From Thermomonas sp. (GTDB taxonomy: Bacteria; Pseudomonadota; Gammaproteobacteria; Xanthomonadales; Xanthomonadaceae): 45,856 bases of DNA. The stretch lies in contig NZ_JADZDS010000100.1 of the NCBI RefSeq assembly GCF_020850895.1, forward strand, positions 1 through 45,856, written 5' to 3'. How positions within the stretch are numbered: position 1 is the stretch's first letter; every line of letters starts with the position of its first letter. A program made the translations under genes and the position numbers. The notes under the pieces are model-generated. The model saw only the letters and a list, made by a program, of their open reading frames with translations, did not search any database and had not been told where the DNA came from. This document shows positions 1 to 45,856 of this stretch, piece after piece.

Positions 1-2
1 AG

Positions 3-188
3 TTCGAGCGTGCCGCGTGCAGCCCAAATATCCTTGTTATAATTTTCATCACCGGTGGTGAGGTTGTCGCCAAAACCACCGCGCGACAGGCGGGCAAAGC
101 TGAAACCAGCGCGAAATATGTCGCCAAGGCGTGGCGTCATCACATAGATGCCGGGCGGTTGGATAGCGGCGATGGGGATCAGCATTAA
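3..188 (+). CDS. C-terminal part of an unknown phage A protein
   Basis: An open frame runs in from the left edge and ends at a TAA that overlaps the ATG of the next gene (TAATG). About 61 residues are visible. They start with a hydrophobic stretch (NILVIIFITGGEVVAK) and continue with a basic, Ala-rich segment ending DSGDGDQH. The stop/start overlap is the junction style of the rest of this operon, which favours a real gene. I do not recognise the family. Upstream of a Mor-type regulator one expects middle or early phage genes. Confidence 0.45.
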   Translation, partial: FERAACSPNILVIIFITGGEVVAKTTARQAGKAETSAKYVAKAWRHHIDAGRLDSGDGDQH

Positions 189-682
189 TGAAGCTCGATC
201 CGCTCGCCCGTATAGAGGAACTTCCGATCCCGCAGGACGCCGGCCCAACAAAAAAATGGACCGAACAGATGCTTGAGCTGGCGGCGCACATCGGGCCTTA
301 TGCTACACTTCTGCTTGTCGATCGCGTTGGGGGACAAAAAATTACCGTCCCAATGGATCCGGCGCGCAATCGGCTGCGCCAGGTCGTCGGTGATGAGGCA
401 GCTGCCGTTCTCAGCCGTGTATATGGCGCCAATGAGCTGCTCATCCCGGTAGCACGTGCCGCTCTGAATGAAGCACGACGGGGGGCGGTGATTGCGGCGA
501 TCCGAGAGAAGCGATTGACGATAGCCGAAGCTGCACCGATATTGCGCACGTCGACGCGGTATGTTTCGTTTCTGGTGAATCACACTGAAGAGGGTAAAAG
601 AGACCGGGCATGGGAGCCAACCAGAATTAGGGCGCGAGCTCCCGACCCTCGACAACTCGATATGTTCCCATCCGCTGGCTAG
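188..682 (+). CDS. Mor-family transcription regulator (phage A)
   Basis: This 164-aa protein fits the Mor/C family of Mu-like phages, which activate middle or late transcription with host RNA polymerase. Residues ~35-100 (IGPYATLLLVDRVGGQKITV, then VVGDEAAAVLSRVYGANEL) follow the Mor dimerisation-domain pattern. Residues ~110-140 (IREKRLTIAEAAPILRTSTR) look like the helix-turn-helix. The start overlaps the preceding stop. It sits directly before the DUF2730-gp26-gp27-terminase block, where a late activator is expected. It is clearly diverged from the phage B counterpart at 35580-35969 and has an extra charged C-terminal tail. Confidence 0.7.
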   Translation: MKLDPLARIEELPIPQDAGPTKKWTEQMLELAAHIGPYATLLLVDRVGGQKITVPMDPARNRLRQVVGDEAAAVLSRVYGANELLIPVARAALNEARRGAVIAAIREKRLTIAEAAPILRTSTRYVSFLVNHTEEGKRDRAWEPTRIRARAPDPRQLDMFPSAG

Positions 683-762
683 GGTCTGGCCGCGCACCCC
701 CTTTTGGCGTTCATGCACCACCTAGAGCTGCTTCATTGTCACACCGGCGATGAGGGATGCGC

Positions 763-1167
763 GTGCAAGATAACTGGTTCTCCTGGTTCACCGTTGTCTA
801 CCAGCTCTCCGTCGTGGCGATCCCGATAGCGATAGCGGTTGGCACGCTCTGGCTGAGAGCAAATTATCCGTCACGTCAGGATTTCGAACGACTCTCCGCG
901 TCGATCACCGGCGTCGCGGATCGTGCGACCGCCATCGAAACGCGGCTCAGCCATCTGGAGGCGGACGACAACCAGCCGCCGACGCGATTGACACTGATGG
1001 AGGAGATGGCCGGCCTTTCGTCTAGACTGGCTGGCCTTGAGGCTACTATCGAATCCGACCGGCGAACGGTCGAGCGGCACTTCACCGCGCTCGAGGCGCA
1101 GATGCGCACACTCAACCAATATTTGCACACGCTTGTCGAGCGCGCGGTTCAGGGTGACCATTCATGA
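763..1167 (+). CDS. DUF2730-like membrane-anchored coiled-coil protein
   Basis: The protein has one N-terminal membrane segment (VVYQLSVVAIPIAIAVGTLW) followed by a long coiled coil with a heptad pattern. That is the layout of the DUF2730 family (Mu gp25-like) found between lysis and terminase genes. I chose the GTG at 763 because GAGGG at 752-756 sits 6 nt upstream. An ATG at 757 would directly abut that Shine-Dalgarno. The stop overlaps the next gene as ATGA. The exact role is unknown in the family. The counterpart in phage B is 33204-33542. Confidence 0.65.
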   Translation: MQDNWFSWFTVVYQLSVVAIPIAIAVGTLWLRANYPSRQDFERLSASITGVADRATAIETRLSHLEADDNQPPTRLTLMEEMAGLSSRLAGLEATIESDRRTVERHFTALEAQMRTLNQYLHTLVERAVQGDHS

Positions 1168-1454
1168 CCAATGCTCTGCTTTCTGCACTGATCCGTCGTG
1201 CCATACTCGATCTCGTTGAAGACACCGGCGGGGAGCTCAACGACGAAGTGATTACGCTCATGCTCAACGAGCTTGGTCACCGCGTCGCGCGATCGGTCGC
1301 GCGTAAAGAAATTGCCTGGCTGCACCAGCTGGGGCTCGTTCGCATGGAAACTGCCGCAGAATTTCTGATTGTCCGATCGACTCAGGCTGGTCGTGATGTG
1401 GCGAACGGTCTGCTGCGGGTTGAGGGCGTTTCACGTCATAAGACGGGCGAGTGA
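1164..1454 (+). CDS. Mu gp26-like small protein (VpaChn25_0724 type)
   Basis: This 96-aa, mostly helical protein has a winged-helix feel (EVITLMLNELGHRVARSVAR, then EIAWLHQLGLVRME). It matches in order and style the small gene between DUF2730 and DUF3486 in Mu-like phages. The family is described as a phage protein without a proven function. A role near terminase assembly is inferred from position only. Its phage B homologue is at 32893-33207; both share the WL-x-x-LG/MG-x-V core. Confidence 0.65.
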   Translation: MTNALLSALIRRAILDLVEDTGGELNDEVITLMLNELGHRVARSVARKEIAWLHQLGLVRMETAAEFLIVRSTQAGRDVANGLLRVEGVSRHKTGE

Positions 1455-1457
1455 GCC

Positions 1458-1979
1458 ATGTCGGGCCGATCTTCCATCACCCGAAATCCTGACATCCAAG
1501 CCGCTGTCGATCAATTGGTCGCGGAGGGCGCTTCAATTGACGATATCGCTGTTGCTGTTGCTGACTTTGGTATCAGCCGTTCGGCCGTTGGCCGCTACGC
1601 CCGCCGATATCGCCCGATGGTCGAAGGAATTCAACGCGATAACGCCATTCGCCAGGCGCTGCGAAAGCATTTGCCGGATGGCGTCGATACCGCGCTGGTC
1701 GATGTCGCACTCTACCGTGCGCAGGCGGAGGTTCTGCGTACTTTTGATGGCATGGGTGAAGATGACACTGCCGCCAGTCCAAAAGAAGTCGCCGCGGCCG
1801 TCCGTGCACTGAAGGCGCTGGTGGAGACGATGCGTCACAAAAGGAGCTTTGAGCGCGAGGTTCGCGAGGACGAGCGCAAGAAGACGGTCGAGGCGGCCGA
1901 GCGCGCAGCACAGCGAGCCGGTGCTTCGGCGGAGGTGATCGCGACAATCCGCAAAGACATCTTGATGGGTGCCGCATGA
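1458..1979 (+). CDS. Terminase small subunit (DUF3486, Mu gp27-like)
   Basis: This 173-aa protein starts with a helix-turn-helix (ASIDDIAVAVADFGISRSAV, then GRYARRY) and continues with long charged helices, as in DUF3486. In Mu-like phages this protein sits directly before the large terminase and is taken as the DNA-recognition subunit of the packaging motor. It ends in ATGA overlap with the gene at 1976. In phage B the same gene (32253-32891) directly precedes the terminase, whereas here one extra gene intervenes. Confidence 0.75.
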   Translation: MSGRSSITRNPDIQAAVDQLVAEGASIDDIAVAVADFGISRSAVGRYARRYRPMVEGIQRDNAIRQALRKHLPDGVDTALVDVALYRAQAEVLRTFDGMGEDDTAASPKEVAAAVRALKALVETMRHKRSFEREVREDERKKTVEAAERAAQRAGASAEVIATIRKDILMGAA

Positions 1980-2362
1980 TAGGGCGCCTAACTATGCCGC
2001 GTGGCGCCCCTGAACGCGGTGCGATTATGCGCCTCGCGCTTCGGCTAACTGGTCATGCACAGTCGCGGGGGATGACGTTGGTGCGGCTAAGGCGGACGCT
2101 TATTCGGCGCAGCCAGTCGGCGTACATCTACCTCAAGGATGCTCGTGGTCGGTGTTGGATCATCAGAGTATCCGATCATTTTCGTCCTAACGAGGCGCCG
2201 CATCATTGGCCTCATTTCGACTTTGTTACGCCTGGCGGAGATGCAGGCTTTATCAGCGCCTGCCGCACAATAGATCTAATCGCGATTGGCGAATTCCCGT
2301 GGCACGACCCGGTTCATGACGCGTCTGAGGTTGCCGACCGAATTGCGAGGTTCGCCGCGTGA
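1976..2362 (+). CDS. Unknown 128-aa protein inserted between the terminase subunits
   Basis: The gene is coupled on both sides, by ATGA with gp27 and GTGA with the terminase. The protein is basic at the N-terminus (LVRLRRTLIRRS) and then has a beta-rich middle (YIYLKDARGRCWIIRVSDHF) with a His/Pro patch (EAPHHWPHFDF). I do not recognise a family. The middle could be a small nucleic-acid or ligand-binding fold, but that is speculation. Its absence between the phage B terminase subunits marks it as an accessory gene. Confidence 0.6.
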   Translation: MIGRLTMPRGAPERGAIMRLALRLTGHAQSRGMTLVRLRRTLIRRSQSAYIYLKDARGRCWIIRVSDHFRPNEAPHHWPHFDFVTPGGDAGFISACRTIDLIAIGEFPWHDPVHDASEVADRIARFAA

Positions 2363-4014
2363 ATGACGAAGCACAATATGCCCTTCTCTCGTATCAGAGT
2401 GAGGCGATCCGCTTGGCGGAAGAGCACCAGTTCTTGATCATCGAGAAGAGCCGTCGCGTCGGCATGTCCTATGGATTTTCTCCCATGGCGGTGCTCGCTG
2501 CCAGCGCCGCCGACAGCCCGGAAAACGTGTGGTACGTCGGCTACAACCTCGACATGGCACGGGAATTCATCACCTACTGTGCCGACTTCACCAAGGCGTT
2601 CGAACAGGTGCATGAGATTGCTCCCATGCTCGAACACACCCGTCGCGCCTTCCTCCGCGATGAGGGTGGTCAGCTGCGTGACGACAAGGGGGTCGCGGTT
2701 GAACAGGTCGGCTACATTGACGACGGCGATATAGTCGACGTCGGCACCGACGGCTTTCTGATCCGGGGTGACGCCGGGCGAACGATCAAGGCTTACCGGA
2801 TCGACTATCCGTCTGGCCGAAGTATCGCTGCTCTGCCGTCCAGCCCGCGTTCCGTACGCGGCAAACAGGGTTTCTTTATCATTGATGAAGCGGCATTTCA
2901 CGACAATCTCGAAGAGCTGATCAAGGCGGTCCTCGCGGCGCTGATGTGGGGCGGCAGAGTTGTTCTCATTTCAACCCATGACGGTGCCGACAATTTCTTC
3001 AACACGCTGATCGAGGAAATTCGGGCGGGCAAGCGTGCCGGCCATGTCATGCGCATCACGCTCAAAGATGCTATGGGTGCCGGGCTCTACAAACGCATCT
3101 GCCTCGTCGCCGGTCAGGAGTGGTCACTCACAAAGGAGCAGGCGTGGGAAGCTAACCTGCGCAAGACGTACGGCGATGCGGCCGACGAGGAGCTCGACGT
3201 CATCCCGGCGCGCGGCACCGGTATCTACTTGGCGCGCGCGACCATCCTCGCCGCAATGTCTAAGGAACTGCCGGTTGTTAAACTGCGATGCCCGGACGGT
3301 TTCGAGCGCCGCGATGAAGCGTGGCGGCGCGACTGGCTCGACGAATTCCTGACAGCGGAGGTCCGGCCATGGATCGACGCATTCAACCCGCATCGTCGTA
3401 CCTTCATGGGGCAGGACTTTGCACGCACCGGCGACAACTCGCCTGTGAAGTTTGGACAGCACGACGCCAACATGCGGCTGGTCTGTCGCCTGACGCTCGA
3501 AATGAGGAACGTCCCCTTTTCCGATCAGGAATATGTTCTGGAATGGCTCATCCGGCGCGTCCCCCACTTTGCCGGTGGCAAGATGGACGCTCGCGGCAAT
3601 GGCTCGGCCCTGGCTGAAAAGATGCAGCAGAAATTCGGCTTCGACGTGATCGAGGCCGTCATGGCCAGCGACAAGACCTATCTGGCCTACATGCCGCTGC
3701 TCAAGGCCGCGATCGAGGACCGAACCATCATCTTACCCCATGACGAGGGCGAACTCGACGATCTGCGCATGGTCAAACTGGTACGTGGCGTCCCGAAAAT
3801 TCCCGATCGGGCAGCTAATGTGAAGGAGGACGGCAAGGTCGTCCGCCGCCATGGCGACAACGCGATCGCCGATATGCATCTCGTCGCCGCTGCAGCCGCA
3901 GACCCAGGCGACACCGAATTTCACACCAATGGCGAGCGCCAGTCGGGAGGAGATGAGCAAATCATCTCGTCGACCGGCTTTGGCACCGTACGCCGCCGCG
4001 ACGGAGGCCTATAA
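2359..4014 (+). CDS. Large terminase subunit (Mu gp28-like)
   Basis: This is the packaging motor ATPase and nuclease, 551 aa, normal length. The Walker A-like motif is KSRRVGMSYG (residues ~31-40). Walker B is FFIIDEAAFH near residue 175, followed by the coupling motif LISTHDGADNFF. The C-terminal RNase H-like nuclease begins around residue 350 with MGQDFARTGD, whose Asp is a likely metal ligand. It starts at a GTG that overlaps the previous stop. Its TAA overlaps the portal ATG. It acts at the prohead portal during headful packaging, as in Mu. Confidence 0.9.
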   Translation: MNDEAQYALLSYQSEAIRLAEEHQFLIIEKSRRVGMSYGFSPMAVLAASAADSPENVWYVGYNLDMAREFITYCADFTKAFEQVHEIAPMLEHTRRAFLRDEGGQLRDDKGVAVEQVGYIDDGDIVDVGTDGFLIRGDAGRTIKAYRIDYPSGRSIAALPSSPRSVRGKQGFFIIDEAAFHDNLEELIKAVLAALMWGGRVVLISTHDGADNFFNTLIEEIRAGKRAGHVMRITLKDAMGAGLYKRICLVAGQEWSLTKEQAWEANLRKTYGDAADEELDVIPARGTGIYLARATILAAMSKELPVVKLRCPDGFERRDEAWRRDWLDEFLTAEVRPWIDAFNPHRRTFMGQDFARTGDNSPVKFGQHDANMRLVCRLTLEMRNVPFSDQEYVLEWLIRRVPHFAGGKMDARGNGSALAEKMQQKFGFDVIEAVMASDKTYLAYMPLLKAAIEDRTIILPHDEGELDDLRMVKLVRGVPKIPDRAANVKEDGKVVRRHGDNAIADMHLVAAAAADPGDTEFHTNGERQSGGDEQIISSTGFGTVRRRDGGL

Positions 4015-6080
4015 TGCCCAAACCCTATGCAACCAGGCTCAACCTGCGCGGGCGAACCTCTGGCGCTGTGGCTGCCCTGACGACCGAAATTGCGACCACC
4101 CGCGACGGGATGGACATCACCCGCCCGTTTGTTAGCGGGTTGCAAGAGCCGCGCGATCCGCGTCTGCGGGGGTCGGTTGACTGGGGCGTCTATGACCGCA
4201 TCCTCCAGGATGATCAGGTCTTCTCAACCCTGCAGCAACGCCGCACCGCCGTCGTGTCGTGCGACTGGACCTGTGTCGCGGGTGATCAGGATGATCCGCG
4301 ATCGGTGGCCGCGGCAGACGCCTTTTCGGTGACGCTAAAGCGGATTGGTTGGGACCGCGTTACCGATAAGATGCTCTTCGCCGTCTTCCATGGCATCGCT
4401 ATTGCGGAGATTATGTGGGAACAGCGCGCCGGCTTGATCGATTTTGCATCGATCCATGTTCGCCATGCGCGTCGCTTCCGCTTTGATGATGCTGGCGAAC
4501 TCAAGCTGATCACGCGGGCAGCGCCGCAGGGCAAGCCGTTGGAGCCCCGCAAATTCTGGACCTTCATCGCCGGTGGTAGCGATGACGATGAACTTTACGG
4601 CCGAGGCCTCGCTGAATGGCTCTACTGGCCGGTCCTGTTCAAAAAGAACGGCCTCCGCTTCTGGAACACGTTCCTCGACAAGTTCGGCTCGCCTACCGCG
4701 CTGGGCAAGTACCGGCCCGGCACACCGCGCGCCGATATCGACAAGCTCCTCGGCGCCTTGGGCGCGATCGCGACGGACAGCGGCATCGCCGTGCCCGAAG
4801 GGATGGCGATCGAACTGCTCCAGGTCGCGCGATCCGGTACGGCCGATTTTGCTGCGCTCTGCCGCTACATGGATGAGGCGATTGCAAAGGTTATCTTGTC
4901 GCAGACCATGACCACACAGGACGGTGCCTCGCTCAGCCAGGCGCAAGTGCACGCCGGCGTGAAGGAAGAGGTGGTCCGCTCCGACGCCGACCTGCTCTCG
5001 GACAGTTTCGCTGGTCAGGACGGACCTGTGCGGTGGTGGACCGACATCAATTTCGGCACCGACGTCGCCGCGCCGATCGTGCGGCGCGTCGTCGGGGAGG
5101 AGATCGATGCCAAGGTTGAGGCAGAGACCGACGGCGCTATCAAGGGGCTGGGCTGGGAGCTGACCGAAGAAGCGTTCCGCGACAAATATGGCGAAGGATA
5201 CGCCAAGGTCGCACCCGCCACTCTCCCGTCGCCCGATGCCGCCGTTCAGCGCAGAGATCAGGCTGATGAAGAGGGTGCCTATCCGGGCGATGCCAACGAC
5301 ACCACGGATCCCAAGAGCCCAGCCAGCTTCGCCGCCGATGATCCCCGCCCACTCTATGTCTATCGGCGGCTGCTTAATGCCGACGAGCTGATCGCCTGGG
5401 CACAAGCGCAGGGGTTCCGGACGACGCTGCCGGCAGCAGATCTCCACGTTACTCAGGCCTATTCGAAACGGCCGGTCAACTGGATGCAGTGCGGCGCATA
5501 TTGGGGCTGGCCCGATGAAAAGACTGGCTTGAATGTCGGTGCTGGTGGCCCGCGCCTGATCGAGCGGTTCGGGGACTCGGCCGTCGTCCTCGTCTTCTAT
5601 GCTGGCGCACTGGAAAACCGGTGGCGCGACCTGCGCGACAAGGGATGCAGCTGGGATTTTGAGAGTTATTTCCCTCACGTCACCATCACCTACGATGCCG
5701 GTGATGTTGATCTGGCTCAGGTCACGCCGTTCAAAGGGGAACTGCGCTTCGGGCCGGAGATTTTTGAGCCACTGGAGGAAGATTGGCAGGCCCAAGTGCG
5801 AGAGGCGAGCTTCGCTGCGCCGGCAGGGCCTGCACCGTCGAGCAGCAGCGAGGCTGTGACCGTCGATGACCCCGATGACGCCCTCGCCGATCAGCTGGTG
5901 GCGGAGGCCGGTTACCGCGCAGCCAAAGCACTAACAGACCCCATTCTCGGGGCTGTGCGCGCGGCTGATAGCGAAGCGGAACTGCGCGCGCTGCTCAATG
6001 CAGCGCCGGGCGATCCTGCTGCGATGACACAGGTCATTGAAAACGCGAGCGTCGCCACCCGTCTTGAAGAGGAGAATTAA
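4014..6080 (+). CDS. Portal protein (DUF935) with an inserted Acb1-like 2H phosphoesterase domain
   Basis: Residues ~1-410 are a DUF935 (Mu gp29-like) portal; the typical block [20 protein letters not shown] is present. Residues ~446-592 are an extra domain with two H-V-T motifs, H478-V-T480 (LHVTQAYS) and H555-V-T557 (PHVTITYD), and a GPEIFEP...W segment at 580-591. That is the signature of 2H phosphoesterases and specifically resembles T4 Acb1, which degrades the cyclic nucleotide signals of CBASS immunity. Residues ~593-688 are a helical tail resembling the portal C-terminus. At 688 aa it is about 150 aa longer than the phage B portal (535 aa), which lacks the domain. The portal call is firm. 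Anti-CBASS activity is inferred from motifs; a different 2H substrate is possible. Confidence 0.85.
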
Positions 6081-6082
6081 AC

Positions 6083-6328
6083 ATGTCTGCCCATGTCATT
6101 CCCACCGACCAGCAACTGCGCCTTTTCATCGAGCGCATCGAACGGCTGGAGGAGGAGAAAAAGGGTCTCGCCGACGACATCCGGGATGTCTACGCCGAGG
6201 CCAAGAGCCAAGGGTATGAGGCGAAGATCATGCGCCAGATCGTACGGCTACGACGCATGAACGTCCAAGACCGCAAGGAAATGGACGCGATGCTGGACCT
6301 CTATAGGGCCGCGCTGGGGATTTCGTGA
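6083..6328 (+). CDS. GapR-like DUF2312 protein
   Basis: The 81-aa protein matches the DUF2312/GapR family closely: [38 protein letters not shown] and a C-terminal LDLYRAALG. GapR is an alphaproteobacterial nucleoid-associated protein that binds overtwisted DNA and stimulates topoisomerases. The protein forms coiled-coil dimers and acts in the cytoplasm. It lies 2 nt after the portal and overlaps the MT-A70 gene by 4 nt, so it is part of the late operon. Why a phage would make it late is not known. Shaping DNA during replication or packaging is a guess. Confidence 0.8.
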
Positions 6329-6906
6329 CACTCTCGCGCCCGTTCGGTTCGCTGCCGCTGTTCGCGTGGAATGTAATCCATGCGGATCCGCCCTGGCACT
6401 TCTCGAACTATAGCGAGGAGGGCGAAGGGCGGAACGCGTGTCGGCACTATGACACCATGTCGATCGATGACATTGCCGCATTGCCGGTCGGCGAACTCGC
6501 GGCGGGCGACTGCGCACTGTTCCTCTGGGTGACGGATCCTCTGCTGCCAGAAGGGCTGCAGGTGATGCGCGCCTGGGGCTTTCGCTATACCACCGTGGCG
6601 TTCACCTGGGCAAAGCGATCCAGGCGCGACACCGGCTGGCACATGGGCACTGGCTATTATACCCGCGCCAATCCCGAGACATGCCTCCTCGGCATGACCG
6701 GACACATGCGGCGGGCGGATGCCGGCGTGCGGCAGCTCATCGTCGCGCCCGTTCGCGAACACAGCCGCAAGCCGGACGAGGTGTATGTTGGCATTGAGCG
6801 CCTGTTCGGTTCCACGCCATCGCGCCTGGACCTTTTCTCACGCCAGCAGCGCAGTGGCTGGACCAGCTGGGGCAACCAGACCGACAAGTTTGAGGCGGTA
6901 GTATGA
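6325..6906 (+). CDS. MT-A70 family DNA N6-adenine methyltransferase
   Basis: The 193-aa protein has the catalytic DPPW motif near the N-terminus ([13 protein letters not shown], residues ~19-31), then [15 protein letters not shown] and [20 protein letters not shown], all hallmarks of phage MT-A70 methyltransferases. The expected reaction is transfer of a methyl group from S-adenosylmethionine to adenine N6. In a phage late operon the likely role is protecting virion DNA from restriction. The target site cannot be read from sequence. It is ATGA-coupled to the preceding and following frames. Confidence 0.85.
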
Positions 6907-6968
6907 GGCCTGTCCACCACGTCGCCCAATGCATGACCTGCGGCAAGGTTTGGAGCAGCGGCCTATGA
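6903..6968 (+). CDS. 21-aa mini-ORF with a CxxC knuckle
   Basis: The frame starts at an ATGA overlapping the MT-A70 stop and ends at an ATGA overlapping the next start, so it bridges the two genes exactly. The product contains QCMTCGKVW, a CxxC knuckle as seen at the start of small zinc-ribbon proteins. It is too short to form a full zinc site. It may be the stump of a deleted zinc-finger gene or a translational coupling leader. Confidence 0.35.
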   Translation: MRPVHHVAQCMTCGKVWSSGL

Positions 6969-8203
6969 CCCGCCCTGATCGATCCTCCACCATTTTCATG
7001 AAACCCGATGACGCTCTGCGCGTCTGGCAAGAGCGTGGCGTGCTGCGTCCGACCGTCAATTGGTCGGAGATGATGCACGAGGAGCATGCCGCAGCCTTCA
7101 CCGTAGCGAAAATTGCGCAGCTTGACCTCCTGTCGCAGGTGCGGGAATCGCTCGACCGCGTTCTGCGCGATGGCGGCACGTTCGAACAGTGGAAGGCTGA
7201 CATCCTGCCCAATCTGCAGAGAGCTGGCTGGTGGGGCGTCGTGCAAAATCGTGACCTCACCGGGACGGACGATTCTATCGTGGTCAATGATCGGCGGCTG
7301 CGGACGATCTACCGGACCAACCTGCGCATGAGCATTTCGGCGGGGCGATGGCGCAAGTATCAGCGGGAAAAGGATCTATTCCCTTACCTCCGCTACCTGT
7401 CCGACCATTATCGAAAGCATCCGCGCCTCGACCACAAGGCGCTGCATGGCGTCATCCTGCCCATCGACCATCCGGCCTGGCAATGGATGTTCCCACCTAA
7501 CGGCTGGGGCTGTAACTGCCGCGTCGAGCAGGTGAGCGAAGCTCGGATGCGCCGCAACGGCTGGGTGGTCAGCGATCGCGCCGACGCACTGGCGACACCG
7601 CCGACCACCGAATTTGTCCGGGCGGATGGAACGGCCGTCGCCGTCCCGACCTATGTTCAGCCAGGCTTCGGATACAATCCCGGCACAGCCCATCTGCAGG
7701 TGCTGGCGGAGCGGATGACAGCGTCGATCGAGCGGGCATTGGCCAACGGTCTGGATGACGCGGCGGCTGCATCTTTACGGTCAATCGTTGATGACCCGGC
7801 TTTTGAACAGTTTCTTGCTCTGCCGCAGCCGCGCTTTCCTCTGGCTATCATGCCGGAGGCCGACGCAAGTCTCATCGGTGCCCGCACTAGGGTCGCCGTG
7901 CTCTCCGACTCCGATGCGCTTAAACAACGGGTTCGCTCTGAACAGGGTGACACCTTCCGGGCACTGCCCAGCACCTATCGGTCAATCGTCGATATCGTTC
8001 GCGATTTTACTATTCGCGGGCGAGAAGGCGACAACACGATGCTCTACGCCATGATGCGCGAAGATGGCAGATATCTGTGCGTTGTGGTGCAGCGTACCGC
8101 CTCCGGGCAAGGTCTCTTCATCAAGAGCGTGCGTGTTCAGGCGAGCAGAACCATCGACCGGTTGTTCAGCGACGCGGTCGATATCGTGGATCGGAGGAAT
8201 TAG
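6965..8203 (+). CDS. Mu F-like minor head protein with a C-terminal nuclease-like domain
   Basis: The 412-aa protein has the F-like (SPP1 gp7) head-morphogenesis core: WSEMMHEEHAAAFTVAKIAQ near the start, IYRTNLRMSISAGRWRKYQ and the conserved Cys/Trp block FPPNGWGCNCRVEQVSE. From about residue 290 a separate C-terminal region (ALPSTYRSIVDIVRDFTIRG; LYAMMREDGRYLCVVVQR) resembles the toxin-like nuclease domains often fused to MuF proteins. I chose the ATG at 6965 because it overlaps the previous frame. Its stop lies 262 nt before the dam gene. The F core is firm; the C-terminal family is tentative. Confidence 0.8.
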   Translation: MTRPDRSSTIFMKPDDALRVWQERGVLRPTVNWSEMMHEEHAAAFTVAKIAQLDLLSQVRESLDRVLRDGGTFEQWKADILPNLQRAGWWGVVQNRDLTGTDDSIVVNDRRLRTIYRTNLRMSISAGRWRKYQREKDLFPYLRYLSDHYRKHPRLDHKALHGVILPIDHPAWQWMFPPNGWGCNCRVEQVSEARMRRNGWVVSDRADALATPPTTEFVRADGTAVAVPTYVQPGFGYNPGTAHLQVLAERMTASIERALANGLDDAAAASLRSIVDDPAFEQFLALPQPRFPLAIMPEADASLIGARTRVAVLSDSDALKQRVRSEQGDTFRALPSTYRSIVDIVRDFTIRGREGDNTMLYAMMREDGRYLCVVVQRTASGQGLFIKSVRVQASRTIDRLFSDAVDIVDRRN

Positions 8204-8465
8204 GTGCACGGCGGGGACTTGCATTCCCCCGCATGGCGCTACCGGGCGACGCCCGGTGCTGCGGCCGCAAGATTCACCGCGTCGCGTGCACCGGGGGCAC
8301 CCTTAGCACTGGCGACCTTAACATTCAATGCATCCGCCCCGGTGGCGGGGGCAGGAGCGTGGCAGCGCTCCAAGCCGGCGATCGACACTCGCCACACCCC
8401 AACGGGCCTCTATCAGGGCCGTCCCGCCAGTCCGTCCGGACTATGGGAACACATAGGGAACAAAT
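8203..8465 (+). promoter_or_regulatory. GC-rich structured leader of the phage A dam gene
   Basis: Several stems can be drawn by eye: 8203-8210 with 8285-8292 (GGTGCACG/CGTGCACC), closing 8211-8216/8227-8232, 8241-8247/8251-8257 and 8261-8264/8277-8280; then 8354-8359/8366-8371, 8429-8433/8438-8442 and 8441-8445/8452-8456. The last one abuts AGGGAA, the likely ribosome-binding site of dam at 8466. A Com-like frame runs through the region, so structure and coding may overlap. The folds are hand-drawn, and some pairing is expected by chance at this GC content. Confidence 0.35.
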
Positions 8466-8517
8466 ATGGCCGTGTCGAATCGCAAATTCAGCCTGCCGGA
8501 GGGCCTTTCTCCGGTAA
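8233..8517 (+). CDS. Com-like zinc-finger ORF, probably degenerate
   Basis: The frame has a Com-like pattern (RCCGRK, then a GG-T-L stretch and GDLNIQCIRPGG) that recalls the Mu Com core R-C-x-x-C ... EIKC-x-x-C. The second Cys pair is broken (CIRPG where CxRCG is expected) and the first is reduced to CC. Its 3' end overlaps the dam start by 52 nt, the same arrangement as com and mom in Mu. No good Shine-Dalgarno precedes 8233; GGAGGA at 8193-8198 would instead serve a GTG at 8204 in another frame. It is either a frameshifted com or a divergent one. Confidence 0.4.
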   Translation: MALPGDARCCGRKIHRVACTGGTLSTGDLNIQCIRPGGGGRSVAALQAGDRHSPHPNGPLSGPSRQSVRTMGTHREQIWPCRIANSACRRAFLR

Positions 8518-9308
8518 TGCCAACCCGCCCAGTCGCCGGATACATCGGCGGCAAGCGCAACCTCGCGCGGCGCCTTGTCGAACGAATCGCGGCGACGCCG
8601 CACACCACTTACGCCGAGGTGTTCGTCGGCATGGGCGGCGTCTTTTTCCGTCGCACGGCACGTCCGCAGGCAGAGGTGATCAACGACTGGTCGCGCGACG
8701 TTGCAACCCTGTTTCGTGTGCTGCAGCGGCTATACGTCCCCTTCATGGACATTCTGCGCTGGCAGCTCACCACGCGTACGAGGTTCGAGGAACTGTTGCG
8801 CACAGACCCGACCACCCTCCTCGACATCGAGCGGGCGGCGCGGTTCCTTTACCTCCAGCGAACGGCTTTCGGCGGCAAGGTCGTCGGTCGCGGTTTCGGG
8901 GTGTCGCCATCGACGCCGGCCAGGTTCGATATCACCAAATTGGGGCCACTGTTGGAGGCTGCGCATGAGCGCCTTTCCAGCGTCGTCATAGAGCGCCTGC
9001 CGTGGTCACAATTCATCTCTCGTTATGATCGGCCTGGCACGCTCTTCTATCTCGACCCACCCTATTATGGGTGCGAGCGTGACTATGGCGACGACGCCGG
9101 ACAGCCCCTGTTCTCGCGGGAAGAATTCGAACAGATGGCCGAGCAGCTCGCGTCTATTGAAGGTCGGTTCATTCTCTCGCTCAACGACCATCCGGACGTG
9201 CGGACGATCTTTGCCGGATTCGCGATTGAGGAGGTGGAGACCGTCTATCAGATCGGCGGCATGGATCGGGCAAAGCGCGTCGGTGAACTCATCATTATGC
9301 CGCCATGA
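8466..9308 (+). CDS. DNA N6-adenine methyltransferase (D12 class), phage A
   Basis: This 280-aa Dam-type enzyme has the SAM-binding motif EVFVGMGGVFF near residue 55 preceded by YIGGKRNLARRL, and the catalytic DPPY motif in LFYLDPPYYG near residue 195. It methylates adenine N6 using S-adenosylmethionine, most likely to shield phage DNA from restriction. It is a clear paralogue of the phage B enzyme at 10000-10809, similar along its whole length but well diverged. It sits behind a structured leader and Com-like ORF. It is the last recognisable gene of phage A here. Confidence 0.9.
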   Translation: MAVSNRKFSLPEGLSPVMPTRPVAGYIGGKRNLARRLVERIAATPHTTYAEVFVGMGGVFFRRTARPQAEVINDWSRDVATLFRVLQRLYVPFMDILRWQLTTRTRFEELLRTDPTTLLDIERAARFLYLQRTAFGGKVVGRGFGVSPSTPARFDITKLGPLLEAAHERLSSVVIERLPWSQFISRYDRPGTLFYLDPPYYGCERDYGDDAGQPLFSREEFEQMAEQLASIEGRFILSLNDHPDVRTIFAGFAIEEVETVYQIGGMDRAKRVGELIIMPP

Positions 9309-9721
9309 AATCGGCCTTCAGATCAGTTGCAAAGGTGGGACACAAGGTGCGAAAGAAGGTGCGAAAGCAGGTGCGAAATTCATTCTACCGAAAATACCAC
9401 GGTGGGTTTAAAATTCGGCCGTTTTCCAAGGCTTTCGCTGTTCACACTATAAATTCGAACGAAGTGCGAAACGCCGACGCATTTCTGCGGTTTTTGGCTG
9501 GGAATTCACCCACTATGGCCGCGCAAAATCCGAATCGCGCCAAAAATTCAGGTACCATCGGCATCCCGCTTCGAACCCGCGAAAAGCCCAATTTTCTGCC
9601 ACTTTCATCCCGTGCGAATGCCGGAATGTCCCGGCTTATCCCCGACACCATTTATTGGCGCGGCACAGACAAGAGCTTTTAGAGTCTTTGACAAGACATA
9701 TTGTAGCACTCGAAAATGGGA
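9309..9721. other. Gene-poor inter-phage region with transposase-site-like boxes (putative right end of phage B)
   Basis: No convincing gene lies here; a + frame at 9305-9682 has low-complexity Lys/Arg/Asn-rich content and no family. The DNA is visibly more AT-rich than its flanks. It holds GTGCGAA boxes at 9347, 9359, 9371, 9464 and 9612, all reading to the right. Mu transposase sites follow TTTCA-(~6)-RYRCGAAA and read from the phage end inward, so these fit the right end of a leftward-transcribed phage B. The box at 9612 has TTTCA at 9603-9607 before it. The exact terminal base is not determinable; a TG at 9336 is one candidate. Confidence 0.55.
9346..9381 (+). repeat. Three tandem 12-bp repeats GGTGCGAAAGNA
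   Basis: Copies lie at 9346-9357, 9358-9369 and 9370-9381: GGTGCGAAAGAA, GGTGCGAAAGCA and GGTGCGAAATTC. Each contains the RYRCGAAA half of the Mu-type transposase site. The 12-bp period is close to one helical turn, so bound proteins would sit near one DNA face. The interpretation as MuA-type binding sites is inference. Confidence 0.7.
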
Positions 9722-9952
9722 TCAGCGACCTTGGAGACGCGCAATGTCCGCCTCGATTTGGGTTCGGACCACCTCGGAAAGCGGGCGCCGCGGAATGCCG
9801 CGCTGGTCAGCTTCAGCAATCGCTCGAGCGCGCGCGGCGACGATATGCTGCCGGATGGCATTGACGCCGCCGAAACCTGCATCACGGATCAACATCTCAT
9901 CCGTGAAGGTGTCAATCGCGCGCTTCTCAGCATCAGAGATGAAAACCGACAT
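9722..9952 (-). CDS. Small unknown protein at the right end of phage B
   Basis: The 76-aa protein starts at an ATG at 9952, with GGGAG and GCAGG upstream. It has a helical content (SDAEKRAIDTFTDEMLIRDA) and ends in TQIEADIARLQGR. No family is recognised. It lies 48 nt behind the phage B dam gene on the same strand, so it is probably the last gene of the com-dcm-dam transcript. A longer start at 10012 would overlap dam. Confidence 0.5.
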   Translation of the reverse strand: MSVFISDAEKRAIDTFTDEMLIRDAGFGGVNAIRQHIVAARARAIAEADQRGIPRRPLSEVVRTQIEADIARLQGR

Positions 9953-9999
9953 CGACCTGCTTCTCCCAAAAACGCGCCAAGCGCTGCAACGCCCTCCTC

Positions 10000-10809
10000 T
10001 CATATAGAGCACTTCAGCCTAGGTGTCACGATCAGCTCCCGCGCCGGCGTCACAGTCCCGCTGATCCGATAATTCAATCCGACCTCCTCGATGTCGGCCC
10101 AGGCGAACAGCTCGCGCACTTCCGGCCGGTCATTTATCGACAGGATAAAACGCCCCTCGACACCCTCTAAGAGGGTGCTTAGGCGCTCGAAATCATCTCT
10201 GCAAAACACCCCGACACCATAGTCGCGTTCGTTGCCCCAATAGGGTGGATCGCAATAGAACAAGGTGTGCGGGCGGTCGTACCGCTCGATCAGCTGGCCG
10301 AACGGCAAGCACTCGATCACCACGGCCGTGAGGCGCTCATGCACATCCTCCAGCATCGGCTCCAGTTTCGACAGATTGAAGCGGGCACCTGGCCCCGTCG
10401 TCATCACGCCATAGGCGCGGTTCTCGACCTTGCCGCCGAACGCGAGCCGCTGGAGATACAGGAAGCGCCCCGCACGTTCGAGGTCGGTCAGCGTGTCGGG
10501 ATCGACCTTCAGCAGGCGGTTGAACTCGGCACGGCTCGACAGCTGCCATTTGAGCGTGTCGAGCAACTGCGGATAGTGGCGCTGCAACAATCGGAACAGC
10601 GTCACGACGTCCCGGCTGATGTCGTTGATCACCTCCAGCCCCGGTCGGAGCCCGCGCCGGAAAAACACGCCGCCCATGCCAACAAATGGCTCAACGTAGC
10701 AATCGTGCGGGACGCCGGCGATCAGCTCGACGAGACGCTTCGACAAGGACCGCTTGCCGCCGATATAGGCTGCGACCGGACGGACGGGATCGACCGGCTC
10801 AAGCGTCAC
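10000..10809 (-). CDS. DNA N6-adenine methyltransferase (D12 class), phage B
   Basis: This 269-aa enzyme has YIGGKRSLSKRL, the SAM motif EPFVGMGGVFF and the catalytic LFYCDPPYWG. It adds methyl groups to adenine N6, probably to protect packaged DNA. It overlaps the dcm stop by 4 nt, so the two are translated together and may share the control acting on dcm. It is paralogous to the phage A enzyme at 8466-9308. The two phages therefore carry the same kind of gene independently diverged. Confidence 0.9.
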   Translation of the reverse strand: MTLEPVDPVRPVAAYIGGKRSLSKRLVELIAGVPHDCYVEPFVGMGGVFFRRGLRPGLEVINDISRDVVTLFRLLQRHYPQLLDTLKWQLSSRAEFNRLLKVDPDTLTDLERAGRFLYLQRLAFGGKVENRAYGVMTTGPGARFNLSKLEPMLEDVHERLTAVVIECLPFGQLIERYDRPHTLFYCDPPYWGNERDYGVGVFCRDDFERLSTLLEGVEGRFILSINDRPEVRELFAWADIEEVGLNYRISGTVTPARELIVTPRLKCSI

Positions 10810-11747
10810 CAGGGCCTCCGTCCATCAGCGGCATGGGCAGCGTCGAGAGTGCGCCACGCGAGCGCTGCAGCCATGCTGCAAACCCCGTTGCCCGCTCCTC
10901 GGGTGCGGTCCAGCCGATCGGCCATCCCATCGCGTGGTCGAAGAATTGCGGGTTGGAGATCAGGTCGCCGATCGAGGAGCCCGCGCCAAAGCTGAAGCTC
11001 ACCCGGACCCGGTGCGAAGAGCGGGGCATCGTCACTGGCGCCCAGCCCATGGCACGCATTGTCTGCCACAGCTGCGTCCACGCCCGCGCCGCATTGCTCA
11101 GGCTGAATTGCCCCGAGCTCGTTGCCGCCGTGGAGTAGGGCGATGTCGGCCGGATCGTCCCCTCGCCCACCATCAGGTCGGGCATATACCCCGCATCGGT
11201 CGCCGTCGGCGTAGGCCAGGATGAAAAGCCGTCGTCGGCGATGGCGAGCGCCTGCTTCTCGCGCCGTGAACAGGCCCGCTTTTGCGACAAAGCCCAGGCG
11301 GCGAAGGCTGTCCGCGACCTCGGCAAATCCCAGATCGATGTGCCCTTCGACATTTTCGGCAAAGACCGCTCGCGGCCGGACCTCGTCGATGATGCGCTCG
11401 ACGTCGGGCCATAGGTGACGCGGATCGCGCTTGCCGCGCCTTTTACCGGCGAGGCTGAATGGCTGACAGGGATAGCCGGCAGAGAGGATATGTATGCGGC
11501 CGCACCAAGGCTTGCCGTCAAAGGACTTGAGATCGTCCCAGACAGGTGCCGGAGCCAGGGCCTGGTCTTCCATCCTGGCCACGAGAGTGGCCGCTGCATG
11601 AGCTTCCCGCTCGACGTAACAGACAGTGCGATATCGGGGCTCGGCGATGTGGATGCCGAGGTCGAGGCCGGCGTAGCCGGCGCACAGGGAGAGGCCGCGC
11701 AGATCGTCGCGGCCGCCATGGTCGGTGATAGGGGAACGAAAAGCCAC
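10806..11747 (-). CDS. DNA C5-cytosine methyltransferase
   Basis: The 313-aa protein has the family motifs in order: motif I LSLCAGYAGLDLGI (~19-32), the catalytic PCQ loop SAGYPCQPFSLAGKRRG (~90), ENVEGH (motif VI, ~135) and RRRRLFILA (motif VIII). The Cys of PCQ attacks cytosine C6. It starts at a GTG whose GGAG ribosome-binding site (11757-11760) lies inside a hairpin. It directly follows the com gene, the position held by mom in phage Mu. Probable role: masking phage DNA from restriction late in infection. Confidence 0.9.
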   Translation of the reverse strand: MAFRSPITDHGGRDDLRGLSLCAGYAGLDLGIHIAEPRYRTVCYVEREAHAAATLVARMEDQALAPAPVWDDLKSFDGKPWCGRIHILSAGYPCQPFSLAGKRRGKRDPRHLWPDVERIIDEVRPRAVFAENVEGHIDLGFAEVADSLRRLGFVAKAGLFTAREAGARHRRRRLFILAYADGDRCGVYARPDGGRGDDPADIALLHGGNELGAIQPEQCGAGVDAAVADNACHGLGASDDAPLFAPGPGELQLWRGLLDRRPDLQPAILRPRDGMADRLDRTRGAGNGVCSMAAALAWRTLDAAHAADGRRPW

Positions 11748-11754
11748 AAGGCTG

Positions 11755-11767
11755 GTCTCCGGGAGAC
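11755..11767 (-). promoter_or_regulatory. Hairpin covering the ribosome-binding site of the cytosine methylase
   Basis: On the - strand GTCTC and GAGAC form a perfect 5-bp stem with a 3-nt loop. The stem holds GGAG (11757-11760), 9 nt before the GTG start at 11747. In Mu, a similar translation-inhibiting stem hides the mom start and is opened by Com. Here com ends 2 nt upstream of the hairpin. The fold is seen directly; the control mechanism is inferred by analogy. Confidence 0.6.
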
Positions 11768-11769
11768 GC

Positions 11770-11919
11770 TCAGCTGGCGCTCGCGGGTGGGCTCGTCGAC
11801 CTCAGGTGATTGATCTGCCGGCAACGCCGACACTTGATCTCTATAGTGCCGCTGATAGCGCCCGTCGAGGCCTTGAACAACAGCGCACGGCACCCGCCGC
11901 AACGAATCGACTCCTGCAT
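11770..11919 (-). CDS. com: Com-family zinc-finger translational activator
   Basis: The 49-aa product starts MQESIRCGGCRALLFKA and continues TIEIKCRRCRQINHLR. This matches the Mu Com pattern IRC-x-x-C-x-x-LLFKA ... IEI-x-C-x-RC closely, with zinc ligands C7, C10, C30 and C33. Com binds the mRNA of the following gene and opens its translation start. The start at 11919 has AGGA 8 nt upstream. The gene ends 22 nt before the GTG of the cytosine methylase, which takes the place of mom. A Pro/Ser-rich tail replaces the longer Mu Com C-terminus. Confidence 0.85.
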   Translation of the reverse strand: MQESIRCGGCRALLFKASTGAISGTIEIKCRRCRQINHLRSTSPPASAS

Positions 11920-12067
11920 GATGACGTCCTACCAACCCCCGGCCGGTGCGCCCGGTGGGGGAACTTGGCGCGACTCGCGATCGCGCCTGGTGCAGGGTCT
12001 GTGCCTGCGGCTCGGGGCGCGCCAACGCCCCAGCCTCCCCCTCGCCTGTCGGCTGGGGGAACGGGTG
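11920..12067 (-). promoter_or_regulatory. Intergenic region between the tail genes and com, with a strong hairpin
   Basis: This 148-bp gap separates the tail operon from com-dcm-dam. A perfect 8-bp stem CCCCAGCC/GGCTGGGG (12028-12035 with 12051-12058) lies just behind the last tail gene and may end or attenuate that transcript, although no T-run follows. A second GC-rich inverted repeat lies near 11935-11960. In Mu the mom promoter precedes com at this place; I cannot recognise a promoter by eye. Confidence 0.3.
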
Positions 12068-12838
12068 TCACACCCATTGGTCGATCGTCAGCTCCCACCG
12101 CGTCCGCCCCGGGCTGCGCCGGTCGAACGCGCGCAATGAACGCAACTGGCCATAATGGATGCGGTGATATTGCCCGGCCGTGACGGCCGGGTCCTCGACG
12201 ATCAGCAGTGGGGATGTCTCGCCGACGGCGAGCTGGATGGCATAGAGCGCATCGACCTCGTCGTTGGAAAGGTCGCCCAGAGTGAATGCATAGCTGCCCT
12301 TGCGCACACCCTCGACATTGGCAAAGCCGCCCCCTGCCAGAGCGGTCGAGGTCCCCGTGTCAATCACCCGTCGACCAGCGCCCCATTCATTGTTGAACAC
12401 AGGCACAAACGCCTTGCCGATGATCGAGACGCCGATCGACAGCACTGCCAGGCCCGCAGGTTGGGTAACCGTTACGCGAATATAGCGAACATTCCACGTC
12501 GCGCCAAAGTGCAGGGCGTGACTGCGCAGCTGCGCCTGGCCAGTAGCATCGACCGCGCGCAAAGCCGTCGATGCCCTGATCACGCTGGTTGTATAGCTGG
12601 CCGAACCGCCGGTGATCGACCAGGTCGTGCCGGCAACAGGCGGGATGACAGAGATCAGCGCGATGGTGTCAATCGTCTGCACACTGCCCAGGTCGATATC
12701 GATGGTAGCGGCCGATCCGACGGCACTGTCGGTCCACACTTCCTTGGGGTCCGGCGTCAACAGGTTGGCGCCGCCAGTGCCGCGCGAGACGGCGATCGCG
12801 GCGATGGCCGTCGGTTGCAGGATCAATATATTGCTCAT
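12068..12838 (-). CDS. Distal tail protein with a discoidin-like fold
   Basis: This 256-aa protein, the last of the tail genes, has a beta-rich N-terminal part reminiscent of discoidin/galactose-binding folds (IDIDLGSVQTIDTIALISV; NVRYIRVTVTQPAG). The C-terminal part (ALYAIQLAVGETSPLLIVED) recalls the strands of siphophage distal-tail/baseplate proteins. It follows the tip proteins and overlaps the upstream gene by 4 nt. A role in tail tip structure or glycan binding is likely but unproven. There is no signal peptide, as expected for a virion part. Confidence 0.55.
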   Translation of the reverse strand: MSNILILQPTAIAAIAVSRGTGGANLLTPDPKEVWTDSAVGSAATIDIDLGSVQTIDTIALISVIPPVAGTTWSITGGSASYTTSVIRASTALRAVDATGQAQLRSHALHFGATWNVRYIRVTVTQPAGLAVLSIGVSIIGKAFVPVFNNEWGAGRRVIDTGTSTALAGGGFANVEGVRKGSYAFTLGDLSNDEVDALYAIQLAVGETSPLLIVEDPAVTAGQYHRIHYGQLRSLRAFDRRSPGRTRWELTIDQWV

Positions 12839-13200
12839 GCCAACCTCCGCAGCACGGTCACGCTCGACAGCCCGGTCGCGCGATTATCTTCAGCGCCGAT
12901 CACGAACACGTCGACGCCGCCGCCATAGCCCAGTTGCGGCCCACTGATGCTGATCACCTGCCCGATGAACCCCAACCACTGACCGGTCAGCAGATGCTGC
13001 TCGACGGCCATTGGGACCCCGAAAAACCCCGCCCGCCGCGTCTGTTCGGCCGTCGCGCCTGCCAGCGTGGCGAGACAGGTCATCCGTTCGGCTGTCACGG
13101 CTTTCGCGCCCCACCGCGCGACCAGAACCGCGTCCGACGACGCGAGCCACAGCCCGCCGTCCTGCAACCATTGGGCAAAGACCGGGTCGACGCTTGCCAT
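12835..13200 (-). CDS. Small tail-region protein
   Basis: The 121-aa protein of unknown family ends with LSSVTVLRRLA and overlaps the next gene by 4 nt. It is Gly/Ala-rich with short hydrophobic strands (VISISGPQLGYGGGVDVFVI). Its place between the tip protein and the discoidin-like protein suggests a minor tail or assembly component. Similar small proteins accompany tip proteins in siphovirus-type Mu-like phages. Confidence 0.55.
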   Translation of the reverse strand: MASVDPVFAQWLQDGGLWLASSDAVLVARWGAKAVTAERMTCLATLAGATAEQTRRAGFFGVPMAVEQHLLTGQWLGFIGQVISISGPQLGYGGGVDVFVIGAEDNRATGLSSVTVLRRLA

Positions 13201-13205
13201 CGCTG

Positions 13206-13613
13206 TCAGTCAGCCGCCGTGACCGCATCGATCGGCATGTCGGCCTGCGGCCCGCGCCAGTCCAATCCATCGCGCAATCCTGTATGGGGTGCCGGCCATG
13301 CATCAGGGTCGGTGTGGTCGTCCGCGATGACAGCCGACAGTTGAGCCAGAATGACGGCTGAGCGATCGCCCTGATTGAAGCCCGACCAGCCCTGCTGGAT
13401 CGTGTGCTGATAGATCTCGGCAACCAACATCCAGCCGCTGTCGTCGAGCAGGTCAAAATGGGCGTAGAGCAGCTCTCCCGCCGCACAGATCACATCGGCA
13501 GGCACGCCGGGCAGCGTCTGCAGCCGGTCGGCAACATCCTCGGGGGCATGGCCGCCAAAGGCATAGGCCCGGATGCGCCGGACCAGCTCGCCTGCATCGA
13601 CATAGTCAACCAT
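13206..13613 (-). CDS. Unknown protein downstream of the tail tip gene
   Basis: The 135-aa acidic protein has an N-terminal helical part (DYVDAGELVRRIRAYAFGGH) and a Trp-rich middle. No family is recognised. It lies 13 nt after the 1214-aa tip gene and 5 nt before the next gene, so it belongs to the tail operon. Possible roles are tip assembly or host-range control, both guesses. Confidence 0.5.
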   Translation of the reverse strand: MVDYVDAGELVRRIRAYAFGGHAPEDVADRLQTLPGVPADVICAAGELLYAHFDLLDDSGWMLVAEIYQHTIQQGWSGFNQGDRSAVILAQLSAVIADDHTDPDAWPAPHTGLRDGLDWRGPQADMPIDAVTAAD

Positions 13614-13626
13614 TGTCCCTTCCTCC

Positions 13627-16600
13627 CTATGAAACTGACAGCGTCGCAGTACCGGTCGCTATGGTGATGGCGTTGCCGCTGCTGCTGTTCTTCGCGCCCA
13701 CCAGGCGGCACTCGTAACTGCCGGCGCCGAGGCCGCTCTTGGTCTGATTGACGTTGACTGACCCGGCCTCGCCCGAAAGGTCGATGGCGCTCCAGGTCGC
13801 GTCGCTGCCGACGATCGCGGCGGCAAAATCGGTCCAGGCACCGCCGCTACCTGCGACGCGATATTGCCATTTGGCGGCCAGCTGGTTCGCGCCCGATGCG
13901 CTGTTGTGGGTCCAGTTGTAGGTGAGCGGGGCAGTGCCGACGAGGCTCTGGCCCGCGGTGATGGTTGCAGTGAAAATCGTTTCGCCCGCGTCGGCCGAGG
14001 TCATCTGCGTGAACCCGGTGCCGGTCACATCCTCCAGCGTGGCGTCGCTGCCGCCACCGCCGCCGCCATTGCTAGGTGGCGCGTCGTCCTCGACTGCGAC
14101 GGCAATGACGAACGGCCCATAGGAGACGCCATTGTGCGTGAAGCTATGACTGATACTGCCCGGACCGCCCGCGGTGAGGGTGATGCGGCCCTTGTCGGCC
14201 GATCCATTGGTGTTCTCGATCGTCGCCGTGACGCCGGTCGTCGTGATCGAATGGCTGGTCGCATTGTCGGTGCGGATCGACGCGCCGCCCCGCGTCACGC
14301 CAGGGGTGATCGTGCGCGGCAGCTGGCCGCTCTTCGGTGTGCCCTGCCAGTCTCGAAAGATGGTCTGGGCAGGCGGCGGCGAGACCACAACCTGTGCCAG
14401 CGACGTGATGTCGGCCCCGGTCTGGATACCCGTCTGCCACACGCCATTGGCGCGCAATTTCACGACTGGCGTGGCAGCGCTGGTATCGACCCAGACATCG
14501 CCGTTGGCGGGCGAACCGGGCGCGGCAGCGGCATAGGTCACTGTGTTCCGGGTCGCATCGAGCGCGCCGCCATAGCCCAGCCCGCCGATCGTCACCTGCC
14601 CGCCGCCGGCGCCGGACAATGCGCCATTGGCGCCGATCGAGATCGCAAGGTTCTTAATCGCATTGTCGCCGAGCGACGCGCCAGCGCTGTCGACCAGATT
14701 GGAGCCTGCCCGCGCGCCGACTGTCGCGCCGGGCTCGGCGGCATTGAGCGTGAACAGGCCCATTTCGCCATAGGTGGCTGTGCTGCCGCCCGGTCGCCCC
14801 ATGGTGATGCGCAGGAACATCAGGTTCGCGCCCGCTGGCACGGTGACCTTGCAGATGCCGCTGCGCGTGACGGCTCCACTGGTGTTGCCGCTGAACGCGC
14901 CGCCGCCGTTCAGGACGCCGCCTGAGAAGGCCGTGCCGACTGATATGGCCGTCCCGCCACTGGTATAGAACCAGGCGTCGACCCCGAAATTGATGGTGCC
15001 GTCAGATCGATAGGCGAACTGGAGATAGACCTCGCGCCCGGGAATGACCGGCATGCCATCGTCCACATGGAAGGGGCTGGCCCGGTCATAACGCGTCGGG
15101 TGATAGGTTGCGCGCGTGGTGTTGCCCGCCGGTGTGTGCCGCAGCCAGCCCGGCACACCCTCAGCTGCCCCTGCGCGCCAGGCCAGCTCGCTCGTCGCCC
15201 AGCCGCCCGTGTTTTTGAGCCACCAGCCGTCGGCGCCGTTCGAAAAATCGCCGTTGCGGCACAGATTTTCGCCGACCGTTGCGCGCGGCTGCACCTGGTA
15301 GAAGAGCAGCTGATCGTACGTCTGGTCGGCCCCGGCCTGCGCCTGGCCCATGATGGGCTTGGCGAGGTCGATGTAGCGGCCCGCAGCGGGTGTGCCGATG
15401 ATCGGAAACAGCTCGACCTTGACTGCCACTGCATTGGCCGGTGCGTCGTGATAGGCGCGATGCAGGTCCCAATTGGGGCCGCACCCGCCAGCTTCGACGA
15501 AGGCCGACGCCTTGCTCTGGTCGGACACGTCGAAGGTGCCCAGACCGCCACCGGATGCGCTGTAGTAAGTGAGGCGCAGCAGGCAGTATCGCCGGTCGAC
15601 GCCCGCGCCCGTGTTGAGCACGTCGGCCCGCGCCAGCCAGCTGAAGAACAGGCGCGCGCCTGGTCGGATCGGGATAGCACTGGCACCCGTCCCCCCGCCA
15701 TTGAGGGCGATCAGGTTAGCGCCCGATCCGCCGACCACGCCCGAGCAACGGAAAAAGGCTGGCTGATCGCCTGCCGTGGTCGACGTCTGCCGCGCGGCGG
15801 TACCGTACGACACGACCCAGTCTGTGGCATTGCTCGCCAGCGTCGCGTTGCGGATCATGTTATCGCCCGACGTCGCGCCCAGATCGCCGACATAGCCGAG
15901 GCCGGAGATCGTCACCTGCCCACCGCCCGCGCCAGCCAGCGCGCCGGATGCGCTGATCGAGATCGCGAGGTTCTTGATAGCATTGTCGCCGAGCGACGCG
16001 CCGCCACTATCAACCAGATTGCTGCCTGCCCGCGCGCCAAGCGTTGCCCCGGCCTCTGCAGGCTTGAGCGCCTCCACCGGCGTGCCGTCGGCATAGGTGA
16101 CGTCACCGGCCAGCACGATCGCGGCCAGGCTGCCACGGGGGATCGGGCTCTCATTCCGCTTGTACCCGATTTTGGTCGTGGCCACGGGCCGGAACACGGA
16201 CTTGCGCTCGACCGCTTGACTGACGGCCGATGCAACACTCGCCCCCCAAACCCAGGGCCGGATGATGATCGAACCTGTGGCATCGAGCACCCACAGCAGC
16301 GAGACGTCACCCAGCAGCGCGTCGATCGCCTGCGCCGCCGTCATATTGTCGTCATCGACCAGCCACCCTACCGGGTCCGTGCGGATCGCGTCAGCCGCAG
16401 CGACAGTGCCCGCAACGAAGGCCGGCCCGCCAACCGCTGCGACGACACGCGAAGCGACCGAGGCGGCGGTCTCGACATAGCCGCCCGCTGTCTCGCCGCG
16501 CACATCGACGTGCAACAATTCGGGCTGCGTCCACCATTTGAGGCAGGCAATCGACGGGGCAACGACACACCCGCCCGCAGGGGCGGCCGCTGCCCGGAGC

Positions 16601-17271
16601 GCCGCCAGTGTCGCTGCCATCGATCCTTGCCAGCCCAGCCCGGAAATGGCGGCTGCAGCGGCGCCCTTGTCCCGCACCGCATCGATCGCCTGCAGCGGCC
16701 GCGACGGATCGGCGACGGCATAGATGTTATTCGCCTTGTCGATCGGCTCGACGGCACGGTTCCACACCCGGCCCCACAGGCGCGGCTTGATCTTGCCGGC
16801 CCACTCGGTCGGGCCTTCCAGATCGCCGGTTCCGGCATAGCGCGTCGTCAGGACCGGTTTTTTGAGGTCGGCGGCCGGGTCGGCCAGAGCCAGCCGGAGC
16901 ACCCCCTTTTCAACCTGGTCGTCGATCACCTTGCCGACCACGGTCACGCCCGGCAGCGCCCCCTCCGGCCCGATCCGCACTATGACGGGCGCGTCCTTCC
17001 AGAAAAAGGCTGCCATGGCGGTGAGGTCGGCGTTACGCGCCGGCGCCCAATCGATCTGCAACGCCTTCGGCACGGCGCCGGTGCCATAATCGCCTTCCTC
17101 GACGTTGAGCTGCGCGATGATCGTCGGCAGGGCCACAATGCCGGCGCGCCAATCCTGGTTGTCGTATCGGTAGGGCTTGTCCGCCCCGCCCCCGGCAAAA
17201 CGAACAATCTGGCCAACGCCGTCATTGGCGCGGGCCGGCTGGGCCTCGATCAGGATGATGGGCGCGGTCAT
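13627..17271 (-). CDS. Large tail tip / host-specificity protein
   Basis: The 1214-aa protein follows the tape measure by a 4-nt overlap, the place of tip or J-like proteins. Residues ~1-390 look like a tip hub (WRAGIVALPTIIAQLNVEEG; IKPRLWGRVWNRAVEPID). The middle holds Gly/Ala-rich beta regions with carbohydrate-binding character (two NLCRNGDFSNGADGWW-type blocks). The C-terminus has a Gly6 linker near residue 1060 followed by Ig-like strands (YECRLVGAKNSSSG). Two ~57-residue segments at ~405-460 and ~845-900 are nearly identical. It probably contacts the host receptor; the receptor cannot be told. Confidence 0.7.
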   Translation of the reverse strand: MTAPIILIEAQPARANDGVGQIVRFAGGGADKPYRYDNQDWRAGIVALPTIIAQLNVEEGDYGTGAVPKALQIDWAPARNADLTAMAAFFWKDAPVIVRIGPEGALPGVTVVGKVIDDQVEKGVLRLALADPAADLKKPVLTTRYAGTGDLEGPTEWAGKIKPRLWGRVWNRAVEPIDKANNIYAVADPSRPLQAIDAVRDKGAAAAAISGLGWQGSMAATLAALRAAAAPAGGCVVAPSIACLKWWTQPELLHVDVRGETAGGYVETAASVASRVVAAVGGPAFVAGTVAAADAIRTDPVGWLVDDDNMTAAQAIDALLGDVSLLWVLDATGSIIIRPWVWGASVASAVSQAVERKSVFRPVATTKIGYKRNESPIPRGSLAAIVLAGDVTYADGTPVEALKPAEAGATLGARAGSNLVDSGGASLGDNAIKNLAISISASGALAGAGGGQVTISGLGYVGDLGATSGDNMIRNATLASNATDWVVSYGTAARQTSTTAGDQPAFFRCSGVVGGSGANLIALNGGGTGASAIPIRPGARLFFSWLARADVLNTGAGVDRRYCLLRLTYYSASGGGLGTFDVSDQSKASAFVEAGGCGPNWDLHRAYHDAPANAVAVKVELFPIIGTPAAGRYIDLAKPIMGQAQAGADQTYDQLLFYQVQPRATVGENLCRNGDFSNGADGWWLKNTGGWATSELAWRAGAAEGVPGWLRHTPAGNTTRATYHPTRYDRASPFHVDDGMPVIPGREVYLQFAYRSDGTINFGVDAWFYTSGGTAISVGTAFSGGVLNGGGAFSGNTSGAVTRSGICKVTVPAGANLMFLRITMGRPGGSTATYGEMGLFTLNAAEPGATVGARAGSNLVDSAGASLGDNAIKNLAISIGANGALSGAGGGQVTIGGLGYGGALDATRNTVTYAAAAPGSPANGDVWVDTSAATPVVKLRANGVWQTGIQTGADITSLAQVVVSPPPAQTIFRDWQGTPKSGQLPRTITPGVTRGGASIRTDNATSHSITTTGVTATIENTNGSADKGRITLTAGGPGSISHSFTHNGVSYGPFVIAVAVEDDAPPSNGGGGGGSDATLEDVTGTGFTQMTSADAGETIFTATITAGQSLVGTAPLTYNWTHNSASGANQLAAKWQYRVAGSGGAWTDFAAAIVGSDATWSAIDLSGEAGSVNVNQTKSGLGAGSYECRLVGAKNSSSGNAITIATGTATLSVS
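14571..14740 (-). repeat. Second copy of a 170-bp repeat in the tail tip gene
   Basis: It encodes a segment running from GATVGARAGSNLVDSAG to LSGAGGGQVTIGGLGYG. It aligns without gaps to 15891-16060, at a constant offset of 1320 bp. Differences are mostly synonymous or conservative, which suggests selection on the protein after duplication. Confidence 0.8.
15891..16060 (-). repeat. First copy of the 170-bp repeat in the tail tip gene
   Basis: It encodes a segment running from GATLGARAGSNLVDSGG to LAGAGGGQVTISGLGYV, closely matching the copy at 14571-14740. The ~440 residues between the copies hold the carbohydrate-binding-like blocks. Recombination between the copies would therefore remove that module exactly. 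Confidence 0.8.
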
Positions 17272-20200
17272 ACGCTGGTCGTGGCCAGGCCTGACAGTCG
17301 CTCTTGGATCAGCCTGGACCCGAAGCCGGCATTGAGCGAGACCAGCAGGTCCATCTGCTCGCCCAACTGGCCGAGTTGCGCAATCATCTGTGCATTCTGG
17401 TCGTTGTTTTCGTCGAGCGCGGCATTGGTTGTCGCAAGGGCAGGGTCAGACGCCGCAGACGCCGCGGCGATACGCTCATTGGCCTTGGCAATGGCAGCCG
17501 TCGCCTGGTCGAGGATCGATGCACGATCCGCCGCAAAACCGCCCGTCGTGCCATAAATCTCCTTCGACAGGCTGTTGAGCTGTTCGAACAAACTGGCCAG
17601 CCGGTCGCCTGCCCCTTCTTTGCCGGCGGCCAGGTCGCCCCGCGCGCTGTCGATCTGGGCCAAAAGGGCGGTGCGCCGATCGAGCGCAGATCCCTCGAAC
17701 AGCGACCCGCTGGTCATCTCGTCGACCAGCCGCTTGAGCGACCCGACCTGCGCGTCCAGCAACTTCTCTGTCAGTGCCTGGCGCTGCTCGGCATTATATT
17801 TTTCAATGGCAACCAGGTCGAAACCATAGTCGCGCGCGACCCGCACCCGTTCCCGCGCCTGTGCTTCGAACGTGCGGAATTCGCGCTCCATGATCGCACC
17901 GATGCCGCCCAGAGCCACCTCGACCTCTTGCACCTTAAGGGCTTCCTTGACCGCCTTGTCGAGATTGCTGGTCGACCCCAGTGCCCGCTGCACGGCCGCT
18001 GACAGGCCCTTGATGCCGCCGTCGGCGATGGCATTTTGGATGGCATAGGCGACACCTGCTTCCTGGCCGTCCTTGCCGAAATCGACGACATCGCCGCCTT
18101 TGAGCTTGCCCGTCTTGCCCGACCCGCTCACGCGCACCTTGTCCTTGTAGGTGCCGATGGAGACCAAATAGCTGCCGACTTCGCCGCCCAGCTGCTCGGC
18201 GATGCCCGCGATGCCATTCTGTACCGCCTCGGCAAGGCTGCCTGCGGCGGCCCGTGCCGACTTCTTGTTGCCCGCGACGGAGGCATCGCCGGCGCCCGAC
18301 ACCACCGCCGTGCCATAGGGCGTCTTTTTGAACAGTCCGCCGACCAGCGAACCGACGATCGAACCGACGATGTCCATTCCCGGAATGCCGGTTGCCCCGC
18401 CGATCGCCCCGCCGATCGCGCCGCCGGTGGAGCTGGTCTTGAGGCCCAGTGACTTGCCGAGGCCCGCGATCTGCGTGCCCGTCTGCGCACCAGCCAGCCC
18501 CCGCTGAAGCCCCTTCTGGATACCGTCTGGAAGGCCCCTGATGCCATTCACAGCGCCCAGCACCGCGCCGACCGGACCCGCCGTGACATAGCCTTGGATT
18601 GCGCCGGACAGCACACCGCTAAGCCCGGTAAAAAAGCGCACGCCCAGCAGGTCGTCGAGTGCCGCCAACGCCGGATCGACGGTGTCCTTAACCAGCCTGT
18701 TGAAAAAGGCATCAGGCCGCAACGCCATGACACTACCGCGAACGACAATATCGCGTTCCTCTGCACCTGCGGTCGCGTCGGCAATCGCCCCGGTGGCGGC
18801 TGTCGTTGCGGTGGCCGCTGCGGCCACTGACGCGGCGATGGCACCGAGCGGATCGTCATTGTTGATCCCGCCGACCACAGGTGACGAGGTTGCACGATCG
18901 ATCCGGTCGGACACCCGCAGGAACGTGGTGGCCAGCGTGTCGGCCGCATTGCCCGCCCGTGTCGTCCCGGCTGTCATGATGTCGACAGCACTCTCGATGC
19001 CCGTTTCTTCACGGACATACCGTTCCAGCCCCCGTAGTGCCGGACCAAAGATTTGCTCGGTCAGGATGCGGCCCTGCACCTGCTGGAAATTGCGCCGCAG
19101 ATTTCCAAGGAAATTGCCATTGCCCTGTCCGCTCAGCAGTCCTTCCAGATCCGACCGGACATCGGCGATCGACCGCTGGTAGGTGCCGACAATCTCGCCG
19201 CGCCGCGCAATCTCCTCATTGAGCTGACGCTCGGCCACGACATTGGCCAGGATCGCCTCGCGCTGCTCGCGCGTGACCGTGCCAACTTTGTCCTGCTGCT
19301 GATAGATTATGGCTAGCGCCGCGGCCTCGTCGTCTCGACCGGCGCGGATCAGGCTGAGCTGATCGATCTGGCGATCATGCTGCTCCATGAGATCACGGAA
19401 TGGCTGGTTAAGGCCGTCGGCGACGGTCTGGATCGCACCTTGCGCCGCGCTCATCTGCTCGCGCAGCGCGGCGGCTTCGCGTTCGCCGATCCCCCCGCGG
19501 CGAAGCCGGGTCTGTGCCGCTTCGATGATCCGGTTGAGGTCGTCGACCGCGCCATTGGCCTGACGGATCAGTGTCGGCTGGACCGTCCAGCGATTGTTGA
19601 TCTCTGCGATCCGGTTGTCGATCTGCTCCGCGAAGCGCAGGTCACCGGCATTCAGTCGCTCGGCACGCGCCGCCGCGGCCGCCGCCGATCGGTCGCGGCG
19701 CGGACGTTCCGACAGTGCGCGTTCCCTCCGCTCCAACTGCTGCATGCGGCTTGCGAAGTCGCGCTCATCAATCAGATCGAGTGCATAGTTGCCGCCGATC
19801 GGTGTTCGGCCACCCTGCTCGATCGTGTAGCGGCGACGTTCCAAAAGGCGCGCTCGTTCGCGCTCGATCTGCGCACGCGTGCCGGCTTCAGGATCGGCAC
19901 GTTCACGAGCAGTGCGGGCCTCATAAGCAGTCTGTGCATCGGCGACTGACCCGCGCGCATCCGCAATCTGACCCAGCAGCGTTTGCCGCTGTTCTTCCAG
20001 AACACGGATCCTGGCCCGATCTCTGCCGTTCGTGGTGAAACCGCCGATAAAGAAATCAGCCACGGGCCCGAGCTGGCGAGGACGGAGGCGCGCCAGTTCC
20101 CGATCAATACCGCCTAACTGTCCTTCGAGTGTTGACACCGTGGCTTGTGCCGCCGCCCGTGAATTTTCGATCAGCAGCGCCTGTGTGCTGATGAGGTTCC

Positions 20201-20978
20201 TTGTTGCCGAGTTGAGTTGGTCAATGCCGGCAGTCAGATCTCCGACAACGCCGGTCTGCGCGACCAGGCTTGAGCTGAAATCGATGCTCGAGGCCCGGGC
20301 CTCGTCTGCCGCCGAGCTGGTCTCAAACAGCTTGGTGGCCAATATACCGACCAGCGGCAGCACCACGCCCAGGCCGATGCCGACAGGGCCGGAAAGCACA
20401 GTGGCCATCCGCGACAATGTGCCGGTCGCCAGGCCTCCGGTCGAATGCATCATCTGGATAACGCCGACAGCTTGCTGAGCCTGGACCGTGAAGGCAACGA
20501 ACGGGTTGCTGCCCATGGACAGCTGCGTGAAAAAGTCGCCCGCCTGGAACCCGAGCTGCTGAAAGCCGATGCGCGCACCGTTGGACGCACTCGTCATCCG
20601 GTGCAGCTCGGTCGTGCGCCCTTTGAGGGCGGCGATCGACGACAGCGCTTCGCGCCGCTCCCGGCTGATGGCATCTGCCATCTCGCGCGCGGAGATGGCC
20701 CCGGCTGTGTGCGCGGCGCGCACTGCCTCCAACGTCGACCGATAGTTGCGGATGACGGCAAAGGTCGGGTTGAACTGCGCTCTGAGGTCGGCCAGATTGC
20801 CGGAGGCCCGACGCATCGCGGCGGCATGCTCGTCCTGCGCGGCAGCCGCCGCCCGCGTCGATCGGGTCGCGCCATCGCTATACTGTTGGAGGATCGACAG
20901 GGCGCCGGAGATGTCGCGCAGCGCCTGCTGCGCCTGCGCACTGTCTCCACCGATCGTCAGGCCGACACGCAACGTCAT
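17268..20978 (-). CDS. Tail tape measure protein
   Basis: This 1236-aa protein begins MTLRVGLTIGGDSAQAQQAL and has long coiled-coil regions (~30-160, 280-700), a central Gly/Ala hydrophobic zone with likely membrane segments (~320-360 by position GIGLGVVLPLVGILATKLF) and a second glycine-rich region near 840-930. The length predicts a long non-contractile tail, since tape measure length sets tail length. It lies after two chaperone-type genes and before the tip gene, the usual siphophage order. No lysozyme or peptidase domain is obvious. Confidence 0.85.
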   Translation of the reverse strand: MTLRVGLTIGGDSAQAQQALRDISGALSILQQYSDGATRSTRAAAAAQDEHAAAMRRASGNLADLRAQFNPTFAVIRNYRSTLEAVRAAHTAGAISAREMADAISRERREALSSIAALKGRTTELHRMTSASNGARIGFQQLGFQAGDFFTQLSMGSNPFVAFTVQAQQAVGVIQMMHSTGGLATGTLSRMATVLSGPVGIGLGVVLPLVGILATKLFETSSAADEARASSIDFSSSLVAQTGVVGDLTAGIDQLNSATRNLISTQALLIENSRAAAQATVSTLEGQLGGIDRELARLRPRQLGPVADFFIGGFTTNGRDRARIRVLEEQRQTLLGQIADARGSVADAQTAYEARTARERADPEAGTRAQIERERARLLERRRYTIEQGGRTPIGGNYALDLIDERDFASRMQQLERRERALSERPRRDRSAAAAAARAERLNAGDLRFAEQIDNRIAEINNRWTVQPTLIRQANGAVDDLNRIIEAAQTRLRRGGIGEREAAALREQMSAAQGAIQTVADGLNQPFRDLMEQHDRQIDQLSLIRAGRDDEAAALAIIYQQQDKVGTVTREQREAILANVVAERQLNEEIARRGEIVGTYQRSIADVRSDLEGLLSGQGNGNFLGNLRRNFQQVQGRILTEQIFGPALRGLERYVREETGIESAVDIMTAGTTRAGNAADTLATTFLRVSDRIDRATSSPVVGGINNDDPLGAIAASVAAAATATTAATGAIADATAGAEERDIVVRGSVMALRPDAFFNRLVKDTVDPALAALDDLLGVRFFTGLSGVLSGAIQGYVTAGPVGAVLGAVNGIRGLPDGIQKGLQRGLAGAQTGTQIAGLGKSLGLKTSSTGGAIGGAIGGATGIPGMDIVGSIVGSLVGGLFKKTPYGTAVVSGAGDASVAGNKKSARAAAGSLAEAVQNGIAGIAEQLGGEVGSYLVSIGTYKDKVRVSGSGKTGKLKGGDVVDFGKDGQEAGVAYAIQNAIADGGIKGLSAAVQRALGSTSNLDKAVKEALKVQEVEVALGGIGAIMEREFRTFEAQARERVRVARDYGFDLVAIEKYNAEQRQALTEKLLDAQVGSLKRLVDEMTSGSLFEGSALDRRTALLAQIDSARGDLAAGKEGAGDRLASLFEQLNSLSKEIYGTTGGFAADRASILDQATAAIAKANERIAAASAASDPALATTNAALDENNDQNAQMIAQLGQLGEQMDLLVSLNAGFGSRLIQERLSGLATTSV

Positions 20979-21337
20979 CCGCCCCTCCCGGCGACGCCGT
21001 TAAGAACGTTTTTCGCTGCCCCTTCCATCACACGCACTCCGGCCCAGACCTCGGGCGTCACGGACAGCCCCGACAGGTCGAGCGAGGCACGACAGGCGCC
21101 ATGGTCGAGCCCGACATAATGGACGCGCCCGTCCTGCAACGGCACCGTGCGCCATTGCGACGCGACCGTCAGGAATGCCTCAAGCACGGCATAATTCTCC
21201 GGCCACACGCCGATGTCCTGGCGGGTGGCCAACATGGCATCGACGGCTTCGGTCGGAACGCCCAGCAGGCGCGCTTCCTCGGCCGCTTCGGCCAACCCTG
21301 TCGGAGCCTCGCCCGCCCAGGCCCGGGCGAGCAACAT
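20975..21337 (-). CDS. Tail assembly chaperone-like protein (DUF1799 type)
   Basis: The 120-aa protein contains the pattern GVWPENYAVLEAFLTVASQW followed by VHYVGLDHGACRASLDL, typical of DUF1799. This family is found just before tape measure genes in siphophages and Mu-like phages. It probably coats the tape measure during tail assembly, as lambda gpT does. It is joined to its neighbours by 4-nt overlaps on both sides. I saw no need for a frameshift fusion with the preceding gene. Confidence 0.65.
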   Translation of the reverse strand: MLLARAWAGEAPTGLAEAAEEARLLGVPTEAVDAMLATRQDIGVWPENYAVLEAFLTVASQWRTVPLQDGRVHYVGLDHGACRASLDLSGLSVTPEVWAGVRVMEGAAKNVLNGVAGRGG

Positions 21338-21666
21338 CAGTTTCCCTGACGCGCCTTCCCGACCGCTTCGAAATAGCCGGCGGCAATGGCATTGCGGGCA
21401 TAGGGCAGGGCCAGCACCTGGTCGCGCACCTTGTCGGAATAGGGCAGGGCATTGCCCTCGCCGTCGGCCAGATCGCCGAGTGAGACGATCACCCGCTGCA
21501 GGAAACGCCGCGAATCTTCTTCGCTGGCGAGGTCGAGTTTCGCGACCTCGTCGAGCGACAGCACGCGGAACGTGACGTCGAGTGTTTCCTTCTCATGGCC
21601 ACCGTCGGCGGGCACCAAGACAGTGATGGTGTGGGTGAAGGTGGGTTCGGCAACGATCTTGAACAT
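21337..21666 (-). CDS. Tail assembly chaperone
   Basis: I placed the start at the ATG at 21666 (MFKIVAEPTFTHTI), preceded by AAGGA. A longer frame to 21789 would run back into the intergenic gap with poor content. The 109-aa product has a beta N-terminus (TVLVPADGGHEKETLDVTFR) and an acidic helical C-terminus (FLQRVIVSLGDLADGEG), like lambda gpG-type chaperones. It lies between the tail tube and the DUF1799 gene, as expected. Confidence 0.65.
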   Translation of the reverse strand: MFKIVAEPTFTHTITVLVPADGGHEKETLDVTFRVLSLDEVAKLDLASEEDSRRFLQRVIVSLGDLADGEGNALPYSDKVRDQVLALPYARNAIAAGYFEAVGKARQGN

Positions 21667-21722
21667 GGGGGTTCCTTCATCGTGGGGTGACGGGCGGCCG
21701 TTCATGGGCCGCCCGAGACAGG

Positions 21723-22673
21723 TTAACGGATGGTCAGTTTCCACTGGTCGTCGCCGGCGTTTTGCAGCGGCACGAATTCCAGTGGCCATTCGACAATGTT
21801 CTGGGGCTGCTGGTATCCCGTCAGCCTCTTCTGGGTGGTCACGGGAAAATCGAGCTGGAGCACCTTGCCCGCGCCGACGCCATGGACCAACTGGATCGCC
21901 CGTTGCGTCTGCGCCGTCGCCGACGTGAACGGATCATAGGTGGCCAGAGCGACGGCCTCGACCGTCGCCTTCAGGCTCTCCTTCTTGTCGACGACCATCG
22001 CCACTTCCTGGCCGACCAGCATGCGCATCTGCACATCGACGCCCATGTCGAATTCGAAATCGCGCAGCGTGAAACCCGTGCCGCCGATCGTGAAGGTAGG
22101 CGTATTGGCCTTGCTCGCAATCATCGGGGCCTTGAACCCCGTCAGCGTGGGTGACACTGCCGCAACCGTGGTCGGGATCGTGAACAGGCCCGAGATTGTG
22201 AACATCCACATCGGAATGCCTTGAGCATTCAGGCGGAAGACACAGGTACCCCGCGCACCCAGGATGACGTGACGGACCGCATTGCCGAGCCCGTCACCGA
22301 TGGCGAAGTAAATCGCCCCGCTCTCCGGCCCGCCGGTGACAGGCGTATATTCGACCTTGGTTGCCGCAGTCACGGTCTCCGCCACGCTGCACATCCGCAG
22401 CAACGGCCCATAGGCAGGGGCAGTGCCAAGCGCGCCCGACGAGGCCGCCTCGACCGAGAAGGTCAACTTCGCATAGACGCCCGCCGGCATCGACGGCGAC
22501 GCGCCCATCTTGGGCTGCTCCAGATTGCGATCGACATCCTCGCCTTCCATCGGGGACAGCGTGACATCGATGGCGAGGACAGCGTTTGCCGCGCCCGTCG
22601 GCACAGGATCGACGCCGTAGCCGCCGCCCTCGATCTTCACCAGCAGCGTCTTGGTTTTCCAGAAATAGGGCAT
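21723..22673 (-). CDS. Major tail tube protein
   Basis: This 316-aa protein is beta-rich (VDRNLEQPKMGASPSMPAGV; RHVILGARGTCVFRLNAQGI) and placed after the small head-tail connector genes and before the chaperones. The size and the IPMWMFTISGLF strand fit tail tube proteins of siphovirus-type Mu-like phages such as B3 relatives. There is no sheath gene next to it. The tail is therefore non-contractile, unlike Mu itself. Confidence 0.75.
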   Translation of the reverse strand: MPYFWKTKTLLVKIEGGGYGVDPVPTGAANAVLAIDVTLSPMEGEDVDRNLEQPKMGASPSMPAGVYAKLTFSVEAASSGALGTAPAYGPLLRMCSVAETVTAATKVEYTPVTGGPESGAIYFAIGDGLGNAVRHVILGARGTCVFRLNAQGIPMWMFTISGLFTIPTTVAAVSPTLTGFKAPMIASKANTPTFTIGGTGFTLRDFEFDMGVDVQMRMLVGQEVAMVVDKKESLKATVEAVALATYDPFTSATAQTQRAIQLVHGVGAGKVLQLDFPVTTQKRLTGYQQPQNIVEWPLEFVPLQNAGDDQWKLTIR

Positions 22674-22933
22674 CAGTCATCCTCCTCGATGCGCTGGAGC
22701 GACCCGTCGGGCATGCGCATGAAACGACCGCCGGTCGCGGGCATCGGCCCGTCGGCGTCGAAGGCTCGGGGCGCAGCTGCGGGCGCGGCCTCGCCTGCTG
22801 CCCCCTGCAGCGACGAAGATTGCTCCCCGCCTGCAGCCCCAGCTGTCAGTGCGGCGTAGGCAGCCTCGGGATAGACCGGCATGTGACTGAACTCGGTCAC
22901 CTCGTCGGCTGCGGGCTTGGCTTTGCGGGTCAT
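22673..22933 (-). CDS. Small acidic head-tail region protein
   Basis: The 86-aa protein is Ala/Glu-rich and largely disordered (GEQSSSLQGAAGEAAPAAAP), ending GGRFMRMPDGSLQRIEEDD. It overlaps the tail tube gene by 1 nt and the upstream gene by 4 nt. No family is assigned. Its position matches small genes of the DUF2635 type in Mu relatives, but the sequence likeness is weak. Confidence 0.55.
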   Translation of the reverse strand: MTRKAKPAADEVTEFSHMPVYPEAAYAALTAGAAGGEQSSSLQGAAGEAAPAAAPRAFDADGPMPATGGRFMRMPDGSLQRIEEDD

Positions 22934-23370
22934 GGGGTGATCCTCAGTTGGTCGTCGAGAGTGAAGTCGATTTGGTAGACGAGAGCCTGGTCCTGCGATC
23001 CGACCAGCTCGGCGCGGCCCAGGGTGAAAACTCCGGGCGCATCATCCGGCCCCCAACCGGCAACGGCCTTGATCACGTCGACGACGATCGGCGCGGCCTC
23101 TGCCACGGCCGCGCCGCCCAGGGCATCGCGCACCTGCCGAACGACAAGAACCACGATGGCGGTTTCGGCCACGCTCTGCGTGAACAGACCGGCTGCCGCA
23201 TTGGCGATGCCGCCGACCAGAGCGCCGGGCAGTACAAATCCCGCGGGAGTGTGCTGCGGCAGGCGGTTGTTCTCGACCAGCTGGCCAAATTCGGCCGCGC
23301 TCTCCAGCCTGCCGGCCAGCGCCGGCACGCGCGCCTCGATGCGCGCGCGGATCGCTTCGCCCCTGTTCAT
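22930..23370 (-). CDS. Tail terminator / gp37-like protein
   Basis: The 146-aa protein has an amphipathic N-terminal helix (RARIEARVPALAGRLESAAE) followed by strands (AETAIVVLVVRQVRDALG; QALVYQIDFTLDDQL), as in the Gp37/tail-completion family that follows DUF1320 in Mu-like phages. It probably caps the tail tube and joins it to the head. It is coupled by 4-nt overlaps to both neighbours. Confidence 0.65.
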   Translation of the reverse strand: MNRGEAIRARIEARVPALAGRLESAAEFGQLVENNRLPQHTPAGFVLPGALVGGIANAAAGLFTQSVAETAIVVLVVRQVRDALGGAAVAEAAPIVVDVIKAVAGWGPDDAPGVFTLGRAELVGSQDQALVYQIDFTLDDQLRITP

Positions 23371-23795
23371 ATGAAGCCTGTCAGATTTTCGGCAGTGAAC
23401 GGTCGGTCCCTGTCGGTCGTTACAACGCCCGACAGATCGGTTCCGGCAGGCTCAACCCCCTCGAGCGGCAAGCGCACCGTGCCGCGGCTGATCCGGTCCA
23501 GCTGCGTCATTGCATCTTTATAGTCCTGCTCGATCTTGGGATCGGGCATGAACGGATGCAGTTTGTAGATCGCGATCGCCTGGGCAAGGTCGGCGAGCAG
23601 CGGCGGCGTGGAGGACAGCGGCAAGGCGTAACGACCGGCGAGGTAGCCATCAATGACTGCATCGGTATCACCCAACGCGGCATCGACGATCGCGCTGTCG
23701 ACCGCGCCGGCAGGCGGTGTCGCGCGATCGGTCAACTGCAGCAACAGCCGCTCCCCATAGCGGGCCGTCAGCATGTCGAGCGTGGCGTAACTCAC
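23367..23795 (-). CDS. Head completion protein (DUF1320, Mu gp36-like)
   Basis: This 142-aa protein is a clear DUF1320 member: MSYATLDMLTARYGERLLLQ, DAVIDGYLAGRYALPLSSTP and LADLAQAIAIYKLHP. The family is the adaptor between portal and tail. It lies directly after the capsid/gp35 genes, as in Mu. The start has GGGGCGACCGGTGAG upstream. Its function is known by family and position rather than from residues. Confidence 0.85.
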   Translation of the reverse strand: MSYATLDMLTARYGERLLLQLTDRATPPAGAVDSAIVDAALGDTDAVIDGYLAGRYALPLSSTPPLLADLAQAIAIYKLHPFMPDPKIEQDYKDAMTQLDRISRGTVRLPLEGVEPAGTDLSGVVTTDRDRPFTAENLTGFI

Positions 23796-23807
23796 CGGTC
23801 GCCCCCG

Positions 23808-24179
23808 TCAGCCTGCCGGCGCGTCGGGTGATGCGAGTTCGACGATCAGGGCATCCTCGGCCAGGATCGCCCGCGCCGCCTCAACGCCGATCTCGTCGAC
23901 CGGCAACGGCAACGGCACGGTGCCGAACGCATAGCCGGCGCGGCGGAATGTCCGGCCGGACGCCGTTCGAACGACAAGCACCTTGCCCGCCAGATCGCGG
24001 TCGTCGCCACTGTCGATCACCAGCGGTGACACAGTCGTCGTAGCCGCGCCGTTGATTGCTTCGGCTGGAACGATCAGCGTGCGGGCGGGCGCAGCAGGAT
24101 TGGCTGCCCCCGCCGAAGCGGGGGCAGCAGCAACCTCTGCCGTCGGCGGGGCGGCCGCTTTGCGCCGCACCGCCATCAT
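23808..24179 (-). CDS. Mu gp35-like head protein
   Basis: I placed the start at the ATG at 24179, which overlaps the capsid stop as ATGA; a longer frame would lie inside the capsid gene. The 123-aa product has an Ala/Pro-rich N-terminal half and a C-terminal half LVVRTASGRTFRRAGYAF ... AILAEDALIVEL. That C-terminal half matches the gp35/HI1506-type small protein that follows the Mu capsid gene. The role is unclear; it may be a head-tail or decoration component. Confidence 0.65.
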   Translation of the reverse strand: MMAVRRKAAAPPTAEVAAAPASAGAANPAAPARTLIVPAEAINGAATTTVSPLVIDSGDDRDLAGKVLVVRTASGRTFRRAGYAFGTVPLPLPVDEIGVEAARAILAEDALIVELASPDAPAG

Positions 24180-25075
24180 GCCAGCCACGGCACGACGAGC
24201 AGCTCGGCCGTGCCTTTCCATTCATTGGTCTCGCCGCCGGCAGCATATTCGCTGTTGAGCAGCTTGAGGCCAGCGCTTTCGAGCGAGGGCGGCACGACCA
24301 GCAGGTTCGGCTTGATGCCGAGAGGCCGGCCATAGTCGCCCTTCATCGACCCCATCGCAGCGCGCGCTGCACCATAGTTGGCCGCGTTGAGCGCCTGTTT
24401 CGACCCCCACGCCTGCTGCCAGAACCCGTAGCCGAAGTTCATTCGGGCATCGACGCCATAACGGAATTCGTTGAAGTCGAAGACATTGTCGTCGGTCACC
24501 TTGTCGCGGGCGACCAGATCGCCGAAATCGCGGCGAACCTGCTTGATCAGCGGCTTGAGCGCGCGCGACACGTCGAGCAGGAACCAGGGCGTACCGGCGC
24601 CGCCATCGGTGTTTGCGACCGAAGTGACCGCCCCGTTCGCATCGAGCACAGGGTGATCGGTATCGAAGAAATACTGGCCGTCATAGCAGGGGGTCGTGAA
24701 GCCGGCCTTCAGCAGGTCCCAGATCAGCTGTTCGGGGTCGAGCACGGTTGCTTCGCCGATGCCCTCGAACAGCAGCGCATAGTGGCCGAGATTGTCGGTC
24801 TCGATATCGTCGCGGTCGACGCCGATCGTCAGCTCGAACTTCTTCTCCTTGATGGCATAATCGCCTTCGGAGATGTTCTGCACGACACGCCCGCCAACCC
24901 ATTCGCGGATACGCGGCATCTTGCCGAGCCAGCCGTAGCGTTGCTCTTTCTGGCTTGAGGGTACCGTGCTGGCGATGCGCGGCGACAGCGGCGCAGGCGC
25001 GCCGCCTGCACCCTTGCGCATCGCAGTCGAATTGCCGAGGCGCAGGGCATTGAGATTTTCAGCGTTCAGGATCAT
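24176..25075 (-). CDS. Major capsid protein (Mu gpT-like)
   Basis: The start MILNAENLNALRLGNSTAM matches the N-terminus of gpT-type capsids, with GGAG 8 nt upstream of the ATG at 25075. A longer frame would add a low-quality Ser/Pro-rich leader. The 299-aa length is normal for the family. Conserved blocks include RIREWVGGRVVQNISEGDYA, FFDTDHPVL and GAARAAMGSMKGDYGRPLGI. It forms the icosahedral shell with an HK97-like fold. It follows the decoration gene in the usual order. Confidence 0.85.
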   Translation of the reverse strand: MILNAENLNALRLGNSTAMRKGAGGAPAPLSPRIASTVPSSQKEQRYGWLGKMPRIREWVGGRVVQNISEGDYAIKEKKFELTIGVDRDDIETDNLGHYALLFEGIGEATVLDPEQLIWDLLKAGFTTPCYDGQYFFDTDHPVLDANGAVTSVANTDGGAGTPWFLLDVSRALKPLIKQVRRDFGDLVARDKVTDDNVFDFNEFRYGVDARMNFGYGFWQQAWGSKQALNAANYGAARAAMGSMKGDYGRPLGIKPNLLVVPPSLESAGLKLLNSEYAAGGETNEWKGTAELLVVPWLA

Positions 25076-25088
25076 CGGCTTCGCTCCG

Positions 25089-25493
25089 TCAGAACTCGAC
25101 CCAGACGCCCTGGGCGTCCACGTCGAAGCAGATGCCGGCTGCAGGGCGCGCGCCGGCGTTGTTGGTCTTGGCGACGGTCTGGTCGTCGACGACATAGACG
25201 GTCTTGCCGATCTCGGACCGGGCGATCAGGTCGCCGGCCGCCGAGTTGGCAAAGCGGAAAATGCCGCGCCGCACGTCGACCGACGCTGCGCCAGCTTCAC
25301 CGGCGTTGACCACCGTTTCATCGGCCCGGCCGACGGCGATATTCGCGGCGGTCGCACTTGCAGGCACCAGAAAGCCTGCAGCGTTCAGCTGAACAAGCGC
25401 ACCAGCATAAATCGTGGTCGCAGCCGCGATCGGGAAGTTGCGGATTGGCCCGATCACCTCGGGCGTGTTGCGGGCACCGGCAAGGGCAACCAT
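25089..25493 (-). CDS. Head decoration-like protein
   Basis: The 134-aa, beta-rich protein (AATTIYAGALVQLNAAGFLV; GKTVYVVDDQTVAKTNNAG) lies between protease/scaffold and capsid, where Mu-like phages carry a decoration or cement protein. Its sequence resembles short head proteins that bind on the capsid surface. It overlaps the protease stop by 1 nt. The function is inferred from fold style and position. Confidence 0.65.
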   Translation of the reverse strand: MVALAGARNTPEVIGPIRNFPIAAATTIYAGALVQLNAAGFLVPASATAANIAVGRADETVVNAGEAGAASVDVRRGIFRFANSAAGDLIARSEIGKTVYVVDDQTVAKTNNAGARPAAGICFDVDAQGVWVEF

Positions 25494-25996
25494 CAGAGCG
25501 TCTCCTTCTTGGCTCCGGCCGCCGCGACGGTGGCCTTGTAATCATCCTCGTTGAGACCCATCAGCGCGACGACGTCGCGCTGGCTGGCGGTCAACGCGCC
25601 GCCGTCGCGGGCCTGAGCAGGCGCATCGCCTTCGATCACGGCGCCCGCCTTCACGACAGGCATTGCATTGATCAGCGCCTCGGCACGCGTCGGATTTTCC
25701 ATGTGCAGCGCGACATAGTCGTCGCGCAGCGGGGTGACGCCGACACGCCCCTGGGCAATCGCGCCGTCGACAAAGGTTTCGGCCTGCCGGCGCTTGGCGT
25801 CGGCGCGCTGCGCCTCCAGCTCTTCGGTCAGGCTGGCAACGCTTGACTGCAGCGCCAGCACCGTCGGATGCTCCAGCACCGCATGGGTCGACACGGCATC
25901 GCCGGCCAGTTTGGTTTTCAGCGCCGCCTCGATCGCGGCGTCGTCGACACCGCCTTCCAGGCCGAGCAGCTCGATCAATGTCGCCTTCCAGTCCAT
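25493..25996 (-). CDS. Nested scaffold protein (Mu gpZ-like internal start)
   Basis: Inside the protease gene an in-frame ATG at 25996 (MDWKATLIELLGLEGGVDDA) is preceded by a perfect GGAGGA 7 nt upstream. The 167-aa product would be the helical scaffold alone. In Mu the scaffold Z is made the same way from the 3' part of gene I. The strong internal ribosome-binding site is direct evidence for separate translation. Confidence 0.75.
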   Translation of the reverse strand: MDWKATLIELLGLEGGVDDAAIEAALKTKLAGDAVSTHAVLEHPTVLALQSSVASLTEELEAQRADAKRRQAETFVDGAIAQGRVGVTPLRDDYVALHMENPTRAEALINAMPVVKAGAVIEGDAPAQARDGGALTASQRDVVALMGLNEDDYKATVAAAGAKKETL

Positions 25997-26467
25997 TGCG
26001 TCTTCCTCCGAGTGCAGGGCCGTCAGCCCGCGAAGATTGGGGGTGTTGGTCAGGCTGGCGCGCAACAACTGCCGCACCTCGCCCGATTTGCTGTGCAGCA
26101 CGGCCGGGCTGATGCCGGCGTAGGCACCGTCCTCCATCAGGCGCCGGCCCTCGCCGGTCCATTCGACCTGACCCCACAGGCCGTCGGCGCGCGCTTCGAG
26201 CGCGACGATCCAGCCACGTGCCGGCGCCGGCAGGCCGAGTGGCGCGGCCTTGTCGGTCGCATGGCATTCATCGATCGGCAGCCGCAGCGCACCGCTGGGC
26301 ATCGACTGTTCGATCAGCGCATGCATTGACGGGACGTGATAGGGGCCACGGCCGTCGTGCGTCGTGATCGGCCCTGCCGGCAGCAGATGGATCCAGTCGG
26401 GCACATCGGCACCTGCCGTCAGGGCAAGCGCAGAGCATGTGGCAATCAAGGGTGTGGGGCGGGGCAT
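25493..26467 (-). CDS. Prohead protease (Mu gpI-like)
   Basis: The 324-aa protein has the gpI N-terminal protease part: DWIHLLPAGPITTHDGRGPY, a GWIVALEARADGLWGQVEWT block and GAYAGISPAVLHSKSGEVRQ (~110-135). This is followed by LRASLTNTPNLRGL, and then from ~158 a helical scaffold-like part (ASLTEELEAQRADAKRRQAE). As in Mu, protease and scaffold are in one frame with an internal start. It removes scaffold from the maturing prohead. The 5' end abuts an opposite-strand moron. Confidence 0.85.
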   Translation of the reverse strand: MPRPTPLIATCSALALTAGADVPDWIHLLPAGPITTHDGRGPYHVPSMHALIEQSMPSGALRLPIDECHATDKAAPLGLPAPARGWIVALEARADGLWGQVEWTGEGRRLMEDGAYAGISPAVLHSKSGEVRQLLRASLTNTPNLRGLTALHSEEDAMDWKATLIELLGLEGGVDDAAIEAALKTKLAGDAVSTHAVLEHPTVLALQSSVASLTEELEAQRADAKRRQAETFVDGAIAQGRVGVTPLRDDYVALHMENPTRAEALINAMPVVKAGAVIEGDAPAQARDGGALTASQRDVVALMGLNEDDYKATVAAAGAKKETL

Positions 26468-26607
26468 TGGGGCTGATGTGCCCGCGCCGCCATGGCAAAA
26501 CTATGCCCGCCACGGCGGGCGGGAAAGCGCTGCCGCGCGAGATCACGCACCTCGTGTCTGTGCGCGACGAAAGACAAAATCAACTGCCCGCTTCAATTGC
26601 CCTTGTT

Positions 26608-27183
26608 ATGGACTTGACCGACTCGGTTGCGCCGGACGAGTTTCGGGGAATGTTGCCGATCCTATCCGAAATCGACGGTTGCCTAACCTCAGGCCACTAT
26701 TTTGCGGCGCTGACCTTGGCGCTCACGTTACCCGACGTATGCGTAAGCCTAGGCAGCGGCCCAGACGGTCCGACTGTGAAGGCTGGCAAGGTCTCCCAGC
26801 TATACAAGCAATGGTGTAGTGACAATTTGGATGAGAGCGCGTCCCTTGATCCGGAGCTGTGCTGGGACCTGCGCAACGGCGCCGTGCACGAGGCTACCCT
26901 GCGCTTGAAAGGTTATCAGCAGATTGTGTTCTCGACACCGGACAGCAGGATCAGCGTCCATGGTGTGTCGGTTGTTTCCGGTGCGATAACGGTCCTCCAC
27001 ATGGACATTGCTCAATGTTGCCACGCTTTGGTTACCGCTGCCCAGCGTTGGCTCCACGCTCAGAGGCGTGATCCAATTGTGGAATCCGGATTGAGGCGCA
27101 TGGTCCGCAGGGTAGAGTACGCCTTTCCGCTAGTGTCTGGCGGCTTTGTCGATGCCTATGTTTCGATCACTGACCCGGCATGA
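26608..27183 (+). CDS. Opposite-strand moron, unknown function
   Basis: This is the only + strand gene inside the phage B late region. It lies between gpG and the protease, so it is a cargo gene (moron). The 191-aa product from ATG 26608 reads MDLTDSVAPDEFRGMLPILS, then ALTLALTLPDVCVSLG, SQLYKQWCSDNL and CWDLRNGAVHEATLRLKG. The LYKQW and LRNG-x-VHE motifs recall an uncharacterised widespread family with an LR-C/G-x-hHxG signature. A longer start at 26503 is possible, but that ATG lies inside a hairpin found again at 35558. Local GC is lower than in the neighbours. No toxin or immunity motif is certain. Confidence 0.6.
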   Translation: MDLTDSVAPDEFRGMLPILSEIDGCLTSGHYFAALTLALTLPDVCVSLGSGPDGPTVKAGKVSQLYKQWCSDNLDESASLDPELCWDLRNGAVHEATLRLKGYQQIVFSTPDSRISVHGVSVVSGAITVLHMDIAQCCHALVTAAQRWLHAQRRDPIVESGLRRMVRRVEYAFPLVSGGFVDAYVSITDPA

Positions 27184-27197
27184 TGCTCGCCATGGCA

Positions 27198-27695
27198 CTA
27201 GCCGGATTGGTTGAGCGCCTCGGCGATATGCTCTTCGACAATCGCTTCGATCGAGCGCACATCCTCCTGTGATAGACCGAGCCAGACACGGGCCGGGATG
27301 CGGCCCCAGGGAATGGGTCGGCCGCGGCTGTCGCGGCCAAAGGCGCCCTTTGCGGCACCGCGCTGCATGACGCCGGCGTAGATCAGGCTGGAACCGATGA
27401 CCACGCCATCGCGGCTGACGAACCGTTGCACCTCCCGTGACAGGCGGCGACTGGGTCCGATCAGCACGCGGTTGAGGTTGCCGTACCCCATCGCCTTGTA
27501 TCGATCGAGCGTCGCCTGGCTCTTGGCCGGCCAGCGCGTCCCGTCCGGCGCGATGCCGGAGCGGAACCGCGCGCGCGTCGCTTCGACCATATATTCGCCA
27601 ATGCCGGTGTAGACGGGCGTCATATTGTCGAGCAGTTGCATCGCCCGTCGGACGGATGCTTGCACGTCGGCCATCTTGAGATCGATGGTGATCAT
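27198..27695 (-). CDS. Virion morphogenesis protein (Mu gpG-like)
   Basis: The 165-aa protein has the gpG pattern: MITIDLKMADVQASVRRAMQ, YMVEATRARFRSGIAPDGTR, then WPAKSQATLDRYK and IGSSLIYAGVMQRGAAKGAF ending with a P-R/P-W-G-RIPAR-x-WLGLS block. In Mu-like phages it follows F and helps tail or head joining. It has no close coupling to its downstream neighbour because the moron interrupts the order before the protease. Confidence 0.85.
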   Translation of the reverse strand: MITIDLKMADVQASVRRAMQLLDNMTPVYTGIGEYMVEATRARFRSGIAPDGTRWPAKSQATLDRYKAMGYGNLNRVLIGPSRRLSREVQRFVSRDGVVIGSSLIYAGVMQRGAAKGAFGRDSRGRPIPWGRIPARVWLGLSQEDVRSIEAIVEEHIAEALNQSG

Positions 27696-27726
27696 CGCTA
27701 TTTAGGCAGCCGGCGCAACATCGGGC

Positions 27727-27745
27727 GCTGCCCACGAGGGGCAGC
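27727..27745 (-). promoter_or_regulatory. Hairpin between the F-like and gpG genes
   Basis: GCTGCCC and GGGCAGC form a perfect 7-bp stem with a 5-nt loop (ACGAG on the + strand). It lies in an 81-bp gap, upstream of gpG on the coding strand. No T-run follows, so a classical terminator is unlikely. It may act in mRNA processing or stability. Confidence 0.3.
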
Positions 27746-27776
27746 CCGTTCTGGACGTAAAGCTCGGGGGCGCCAA

Positions 27777-29027
27777 CTACCCGCCGACATAGAAAGTCTT
27801 CAGCGCGGCTGTGTGCTGCCGTCGATTGATCACGACGACCGCATTGAAGACCTCATCACCGATCCTCTTGCGATAGATCACCGCGGCCTCTCCGGCACCC
27901 GTGCGTTCGCCTGGAATGATCTGGTCGGGGCTCTCCAGGAGAATGGGGAGCCGGGCAAAGTCGGTTGTATCGATCGCCCGCTGGCCCCGCGATTGCTCGG
28001 TCACTCGGTCACCATGTTGGCGAAGGGCATGCCGGACAAAGTCGCTGGTTAAGCGGAAATCTGATCGCCGCATCTCTCTACCACCCAACAACGCCGAGAT
28101 CTGTTGCTGTTGGCTGATCGGTACCATGCCGAGTGAACGGACAATGGCCGGCTGGGCAGCACTGATCCTTCCATCGGCAATCGCACTGGCAAAACGCCTC
28201 GCATCATCGGCGGTTGAGGGCAAGGTGCGATAAGCGCTTGACAGCTCGTCTTGCCGCTGGACCGGCAGGCCGGCCATGAAGGTGCGCGCAACGCCATGGT
28301 CCCAGCTGCCGACCTTGCCTGCCATCGCCTGCACTGTTGGGGAGACGCTGGCGCCGGGCGCATAGGCCCACCCCCTGCCAACGCCCTTCGGAGCGCCTGT
28401 CTTGGGGTCGATGGCATCCCACCCGGGTGGCAGCTGCTTGTCGGGGTCGCCGCCCAACCGACGGACGCCGGCTTCGGATCGCGCGCCCAGCACGTAACAG
28501 CTGCAGCCCCAGTCCGACGGCGGATAGTGGGTAGCCCAAAAGGCATGGTCAGGCGCGAGCGCAATGCCATCCCATGACAGGTGGATGGGCCGCGGTTCCA
28601 GGCTGCCACCGTGGCGGTAGACCCACCAAGGAAAGTCGCCCTGGTCGAGCTGCGCCCGCCGACCTGCCGAGTAGCTGGTATAGGCATTGGCGCGCAGGAT
28701 CGTTTTGACCCGCCACGCTTCGCCGCCGGTCGTCCCTTGGCCAGTCCAGCCGGTCCAGCCATGACGCGCGACGATGGCGCGAAAATCGCGGCGGAAGGCA
28801 TCGATGCCCAGTCCCTCGGCAATCGCCTTGTCGACCGCCGCGGCAAGATCGGCCAGCAAGTCGGCCTGCATGGCCCCCGCCACCATAAAGCCGTCGTCGT
28901 GCGCCGCGCCGAGCATGTCGTCCCACGCCCGTGTCGGCACGAGATTGCCGAGCTTGCGCCGGAAAAAGGCGACCTGCTCGGTGAACGGTCGCCCCGCCAC
29001 GCGGCCAGCTGCAGATGGGTGGGTCAA
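27777..29027 (-). CDS. Mu F-like minor head protein with a C-terminal toxin-like nuclease domain
   Basis: The 416-aa protein starts at a TTG with GGAGG 5 nt upstream. The core is the F-like head protein: WDDMLGAAHDDGFMVAGAMQ, KTILRANAYTSYSAGRRAQL and YPPSDWGCSCYVLGARS. From about residue 310 (RRSDFRLTSDFVRHALRQHG; DTTDFARLPILLESPDQII; YRKRIGDEVFNAVVVINRR) the sequence fits the phage Barnase-EndoU-ColicinE5/D-RelE-like nuclease type fused to many MuF proteins. It is packaged in the head. The C-terminal domain may be delivered to the next host. The nuclease call rests on pattern memory. Confidence 0.8.
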   Translation of the reverse strand: MTHPSAAGRVAGRPFTEQVAFFRRKLGNLVPTRAWDDMLGAAHDDGFMVAGAMQADLLADLAAAVDKAIAEGLGIDAFRRDFRAIVARHGWTGWTGQGTTGGEAWRVKTILRANAYTSYSAGRRAQLDQGDFPWWVYRHGGSLEPRPIHLSWDGIALAPDHAFWATHYPPSDWGCSCYVLGARSEAGVRRLGGDPDKQLPPGWDAIDPKTGAPKGVGRGWAYAPGASVSPTVQAMAGKVGSWDHGVARTFMAGLPVQRQDELSSAYRTLPSTADDARRFASAIADGRISAAQPAIVRSLGMVPISQQQQISALLGGREMRRSDFRLTSDFVRHALRQHGDRVTEQSRGQRAIDTTDFARLPILLESPDQIIPGERTGAGEAAVIYRKRIGDEVFNAVVVINRRQHTAALKTFYVGG

Positions 29028-29048
29028 CCCTGCCTCCGATTTGCCGAT

Positions 29049-29159
29049 TTAGAAGGCATAGAACCCGCTTAGAAGGCAGGTGGCGGGCGAGCGTGGGCAC
29101 ACACTCGCCCCGGCCGGTCGCAGGCCGATTTTGACGCGATGTTTTTTCGCCAGCGTCAT
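29049..29159 (-). CDS. 36-aa mini-ORF coupled to the portal gene
   Basis: The frame starts at an ATG overlapping the portal stop (ATGA) and ends 22 nt before the F-like gene. It encodes a basic N-terminus (MTLAKKHRVKIGLRPAG) and a Cys/Ser-rich tail. No family is known. It may be only a translational bridge across a 128-bp gap, or a gene remnant. A short direct repeat TAGAAGGCA lies at its 3' end. Confidence 0.3.
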   Translation of the reverse strand: MTLAKKHRVKIGLRPAGASVCPRSPATCLLSGFYAF

Positions 29160-30763
29160 GCCCCGTTGGCCGCTGTTTCGTCATCCTCGCTTTCGTCGAC
29201 CAGGTCACTCCTGCCCGCCGCGTGAGCGGCGGCCAGCCCGGCAGCCAGAACCCGGCCCAGATCGTCGCGGGCGAGTGCACCGAACGCCGCCGACATCATG
29301 GCGCGGAACTCGCCAAGGTCGCTGGCCCGATCCAGCATGGTCTCGATGGTGGCGGCAGCATCCTCCATCGCGGCTGCGGCGTCGGGCAACATCGCATCGG
29401 CCAATTGCTCTGCCGGATGGTGACCAGCTTCGACCGCATGCAGTGCCGGGCGCGCTGACGTCGGCTGCGTCGCTGGGACCGGTGCGAGGCTCGGCGAGCT
29501 GATGGCTTCCCGCGAGGCAGACCTGAGCAATTCGGCGTCGCTTGCCGGGTCGGACAGACCAAGCTTGTCGCGGACCTCGCTCTGCTCGACCCTGAGGCCG
29601 AGTGGCACCAGTTGCGCCAGACTGTCGGTCAGCTGCTTGAGGTCTTCCTTCTGCGGGCGCGCGATGATCAGGCGCGGATAGCGTTTGGACGGGCCATATT
29701 GGAGGTCGAACCAGGGGCGGACCAGATCGCGGTTGAGCACAGCGGCGGCAGACTTGCAGTCGGCGGTCTCGATGTCGGCCTGAACCTGCCGGTGCTCCTG
29801 CGCCACAGCGTGCCCGCCCGATACTGCGTCGGTTGTGGTGGTCTGACCGAGAACAGCCTTGGACACCTGACGGTCGAGCCAGTCGGCGCGCTTTTCATAC
29901 AGTTCGGCACCCGCTGTGACATTCTTCGCCTCGACGAACTCGATCTCCATCGAGTTCGGGATGATGGCTGCACAGTCGCCCGCGATGTTGGCGACGGCGC
30001 GGAACAGGGTCGCCCGGTCCTCCTTGGTCGCGCCGCCATGGAACTTGCCGATCCTGACCGGCTGACCATAGGTCTGCGTAAAAATGGCCCAGTCGCGTTG
30101 CGTGAACGCCTTGAACATCCAGCTCCAGACCGCAAGACGAGCGACGCCGGACCGCACCGGCAGGCCGGATTTGGCCTTGATCTGGGCGACAATGAACTTG
30201 AACGGCGGCAGCGGCTCGGCCACCGCCCCGCCATCGATGCCGCCACGCAGCAATGGATTGCGCAAATTGTGCCGGTCAAAAGTGAACCAGCGCGGGTCGC
30301 GCCATTCGAGGCGAGCCGGCCACCATTGACCTTCTGAACGGTCCCACAGGATCTCGGTAAAACTGATCCCCTTGCCGATCGCGTCGAGGATATCGAACAT
30401 CTCGTCCGACAGCTCGTCTCGCTTCAGCCACTCGCGCACCATATCGGCGCGACGAATGTCCTCGGCATCGTCGCTGGCCGCTTCGACCGTGATGTCGATC
30501 TGCGCGACGCTGCGCTTGCGGGTGCCCAGCACGCCGGCATAGTGGAGGTCGCGCTCCTCGATCAACTCGGCCAGCTCGAAATAGCGCAACGGCTCGCCCT
30601 GGTCAGCTTCCCGCAACAGGTCGGCGAGCGTGTCGGGCGTCAGCCCGTCGGCAGGATACCCAGTCAGGGGCGAGCGAACGCCGGTCAGCGTCGGAACAGC
30701 GATCTCGCGGGTCAGCAGCTCGGGGCGAAGCGGGCGGCCATGTTGATCGACCAAACCGGTCAT
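29156..30763 (-). CDS. Portal protein (DUF935, Mu gp29-like)
   Basis: This 535-aa protein is a normal-length DUF935 portal. Recognisable blocks are RYFELAELIEERDLHYAGVL, GISFTEILWDRSEGQWWPAR, WAIFTQTYGQPVRIGKFHGG and the linker VLGQTTTTDAVSGGHAVAQE. The portal ring is the packaging and ejection channel. It lies 2 nt after the terminase. It has no Acb1-like insertion, which makes it a useful contrast to the phage A portal. The acidic C-terminal tail ends DESEDDETAANGA. Confidence 0.9.
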   Translation of the reverse strand: MTGLVDQHGRPLRPELLTREIAVPTLTGVRSPLTGYPADGLTPDTLADLLREADQGEPLRYFELAELIEERDLHYAGVLGTRKRSVAQIDITVEAASDDAEDIRRADMVREWLKRDELSDEMFDILDAIGKGISFTEILWDRSEGQWWPARLEWRDPRWFTFDRHNLRNPLLRGGIDGGAVAEPLPPFKFIVAQIKAKSGLPVRSGVARLAVWSWMFKAFTQRDWAIFTQTYGQPVRIGKFHGGATKEDRATLFRAVANIAGDCAAIIPNSMEIEFVEAKNVTAGAELYEKRADWLDRQVSKAVLGQTTTTDAVSGGHAVAQEHRQVQADIETADCKSAAAVLNRDLVRPWFDLQYGPSKRYPRLIIARPQKEDLKQLTDSLAQLVPLGLRVEQSEVRDKLGLSDPASDAELLRSASREAISSPSLAPVPATQPTSARPALHAVEAGHHPAEQLADAMLPDAAAAMEDAAATIETMLDRASDLGEFRAMMSAAFGALARDDLGRVLAAGLAAAHAAGRSDLVDESEDDETAANGA

Positions 30764-30765
30764 GT

Positions 30766-32253
30766 CTAAATTCCTCCTGCGTTGAGGCGCGCGCCAAGCG
30801 GCGATGCCCAGGGGTCGCGACCGGTCGGCTCGTCATCATCGCCATTCCACAGGTCGCGCGGCCCCCGTTTTACGGGTTCGTAGCCATAGGCCGGCGCGTC
30901 GTTGCCCGCGGCATGAATGGCCAGGGCCAACGCCCAGAAGCGGTCGGCATGGCCATCCGGTGTTCGCTCGGCGGTGAAGCGGATATTGCCCGCGGCGGTC
31001 ACCTGTTTGGTCACCGACCTCAGGTCCGCCCGGATGCTGTTGTCATAGGGGATGCGCAAGCGGCGCTCCTCCATCCGCGCACGAACCGGATAGGCCAGCT
31101 GCTCCTTAACCTTGGGGGTGAAGGTCACCAGCTCGACGGCATAGGTGCCGAATTTACGCTGTGCATCGTCACCCCAGCCTATGCCGAGGCCGGTATAGTC
31201 AAGGCAGGTTCGGGCACAGCGCTGGATCCACGGCCAGATGATTTTCTCCTGGTCGGGTTTGCTCATGTTGCGCAGCGTCTCGACGTGGCGCGTGTAGAGG
31301 ACGTCGCCGAGCTGTTCGACCACCCACAGGACCGTGAGGTCGTGCTTTCGGCCGATGTCGAGACCCAGATAGAGCTGGCCACCTTCACGAGCCTGCCAGT
31401 CGCTGCCCGCTCCATATTCGCAGGCCCCGATCAGGTCATATTCGAGAAATGCGACATCGTCGTCGGCGGGGATGCACATATACTCCTGCAGGAAGCTCTC
31501 CTCGTCGGCGCATCCCGCCTTGACCCAGTCGAAATAGGCCGCCTCGTCCATCGCCTGCCGTTCGTCGTCGGCAGGAAGGGACCGCTGCAATTTCCACAAA
31601 AACCCGTCGTCGAGGGCATCCTGTAGCGTGACCGTGTGCAGGCTCATCTTTTTGGGATTGCCCTGTTCGAGCACCTCGACGACCAGCGTGTTGAAATAAT
31701 TCTTCGTGCCGCGATATGTGGAGATCACCTCAAGCTGGCCGCCCCAGGTGATGCCGGGATAGGTGATCGCCCAAAGTTTGCGCGGGTCGGGGTGCAGCGC
31801 GAACTCGTCGAGGATGCGCCCGCCCCTCTTGCCGGCCTGCGCATCAGGGTTGGAGCTCATCGACAGGATGCGCCGGCCACTGGCGAACTTCAGGACATAA
31901 GCTGATTGCTTCTCCTTCGGATCGATCAGCTGCTCGCCCAGGTCGCGCGCGGCAAGGTCGAGGATCCCGGAAAACAGCTTGCAATCCTCCAGGAACAGCC
32001 GTGCTTGGATGTCATCGCGCGACGACACCCATTGATCGTGGCGCGCGCCGTCGACCCCGGTGCGCGCCACTGCGGCATAGGCAGTCGACCAGCTGATGCC
32101 GATCTGGCGTGATTTGCGCATCAGCTTCAGCCGGCTGGTGTCAGCAATCCAGCGGGCCTGGTAGGGTAGGAAAATGGCGTTCGGATCGTTCGGGACAATG
32201 CGCGCATTGCCGCCGACCTTGGCTGAGTGGGCAACCGAAGGGTCCTTGTCCAT
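30766..32253 (-). CDS. Large terminase subunit (Mu gp28-like)
   Basis: The 495-aa ATPase/nuclease has the Walker A-like MRKSRQIGISWSTAYAA (~42-58), the acidic Walker B ILDEFALHPDPRKLW (~148) and the coupling motif VISTYRGTKNYFNTL. The nuclease domain begins at LYLGLDIGRKHDLTVLWVVE (~290), whose Asp residues are likely metal ligands. I chose the ATG at 32253 overlapping the DUF3486 stop (TGATG); a GTG at 32256 is an alternative. It powers headful packaging. Confidence 0.9.
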   Translation of the reverse strand: MDKDPSVAHSAKVGGNARIVPNDPNAIFLPYQARWIADTSRLKLMRKSRQIGISWSTAYAAVARTGVDGARHDQWVSSRDDIQARLFLEDCKLFSGILDLAARDLGEQLIDPKEKQSAYVLKFASGRRILSMSSNPDAQAGKRGGRILDEFALHPDPRKLWAITYPGITWGGQLEVISTYRGTKNYFNTLVVEVLEQGNPKKMSLHTVTLQDALDDGFLWKLQRSLPADDERQAMDEAAYFDWVKAGCADEESFLQEYMCIPADDDVAFLEYDLIGACEYGAGSDWQAREGGQLYLGLDIGRKHDLTVLWVVEQLGDVLYTRHVETLRNMSKPDQEKIIWPWIQRCARTCLDYTGLGIGWGDDAQRKFGTYAVELVTFTPKVKEQLAYPVRARMEERRLRIPYDNSIRADLRSVTKQVTAAGNIRFTAERTPDGHADRFWALALAIHAAGNDAPAYGYEPVKRGPRDLWNGDDDEPTGRDPWASPLGARLNAGGI

Positions 32254-32891
32254 CACACCGCACCCAGACGTCGACTGATCTCCTGCAGCGTTTCAGGTGT
32301 CAGCACGCCGGTGCGCCCGGCCTCTGCAATGGCTTCGGCAGCCTTTGCGGCATCAGCCTTGGCCCGCTCGGCCTCGCGGTCCTTCTCTTCGCGCTGTTCC
32401 TGGCGTTCGCGCCTCGTCACCTCGGCTTCGCGCGCGCCAATATTGCTGAGCCGGTTCAGCGCCAGCGCTGCATTGGTCAGCAGCTTGATGTCGGGTTCGC
32501 CGGTTGCTGTCAGGGTTTCGAGGATGCGGTATTTGACCAGTTCGATCGCGGCGATCATCTCCGAGCTGCGATCCGCGGGTCCGACCCGCTCGCTCACGAT
32601 GTTCATCAGCATCCGCGCGCCGGCTTGCCGCTTCAATTCCTGTGCCCTGCGCAGCGACCAGCGGCTGAACGCGCCCTTGCTGACGCCCCGGACCCCCCGG
32701 TCGGCAAGCCGCGCGTTGAATTCGCGCAGGATCTCGGTCTGCGGCATTTCCCGCAGTTCAAGCGCTTCGATGGCCCAGCTGATGTCGGGGTCGCATTCGT
32801 CGGGCAGCATGTCGATCGACGACAACCGTCCGCGGCCCTCGCGCCGCGCCCGGGGCTCCTGCCCGACGGCGTCATTGCCAGTCCCGGCCAT
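32253..32891 (-). CDS. Terminase small subunit (DUF3486, Mu gp27-like)
   Basis: The 212-aa protein begins at the ATG at 32891, 1 nt after the gp26-like stop. The N-terminal region (SSIDMLPDECDPDISWAIEA; QTEILREFNARLADRGVRGV) is the DUF3486 DNA-binding part. The C-terminal third is a highly charged helix (RRERQEQREEKDREAERAK). It directly precedes the large terminase, and recognition of the phage left end for packaging is inferred. Confidence 0.85.
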   Translation of the reverse strand: MAGTGNDAVGQEPRARREGRGRLSSIDMLPDECDPDISWAIEALELREMPQTEILREFNARLADRGVRGVSKGAFSRWSLRRAQELKRQAGARMLMNIVSERVGPADRSSEMIAAIELVKYRILETLTATGEPDIKLLTNAALALNRLSNIGAREAEVTRRERQEQREEKDREAERAKADAAKAAEAIAEAGRTGVLTPETLQEISRRLGAV

Positions 32892-32892
32892 G

Positions 32893-33207
32893 TCAGGCCT
32901 CGTCGACCGGCATTGACACTCCCGGAATGGGCGCACGCCGTTCGACATGGTTGCGGCCCATTGCTGTCAACGTGGCGATGATGACATTGCCAAGGCCAGC
33001 GATGCTCGACCGGCTGATGTTGACGGCCCCCATCTCGGCCAGCCAGACCAATTGCGCATCCAGCCACTCGCTCGGACGGCGCGGCACGATCTGTTCGATG
33101 AACGGCGCGAGCGAGCGGCTGCTGAGCGTCGCATCGCTCTGCCGCGCCAGCTCCGCCAGGATTGCCAGGCGCGCGTCAGCCCGGCACCGCTCTTCATAGC
33201 CGCTCAC
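32893..33207 (-). CDS. Mu gp26-like small protein
   Basis: The 104-aa protein has a helical start (EERCRADARLAILAELARQS) and a winged-helix-like centre (EWLDAQLVWLAEMGAVNI). It sits between DUF2730 and DUF3486, exactly as its phage A counterpart at 1164-1454. The start overlaps the DUF2730 stop as ATGA. The function is unknown in the family. Confidence 0.7.
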   Translation of the reverse strand: MSGYEERCRADARLAILAELARQSDATLSSRSLAPFIEQIVPRRPSEWLDAQLVWLAEMGAVNISRSSIAGLGNVIIATLTAMGRNHVERRAPIPGVSMPVDEA

Positions 33208-33542
33208 CGTTTGCCTCCCTGACGCAGAAAGTCATCGATCCGCGTGACGACCCGGCTGATGCCCTCCAGTTCCGTGCCCAGCCGTGTGACCTGGTCGGCA
33301 ACCTCGTGGAGATCATCCTTGGTCGGCAGATGCTGCACGCCATCCTCGACACGCTGGATCCGGCGATCATGCTCCTTCAGATTATCCATGGTCTGGGTCC
33401 AGCGGAGGTCGCCTTCGCTCTTGAGGGTCTGGAGCCTGTCGCCGACGTCGCGCGCCGGCCTGCTGATCCACATCCACAATGTGTTGAGCAGGCTGAAAAT
33501 CAGGGCGGCAGCCGCCAGCCATTCGTTAATCGTTCCGGGCAC
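33204..33542 (-). CDS. DUF2730-like membrane-anchored coiled-coil protein
   Basis: The 112-aa product from the GTG at 33542 (AAGGA 9 nt upstream) has one N-terminal membrane segment (WLAAAALIFSLLNTLWMWI). A coiled coil follows (EHDRRIQRVEDGVQHLPTKD). It overlaps the upstream zinc-finger gene by 17 nt. An ATG at 33560 is an alternative start. It is the homologue of phage A 763-1167. It probably sits in the inner membrane; its role may be linked to lysis or packaging. Confidence 0.65.
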   Translation of the reverse strand: MPGTINEWLAAAALIFSLLNTLWMWISRPARDVGDRLQTLKSEGDLRWTQTMDNLKEHDRRIQRVEDGVQHLPTKDDLHEVADQVTRLGTELEGISRVVTRIDDFLRQGGKR

Positions 33543-33759
33543 GTTGCTGCATCCTTTCATATGCTCGTTGGCATTCGACACAGCGCGCGGCAGACGGCAT
33601 GGCCGCACGGCGCTCTGCTTCAATCGGCTCGTCACAGGTGACGCACACATCTTCGCCCTGCTCGCGCAGGTTTGCCCGGATCGCGGCCAGACGCGCATCC
33701 CGCTCCAGCGCCACGCTGTGCTCGGCCGCCTCCAGCAGTCTTTCCGATCCTTGCATCAT
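33526..33759 (-). CDS. DksA/TraR-type C4 zinc-finger protein
   Basis: The 77-aa protein has the TraR/DksA signature: helical N-terminus (LLEAAEHSVALERDARLAAI) and a C4 zinc finger, CVTCDEPIEAERRAAMPSA then RCVECQRAYE (C-x2-C ... C-x2-C). Short DksA-like phage proteins bind the RNA polymerase secondary channel and alter host transcription. Here it lies in the late operon between a small gene and DUF2730, its usual place in Mu-like phages. Confidence 0.8.
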   Translation of the reverse strand: MMQGSERLLEAAEHSVALERDARLAAIRANLREQGEDVCVTCDEPIEAERRAAMPSAARCVECQRAYERMQQRARND

Positions 33760-34049
33760 CGCGCGCCGTCGGACCTGATCAACATGCGGGCTTCGTCGAC
33801 CGCCGACAGGGCAATACGGATTGATGCGGCGATCGCGCTCAACATGGTGCGGTCCCGCGCTTCGATGCCGAGCCAGCGTTCCATCTGCGCCAGGTCCTGG
33901 CCGATGCTGCGCTGTTGAAGCGGCACCTGCTCGTCGCGTGCGACCACATCGAGCGACTTGGCATCGAGCACTTCGACGCTGTCATAGGTCAGCGCCGCAA
34001 CAGCCTGGTCCAGCAGGCCCAGCACCTGCTCGACGCGGTCACTTCCCAT
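33756..34049 (-). CDS. Small helical late protein
   Basis: I placed the start at the ATG at 34049, overlapping the holin-like gene by 11 nt. The 97-aa product is helical (VEQVLGLLDQAVAALTYDSV; DLAQMERWLGIEARDRTM) and ends ARMLIRSDGAR. No family is recognised. Its position in the lysis cassette suggests a lysis accessory role. It has no membrane segment and no signal peptide. Confidence 0.55.
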   Translation of the reverse strand: MGSDRVEQVLGLLDQAVAALTYDSVEVLDAKSLDVVARDEQVPLQQRSIGQDLAQMERWLGIEARDRTMLSAIAASIRIALSAVDEARMLIRSDGAR

Positions 34050-34245
34050 CGGTCGGCCCGATCCGCTGTTCGGCCTGCACTCGGCCCCATATCGCGTAGA
34101 GCGACAGCAGAACCGTCGCCAGTCGTTCAATCTGTTCGGCGGTGCCGGCAAGATCGCTGACCGTACCCGTGAGCGCAACCAGTGCGGCACCCGCCGCGCC
34201 CCAGATTGTGCGGCTTCGGCTCCAAGATTTACTCGGCCCGTTCAT
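34039..34245 (-). CDS. Holin-like small membrane protein
   Basis: The 68-aa protein has two hydrophobic segments (IWGAAGAALVALTGTVSDLA and LATVLLSLYAIWGRV) and a charged C-terminal tail, the plan of a class II holin. It lies next to the spanins and endolysin. A holin would make membrane lesions that let the endolysin out or trigger lysis. The call is by topology and context only. Confidence 0.6.
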   Translation of the reverse strand: MNGPSKSWSRSRTIWGAAGAALVALTGTVSDLAGTAEQIERLATVLLSLYAIWGRVQAEQRIGPTDGK

Positions 34246-34807
34246 TGTCCAATTCCCTTCTATGGCTTTGCTGTTGGGCCTCTATCCAGTCGATCAGCGC
34301 GTCGAGCTGGATGGCTTGCTCTGTCGCGATCAAGGCATCTGCGGCAGGAAGTCCTGCTTCACAGGCCGCTGCATCAGCGCCTCTGGCGGCGTCGGGAACA
34401 CCGGGCAGACGGGCGCCGCCGGCGTCACTTCCAACGGTTCCGGTCGCGGCGTTGCGGCGCATCCGATCAGCGCGAACGACAGCAGGGGCAGTAGCCCGAG
34501 AGCGAGCGGCGGCAATGCGGCGCGAATAGGCATCGGCAATCTCCTGATTGATCTGGACGGCGGCGCGTTCAACCCGGTCGGCCCTTTCCTCGGCCAACCG
34601 TCTCGCCATGGACGCGGCAACACGATAGTTGGCACGCGTCTGGGCATGGGCAGCCTGTTCGACCGTGACGGAACGCCGCGCATCATCGCGCTGGTCGCGC
34701 AGGATGTTGACCGAAGCGACCAGGCCGGCGAACAGGCCGAGAGCGGCCCAGTGTGCCAACCGCTGAAAGCTCAGCCGCCGCGCAAAGAGGAAGCCCAGGA
34801 ACCCCAT
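34229..34807 (-). CDS. Inner-membrane spanin (Rz-like)
   Basis: The 192-aa protein has an N-terminal signal anchor (LAHWAALGLFAGLVASVNIL) and a long periplasmic coiled coil (LAEERADRVERAAVQINQEI), the plan of an i-spanin. A second gene with a lipobox is fully nested in another frame (34330-34533), which is the Rz/Rz1 arrangement. The spanin pair fuses inner and outer membranes in the last step of lysis, so the host is Gram-negative. Confidence 0.75.
   Translation of the reverse strand: MGFLGFLFARRLSFQRLAHWAALGLFAGLVASVNILRDQRDDARRSVTVEQAAHAQTRANYRVAASMARRLAEERADRVERAAVQINQEIADAYSRRIAAARSRATAPAVVRADRMRRNAATGTVGSDAGGARLPGVPDAARGADAAACEAGLPAADALIATEQAIQLDALIDWIEAQQQSHRRELDNERAE
34330..34533 (-). 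CDS. Outer-membrane spanin lipoprotein (Rz1-like), nested
   Basis: The 67-aa product has a lipoprotein signal: MPIRAALPPLALGLLPL then a lipobox ALIGC. A short Pro-rich mature part follows (TPRPEPLEVTPAAPVCP). It lies entirely inside the i-spanin gene in another frame, as Rz1 does in lambda. The mature protein would be anchored in the outer membrane and bind the i-spanin coiled coil. Confidence 0.75.
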   Translation of the reverse strand: MPIRAALPPLALGLLPLLSFALIGCAATPRPEPLEVTPAAPVCPVFPTPPEALMQRPVKQDFLPQMP

Positions 34808-34810
34808 GGC

Positions 34811-35461
34811 TCAGGCCTCGTTGCGGGACACAGTGCCCCCACGCATGGGTGGCAAACGGGTTTCGGACAGCGGCACACCGGACGGCCAGCGCAGCGCGAC
34901 CAGACGCGTCTTGGCGATCGGCGTGATATTGACCTGGTTCGACTGGTTTCCGCCGAGGATATAGAGATTGTCCGCACTCTCGCCGACGACGAAGCCGACA
35001 TGCCCGCCGCCCTGACGGCCGAACACCGCGACCGCTCCGACGCGCGGAGCAGTCGAAACGCCCCACTTTGCCCATGCCAACGCCCGGACGGCTTCACCCT
35101 TTGGCGGGATCGGCAGACCGGCGCGCACCATGCAATAGGCGGCGAACGCGCCGCACCATGGCGTTTCATCGTCGGCAAACCAGCCTGCCAACGCCGATCT
35201 GAAGAATGCAACGATGCGCCCTTCATGGCGCGGACCCGGCACTTCGCGCAGCCCCATGTTGCGCCGCGCCTCAGTCAGCCAAGGCGGATCACCGGTACCG
35301 GCCGCAGCCGCCGCCTCGGTGCGCGCGACTTCCAGCCTGACCGGCTGAGCGCCAGTGCCCGCGTCGAGGGCCGCCATCAGATCAGCGTAGAGATCAGCAG
35401 GAATGACACCGCGTCGATTGCGCAAAGCGGCGACAAACGCACCATGATTGAAATCGGCCAT
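34811..35461 (-). CDS. Endolysin, CHAP/NlpC-like peptidase (TIGR02594 type)
   Basis: I placed the start at the ATG at 35461 (GAGGAAAG directly upstream); longer frames run into structured non-coding DNA. The 216-aa protein has a short N-terminal helical region. The catalytic domain then starts at PWLTEARRNMGLREVPGPRH, with C103 in DDETPWCGAFAAY and H154 in GGGHVGFVVG, the Cys/His pair of this peptidase class. It cuts peptidoglycan cross-links. There is no signal peptide, so it depends on the holin. Confidence 0.8.
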   Translation of the reverse strand: MADFNHGAFVAALRNRRGVIPADLYADLMAALDAGTGAQPVRLEVARTEAAAAAGTGDPPWLTEARRNMGLREVPGPRHEGRIVAFFRSALAGWFADDETPWCGAFAAYCMVRAGLPIPPKGEAVRALAWAKWGVSTAPRVGAVAVFGRQGGGHVGFVVGESADNLYILGGNQSNQVNITPIAKTRLVALRWPSGVPLSETRLPPMRGGTVSRNEA

Positions 35462-35579
35462 CTTTCCTCGCCTGACAAAGGGGCGGCGGCGCGTTGCAGC
35501 GTCGCCGCCCATTCGGGAAACGAGGTGAGATTGGCGGGTGCAGGGGCCGGCATCTATGCCCGCCGTGGCGGGCTGGAAA
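35462..35579 (-). promoter_or_regulatory. Leader between the Mor-like activator and the endolysin, with two strong hairpins
   Basis: GGGCGGCG at 35481-35488 pairs with CGCCGCCC at 35503-35510 (8 bp). GCCCGC at 35558-35563 pairs with GCGGGC at 35568-35573. The gap is where a Mor-controlled late promoter is expected, because it follows the activator gene and precedes the lysis cassette. The second hairpin recurs nearly unchanged at 26504-26518. No -10 box is clear by eye. Confidence 0.4.
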
Positions 35580-35969
35580 TCACAGCAGGGGCAGTTGGCG
35601 GGGTCCCTTATGCGTGTTGGCAGGACGCGCTGGCAAGCCCCCCTCTCGGGCAAACAATTTGGAAACGCCTGTTTCGGTCATGCCGAGACGGCGCGCTATG
35701 CGACCGTCGGACAGGCCCTGGGCGCGATAGAACAGGGCACGCTCGCGCCGCGCCAGCGGGATGCGAATGGTGGCCGGCGCCAACGCCTCTGACAGCCGCG
35801 CGGCCCCCTCGTCGCCCAAAGCATCGATCAATTCGCCATCGGCGCGTGGGTTAGAGGCAATGTAGCGGCGCGTGCCGCCAAGCTCCTGGCAAAGGCGGAT
35901 GAACAGATCCTCGCCCAGCACTGCGAGGAGGTGCGCCTTTAGTGCGTTGCCTTTGCGAAAGCCGCTCAT
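35580..35969 (-). CDS. Mor-family late transcription activator (phage B)
   Basis: The 129-aa protein has the Mor domain layout: HLLAVLGEDLFIRLCQELGG, RRYIASN, then LARRERALFYRAQGLSDGRI followed by ARRLGMTETGVSKLFAR, a clear helix-turn-helix at ~85-115. Mor/C proteins bind promoters lacking a -35 box and recruit RNA polymerase. It ends the early/middle gene run and precedes the lysis and head genes. It likely switches on the late genes. Confidence 0.8.
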   Translation of the reverse strand: MSGFRKGNALKAHLLAVLGEDLFIRLCQELGGTRRYIASNPRADGELIDALGDEGAARLSEALAPATIRIPLARRERALFYRAQGLSDGRIARRLGMTETGVSKLFAREGGLPARPANTHKGPRQLPLL

Positions 35970-36226
35970 CCAGTGCCGCCGCGACGCAATGCATGGGCTC
36001 GATCGGCAGGCGATGTCTTCGTCAGGATCGTCACGACGGCCGAACCGCGCACGACATAGGTCAGATCATCACGAACGATCAGATAGTCGGTAGCGCCGAT
36101 CGATGCCGCCGCCTCGGCCGCCCGGGTCAGCGACGTCTCGATCTGCGCACGCAGCGCCTCCAGCGTGGCATCGCTGGCCCGCTCGACAAAGCGCATCAGC
36201 GCATGGTCGGTCACGCGGAGTGACAT
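35966..36226 (-). CDS. Small unknown early protein
   Basis: The 86-aa protein begins MSLRVTDHALMRFVERASDA, a start seen in uncharacterised small phage proteins. It has strands TDYLIVRDDLTYVVRGSAVV and a basic tail. It is coupled by 4-nt overlap to the Mor-like gene and by 1 nt to the preceding gene. A HALMRFxER-type helix is conserved in such proteins, but no function is known. Confidence 0.6.
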   Translation of the reverse strand: MSLRVTDHALMRFVERASDATLEALRAQIETSLTRAAEAAASIGATDYLIVRDDLTYVVRGSAVVTILTKTSPADRAHALRRGGTG

Positions 36227-36447
36227 CAGTCCCTCAGCATCCAGGGCGCATGTTCGGGAGCAGCGGGCGGCGATGCGGGTGTCGCTCGGGCGGCGAGCCT
36301 GGCTTCAGCCGCCAGATGCCGCTCTCGCGCCATGCGCCGCTCGGCGTCGCGCAGCGACAGGCCGTGGCGCAGCGCATAGTCCATCACCTCGCGGTGCTTG
36401 CGCATCCGCTCCGCCGGCGTCTCGCGGGGGCTGCGCTGCGTACCCAT
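36226..36447 (-). CDS. Small basic early protein
   Basis: The start at 36447 overlaps the GemA stop as ATGA. The 73-aa product is basic and helical (ERMRKHREVMDYALRHGLSL; RDAERRMARERHLAAEARL) with a short Pro-rich C-terminus. It may bind nucleic acid. No family is recognised. Coupling on both sides supports a real gene. Confidence 0.55.
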   Translation of the reverse strand: MGTQRSPRETPAERMRKHREVMDYALRHGLSLRDAERRMARERHLAAEARLAARATPASPPAAPEHAPWMLRD

Positions 36448-37010
36448 CACGCTGCGGCCCTGATCTGCGCGCCCAGATCGGCGATGATGGCATCCAGTCC
36501 GGTCGCCGACGTCGCGGCCAGTGCGGCCACATCGCCGCTGCCCAACTTCTGCATTTGAGCATCGATCACCGCCAGCTTTTGCGCTTTCGGCCCGCCGGTC
36601 GCCGGCCACTCGACCCCGCCTTCGCGCGCGATCCACGCCTTTAGCCCCTCGATCGCGGCTTGTGCGTCATAGGCGTTGCGCAGCCAGCGCGTGCTGGCGA
36701 TGCCCGTCTGCCGCTCGACGAAGGCCGTCAGCGCGCTGTCGCGCCGGTCGCGGGCGATGCCCAGGTGCCATGCCGACAGCCAAAGCGCGCGCAGCTTGCC
36801 CGCATAGGGGCCGTCCAGTCGGGTCCTGGAAGCTTTCTGCGTGGCAGCGAAGCCGAGCCGTTTGAACTCATCGACGCAGGCCTGGCGCTCGCCGTTGGTC
36901 ATCACCGCCGCGCTGCGCTTGCCCGTCACGCGTTCGAGCACCGCGCGATAATCATCCTCGTCAAGGCCCAGGTCGCGGCGGGCGACATGCATCATCTTCA
37001 ATGCGCTCAT
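36447..37010 (-). CDS. GemA/gp16-like protein (DUF1018)
   Basis: The 187-aa protein from the ATG at 37010 (overlap ATGA with the next gene upstream) has the gp16 pattern: MMHVARRDLGLDEDDYRAVL, ERVTGKRSAAVMTNGERQAC, FKRLGF and RALWLSAWHLGIARDRRDSA, then FVERQTGIASTRWL. GemA of Mu alters host DNA gyrase-dependent supercoiling and gene expression. It is a standard marker of the Mu-like semi-essential early region. A start at 37052 would run into the upstream gene. Confidence 0.85.
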   Translation of the reverse strand: MSALKMMHVARRDLGLDEDDYRAVLERVTGKRSAAVMTNGERQACVDEFKRLGFAATQKASRTRLDGPYAGKLRALWLSAWHLGIARDRRDSALTAFVERQTGIASTRWLRNAYDAQAAIEGLKAWIAREGGVEWPATGGPKAQKLAVIDAQMQKLGSGDVAALAATSATGLDAIIADLGAQIRAAA

Positions 37011-37354
37011 GACGCCCTCGCCGGCACATCGCCAAAGACAGACGGGCCGCACCCGCGCCGCCGCAGCTCGTCGACCAGCACGACCGTGCCGACGCGCCGA
37101 AGCGCAGCATCCGGGACCGGGACATCATCTGTGGCCGCGCGCCCCTTCGCCGTCAGTTCCAGATTGCGTTGCCGATGACTGCCCAGCGTCGGTGCCAGAT
37201 GGCCTTGCTCGATCAGCAGTCTGCATGTGGTGTGCAGGCTGCCGCGGCTCTTGCGGTCGAGCGCAGTGGCCATTTCGAGGAAGGTGGGCGGATACCCCTG
37301 TCCATCGATGAAGGTCCGGATGAAGCGCAGCAGCTCGAGCTGTTTGGGTGTCAT
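37007..37354 (-). CDS. LexA-type winged-helix DNA-binding protein
   Basis: The 115-aa protein has the LexA N-terminal DNA-binding domain: MTPKQLELLRFIRTFIDGQG, YPPTFLEMATALDRKSRGSL and HTTCRLLIEQGHLAPTLGSH, then RQRNLEL. It lacks the LexA peptidase part, so it is a domain-only regulator. It could compete with host LexA or act as an early repressor. It is coupled to gemA by 4 nt. Confidence 0.75.
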   Translation of the reverse strand: MTPKQLELLRFIRTFIDGQGYPPTFLEMATALDRKSRGSLHTTCRLLIEQGHLAPTLGSHRQRNLELTAKGRAATDDVPVPDAALRRVGTVVLVDELRRRGCGPSVFGDVPARAS

Positions 37355-37542
37355 GGGATCACCTCATATTGAGCAATGTCGTGGGGCTGGCCGGTCAGCG
37401 ACCATCGGGCCTGCTTGGCGTCCCACCCGAGCGGCGCTGTCGCAGTGACCGGCACCCGGCCGCAGACGCTGCCGTTGCGCAGCCCGACGATCACGCGCTT
37501 GCCGATCGCGTCGTCGGGCAAATGCCCAGGGTTCGGCTTCAT
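37351..37542 (-). CDS. Small unknown early protein
   Basis: The start is the ATG at 37542, overlapping the DUF2786 gene. The 63-aa product (KPNPGHLPDDAIGKRVIVGL; WDAKQARWSLTGQPHDIAQY) looks like one small SH3-like beta barrel, a form common among phage early proteins. No family is assigned. The stop overlaps the LexA-like gene by 4 nt. Confidence 0.55.
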   Translation of the reverse strand: MKPNPGHLPDDAIGKRVIVGLRNGSVCGRVPVTATAPLGWDAKQARWSLTGQPHDIAQYEVIP

Positions 37543-38228
37543 GCCGCGCCTCCCTGTTCCAGCAGCGACGGTTCGGGTGCTGGGCGGCCTCCCAGCCCCT
37601 GATGCAGCTTCACCTCTGACCCAGCGTCGAAACCCGTCATAAAGTCGTTGTGAATGCGGCTGGAGCGTGTGGCCGCTGGAGCGCGTGCTCGCACGGTCAC
37701 CCCGTTGTATTTTTCTGCCAGCCATTGCTCGCCCAGCGGGCACTGCAGTGGCCCAGACATCAGCGTCGCCATTTCGATTTCGATGCCGCGCACAAAGCCG
37801 CGACAATAATGGTCCGCCCGGGCGCGTTTGGTCGCCAGTTTGCAGCGGCGCAGTTCGGTCGCGATATAGGCCTTGCGTTTGCCCGAGAGGATGCGCCGGA
37901 CCATGGCGAAGGCGTAGGTGGCGACTGTCGGCGCTGCGCCGGTACCGGCGAAGACCACCTCTGGGCCGGCCAGCATCGGCGCAACGCCGAATGTGCCGCA
38001 GATGACGTGGATCAGGTTGACCTCCCACTGGGGCGGTCGTTGGGCAGCGGTGGCGCGACGCACCCGCTCCTCGACCACATAGGCCAGGGCAACGTCGCTC
38101 TCCGAAACGCCATGGGCGTCCATCAGCTCGCGCGCTTTGGCGAGCGCGGCCGCCGCCTCATGCTCGTTCGCGCTGGCCGCCAGCGCGAGGCACTTGCGGA
38201 TTTTGGCGAGAACCTCTGCGCGCGTCAT
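37539..38228 (-). CDS. DUF2786 domain protein
   Basis: The 229-aa protein starts with a DUF2786 domain (VLAKIRKCLALAASANEHEA; AAALAKARELMDAHGVSESD). The central domain typically fused to it follows (VNLIHVICGTFGVAPMLAG; LRRCKLATKRARADHYCRG). The family is widespread in phages and plasmids without a proven role. It sits in the early gene run with 4-nt overlaps on each side. Confidence 0.8.
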   Translation of the reverse strand: MTRAEVLAKIRKCLALAASANEHEAAAALAKARELMDAHGVSESDVALAYVVEERVRRATAAQRPPQWEVNLIHVICGTFGVAPMLAGPEVVFAGTGAAPTVATYAFAMVRRILSGKRKAYIATELRRCKLATKRARADHYCRGFVRGIEIEMATLMSGPLQCPLGEQWLAEKYNGVTVRARAPAATRSSRIHNDFMTGFDAGSEVKLHQGLGGRPAPEPSLLEQGGAA

Positions 38229-38479
38229 GCCGGCGCACTCCGGAGCATCGCCGTTATGGCGGCACCAAGCCTATTGCTGGCGTCGGCGATGGCGGCATGG
38301 GCGAGCCGTGTTTCGTCGCCCTCGTAATAGCGGCCGACGATCTTGCTCACGTCGATCAGCGGCAAGCCCATCTTGCGTGCGATCGCCGTGCAAGCCTCAC
38401 CGCCGTCGAACCGGTCCATCACCTCGGCCTCGCGCGCGGTCAGGCCGTGGGCATCGCCCTTCCGCCGCCGCGCGCTCAT
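38225..38479 (-). CDS. Small helix-turn-helix protein (LuxR/sigma region 4-like)
   Basis: The 84-aa protein from the ATG at 38479 has LTAREAEVMDRFDGGEACTA followed by IARKMGLPLIDVSKIVGRYY, a helix-turn-helix like LuxR C-terminal or sigma region 4. It probably regulates early genes. It overlaps the acyl-carrier-like gene by 4 nt. Longer frames upstream are out of register with that gene. Confidence 0.65.
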   Translation of the reverse strand: MSARRRKGDAHGLTAREAEVMDRFDGGEACTAIARKMGLPLIDVSKIVGRYYEGDETRLAHAAIADASNRLGAAITAMLRSAPA

Positions 38480-38733
38480 GCGATGCGCTCCGCCGTCTTG
38501 CGCTCGACGAGCGCGATCCAGTCGGCCACGGTGGCGAGGGCCGGGACCTCGTCGTCGGTCACCTCGATGCCGAACAGATCCTCGACCTCCATGGCGATCG
38601 TGACGAGATCGATGCTTTCGACCGCCAGATCGTCGGCGAGGCTGTGGTGCGGCAGAACTTCGGTCACCCGCATCCCGAGCGTGCGGTTGATGACGCTGCA
38701 CACGACCAGCGCGATGATGGCAGCGGCGGTCAT
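38476..38733 (-). CDS. Acyl carrier protein-like protein
   Basis: The 85-aa protein aligns by eye along its length with acyl carrier proteins. The phosphopantetheine site region reads SLADDLAVESIDLVTIAMEV with Ser40 in an E-S-I-D motif (D-S-L in typical ACPs). Then follow EDLFGIEVTDDEV and TVADWIALVERK. Helix 1 is replaced by a hydrophobic stretch (AAAIIALVVCSVI). It should carry an acyl or aminoacyl group on a 4'-phosphopantetheine arm added by a host enzyme. It lies in the early operon with 4-nt overlaps. No synthase or ligase partner is in the window. Confidence 0.75.
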   Translation of the reverse strand: MTAAAIIALVVCSVINRTLGMRVTEVLPHHSLADDLAVESIDLVTIAMEVEDLFGIEVTDDEVPALATVADWIALVERKTAERIA

Positions 38734-39032
38734 TGCCCGCCCTCCCGCCGCCGGGCGGCAGCAACCCAGTTGCGCAGAGCCTGCCGCACGCCCGATGTGC
38801 TGCTGGCGGCAATGCCCAGCATCCTGACCCGTGCACCGTCCCAGCTGGGACGGATAATGGCGGCGTAACCACCGGTCAGTTGATCGGCGATGTCGACCAT
38901 CGCGCGATTGTGGCGAGCGTGCCAGGTGTCCGGCGCGTCGTGGTATTTGCCGACCTTCTGGTCAGCCTCCTCGATCAGCCGCTCGACCAGATCGGCGACC
39001 TCGAGGACGTTGCGAGGGGGTGAGTTGGTCAT
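38730..39032 (-). CDS. Small unknown early protein
   Basis: The 100-aa product from the ATG at 39032 (ATGA overlap) has an acidic helix (VLEVADLVERLIEEADQKVG), then HARHNRAMVDIADQLTGGYA and a basic C-terminus. No family is known. Its neighbour downstream is the acyl-carrier-like gene, with which it overlaps by 4 nt. Confidence 0.55.
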   Translation of the reverse strand: MTNSPPRNVLEVADLVERLIEEADQKVGKYHDAPDTWHARHNRAMVDIADQLTGGYAAIIRPSWDGARVRMLGIAASSTSGVRQALRNWVAAARRREGGQ

Positions 39033-39262
39033 TGCGGCGCCCCTGTCGAGGCGGCACCCAGATCGTCGGGGGTCAGACAATAAACATCGGCGAACTGGTC
39101 AAGGAGGTCGCGATTGCGGAACAATGCCTCGATGTTCGCTGCCGCCTCACGGAGAGCAAAGGCATACATTTTGCGATAGAATTTGAGGTCCTTTGCATTT
39201 CCTGTTTCCAGCAGGTCAGCGATGTTGCGGAGCTCGCCAAGCAGATCGATACGGAATTTCAT
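39029..39262 (-). CDS. Small unknown early protein
   Basis: The 77-aa product from the ATG at 39262 is helical (FRIDLLGELRNIADLLETGN; FYRKMYAFALREAAANIEAL). Local GC is lower than in the neighbours. It is coupled on both sides by ATGA overlaps. No family is recognised. Confidence 0.55.
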   Translation of the reverse strand: MKFRIDLLGELRNIADLLETGNAKDLKFYRKMYAFALREAAANIEALFRNRDLLDQFADVYCLTPDDLGAASTGAPQ

Positions 39263-39528
39263 GCCGCCTCTCCCTGCTCTGCCCGCTGCACAACGCGCGG
39301 GTTGGTAGCGACGGTCGCAATGAACTCGACCAGCTCGTCGCCGGTCATCGGATCCGCAGCCGAGGCCTTGAGGATGCCGGGGCGCGGATGATGGTCGTGG
39401 CTGGCCCAGCAGCGGGGCATGATCCCCTCCCCCTCCGCCGGGATCGGGATGGTGACGGTCCAGCCGTTGGCGAGCTGCAGGCGCAGCCCGATGTGGCCGG
39501 CGTCGAGCGTGTCGATGTGGATGGTCAT
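39259..39528 (-). CDS. Small unknown early protein
   Basis: The 89-aa product from the ATG at 39528 starts MTIHIDTLDAGHIGLRLQLA and has a beta-strand pattern followed by a helical part (MTGDELVEFIATVATNPRVV). No family is recognised. It ends in ATGA overlap with the next gene and begins 23 nt after the previous one. Confidence 0.5.
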   Translation of the reverse strand: MTIHIDTLDAGHIGLRLQLANGWTVTIPIPAEGEGIMPRCWASHDHHPRPGILKASAADPMTGDELVEFIATVATNPRVVQRAEQGEAA

Positions 39529-39551
39529 GGATGGGGGCCTTTCCAATGATG

Positions 39552-39803
39552 TCAGGGTGTCGGGCGGGGGCTGGCCCTCGGGGCGACGGCAAGCGGCATG
39601 CCGCACCCATTGCACTCGGCCGTCACACGACCGACCAGCCAACCTGTCTGGCCGCAGGTCGGGCAGTGGTTGACCTCGCCGGGATGATAGAGCGGCGGCG
39701 CTGGCCGGTCGGAGCGTGCGCGCGCACCATAGCTCGGCACGGGGTCCGGCGACGGCACGAGGCCGCTCGCCAGCACCAGCGACAGGGCAACACGGCGCGC
39801 CAT
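39552..39803 (-). CDS. Small zinc-ribbon-like protein
   Basis: The 83-aa protein has an N-terminal hydrophobic stretch (ARRVALSLVLASGL) and a zinc-ribbon-like part: HCPTCGQTGWLVGRVTAECN then GCG (two CxxC knuckles). It may be a metal-binding regulator. The hydrophobic start could be a signal peptide or chance. It abuts the next upstream gene by 1 nt. Confidence 0.55.
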   Translation of the reverse strand: MARRVALSLVLASGLVPSPDPVPSYGARARSDRPAPPLYHPGEVNHCPTCGQTGWLVGRVTAECNGCGMPLAVAPRASPRPTP

Positions 39804-40027
39804 CAGTCGACGGACGCCATGTGGCGGACCCGAAGTTCGGGATCCGTGGCGGCAGACAGCAGGGTGTGGCCGAGCCGCTCTGCTTCGGCACCCGAGAATT
39901 CGACGGCGAAGCGCGGCGTTCCGTTGCCACCCTCAAGCGTGAGGGTCACCAGCCGCATGCCGTCCAGATCGTCAGCCGGTGACACTGTCCATTTTGCCAG
40001 CGGTTGCGGCGGGAAGGGCGCGCCCAT
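39803..40027 (-). CDS. Small unknown early protein
   Basis: The 74-aa product from the ATG at 40027 overlaps the DUF3164 stop. It shows a beta pattern (MRLVTLTLEGGNGTPRFAVE) and a short helix (GAEAERLGHTLLSAATDPEL). The layout suggests a small alpha/beta protein of unknown role. Confidence 0.55.
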   Translation of the reverse strand: MGAPFPPQPLAKWTVSPADDLDGMRLVTLTLEGGNGTPRFAVEFSGAEAERLGHTLLSAATDPELRVRHMASVD

Positions 40028-40704
40028 CACGCGGCCGCCAGATCGATGGTGATGGCGCGCCACTTCGCATCGGCCGCATCGCGCTCATAGAAGCGGACAT
40101 AGGTCTTCGATCCAATGATGCGGATGCTGTCGCGGATCGCCGCCATCGCCTGCTGCCAGCGCTGATCGTCGATCTCGACGCGCAGCAGCATGAACAGCTC
40201 GGCCCGGTTGATCTGGCCGGTCTTGTCGACCGAGAACACCCGGTTGACGAGCGCGCGCAGCTCGGTGCGGCTGTCCGACGCCCATTCAGTCAGGCACTCG
40301 TCGATGATGCCCTTCGCCGCCTGCAGCTCCGGCCCGAACTCGATCAGGTCGGCGACCTGCACCTGGACCTTCTGCAGCCCGTCGAATGTGGTGAGCGTGA
40401 TATTGCCCTTGGCGCCGCCGACGCTGGCGCCATATTCCTGCGCGATCAGCGCCTGGAATGCGTTGACGTCCTCGAACGTGTGGCCGCGGAAGCGGGCGAT
40501 CTGGTCCGACAGGTCGCGCGCAAAATCGACGATCTTGCGCACCGTCTCATCCATGAGGAGGTCGGTCGGCTTGACCGCTTCGAGCGGCACAAGGCTGCCC
40601 TTGGCGTCGCGCATATAGGGCTGGCCGTTAACGTCGATCGCGCCCGGCTGTGTCAGCGTGATGCCGTCATCGGCATAGCCGCTGGTGTCAATGTCGTCTG
40701 TCAT
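40027..40704 (-). CDS. DUF3164 protein
   Basis: The 225-aa protein fits DUF3164, a family found just behind the MuB gene in Mu-like phages: PYMRDAKGSLVPLEAVKPTD, then DETVRKIVDFARDLSDQIAR, GGAKGNITLTTFDGLQKVQV and a C-terminal SKTYVRFYERDAADAKWRAI. The role is not established. A part in replicative transposition is inferred from constant linkage to the A/B genes. Confidence 0.85.
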   Translation of the reverse strand: MTDDIDTSGYADDGITLTQPGAIDVNGQPYMRDAKGSLVPLEAVKPTDLLMDETVRKIVDFARDLSDQIARFRGHTFEDVNAFQALIAQEYGASVGGAKGNITLTTFDGLQKVQVQVADLIEFGPELQAAKGIIDECLTEWASDSRTELRALVNRVFSVDKTGQINRAELFMLLRVEIDDQRWQQAMAAIRDSIRIIGSKTYVRFYERDAADAKWRAITIDLAAA

Positions 40705-40746
40705 GGTCGTTTCCTTTGCTCTTGGGGGAATGGGTGGAGCCGCGGC

Positions 40747-41733
40747 TCAGCTCACGATCCGCAGGCGGCTGGTCGCGCGGGTGCCCATCGCTTCGCGGAT
40801 GTGCGTGAGCGCCAGCGCAACGCCGTCGTCGAGCGCCAGCATCGATGCGTGGGAGACGATCTGCTTGATCTCGCGCAGCCCGCCTGCGCCGGGCGTCATC
40901 GCAATGCGCCGCAGCCGGTCGCGCTGCTCGGCATTGGCGATGCCCCAGCCGTCGAGATACATGTCGACGTCCTCGTCCTGAGGCAGGTCCTGAATGTGGC
41001 TCATGGCGATGCGGCTGTTGAGACGCGCAAAGGCGTGGCGCGAATGTCCGCCGCTGCGGATGCGCGCAAGCAGCTCCTCATTGCCGAGCAGGCAGATGCC
41101 AAGACCGGCGATGTCATGCCATGCGCGCAGCTCTTCGAGCGCGGCGGTTTCCAGATGGTTCGCTTCGTCGACGATCAGCAGCATGTTGCGGCCGCGGACA
41201 TGGTCGATCACCTGGTCGGACAATTGCCGCACCCAGCCTGACCCGGCTTTGCCACCCATCGCCCGCACGACGTCGGCGACCATTGCCGCGACGCTGTTCT
41301 TCGTCGGGCGGATCGTGATCATCAGCACATTGGCGATGCAGGCCGAATAATTGAGCGCCGTTGCTGTCTTGCTCGTGCCCGGACCCATCGCCGCCAGTGT
41401 CATTGCGCCGCGATGTGCAATGGTCAGCAGCGCGCGCACCCGCAATGCCGTCGGCGTTTCGAGATAGGGCGGCTCGGCACGCAGGCCCGCCTTCTGTTCG
41501 GCTGCGGCCTGTTCGCGCTGGCTCTCGACCAGCTGGCGATATTTGATCACCAGCCGCGCGACATTCTCGGCGTTGCCCTGATAGCTCTCGTAAATCCAGG
41601 CAGAGAGCGTCCCCTGCTTGATGCCGCTCGCGTCGGCGATCGCCTTCCAGCTCGCGCCGGTCATATCCTTGTGCGCGGCCATCCACGCGCGGACTTCGGC
41701 AACGTCGATCGGCATGTCCTTGGGGTCGTTCAC
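40747..41733 (-). CDS. MuB-type AAA+ ATPase, transposition target selector
   Basis: The 328-aa protein has an N-terminal helix-turn-helix (WKAIADASGIKQGTLSAWI, ~29-47), Walker A GPGTSKT (117-123) and Walker B NMLLIVDEANH (~183-193), followed by the sensor-like GLGICLLGNEELL. MuB binds target DNA, stimulates the transposase and gives target immunity. It lies 21 nt behind the transposase gene as in Mu. The full length and intact motifs suggest an active protein. Confidence 0.9.
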   Translation of the reverse strand: MNDPKDMPIDVAEVRAWMAAHKDMTGASWKAIADASGIKQGTLSAWIYESYQGNAENVARLVIKYRQLVESQREQAAAEQKAGLRAEPPYLETPTALRVRALLTIAHRGAMTLAAMGPGTSKTATALNYSACIANVLMITIRPTKNSVAAMVADVVRAMGGKAGSGWVRQLSDQVIDHVRGRNMLLIVDEANHLETAALEELRAWHDIAGLGICLLGNEELLARIRSGGHSRHAFARLNSRIAMSHIQDLPQDEDVDMYLDGWGIANAEQRDRLRRIAMTPGAGGLREIKQIVSHASMLALDDGVALALTHIREAMGTRATSRLRIVS

Positions 41734-41754
41734 TTGGCTCTCTCCTGTTCGACG

Positions 41755-43731
41755 TCAGTCGACCGCCCGCAGATGCGTGGCGGCGATGCGGGCGATGCGG
41801 TCTATGCTGGTGTCCTGCGCACGAGGCTGGGGTCCGCTGGCGGACGGGTCAGGTGTTTCGGTGATGGCGACAGCCGCATTGCCGCGCGTCTGGATGGCGC
41901 GGACGACACGCGGGCGCGGCGTCGGTTCGGGCGTGTCGTGGTCGGGCAGCCGCTGGACCAGCTCGGCGGCGCTGAGGAGGTCGAGCGCGTGCGCCGCCTC
42001 TTTCGCGGCCTTCTTCCAGCGCCGTTCCTTTCGCTGGCGTTCCTTTGCGGCCGCCATGTCGAGGAAACCTGTCGCCTCATGCAGCGGCGCCATGCACAGG
42101 AAGCGGCCTTGCTTGTCGTGGACATGCAGCGGCAGCGTCAGGTTTTCGGGATCAAAGCGCACGACGACGCCCTGCCCCGCCAGCTCGATCAGCTCGTCAG
42201 ACCAGTAGCTGTTACCGCCGAGGCGGATGGCGCCCGTGCGCCGGTCGGCGGTCAGCTGGTCCGATGCCAGCAGAGCCATGCGCAGCTGCTCGTCGGTCGC
42301 CTTGCCGATTGGCGCGATCGCATAGCTGGCGGCGAACACCTGATCGAAGGACAGGGCACCGCGCGCCATCTCGCTGCGGCGGTTCGCCTGATTATTGTGC
42401 GCCTCCATGCCCGCGTTCCACACAGCCAGAAAGGCGTCGAGATCGACCGCGCGACTGGCATAATTGTCGGGCTTGGCGAGCGGGTTGTTGCCTGTGTAGG
42501 CGCCCTCGAACGCAGGGTGCTTGGCGATGGCGCTGGCGAGGTCGCGGAAGCCGCGTTCAATCGGCTTCGACTGCCCGCGATAGGGCTTGGCCCAGTGGAT
42601 GTTGATGCCCAGCGCCGTGAGCAGGCCGACCGGGTCCTCCTCGCGCACCTTGAAGCGGAAGCGCGTCGCTGCCCCGCCCGTCAGCCACTTGGAGGCGAAA
42701 GCGCGACCATTGTCGGCGAGCAGCCCCTTGGGGATGCCCCAGCTGCGGAACAGGTCCGCGAACACCATGCGCGCGGTCACCATGTCCTCGCTGCGTGCGA
42801 TGCGCCACGCGAGGAACTTGCGCGAATAGACGTCCTGGATGGCAATCAGCGTCGGGCGGGCGATGATCGGGTTGCCCTTGGGGTCGTTGCCCCAATTGAC
42901 GAACACGTCGCAGGTGTGCCCGTCGATGTTGACCAGCTCCATGGCGTGAAGATCGGCCACCGACCGCGTCTGTGCTGGCATCGCGCGCCGCAGCGCCTCG
43001 TCACCCTTGCGCCGCAGGATCACGACGGGGGCGGGCACTTCGCGCTCGAATTTGCGCCACAGCGTCCGCCAGTGCGGCACGGCAAGGCCGCGCGCTTTGG
43101 CGATCGTCTCGATCCGGCGACAACATTCAGACCAGCGCGGTTGCGACAGGCGCAGATAGTCCGACAGCAGCTCGCGCCACAGCTCGGCATCGATCTCCAA
43201 CTCGCGTCCGCCGCCTTGACGGCGCGGGGCCAGCGCGGGCAGCCGGTCCGCAGCGGTGACGCCGTGGGCCAGCTTGCGCCAGTTCCAGATGGTCGATGAC
43301 GCGACCGCTTCAGCTTCGGCAACAGCCAGCACTGCGGTGGAGGCGGACATACCGGCATCGACAAACGCGTCGACCCGGTCGAGGATGGCAACGCGCCGCT
43401 TCGCTTCGCCTTTGACCGCGTCCGACTGCTGGGCAAACCAGTGCCAAAGCCCGCTGTCGGCGTCGCCCGGCTGGCCACCGTCTGCCGCCGGCTCGACCTC
43501 GTGGCCACGTCGCGCAAGGTCGGCGCGCGCTGCGGCAGGCAACAGGCTCACATGATATTCATACCCGCCGCCGCGCCCGACGCGCCGCCGCGCCAGCGGT
43601 TCGCCATTCGGGCCGCATGCGACCGCCCAATTCCCCTCGTCCGCCAGCGCATTGATCTTGCGCTTCGCGCCCGACAGGCCCGAGAGCTTCAATTCCGCCA
43701 ACTCGGCTGCGGTGAACCAATCCCCGCTCAT
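41755..43731 (-). CDS. MuA-type DDE transposase
   Basis: The 658-aa protein has the MuA layout: an N-terminal winged-helix part (WFTAAELAELKLSGLSGAKR), DNA-binding helical domains (~95-250), and the catalytic core with D270 (LVNIDGHTCDVF), D340 (GLLADNGRAFASKW) and E392 (SKPIERGFRDL). These positions match the known MuA triad closely in spacing. A C-terminal beta barrel and a MuB-contacting tail follow. It cuts the phage ends and joins them to target DNA. No frameshift or missing residue is seen, so phage B may be mobile. Confidence 0.95.
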   Translation of the reverse strand: MSGDWFTAAELAELKLSGLSGAKRKINALADEGNWAVACGPNGEPLARRRVGRGGGYEYHVSLLPAAARADLARRGHEVEPAADGGQPGDADSGLWHWFAQQSDAVKGEAKRRVAILDRVDAFVDAGMSASTAVLAVAEAEAVASSTIWNWRKLAHGVTAADRLPALAPRRQGGGRELEIDAELWRELLSDYLRLSQPRWSECCRRIETIAKARGLAVPHWRTLWRKFEREVPAPVVILRRKGDEALRRAMPAQTRSVADLHAMELVNIDGHTCDVFVNWGNDPKGNPIIARPTLIAIQDVYSRKFLAWRIARSEDMVTARMVFADLFRSWGIPKGLLADNGRAFASKWLTGGAATRFRFKVREEDPVGLLTALGINIHWAKPYRGQSKPIERGFRDLASAIAKHPAFEGAYTGNNPLAKPDNYASRAVDLDAFLAVWNAGMEAHNNQANRRSEMARGALSFDQVFAASYAIAPIGKATDEQLRMALLASDQLTADRRTGAIRLGGNSYWSDELIELAGQGVVVRFDPENLTLPLHVHDKQGRFLCMAPLHEATGFLDMAAAKERQRKERRWKKAAKEAAHALDLLSAAELVQRLPDHDTPEPTPRPRVVRAIQTRGNAAVAITETPDPSASGPQPRAQDTSIDRIARIAATHLRAVD

Positions 43732-43958
43732 GAAAACTCGCCCTCCATGACGGCGAGTGAACAGCGCACAATCTCACGCGCGGCGGAGAGCGGGCCAATC
43801 CGCATTGACCGACCCAATGTGGTCAATCGGGCAATCTCGTCATCCGTGAAGCCGGCGTCTCGCAGCAGGCGGCTTTCGTCGGCCGTGTCGATCGCGAGCA
43901 ACAGGCGGTCGACGCGCACGGGGGCAAGCCAGTTGGGTCCAGGCACGACGTTGCTCAA
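43728..43958 (-). CDS. Small unknown protein upstream of the transposase
   Basis: The 76-aa protein (RVDRLLLAIDTADESRLLRD; DAGFTDDEIARLTTLGRSMR) is helical and overlaps the transposase start by 4 nt. It may be a small DNA-binding or translational-coupling partner. No family is recognised. Confidence 0.55.
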   Translation of the reverse strand: MSNVVPGPNWLAPVRVDRLLLAIDTADESRLLRDAGFTDDEIARLTTLGRSMRIGPLSAAREIVRCSLAVMEGEFS

Positions 43959-44047
43959 CGGACCGACCGCGTCAGGTCGCGGATGATAGACCCGAGGGCA
44001 GCGATACCGATGGCGCCGAACGCGGCCTCGATCAGACAGTGGACCAT
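43955..44047 (-). CDS. 30-aa mini-ORF with one hydrophobic segment
   Basis: The frame starts at the ATG at 44047 with GGAGA 8 nt upstream, inside the end of the previous gene, and overlaps the next gene by 4 nt. The product is MVHCLIEAAFGAIGIAALGS plus a short charged tail, so it would be a single-span membrane peptide. The good ribosome-binding site and coupling support translation. Confidence 0.45.
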   Translation of the reverse strand: MVHCLIEAAFGAIGIAALGSIIRDLTRSVR

Positions 44048-44048
44048 C

Positions 44049-44306
44049 TCATGCTTCTCCTGCGTTGGCCTTGTCGTCGGATTGGGTGGCAAGTGTCGGG
44101 TGGCGCGGCGGACACAGGGCCTTGGGGGATGTGGGTGCATCCGCCGCGCCGTTCCGGCCGTGGGGGCTGGCCGGAAACTGGGGTGAGAGAAGGTCGTGGA
44201 AGCCGAGCCGCTCTGCCTCGTGTTCGAGCATCAGCACGCGGGCGCGGGCGCGGGCCAGCTGCTCGGGCAACATGCGTATGCGGTAGGTGAGTTGACGGCT
44301 GTTCAT
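44049..44306 (-). CDS. Small unknown protein
   Basis: The 85-aa protein has a helical N-terminal half (MLPEQLARARARVLMLEHEA) and a low-complexity Pro-rich C-terminal half. It overlaps the ParB-like gene by 4 nt. No family is recognised. Confidence 0.5.
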   Translation of the reverse strand: MNSRQLTYRIRMLPEQLARARARVLMLEHEAERLGFHDLLSPQFPASPHGRNGAADAPTSPKALCPPRHPTLATQSDDKANAGEA

Positions 44307-45214
44307 TGGCCCGCCTCCGGTCCCGTCAGCGACCAGCCCGCGGGCAGCATGCCGGCCAACTGGGCCAGCGCGCCCTTCTTTTCGGACAGGCTCATGCGCC
44401 CGAACGCGCCGATGAACGCCGACAACCTTTTGGCGTCGGCAGGCTGGGCGGTCTTTGCGTCGATCGCCTCGGCGATGGTCCGCGCGCCGTCGGCCAGCCG
44501 ACGGATCACCTTGCGCTGCGTGCCGTCGTCCAGCTTGGCCAGCGCGCGCAGCTGCGCCGCGTTGTTCAGGATCGGGTGGGCGACCTCGCGCAATTGCGCC
44601 ACGCCCATGGCGGGCAGGCGGCGATGGAGGAGGAGGTCGCGCTCAATCGTGCGCTTGGAGAAGCCCAGCTCGTCGGCCACTTGCTCCGACCAGCCGTATA
44701 CAAACGTCATCGTGTCGTTTGTATCAACCGCCTCATTTTGCAGGGCTTTTTGCCACCGCGCATTGACAGATGCAGTGCGTCCGTCGGCATTGGGGTCGAG
44801 GCCCGCCCGCACCTTGTGCACCGCGACCAGCTCGGCCAGCATCGCTGCACGGTCGAGCGGCGCGAGGTCGCGCCGATGCATATTCTCGCTGATCTCGCGC
44901 AGCCGCCGTTCGGCGGCATCATTGGTGACGACCTCCGCCCGTAGCCACAGCCCCGCTTTCGCTGCGGCGGCATGGCGGTGTGCGCCGGTGACAAGTGTGT
45001 AGCGTGACTTTCCGGGCAGGCGGCACACTTCGATCGGCGTCCTCTGCCCCTCGGCCTTCAGGATACCGGCCAGCGCTTCTGCCCACACCGGGTCGACGGG
45101 CCGCAGCCGCTCGCCCGCTTCGATCTCGTCGGGGCGCAGCAGGATGATCTGGCCGACAACGTCGGGGGCTGTGGCTTCGGCAGTGTCAGGGGTGCTGCTT
45201 TTGCTGGCCATCAC
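44303..45214 (-). CDS. ParB/Srx-fold N-terminal domain protein
   Basis: The 303-aa protein has a ParB N-terminal domain at ~15-130: IILLRPDEIEAGERLRPVDP, then QRTPIEVCRL, YTLVTGAHRHAAAAKAG (the CTP/phosphate-binding box) and REISENMHRRDLAPLDRA. A helix-turn-helix-like part (QVADELGFSKRTIERDLLLH, ~180-200) follows. Such proteins are common just ahead of the transposase in Mu-like phages of alphaproteobacteria. They may regulate early genes or phage DNA organisation. No ParA is present, so plasmid-style partition is unlikely. Confidence 0.8.
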   Translation of the reverse strand: MMASKSSTPDTAEATAPDVVGQIILLRPDEIEAGERLRPVDPVWAEALAGILKAEGQRTPIEVCRLPGKSRYTLVTGAHRHAAAAKAGLWLRAEVVTNDAAERRLREISENMHRRDLAPLDRAAMLAELVAVHKVRAGLDPNADGRTASVNARWQKALQNEAVDTNDTMTFVYGWSEQVADELGFSKRTIERDLLLHRRLPAMGVAQLREVAHPILNNAAQLRALAKLDDGTQRKVIRRLADGARTIAEAIDAKTAQPADAKRLSAFIGAFGRMSLSEKKGALAQLAGMLPAGWSLTGPEAGQ

Positions 45215-45753
45215 GCGGCCCCTCCACGCCCGGAGCTTGACGCCCCGGGCGCTTCGGTCATCCTGCTCTCGTCACAAGCAACAGGAGGCGGGAATGAGCC
45301 TGGGCCATTATCAGCATGCGTTTCGGGCGATTGCCGAAGAGGCGCTCCACAATGCGGACAGGGCGACGCGTCGAACAGCCGTTGCTCTAATTCGCGCAGA
45401 TGGGCCGCTTGCTGGCCTCGCGCATCTCGACGCGGCGTAACGCGATGATCTGACGCGGATGCTCGGCCTCGCCCCAAAGGCGTACCAACAGGCTTGGTCC
45501 GCGTTGCCGTCAGAAATACGGCCTGCCTATCTGGCGGGCATTCTGTTTCTTGCTCTCCGGTCAGCCAGCACAATAGGCGAAGCCGAAACCTGTCAGTCGG
45601 CGATAGGCATGGGGTATCGCAAAGCTCTGCGATACGTTTCAGAGCAGTTTCTTCAAAATCCACCAGGCCCGTCAACAGACGATCTGCTGGCCATGCTGCG
45701 CTAAGCGCGGCCCGACGCGCGGCATTGGCAATACGGATGGCGCGCGTCAGCAT
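45211..45753 (-). CDS. Unknown early protein
   Basis: I chose the ATG at 45753 with GGAGG 7 nt upstream; it overlaps the stop of the gene entering from the right edge. The 180-aa product has a helical N-terminal part (RIANAARRAALSAAWPADRL; ALKRIAELCDTPCLSPTDRF) and a lone CPHCGAPL knuckle near residue 135. It overlaps the ParB-like gene by 4 nt. An opposite-strand reading is open too, but coupling and strand favour this one. Confidence 0.5.
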   Translation of the reverse strand: MLTRAIRIANAARRAALSAAWPADRLLTGLVDFEETALKRIAELCDTPCLSPTDRFRLRLLCWLTGEQETECPPDRQAVFLTATRTKPVGTPLGRGRASASDHRVTPRRDARGQQAAHLRELEQRLFDASPCPHCGAPLRQSPETHADNGPGSFPPPVACDESRMTEAPGASSSGRGGAA

Positions 45754-45856
45754 CACGCGGCCTCCGCATTTTCGCCGTGCGCACGCTCCGCATTTGCGGT
45801 AGCTGTTTGTCCACGAATCGGGACAGCACGGGAAAGGATCAGATGTTCGGGATCGA
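45753..45856 (-). CDS. C-terminal end of an early gene cut by the window edge
   Basis: An open frame enters from the right edge and ends in a TGA that overlaps the next ATG. The visible 33 residues start DPEHLILSRAVPIRG and end ENAEAA. The coupling to the next gene supports it. The family cannot be told. The phage B repressor and left end must lie further right. Confidence 0.5.
   Translation of the reverse strand, partial: DPEHLILSRAVPIRGQTATANAERAHGENAEAA

Follow-up and report, generated by a model that had tools for sequence, protein, structure and literature searches.

The portal protein of phage A, a Mu-like phage of a Thermomonas sp. assembly, carries between its core and its C-terminal tail an additional domain of the Acb1 family. 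Our results lean towards a reading in which an Acb1 phosphodiesterase, built into a Mu/B3-type portal, acts on CBASS-type signals and is released at head maturation. The window, namely the whole stretch of DNA analysed (C100:1-45856, 45,856 nucleotides), presents the following features relevant to this proposal:

188 to 9308, forward strand: phage A, running from a late activator at 188 to its last recognised gene, a D12 methyltransferase (8466-9308)
2359 to 4014, forward strand: 551-aa ORF directly upstream of the portal gene, large terminase subunit by position only
4014 to 6080, forward strand: phage A portal gene, 688 aa, Mu-type with internal Acb1 (single open frame, Pfam)
4188 to 5192, forward strand: Portal_Mu (PF06074) core, residues 59-393 (Pfam, E 4e-92)
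5202 to 5348, forward strand: first linker, residues 397-445, largely without order in the model (pLDDT <50 at 403-443)
5325 to 5336, forward strand: SFAA word ahead of Acb1 (first of two), residues 438-441, presumed site of the prohead protease
5349 to 5792, forward strand: Acb1 domain (PF23474) with a 2H phosphoesterase fold, residues 446-593 (Pfam, model)
5445 to 5453, forward strand: first catalytic motif H478-V-T480, aligned with T4 H44/T46 (T4 residues from PMC9117128)
5676 to 5684, forward strand: second catalytic motif H555-V-T557, aligned with T4 H113/T115 (T4 residues from PMC9117128)
5751 to 5786, forward strand: GPEIFEP...W segment, residues 580-591, with E585 and W591 equivalent to T4 E141 and lid W147 (roles from PMC9117128)
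5808 to 5819, forward strand: SFAA word after Acb1 (second of two), residues 599-602, presumed site of the prohead protease
5820 to 6077, forward strand: C-terminal tail, residues 603-688, modelled as helical and common to Mu-type portals without Acb1
6929 to 8203, forward strand: Mu F-like minor head protein of phage A (Pfam)
29156 to 30763, reverse strand: portal of phage B, Mu-type and without Acb1, for comparison (Pfam)

The 551-aa ORF has no Pfam match at E 1 and is considered a putative large terminase subunit because the gene order is that of phage B3. Two DNA-methyltransferase-like genes (Pfam) flank the F-like gene of phage A, one of the MT-A70 type (6325-6906) and the D12-class gene listed above.

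The initial annotation had proposed an Acb1-like domain at 5349-5790, and the profile, the fold and the active-site residues all bear this out. The Acb1 family PF23474 matches the whole portal at E 5.8e-36 (123.8 bits) and the isolated domain at E 2e-37 (128.6 bits), with a cut-off of 27 in both cases; such an E-value is far beyond chance. Searches with the domain sequence recovered the Pam3 portal (8hds, E 1.8e-26) and the FBB1 Acb1 (7t26, E 0.0018), and a family profile of 86 sequences (the window domain and 85 relatives) matched 7t26 at E 1.2e-17 and T4 57B with an hhalign probability of 99.0. The annotation had also suggested a structure prediction and a profile search against Acb1 families. 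The search gave the score above, and the AlphaFold model of the domain (mean pLDDT 90.2, pTM 0.85) folds as a 2H phosphoesterase whose best PDB matches are the solved FBB1 Acb1 structures 7t26 and 7t27 (E 2.8e-8 and 1e-7), followed by a Burkholderia phage phosphodiesterase and then LigT. A model of the full-length portal, no more than a sketch (mean pLDDT 66), displays the core, a disordered linker (403-443), the folded Acb1 domain, a disordered stretch (590-641) and a helical tail, and its core is most similar to the JBD30 and Mu portals.

Nine residues of T4 Acb1 have been named (Y12, H44, T46, W74, F107, H113, T115, E141 and W147), of which Y12, W74, F107 and W147 are described as stacking on the nucleobases and E141 as contacting the adenine (PMC9117128). 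Eight of the nine are identical in the window domain (Y448, H478, T480, F549, H555, T557, E585 and W591), including four of the five stacking or adenine-contacting residues (Y448, F549, W591 and E585), while T4 W74 pairs with E517 in the alignment to T4 57B. The two HVT motifs and the GPEIFEP...W segment, already pointed out in the initial annotation, are indeed present at 478-480, 555-557 and 580-591: H-x-T/S is found in this portal only at these two places, both times as HVT, and GPEIFEP starts at residue 580 with the tryptophan at 591. Conservation was counted over 107 non-redundant domains (those at least 90% identical being removed). The first histidine is kept in 106, the first threonine and the second histidine in all 107, and the second threonine in 94, the other 13, Pam3 among them, having a serine; the one exception to the first histidine, L028, is a Mu-type fusion with a tyrosine. 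Conserved words around Y448 and E582-E585 served for the retrieval, so the conservation around these positions is biased; the catalytic histidines and threonines lie outside these words. The insert is almost certainly an Acb1-family domain and very probably a phosphodiesterase.

The idea of a former enzyme, retained as a structural or vestigial part of the portal crown, could draw on the loss of the first histidine in L028 and on the serine that replaces the second threonine in Pam3 and 12 others. It is nevertheless very improbable, as each catalytic position is retained in 106 or 107 of the 107 domains (counting T and S alike at the fourth), while the 85 aligned relatives are 43-62% identical to the window domain. 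The low dN/dS values and the eight near relatives whose portals have the core and the tail without any Acb1 also argue against it. In ten pairs of Mu-type fusions, which share loci with one another, the dN/dS of the Acb1 part was 0.06-0.39 in 10/10, compared with 0.06-0.21 for the portal core, and it exceeded that of the core in 8/10. These low values in the fusion pairs indicate that the domain is maintained in the relatives, somewhat less tightly than the core.

The substrate is a separate question. A 2H phosphoesterase could act on RNA or tRNA ends, or on further cyclic nucleotides such as the trinucleotides of type III CRISPR or Panoptes decoys, its relation to CBASS being incidental. Among the fold relatives are E. 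coli LigT and RNA-acting 2H enzymes, PHROGs names the family RNA ligase, some relatives weakly match LigT_PEase or 2_5_RNA_ligase2, and no SMODS synthase was found in the host. However, the window domain itself matches PF23474 at 128.6 bits and, at E 1, neither LigT nor 2_5_RNA_ligase2, its top fold matches are Acb1, and it retains the equivalents of the base-stacking Y12, F107 and W147 and of the adenine-contacting E141. We thus consider another substrate unlikely and an anti-CBASS-type use likely. The host's own immunity was considered as support for such a use and set aside as uninformative: no SMODS-type CD-NTase, the only type searched, was found in the host genome, and 5 of the 60 genomes searched have one.

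The initial annotation had regarded the domain as a modular insertion, absent from the phage B portal, and both points hold. Pfam finds Portal_Mu alone in the phage B protein, and among 21 Mu-portal relatives from IMG/VR, 10 carry Acb1 (L020 and L021 being near copies), three end at a contig edge and eight consist of core, linker and tail without Acb1. Phage records, viral contigs and genomes together yielded 152 ORFs with the domain, duplicates included, from which the 107 non-redundant domains derive. According to profiles built in this analysis, Pfam having been run on part of the set, these belong to 79 PF06381-type portals, 14 Mu-type portals (the window included) and 14 other carriers. 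The DUF935 (PF06074) setting is thus uncommon among the domains collected, as had been suggested (14/107), and the fusion of Acb1 to other portal families, likewise anticipated, is common on PF06381 portals, Pam3 included. In all 14 Mu-type fusions Acb1 precedes a tail of 85-95 residues, while in 75/79 PF06381-type fusions the protein ends at most 30 residues after Acb1.

The 14 other carriers comprise seven stand-alone genes, the head-region gene of L009, L060 (cut by the contig end), the PF04860 portals of L122 and L141, the DUF2213 head-maturation protease of L145, a doubtful XkdF-type protein in L087, and a 273-aa ORF close to a portal-like gene in L147. In L145 (1-4055), the PF06381 portal stops at VDAA, where the portals of this family normally run on into Acb1, and it is the DUF2213 protease, two genes after the portal, that has Acb1 at its N-terminus. 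This arrangement indicates, from one locus, that Acb1 can relocate within the head module yet stay in it. The L087 case depends on a Pfam match to the XkdF-type protease of 4e-8 in a single locus with an odd frame start, and PHROGs ranks a DNA methyltransferase family first at this place, with head maturation protease far weaker. The 'prohead protease' labels of DSS3P8 and Edwardsiella phage ZHS were considered as further fusions of Acb1 and rejected, as Pfam finds in them Acb1 and weak related 2H families only; the labelled gene of phage ZHS (L009 2116-2715) is short and located between the terminase and portal genes. Two other loci deserve mention: in L091 (1830-4223), a PF06381 portal with Acb1 is followed by a PBECR3 nuclease-like domain, and the RcapMu portal (L197 7572-8948) is annotated as shorter than its relatives and may contain a frameshift.

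A search of the contigs of the window genome found no other Acb1, and it was absent from the 98 other relatives searched. A sample of 370 genomes from the class contained a single one above the cut-off, that of the window, and one other with a weak match below it. Among GenBank phages compared with the full portal, none of 316 records covers 80% of it, a threshold at which a fusion with unaligned linkers, covering perhaps only about 70%, might be missed; ten proteins scanned from 48 domain-matching GenBank records were eight PF06381 portals, two non-portals and no PF06074. A single origin of the Mu-type fusion was considered and not retained: the 107-row tree needs three changes for the Mu group, but its starred branches force only one and its resolution is too low for origins to be counted. 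Acb1-portal fusion as such is not new, being already visible in Pfam for PF06381 portals. Databases name DUF1073 portals 'Acb1-like'. Within the open-access literature searched, most matches of which were left unopened, no published description of the Mu-type fusions was found.

The position of the domain in the portal bears on its possible fate. In the structure of Mu the portal lacks its final 124 residues, and cleavage by protease I has been suggested as a possible cause (PMC11915804). Residue 380 of the window portal corresponds in the alignment to residue 388 of Mu, which places the whole of Acb1 in the part that the Mu structure lacks. Immediately ahead of the tail, B3 reads EFAEGD, phiSHP3 AFAEAD, several relatives SFAE, and Mu ALSAED, and such words recur in the protease/scaffold proteins, with LSA six times in Mu (0.24 expected), FAE five times in B3 (0.18) and four times in phiSHP3 (0.18). 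LSA also occurs once in the Mu portal linker and is a candidate protease I cleavage word (gpI/Z at L169 1557-2642, portal at L170 255-1793).

The proteases were located with a protein probe, which found relatives in 19 of 24 records, the window genome included; the Mu-like_Pro family was discarded as a probe, having matched 1 of 23 records, below the cut-off. In 16 protease/scaffold proteins (from 12 fusion phages and four relatives without Acb1), the pattern [STNDE]FA[EA] was counted 57 times, whereas 500 shuffles gave a mean of 2.5 and a maximum of 8, these proteins being related and some nearly identical, so that the counts are not independent. Three proteases were left out of this count, those of L044 (truncated), L096 (L192) and contig C108 of the window genome. 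Elsewhere in the portal loci, the remaining 33 long ORFs contain the pattern five times, three of them in the L022 protease. In 22 Mu-type portals, the linkers and tails (2994 aa) hold it 23 times and the cores (9393 aa) four times. A looser pattern flanks Acb1 on each side, no more than 25 residues away, in 10/14 Mu-type fusions, 0/79 PF06381-type fusions and 0/14 others. In L019, which shows this best, the portal has SFAADD before Acb1 and SFAEGD after it, and the protease/scaffold protein contains SFAEAV, SFAADD, SFAERE, SFAEGM and SFAEAE. The window portal has SFAADDP before Acb1 and SFAAPAG after it, the latter being also found in the L020 protease; both window copies read FAA, the second copy in the relatives being usually FAE. 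As judged by eye with target duplication in mind, the DNA around the two SFAA stretches is alike only at the motif codons.

An unsupervised test gave a mixed picture: of 18 phages, nine (Mu, B3, phiSHP3, L019, L020, L022, L024, L033 and L051) have in their portal linker one of the four three-letter words most enriched in the protease/scaffold protein. The misses were JBD30, RcapMu, phage B, L025, L027, L031, L035, L040 and L049, several of which carry by eye a near form (SFA, EFAA, SLAE). In JBD30 the top word is absent from the portal, the scaffold AALTA resembling the portal AALAT, and RcapMu and phage B present no clear word common to protease/scaffold and portal. The word is also lacking in the L096 protease (L192), although the L096 portal is a fusion, and in the B3-like protease of C108, which is possibly phage A's own. 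In the PF06381 fusions, D-A-x-P stands before Acb1 in 73/79 and its D in 79/79. It was considered as a protease site and rejected, as the remaining ORFs of these loci, 131,467 aa in all, contain it only 10 times; it is more likely the edge of the domain.

We read the words of the Mu-type portals as prohead-protease recognition sites because the scaffold and the portal tail are reported or presumed substrates of this protease. The words may instead bind the scaffold, and the missing Mu residues could be disordered. In JBD30, 405/526 portal residues are resolved, and the excerpted account of this structure does not mention portal cleavage (PMC11445458). Release of Acb1 from the portal by the prohead protease, as suggested by these sequence patterns, has in our estimation a little less than an even chance, the misses of the word test and of the proteases having lowered it.

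The initial annotation had instead taken a portal-borne copy to be part of the virion. Under this view, Acb1 would remain tethered to the portal, in 12 copies in the capsid, and be active in the assembling head or on entry. The crown and wing of the JBD30 portal lie inside the capsid (PMC11445458), and tethering is plausible for the PF06381-type portals, where Acb1 ends the protein in 75/79 without a bracketing word. For the Mu-type portals it fits poorly with the structure of Mu, which lacks the C-terminal 124 portal residues (PMC11915804), since Acb1 occupies the equivalent region, bracketed by the words in 10/14 cases. Moreover, although the Pam3 Acb1 is in the deposited 8hds chain, 8hds is absent from the best 50 of 199 fold matches of the domain model and from the best 50 of 212 of the full model, which would fit an Acb1 that is unresolved or removed. 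We therefore regard a tethered enzyme as rather unlikely. Loss from the portal seems probable because Acb1 stands between core and tail, within the stretch that Mu virions lack, and in most cases has one of the words on either side.

If Acb1 is released, the following sequence of events can be proposed. Being part of the portal, the enzyme would be made in step with head assembly, late in infection. The prohead protease would cut at both words, freeing into the prohead a module of about 160 residues, which could then leave it as scaffold pieces do. The freed Acb1 would hydrolyse the cyclic dinucleotides and trinucleotides that signal alarm in CBASS-type immunity, to the presumed benefit of the phage.

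The present state of phage A is a different matter. No phage A gene is recognised past approximately 9.3 kb and reverse-strand genes begin at 10.0 kb; between 9.3 and 10.1 kb the phage A genes stop and those of phage B start in the opposite direction, so that nested prophages or a misjoin are possible. Phage B has the single Mu gpT capsid gene of the assembly, no cap_E capsid gene is found there, and the only B3-like protease of the window genome is on C108, a 3.2-kb contig with no detectable DNA in common with the window. The protease of this contig (L195) displays a repeated LVYLAEHPG and no SFA words, and C108 may belong to a third Mu-like element or be a piece of phage A. Given the lack of capsid genes, the protease found only on C108 and the early end of the gene order, phage A appears to be incomplete in this assembly, by decay, nesting or assembly. 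There is a substantial chance, if below even, that it is a broken prophage whose Acb1 copy is now inactive even if the family acts. Against this, the assembly consists of 146 contigs, such that the remainder may be missing or nested around phage B, and the 688-codon frame is intact with its catalytic residues.

The head proteins that carry Acb1 belong to three portal families and also include one clear head-maturation protease and a doubtful one. The prohead protease of Bas13 is reported in a review to interact with a CBASS sensor (PMC12409349). We tentatively suggest, as a generalization somewhat likelier to fail than to hold, that phages repeatedly place Acb1 on head-assembly proteins, and that in the Mu-type portals it is a protease-excised cassette, freed at the step that CBASS reportedly senses. 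A late Acb1 tied to head assembly would provide counter-defence when and where type I CBASS can be triggered, and its fusions to three portal families and a head-maturation protease make the link between assembly and CBASS testable. If true, excision by the maturation protease would be, to our knowledge, a new delivery route for an anti-immune enzyme.

Compared with known systems, the window domain resembles T4 gp57B and the FBB1 Acb1 in its fold, its HxT/HxT tetrad and the equivalents of Y12, F107, W147 and E141. In contrast, T4 Acb1 is a stand-alone protein expressed early (PMC11722364), whereas the window domain, 25-26% identical to it, is built into a late head protein and has E517 at the place of W74. 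Pam3 (8hds) and the other PF06381/DUF1073 portals also carry a C-terminal Acb1, that of Pam3 being 38% identical, but they belong to another portal family, with Acb1 at the end in 75/79 and a bracketing word in 0/79. The PF06074-type portals of B3, JBD30 and Mu have the same core and C-terminal tail without the Acb1 insert. The closest counterparts are the Mu-type fusions from IMG/VR (L018, L019, L020, L038 and others), which present the same architecture with a domain 47-62% identical, several of their loci holding more of the head module than the window does.
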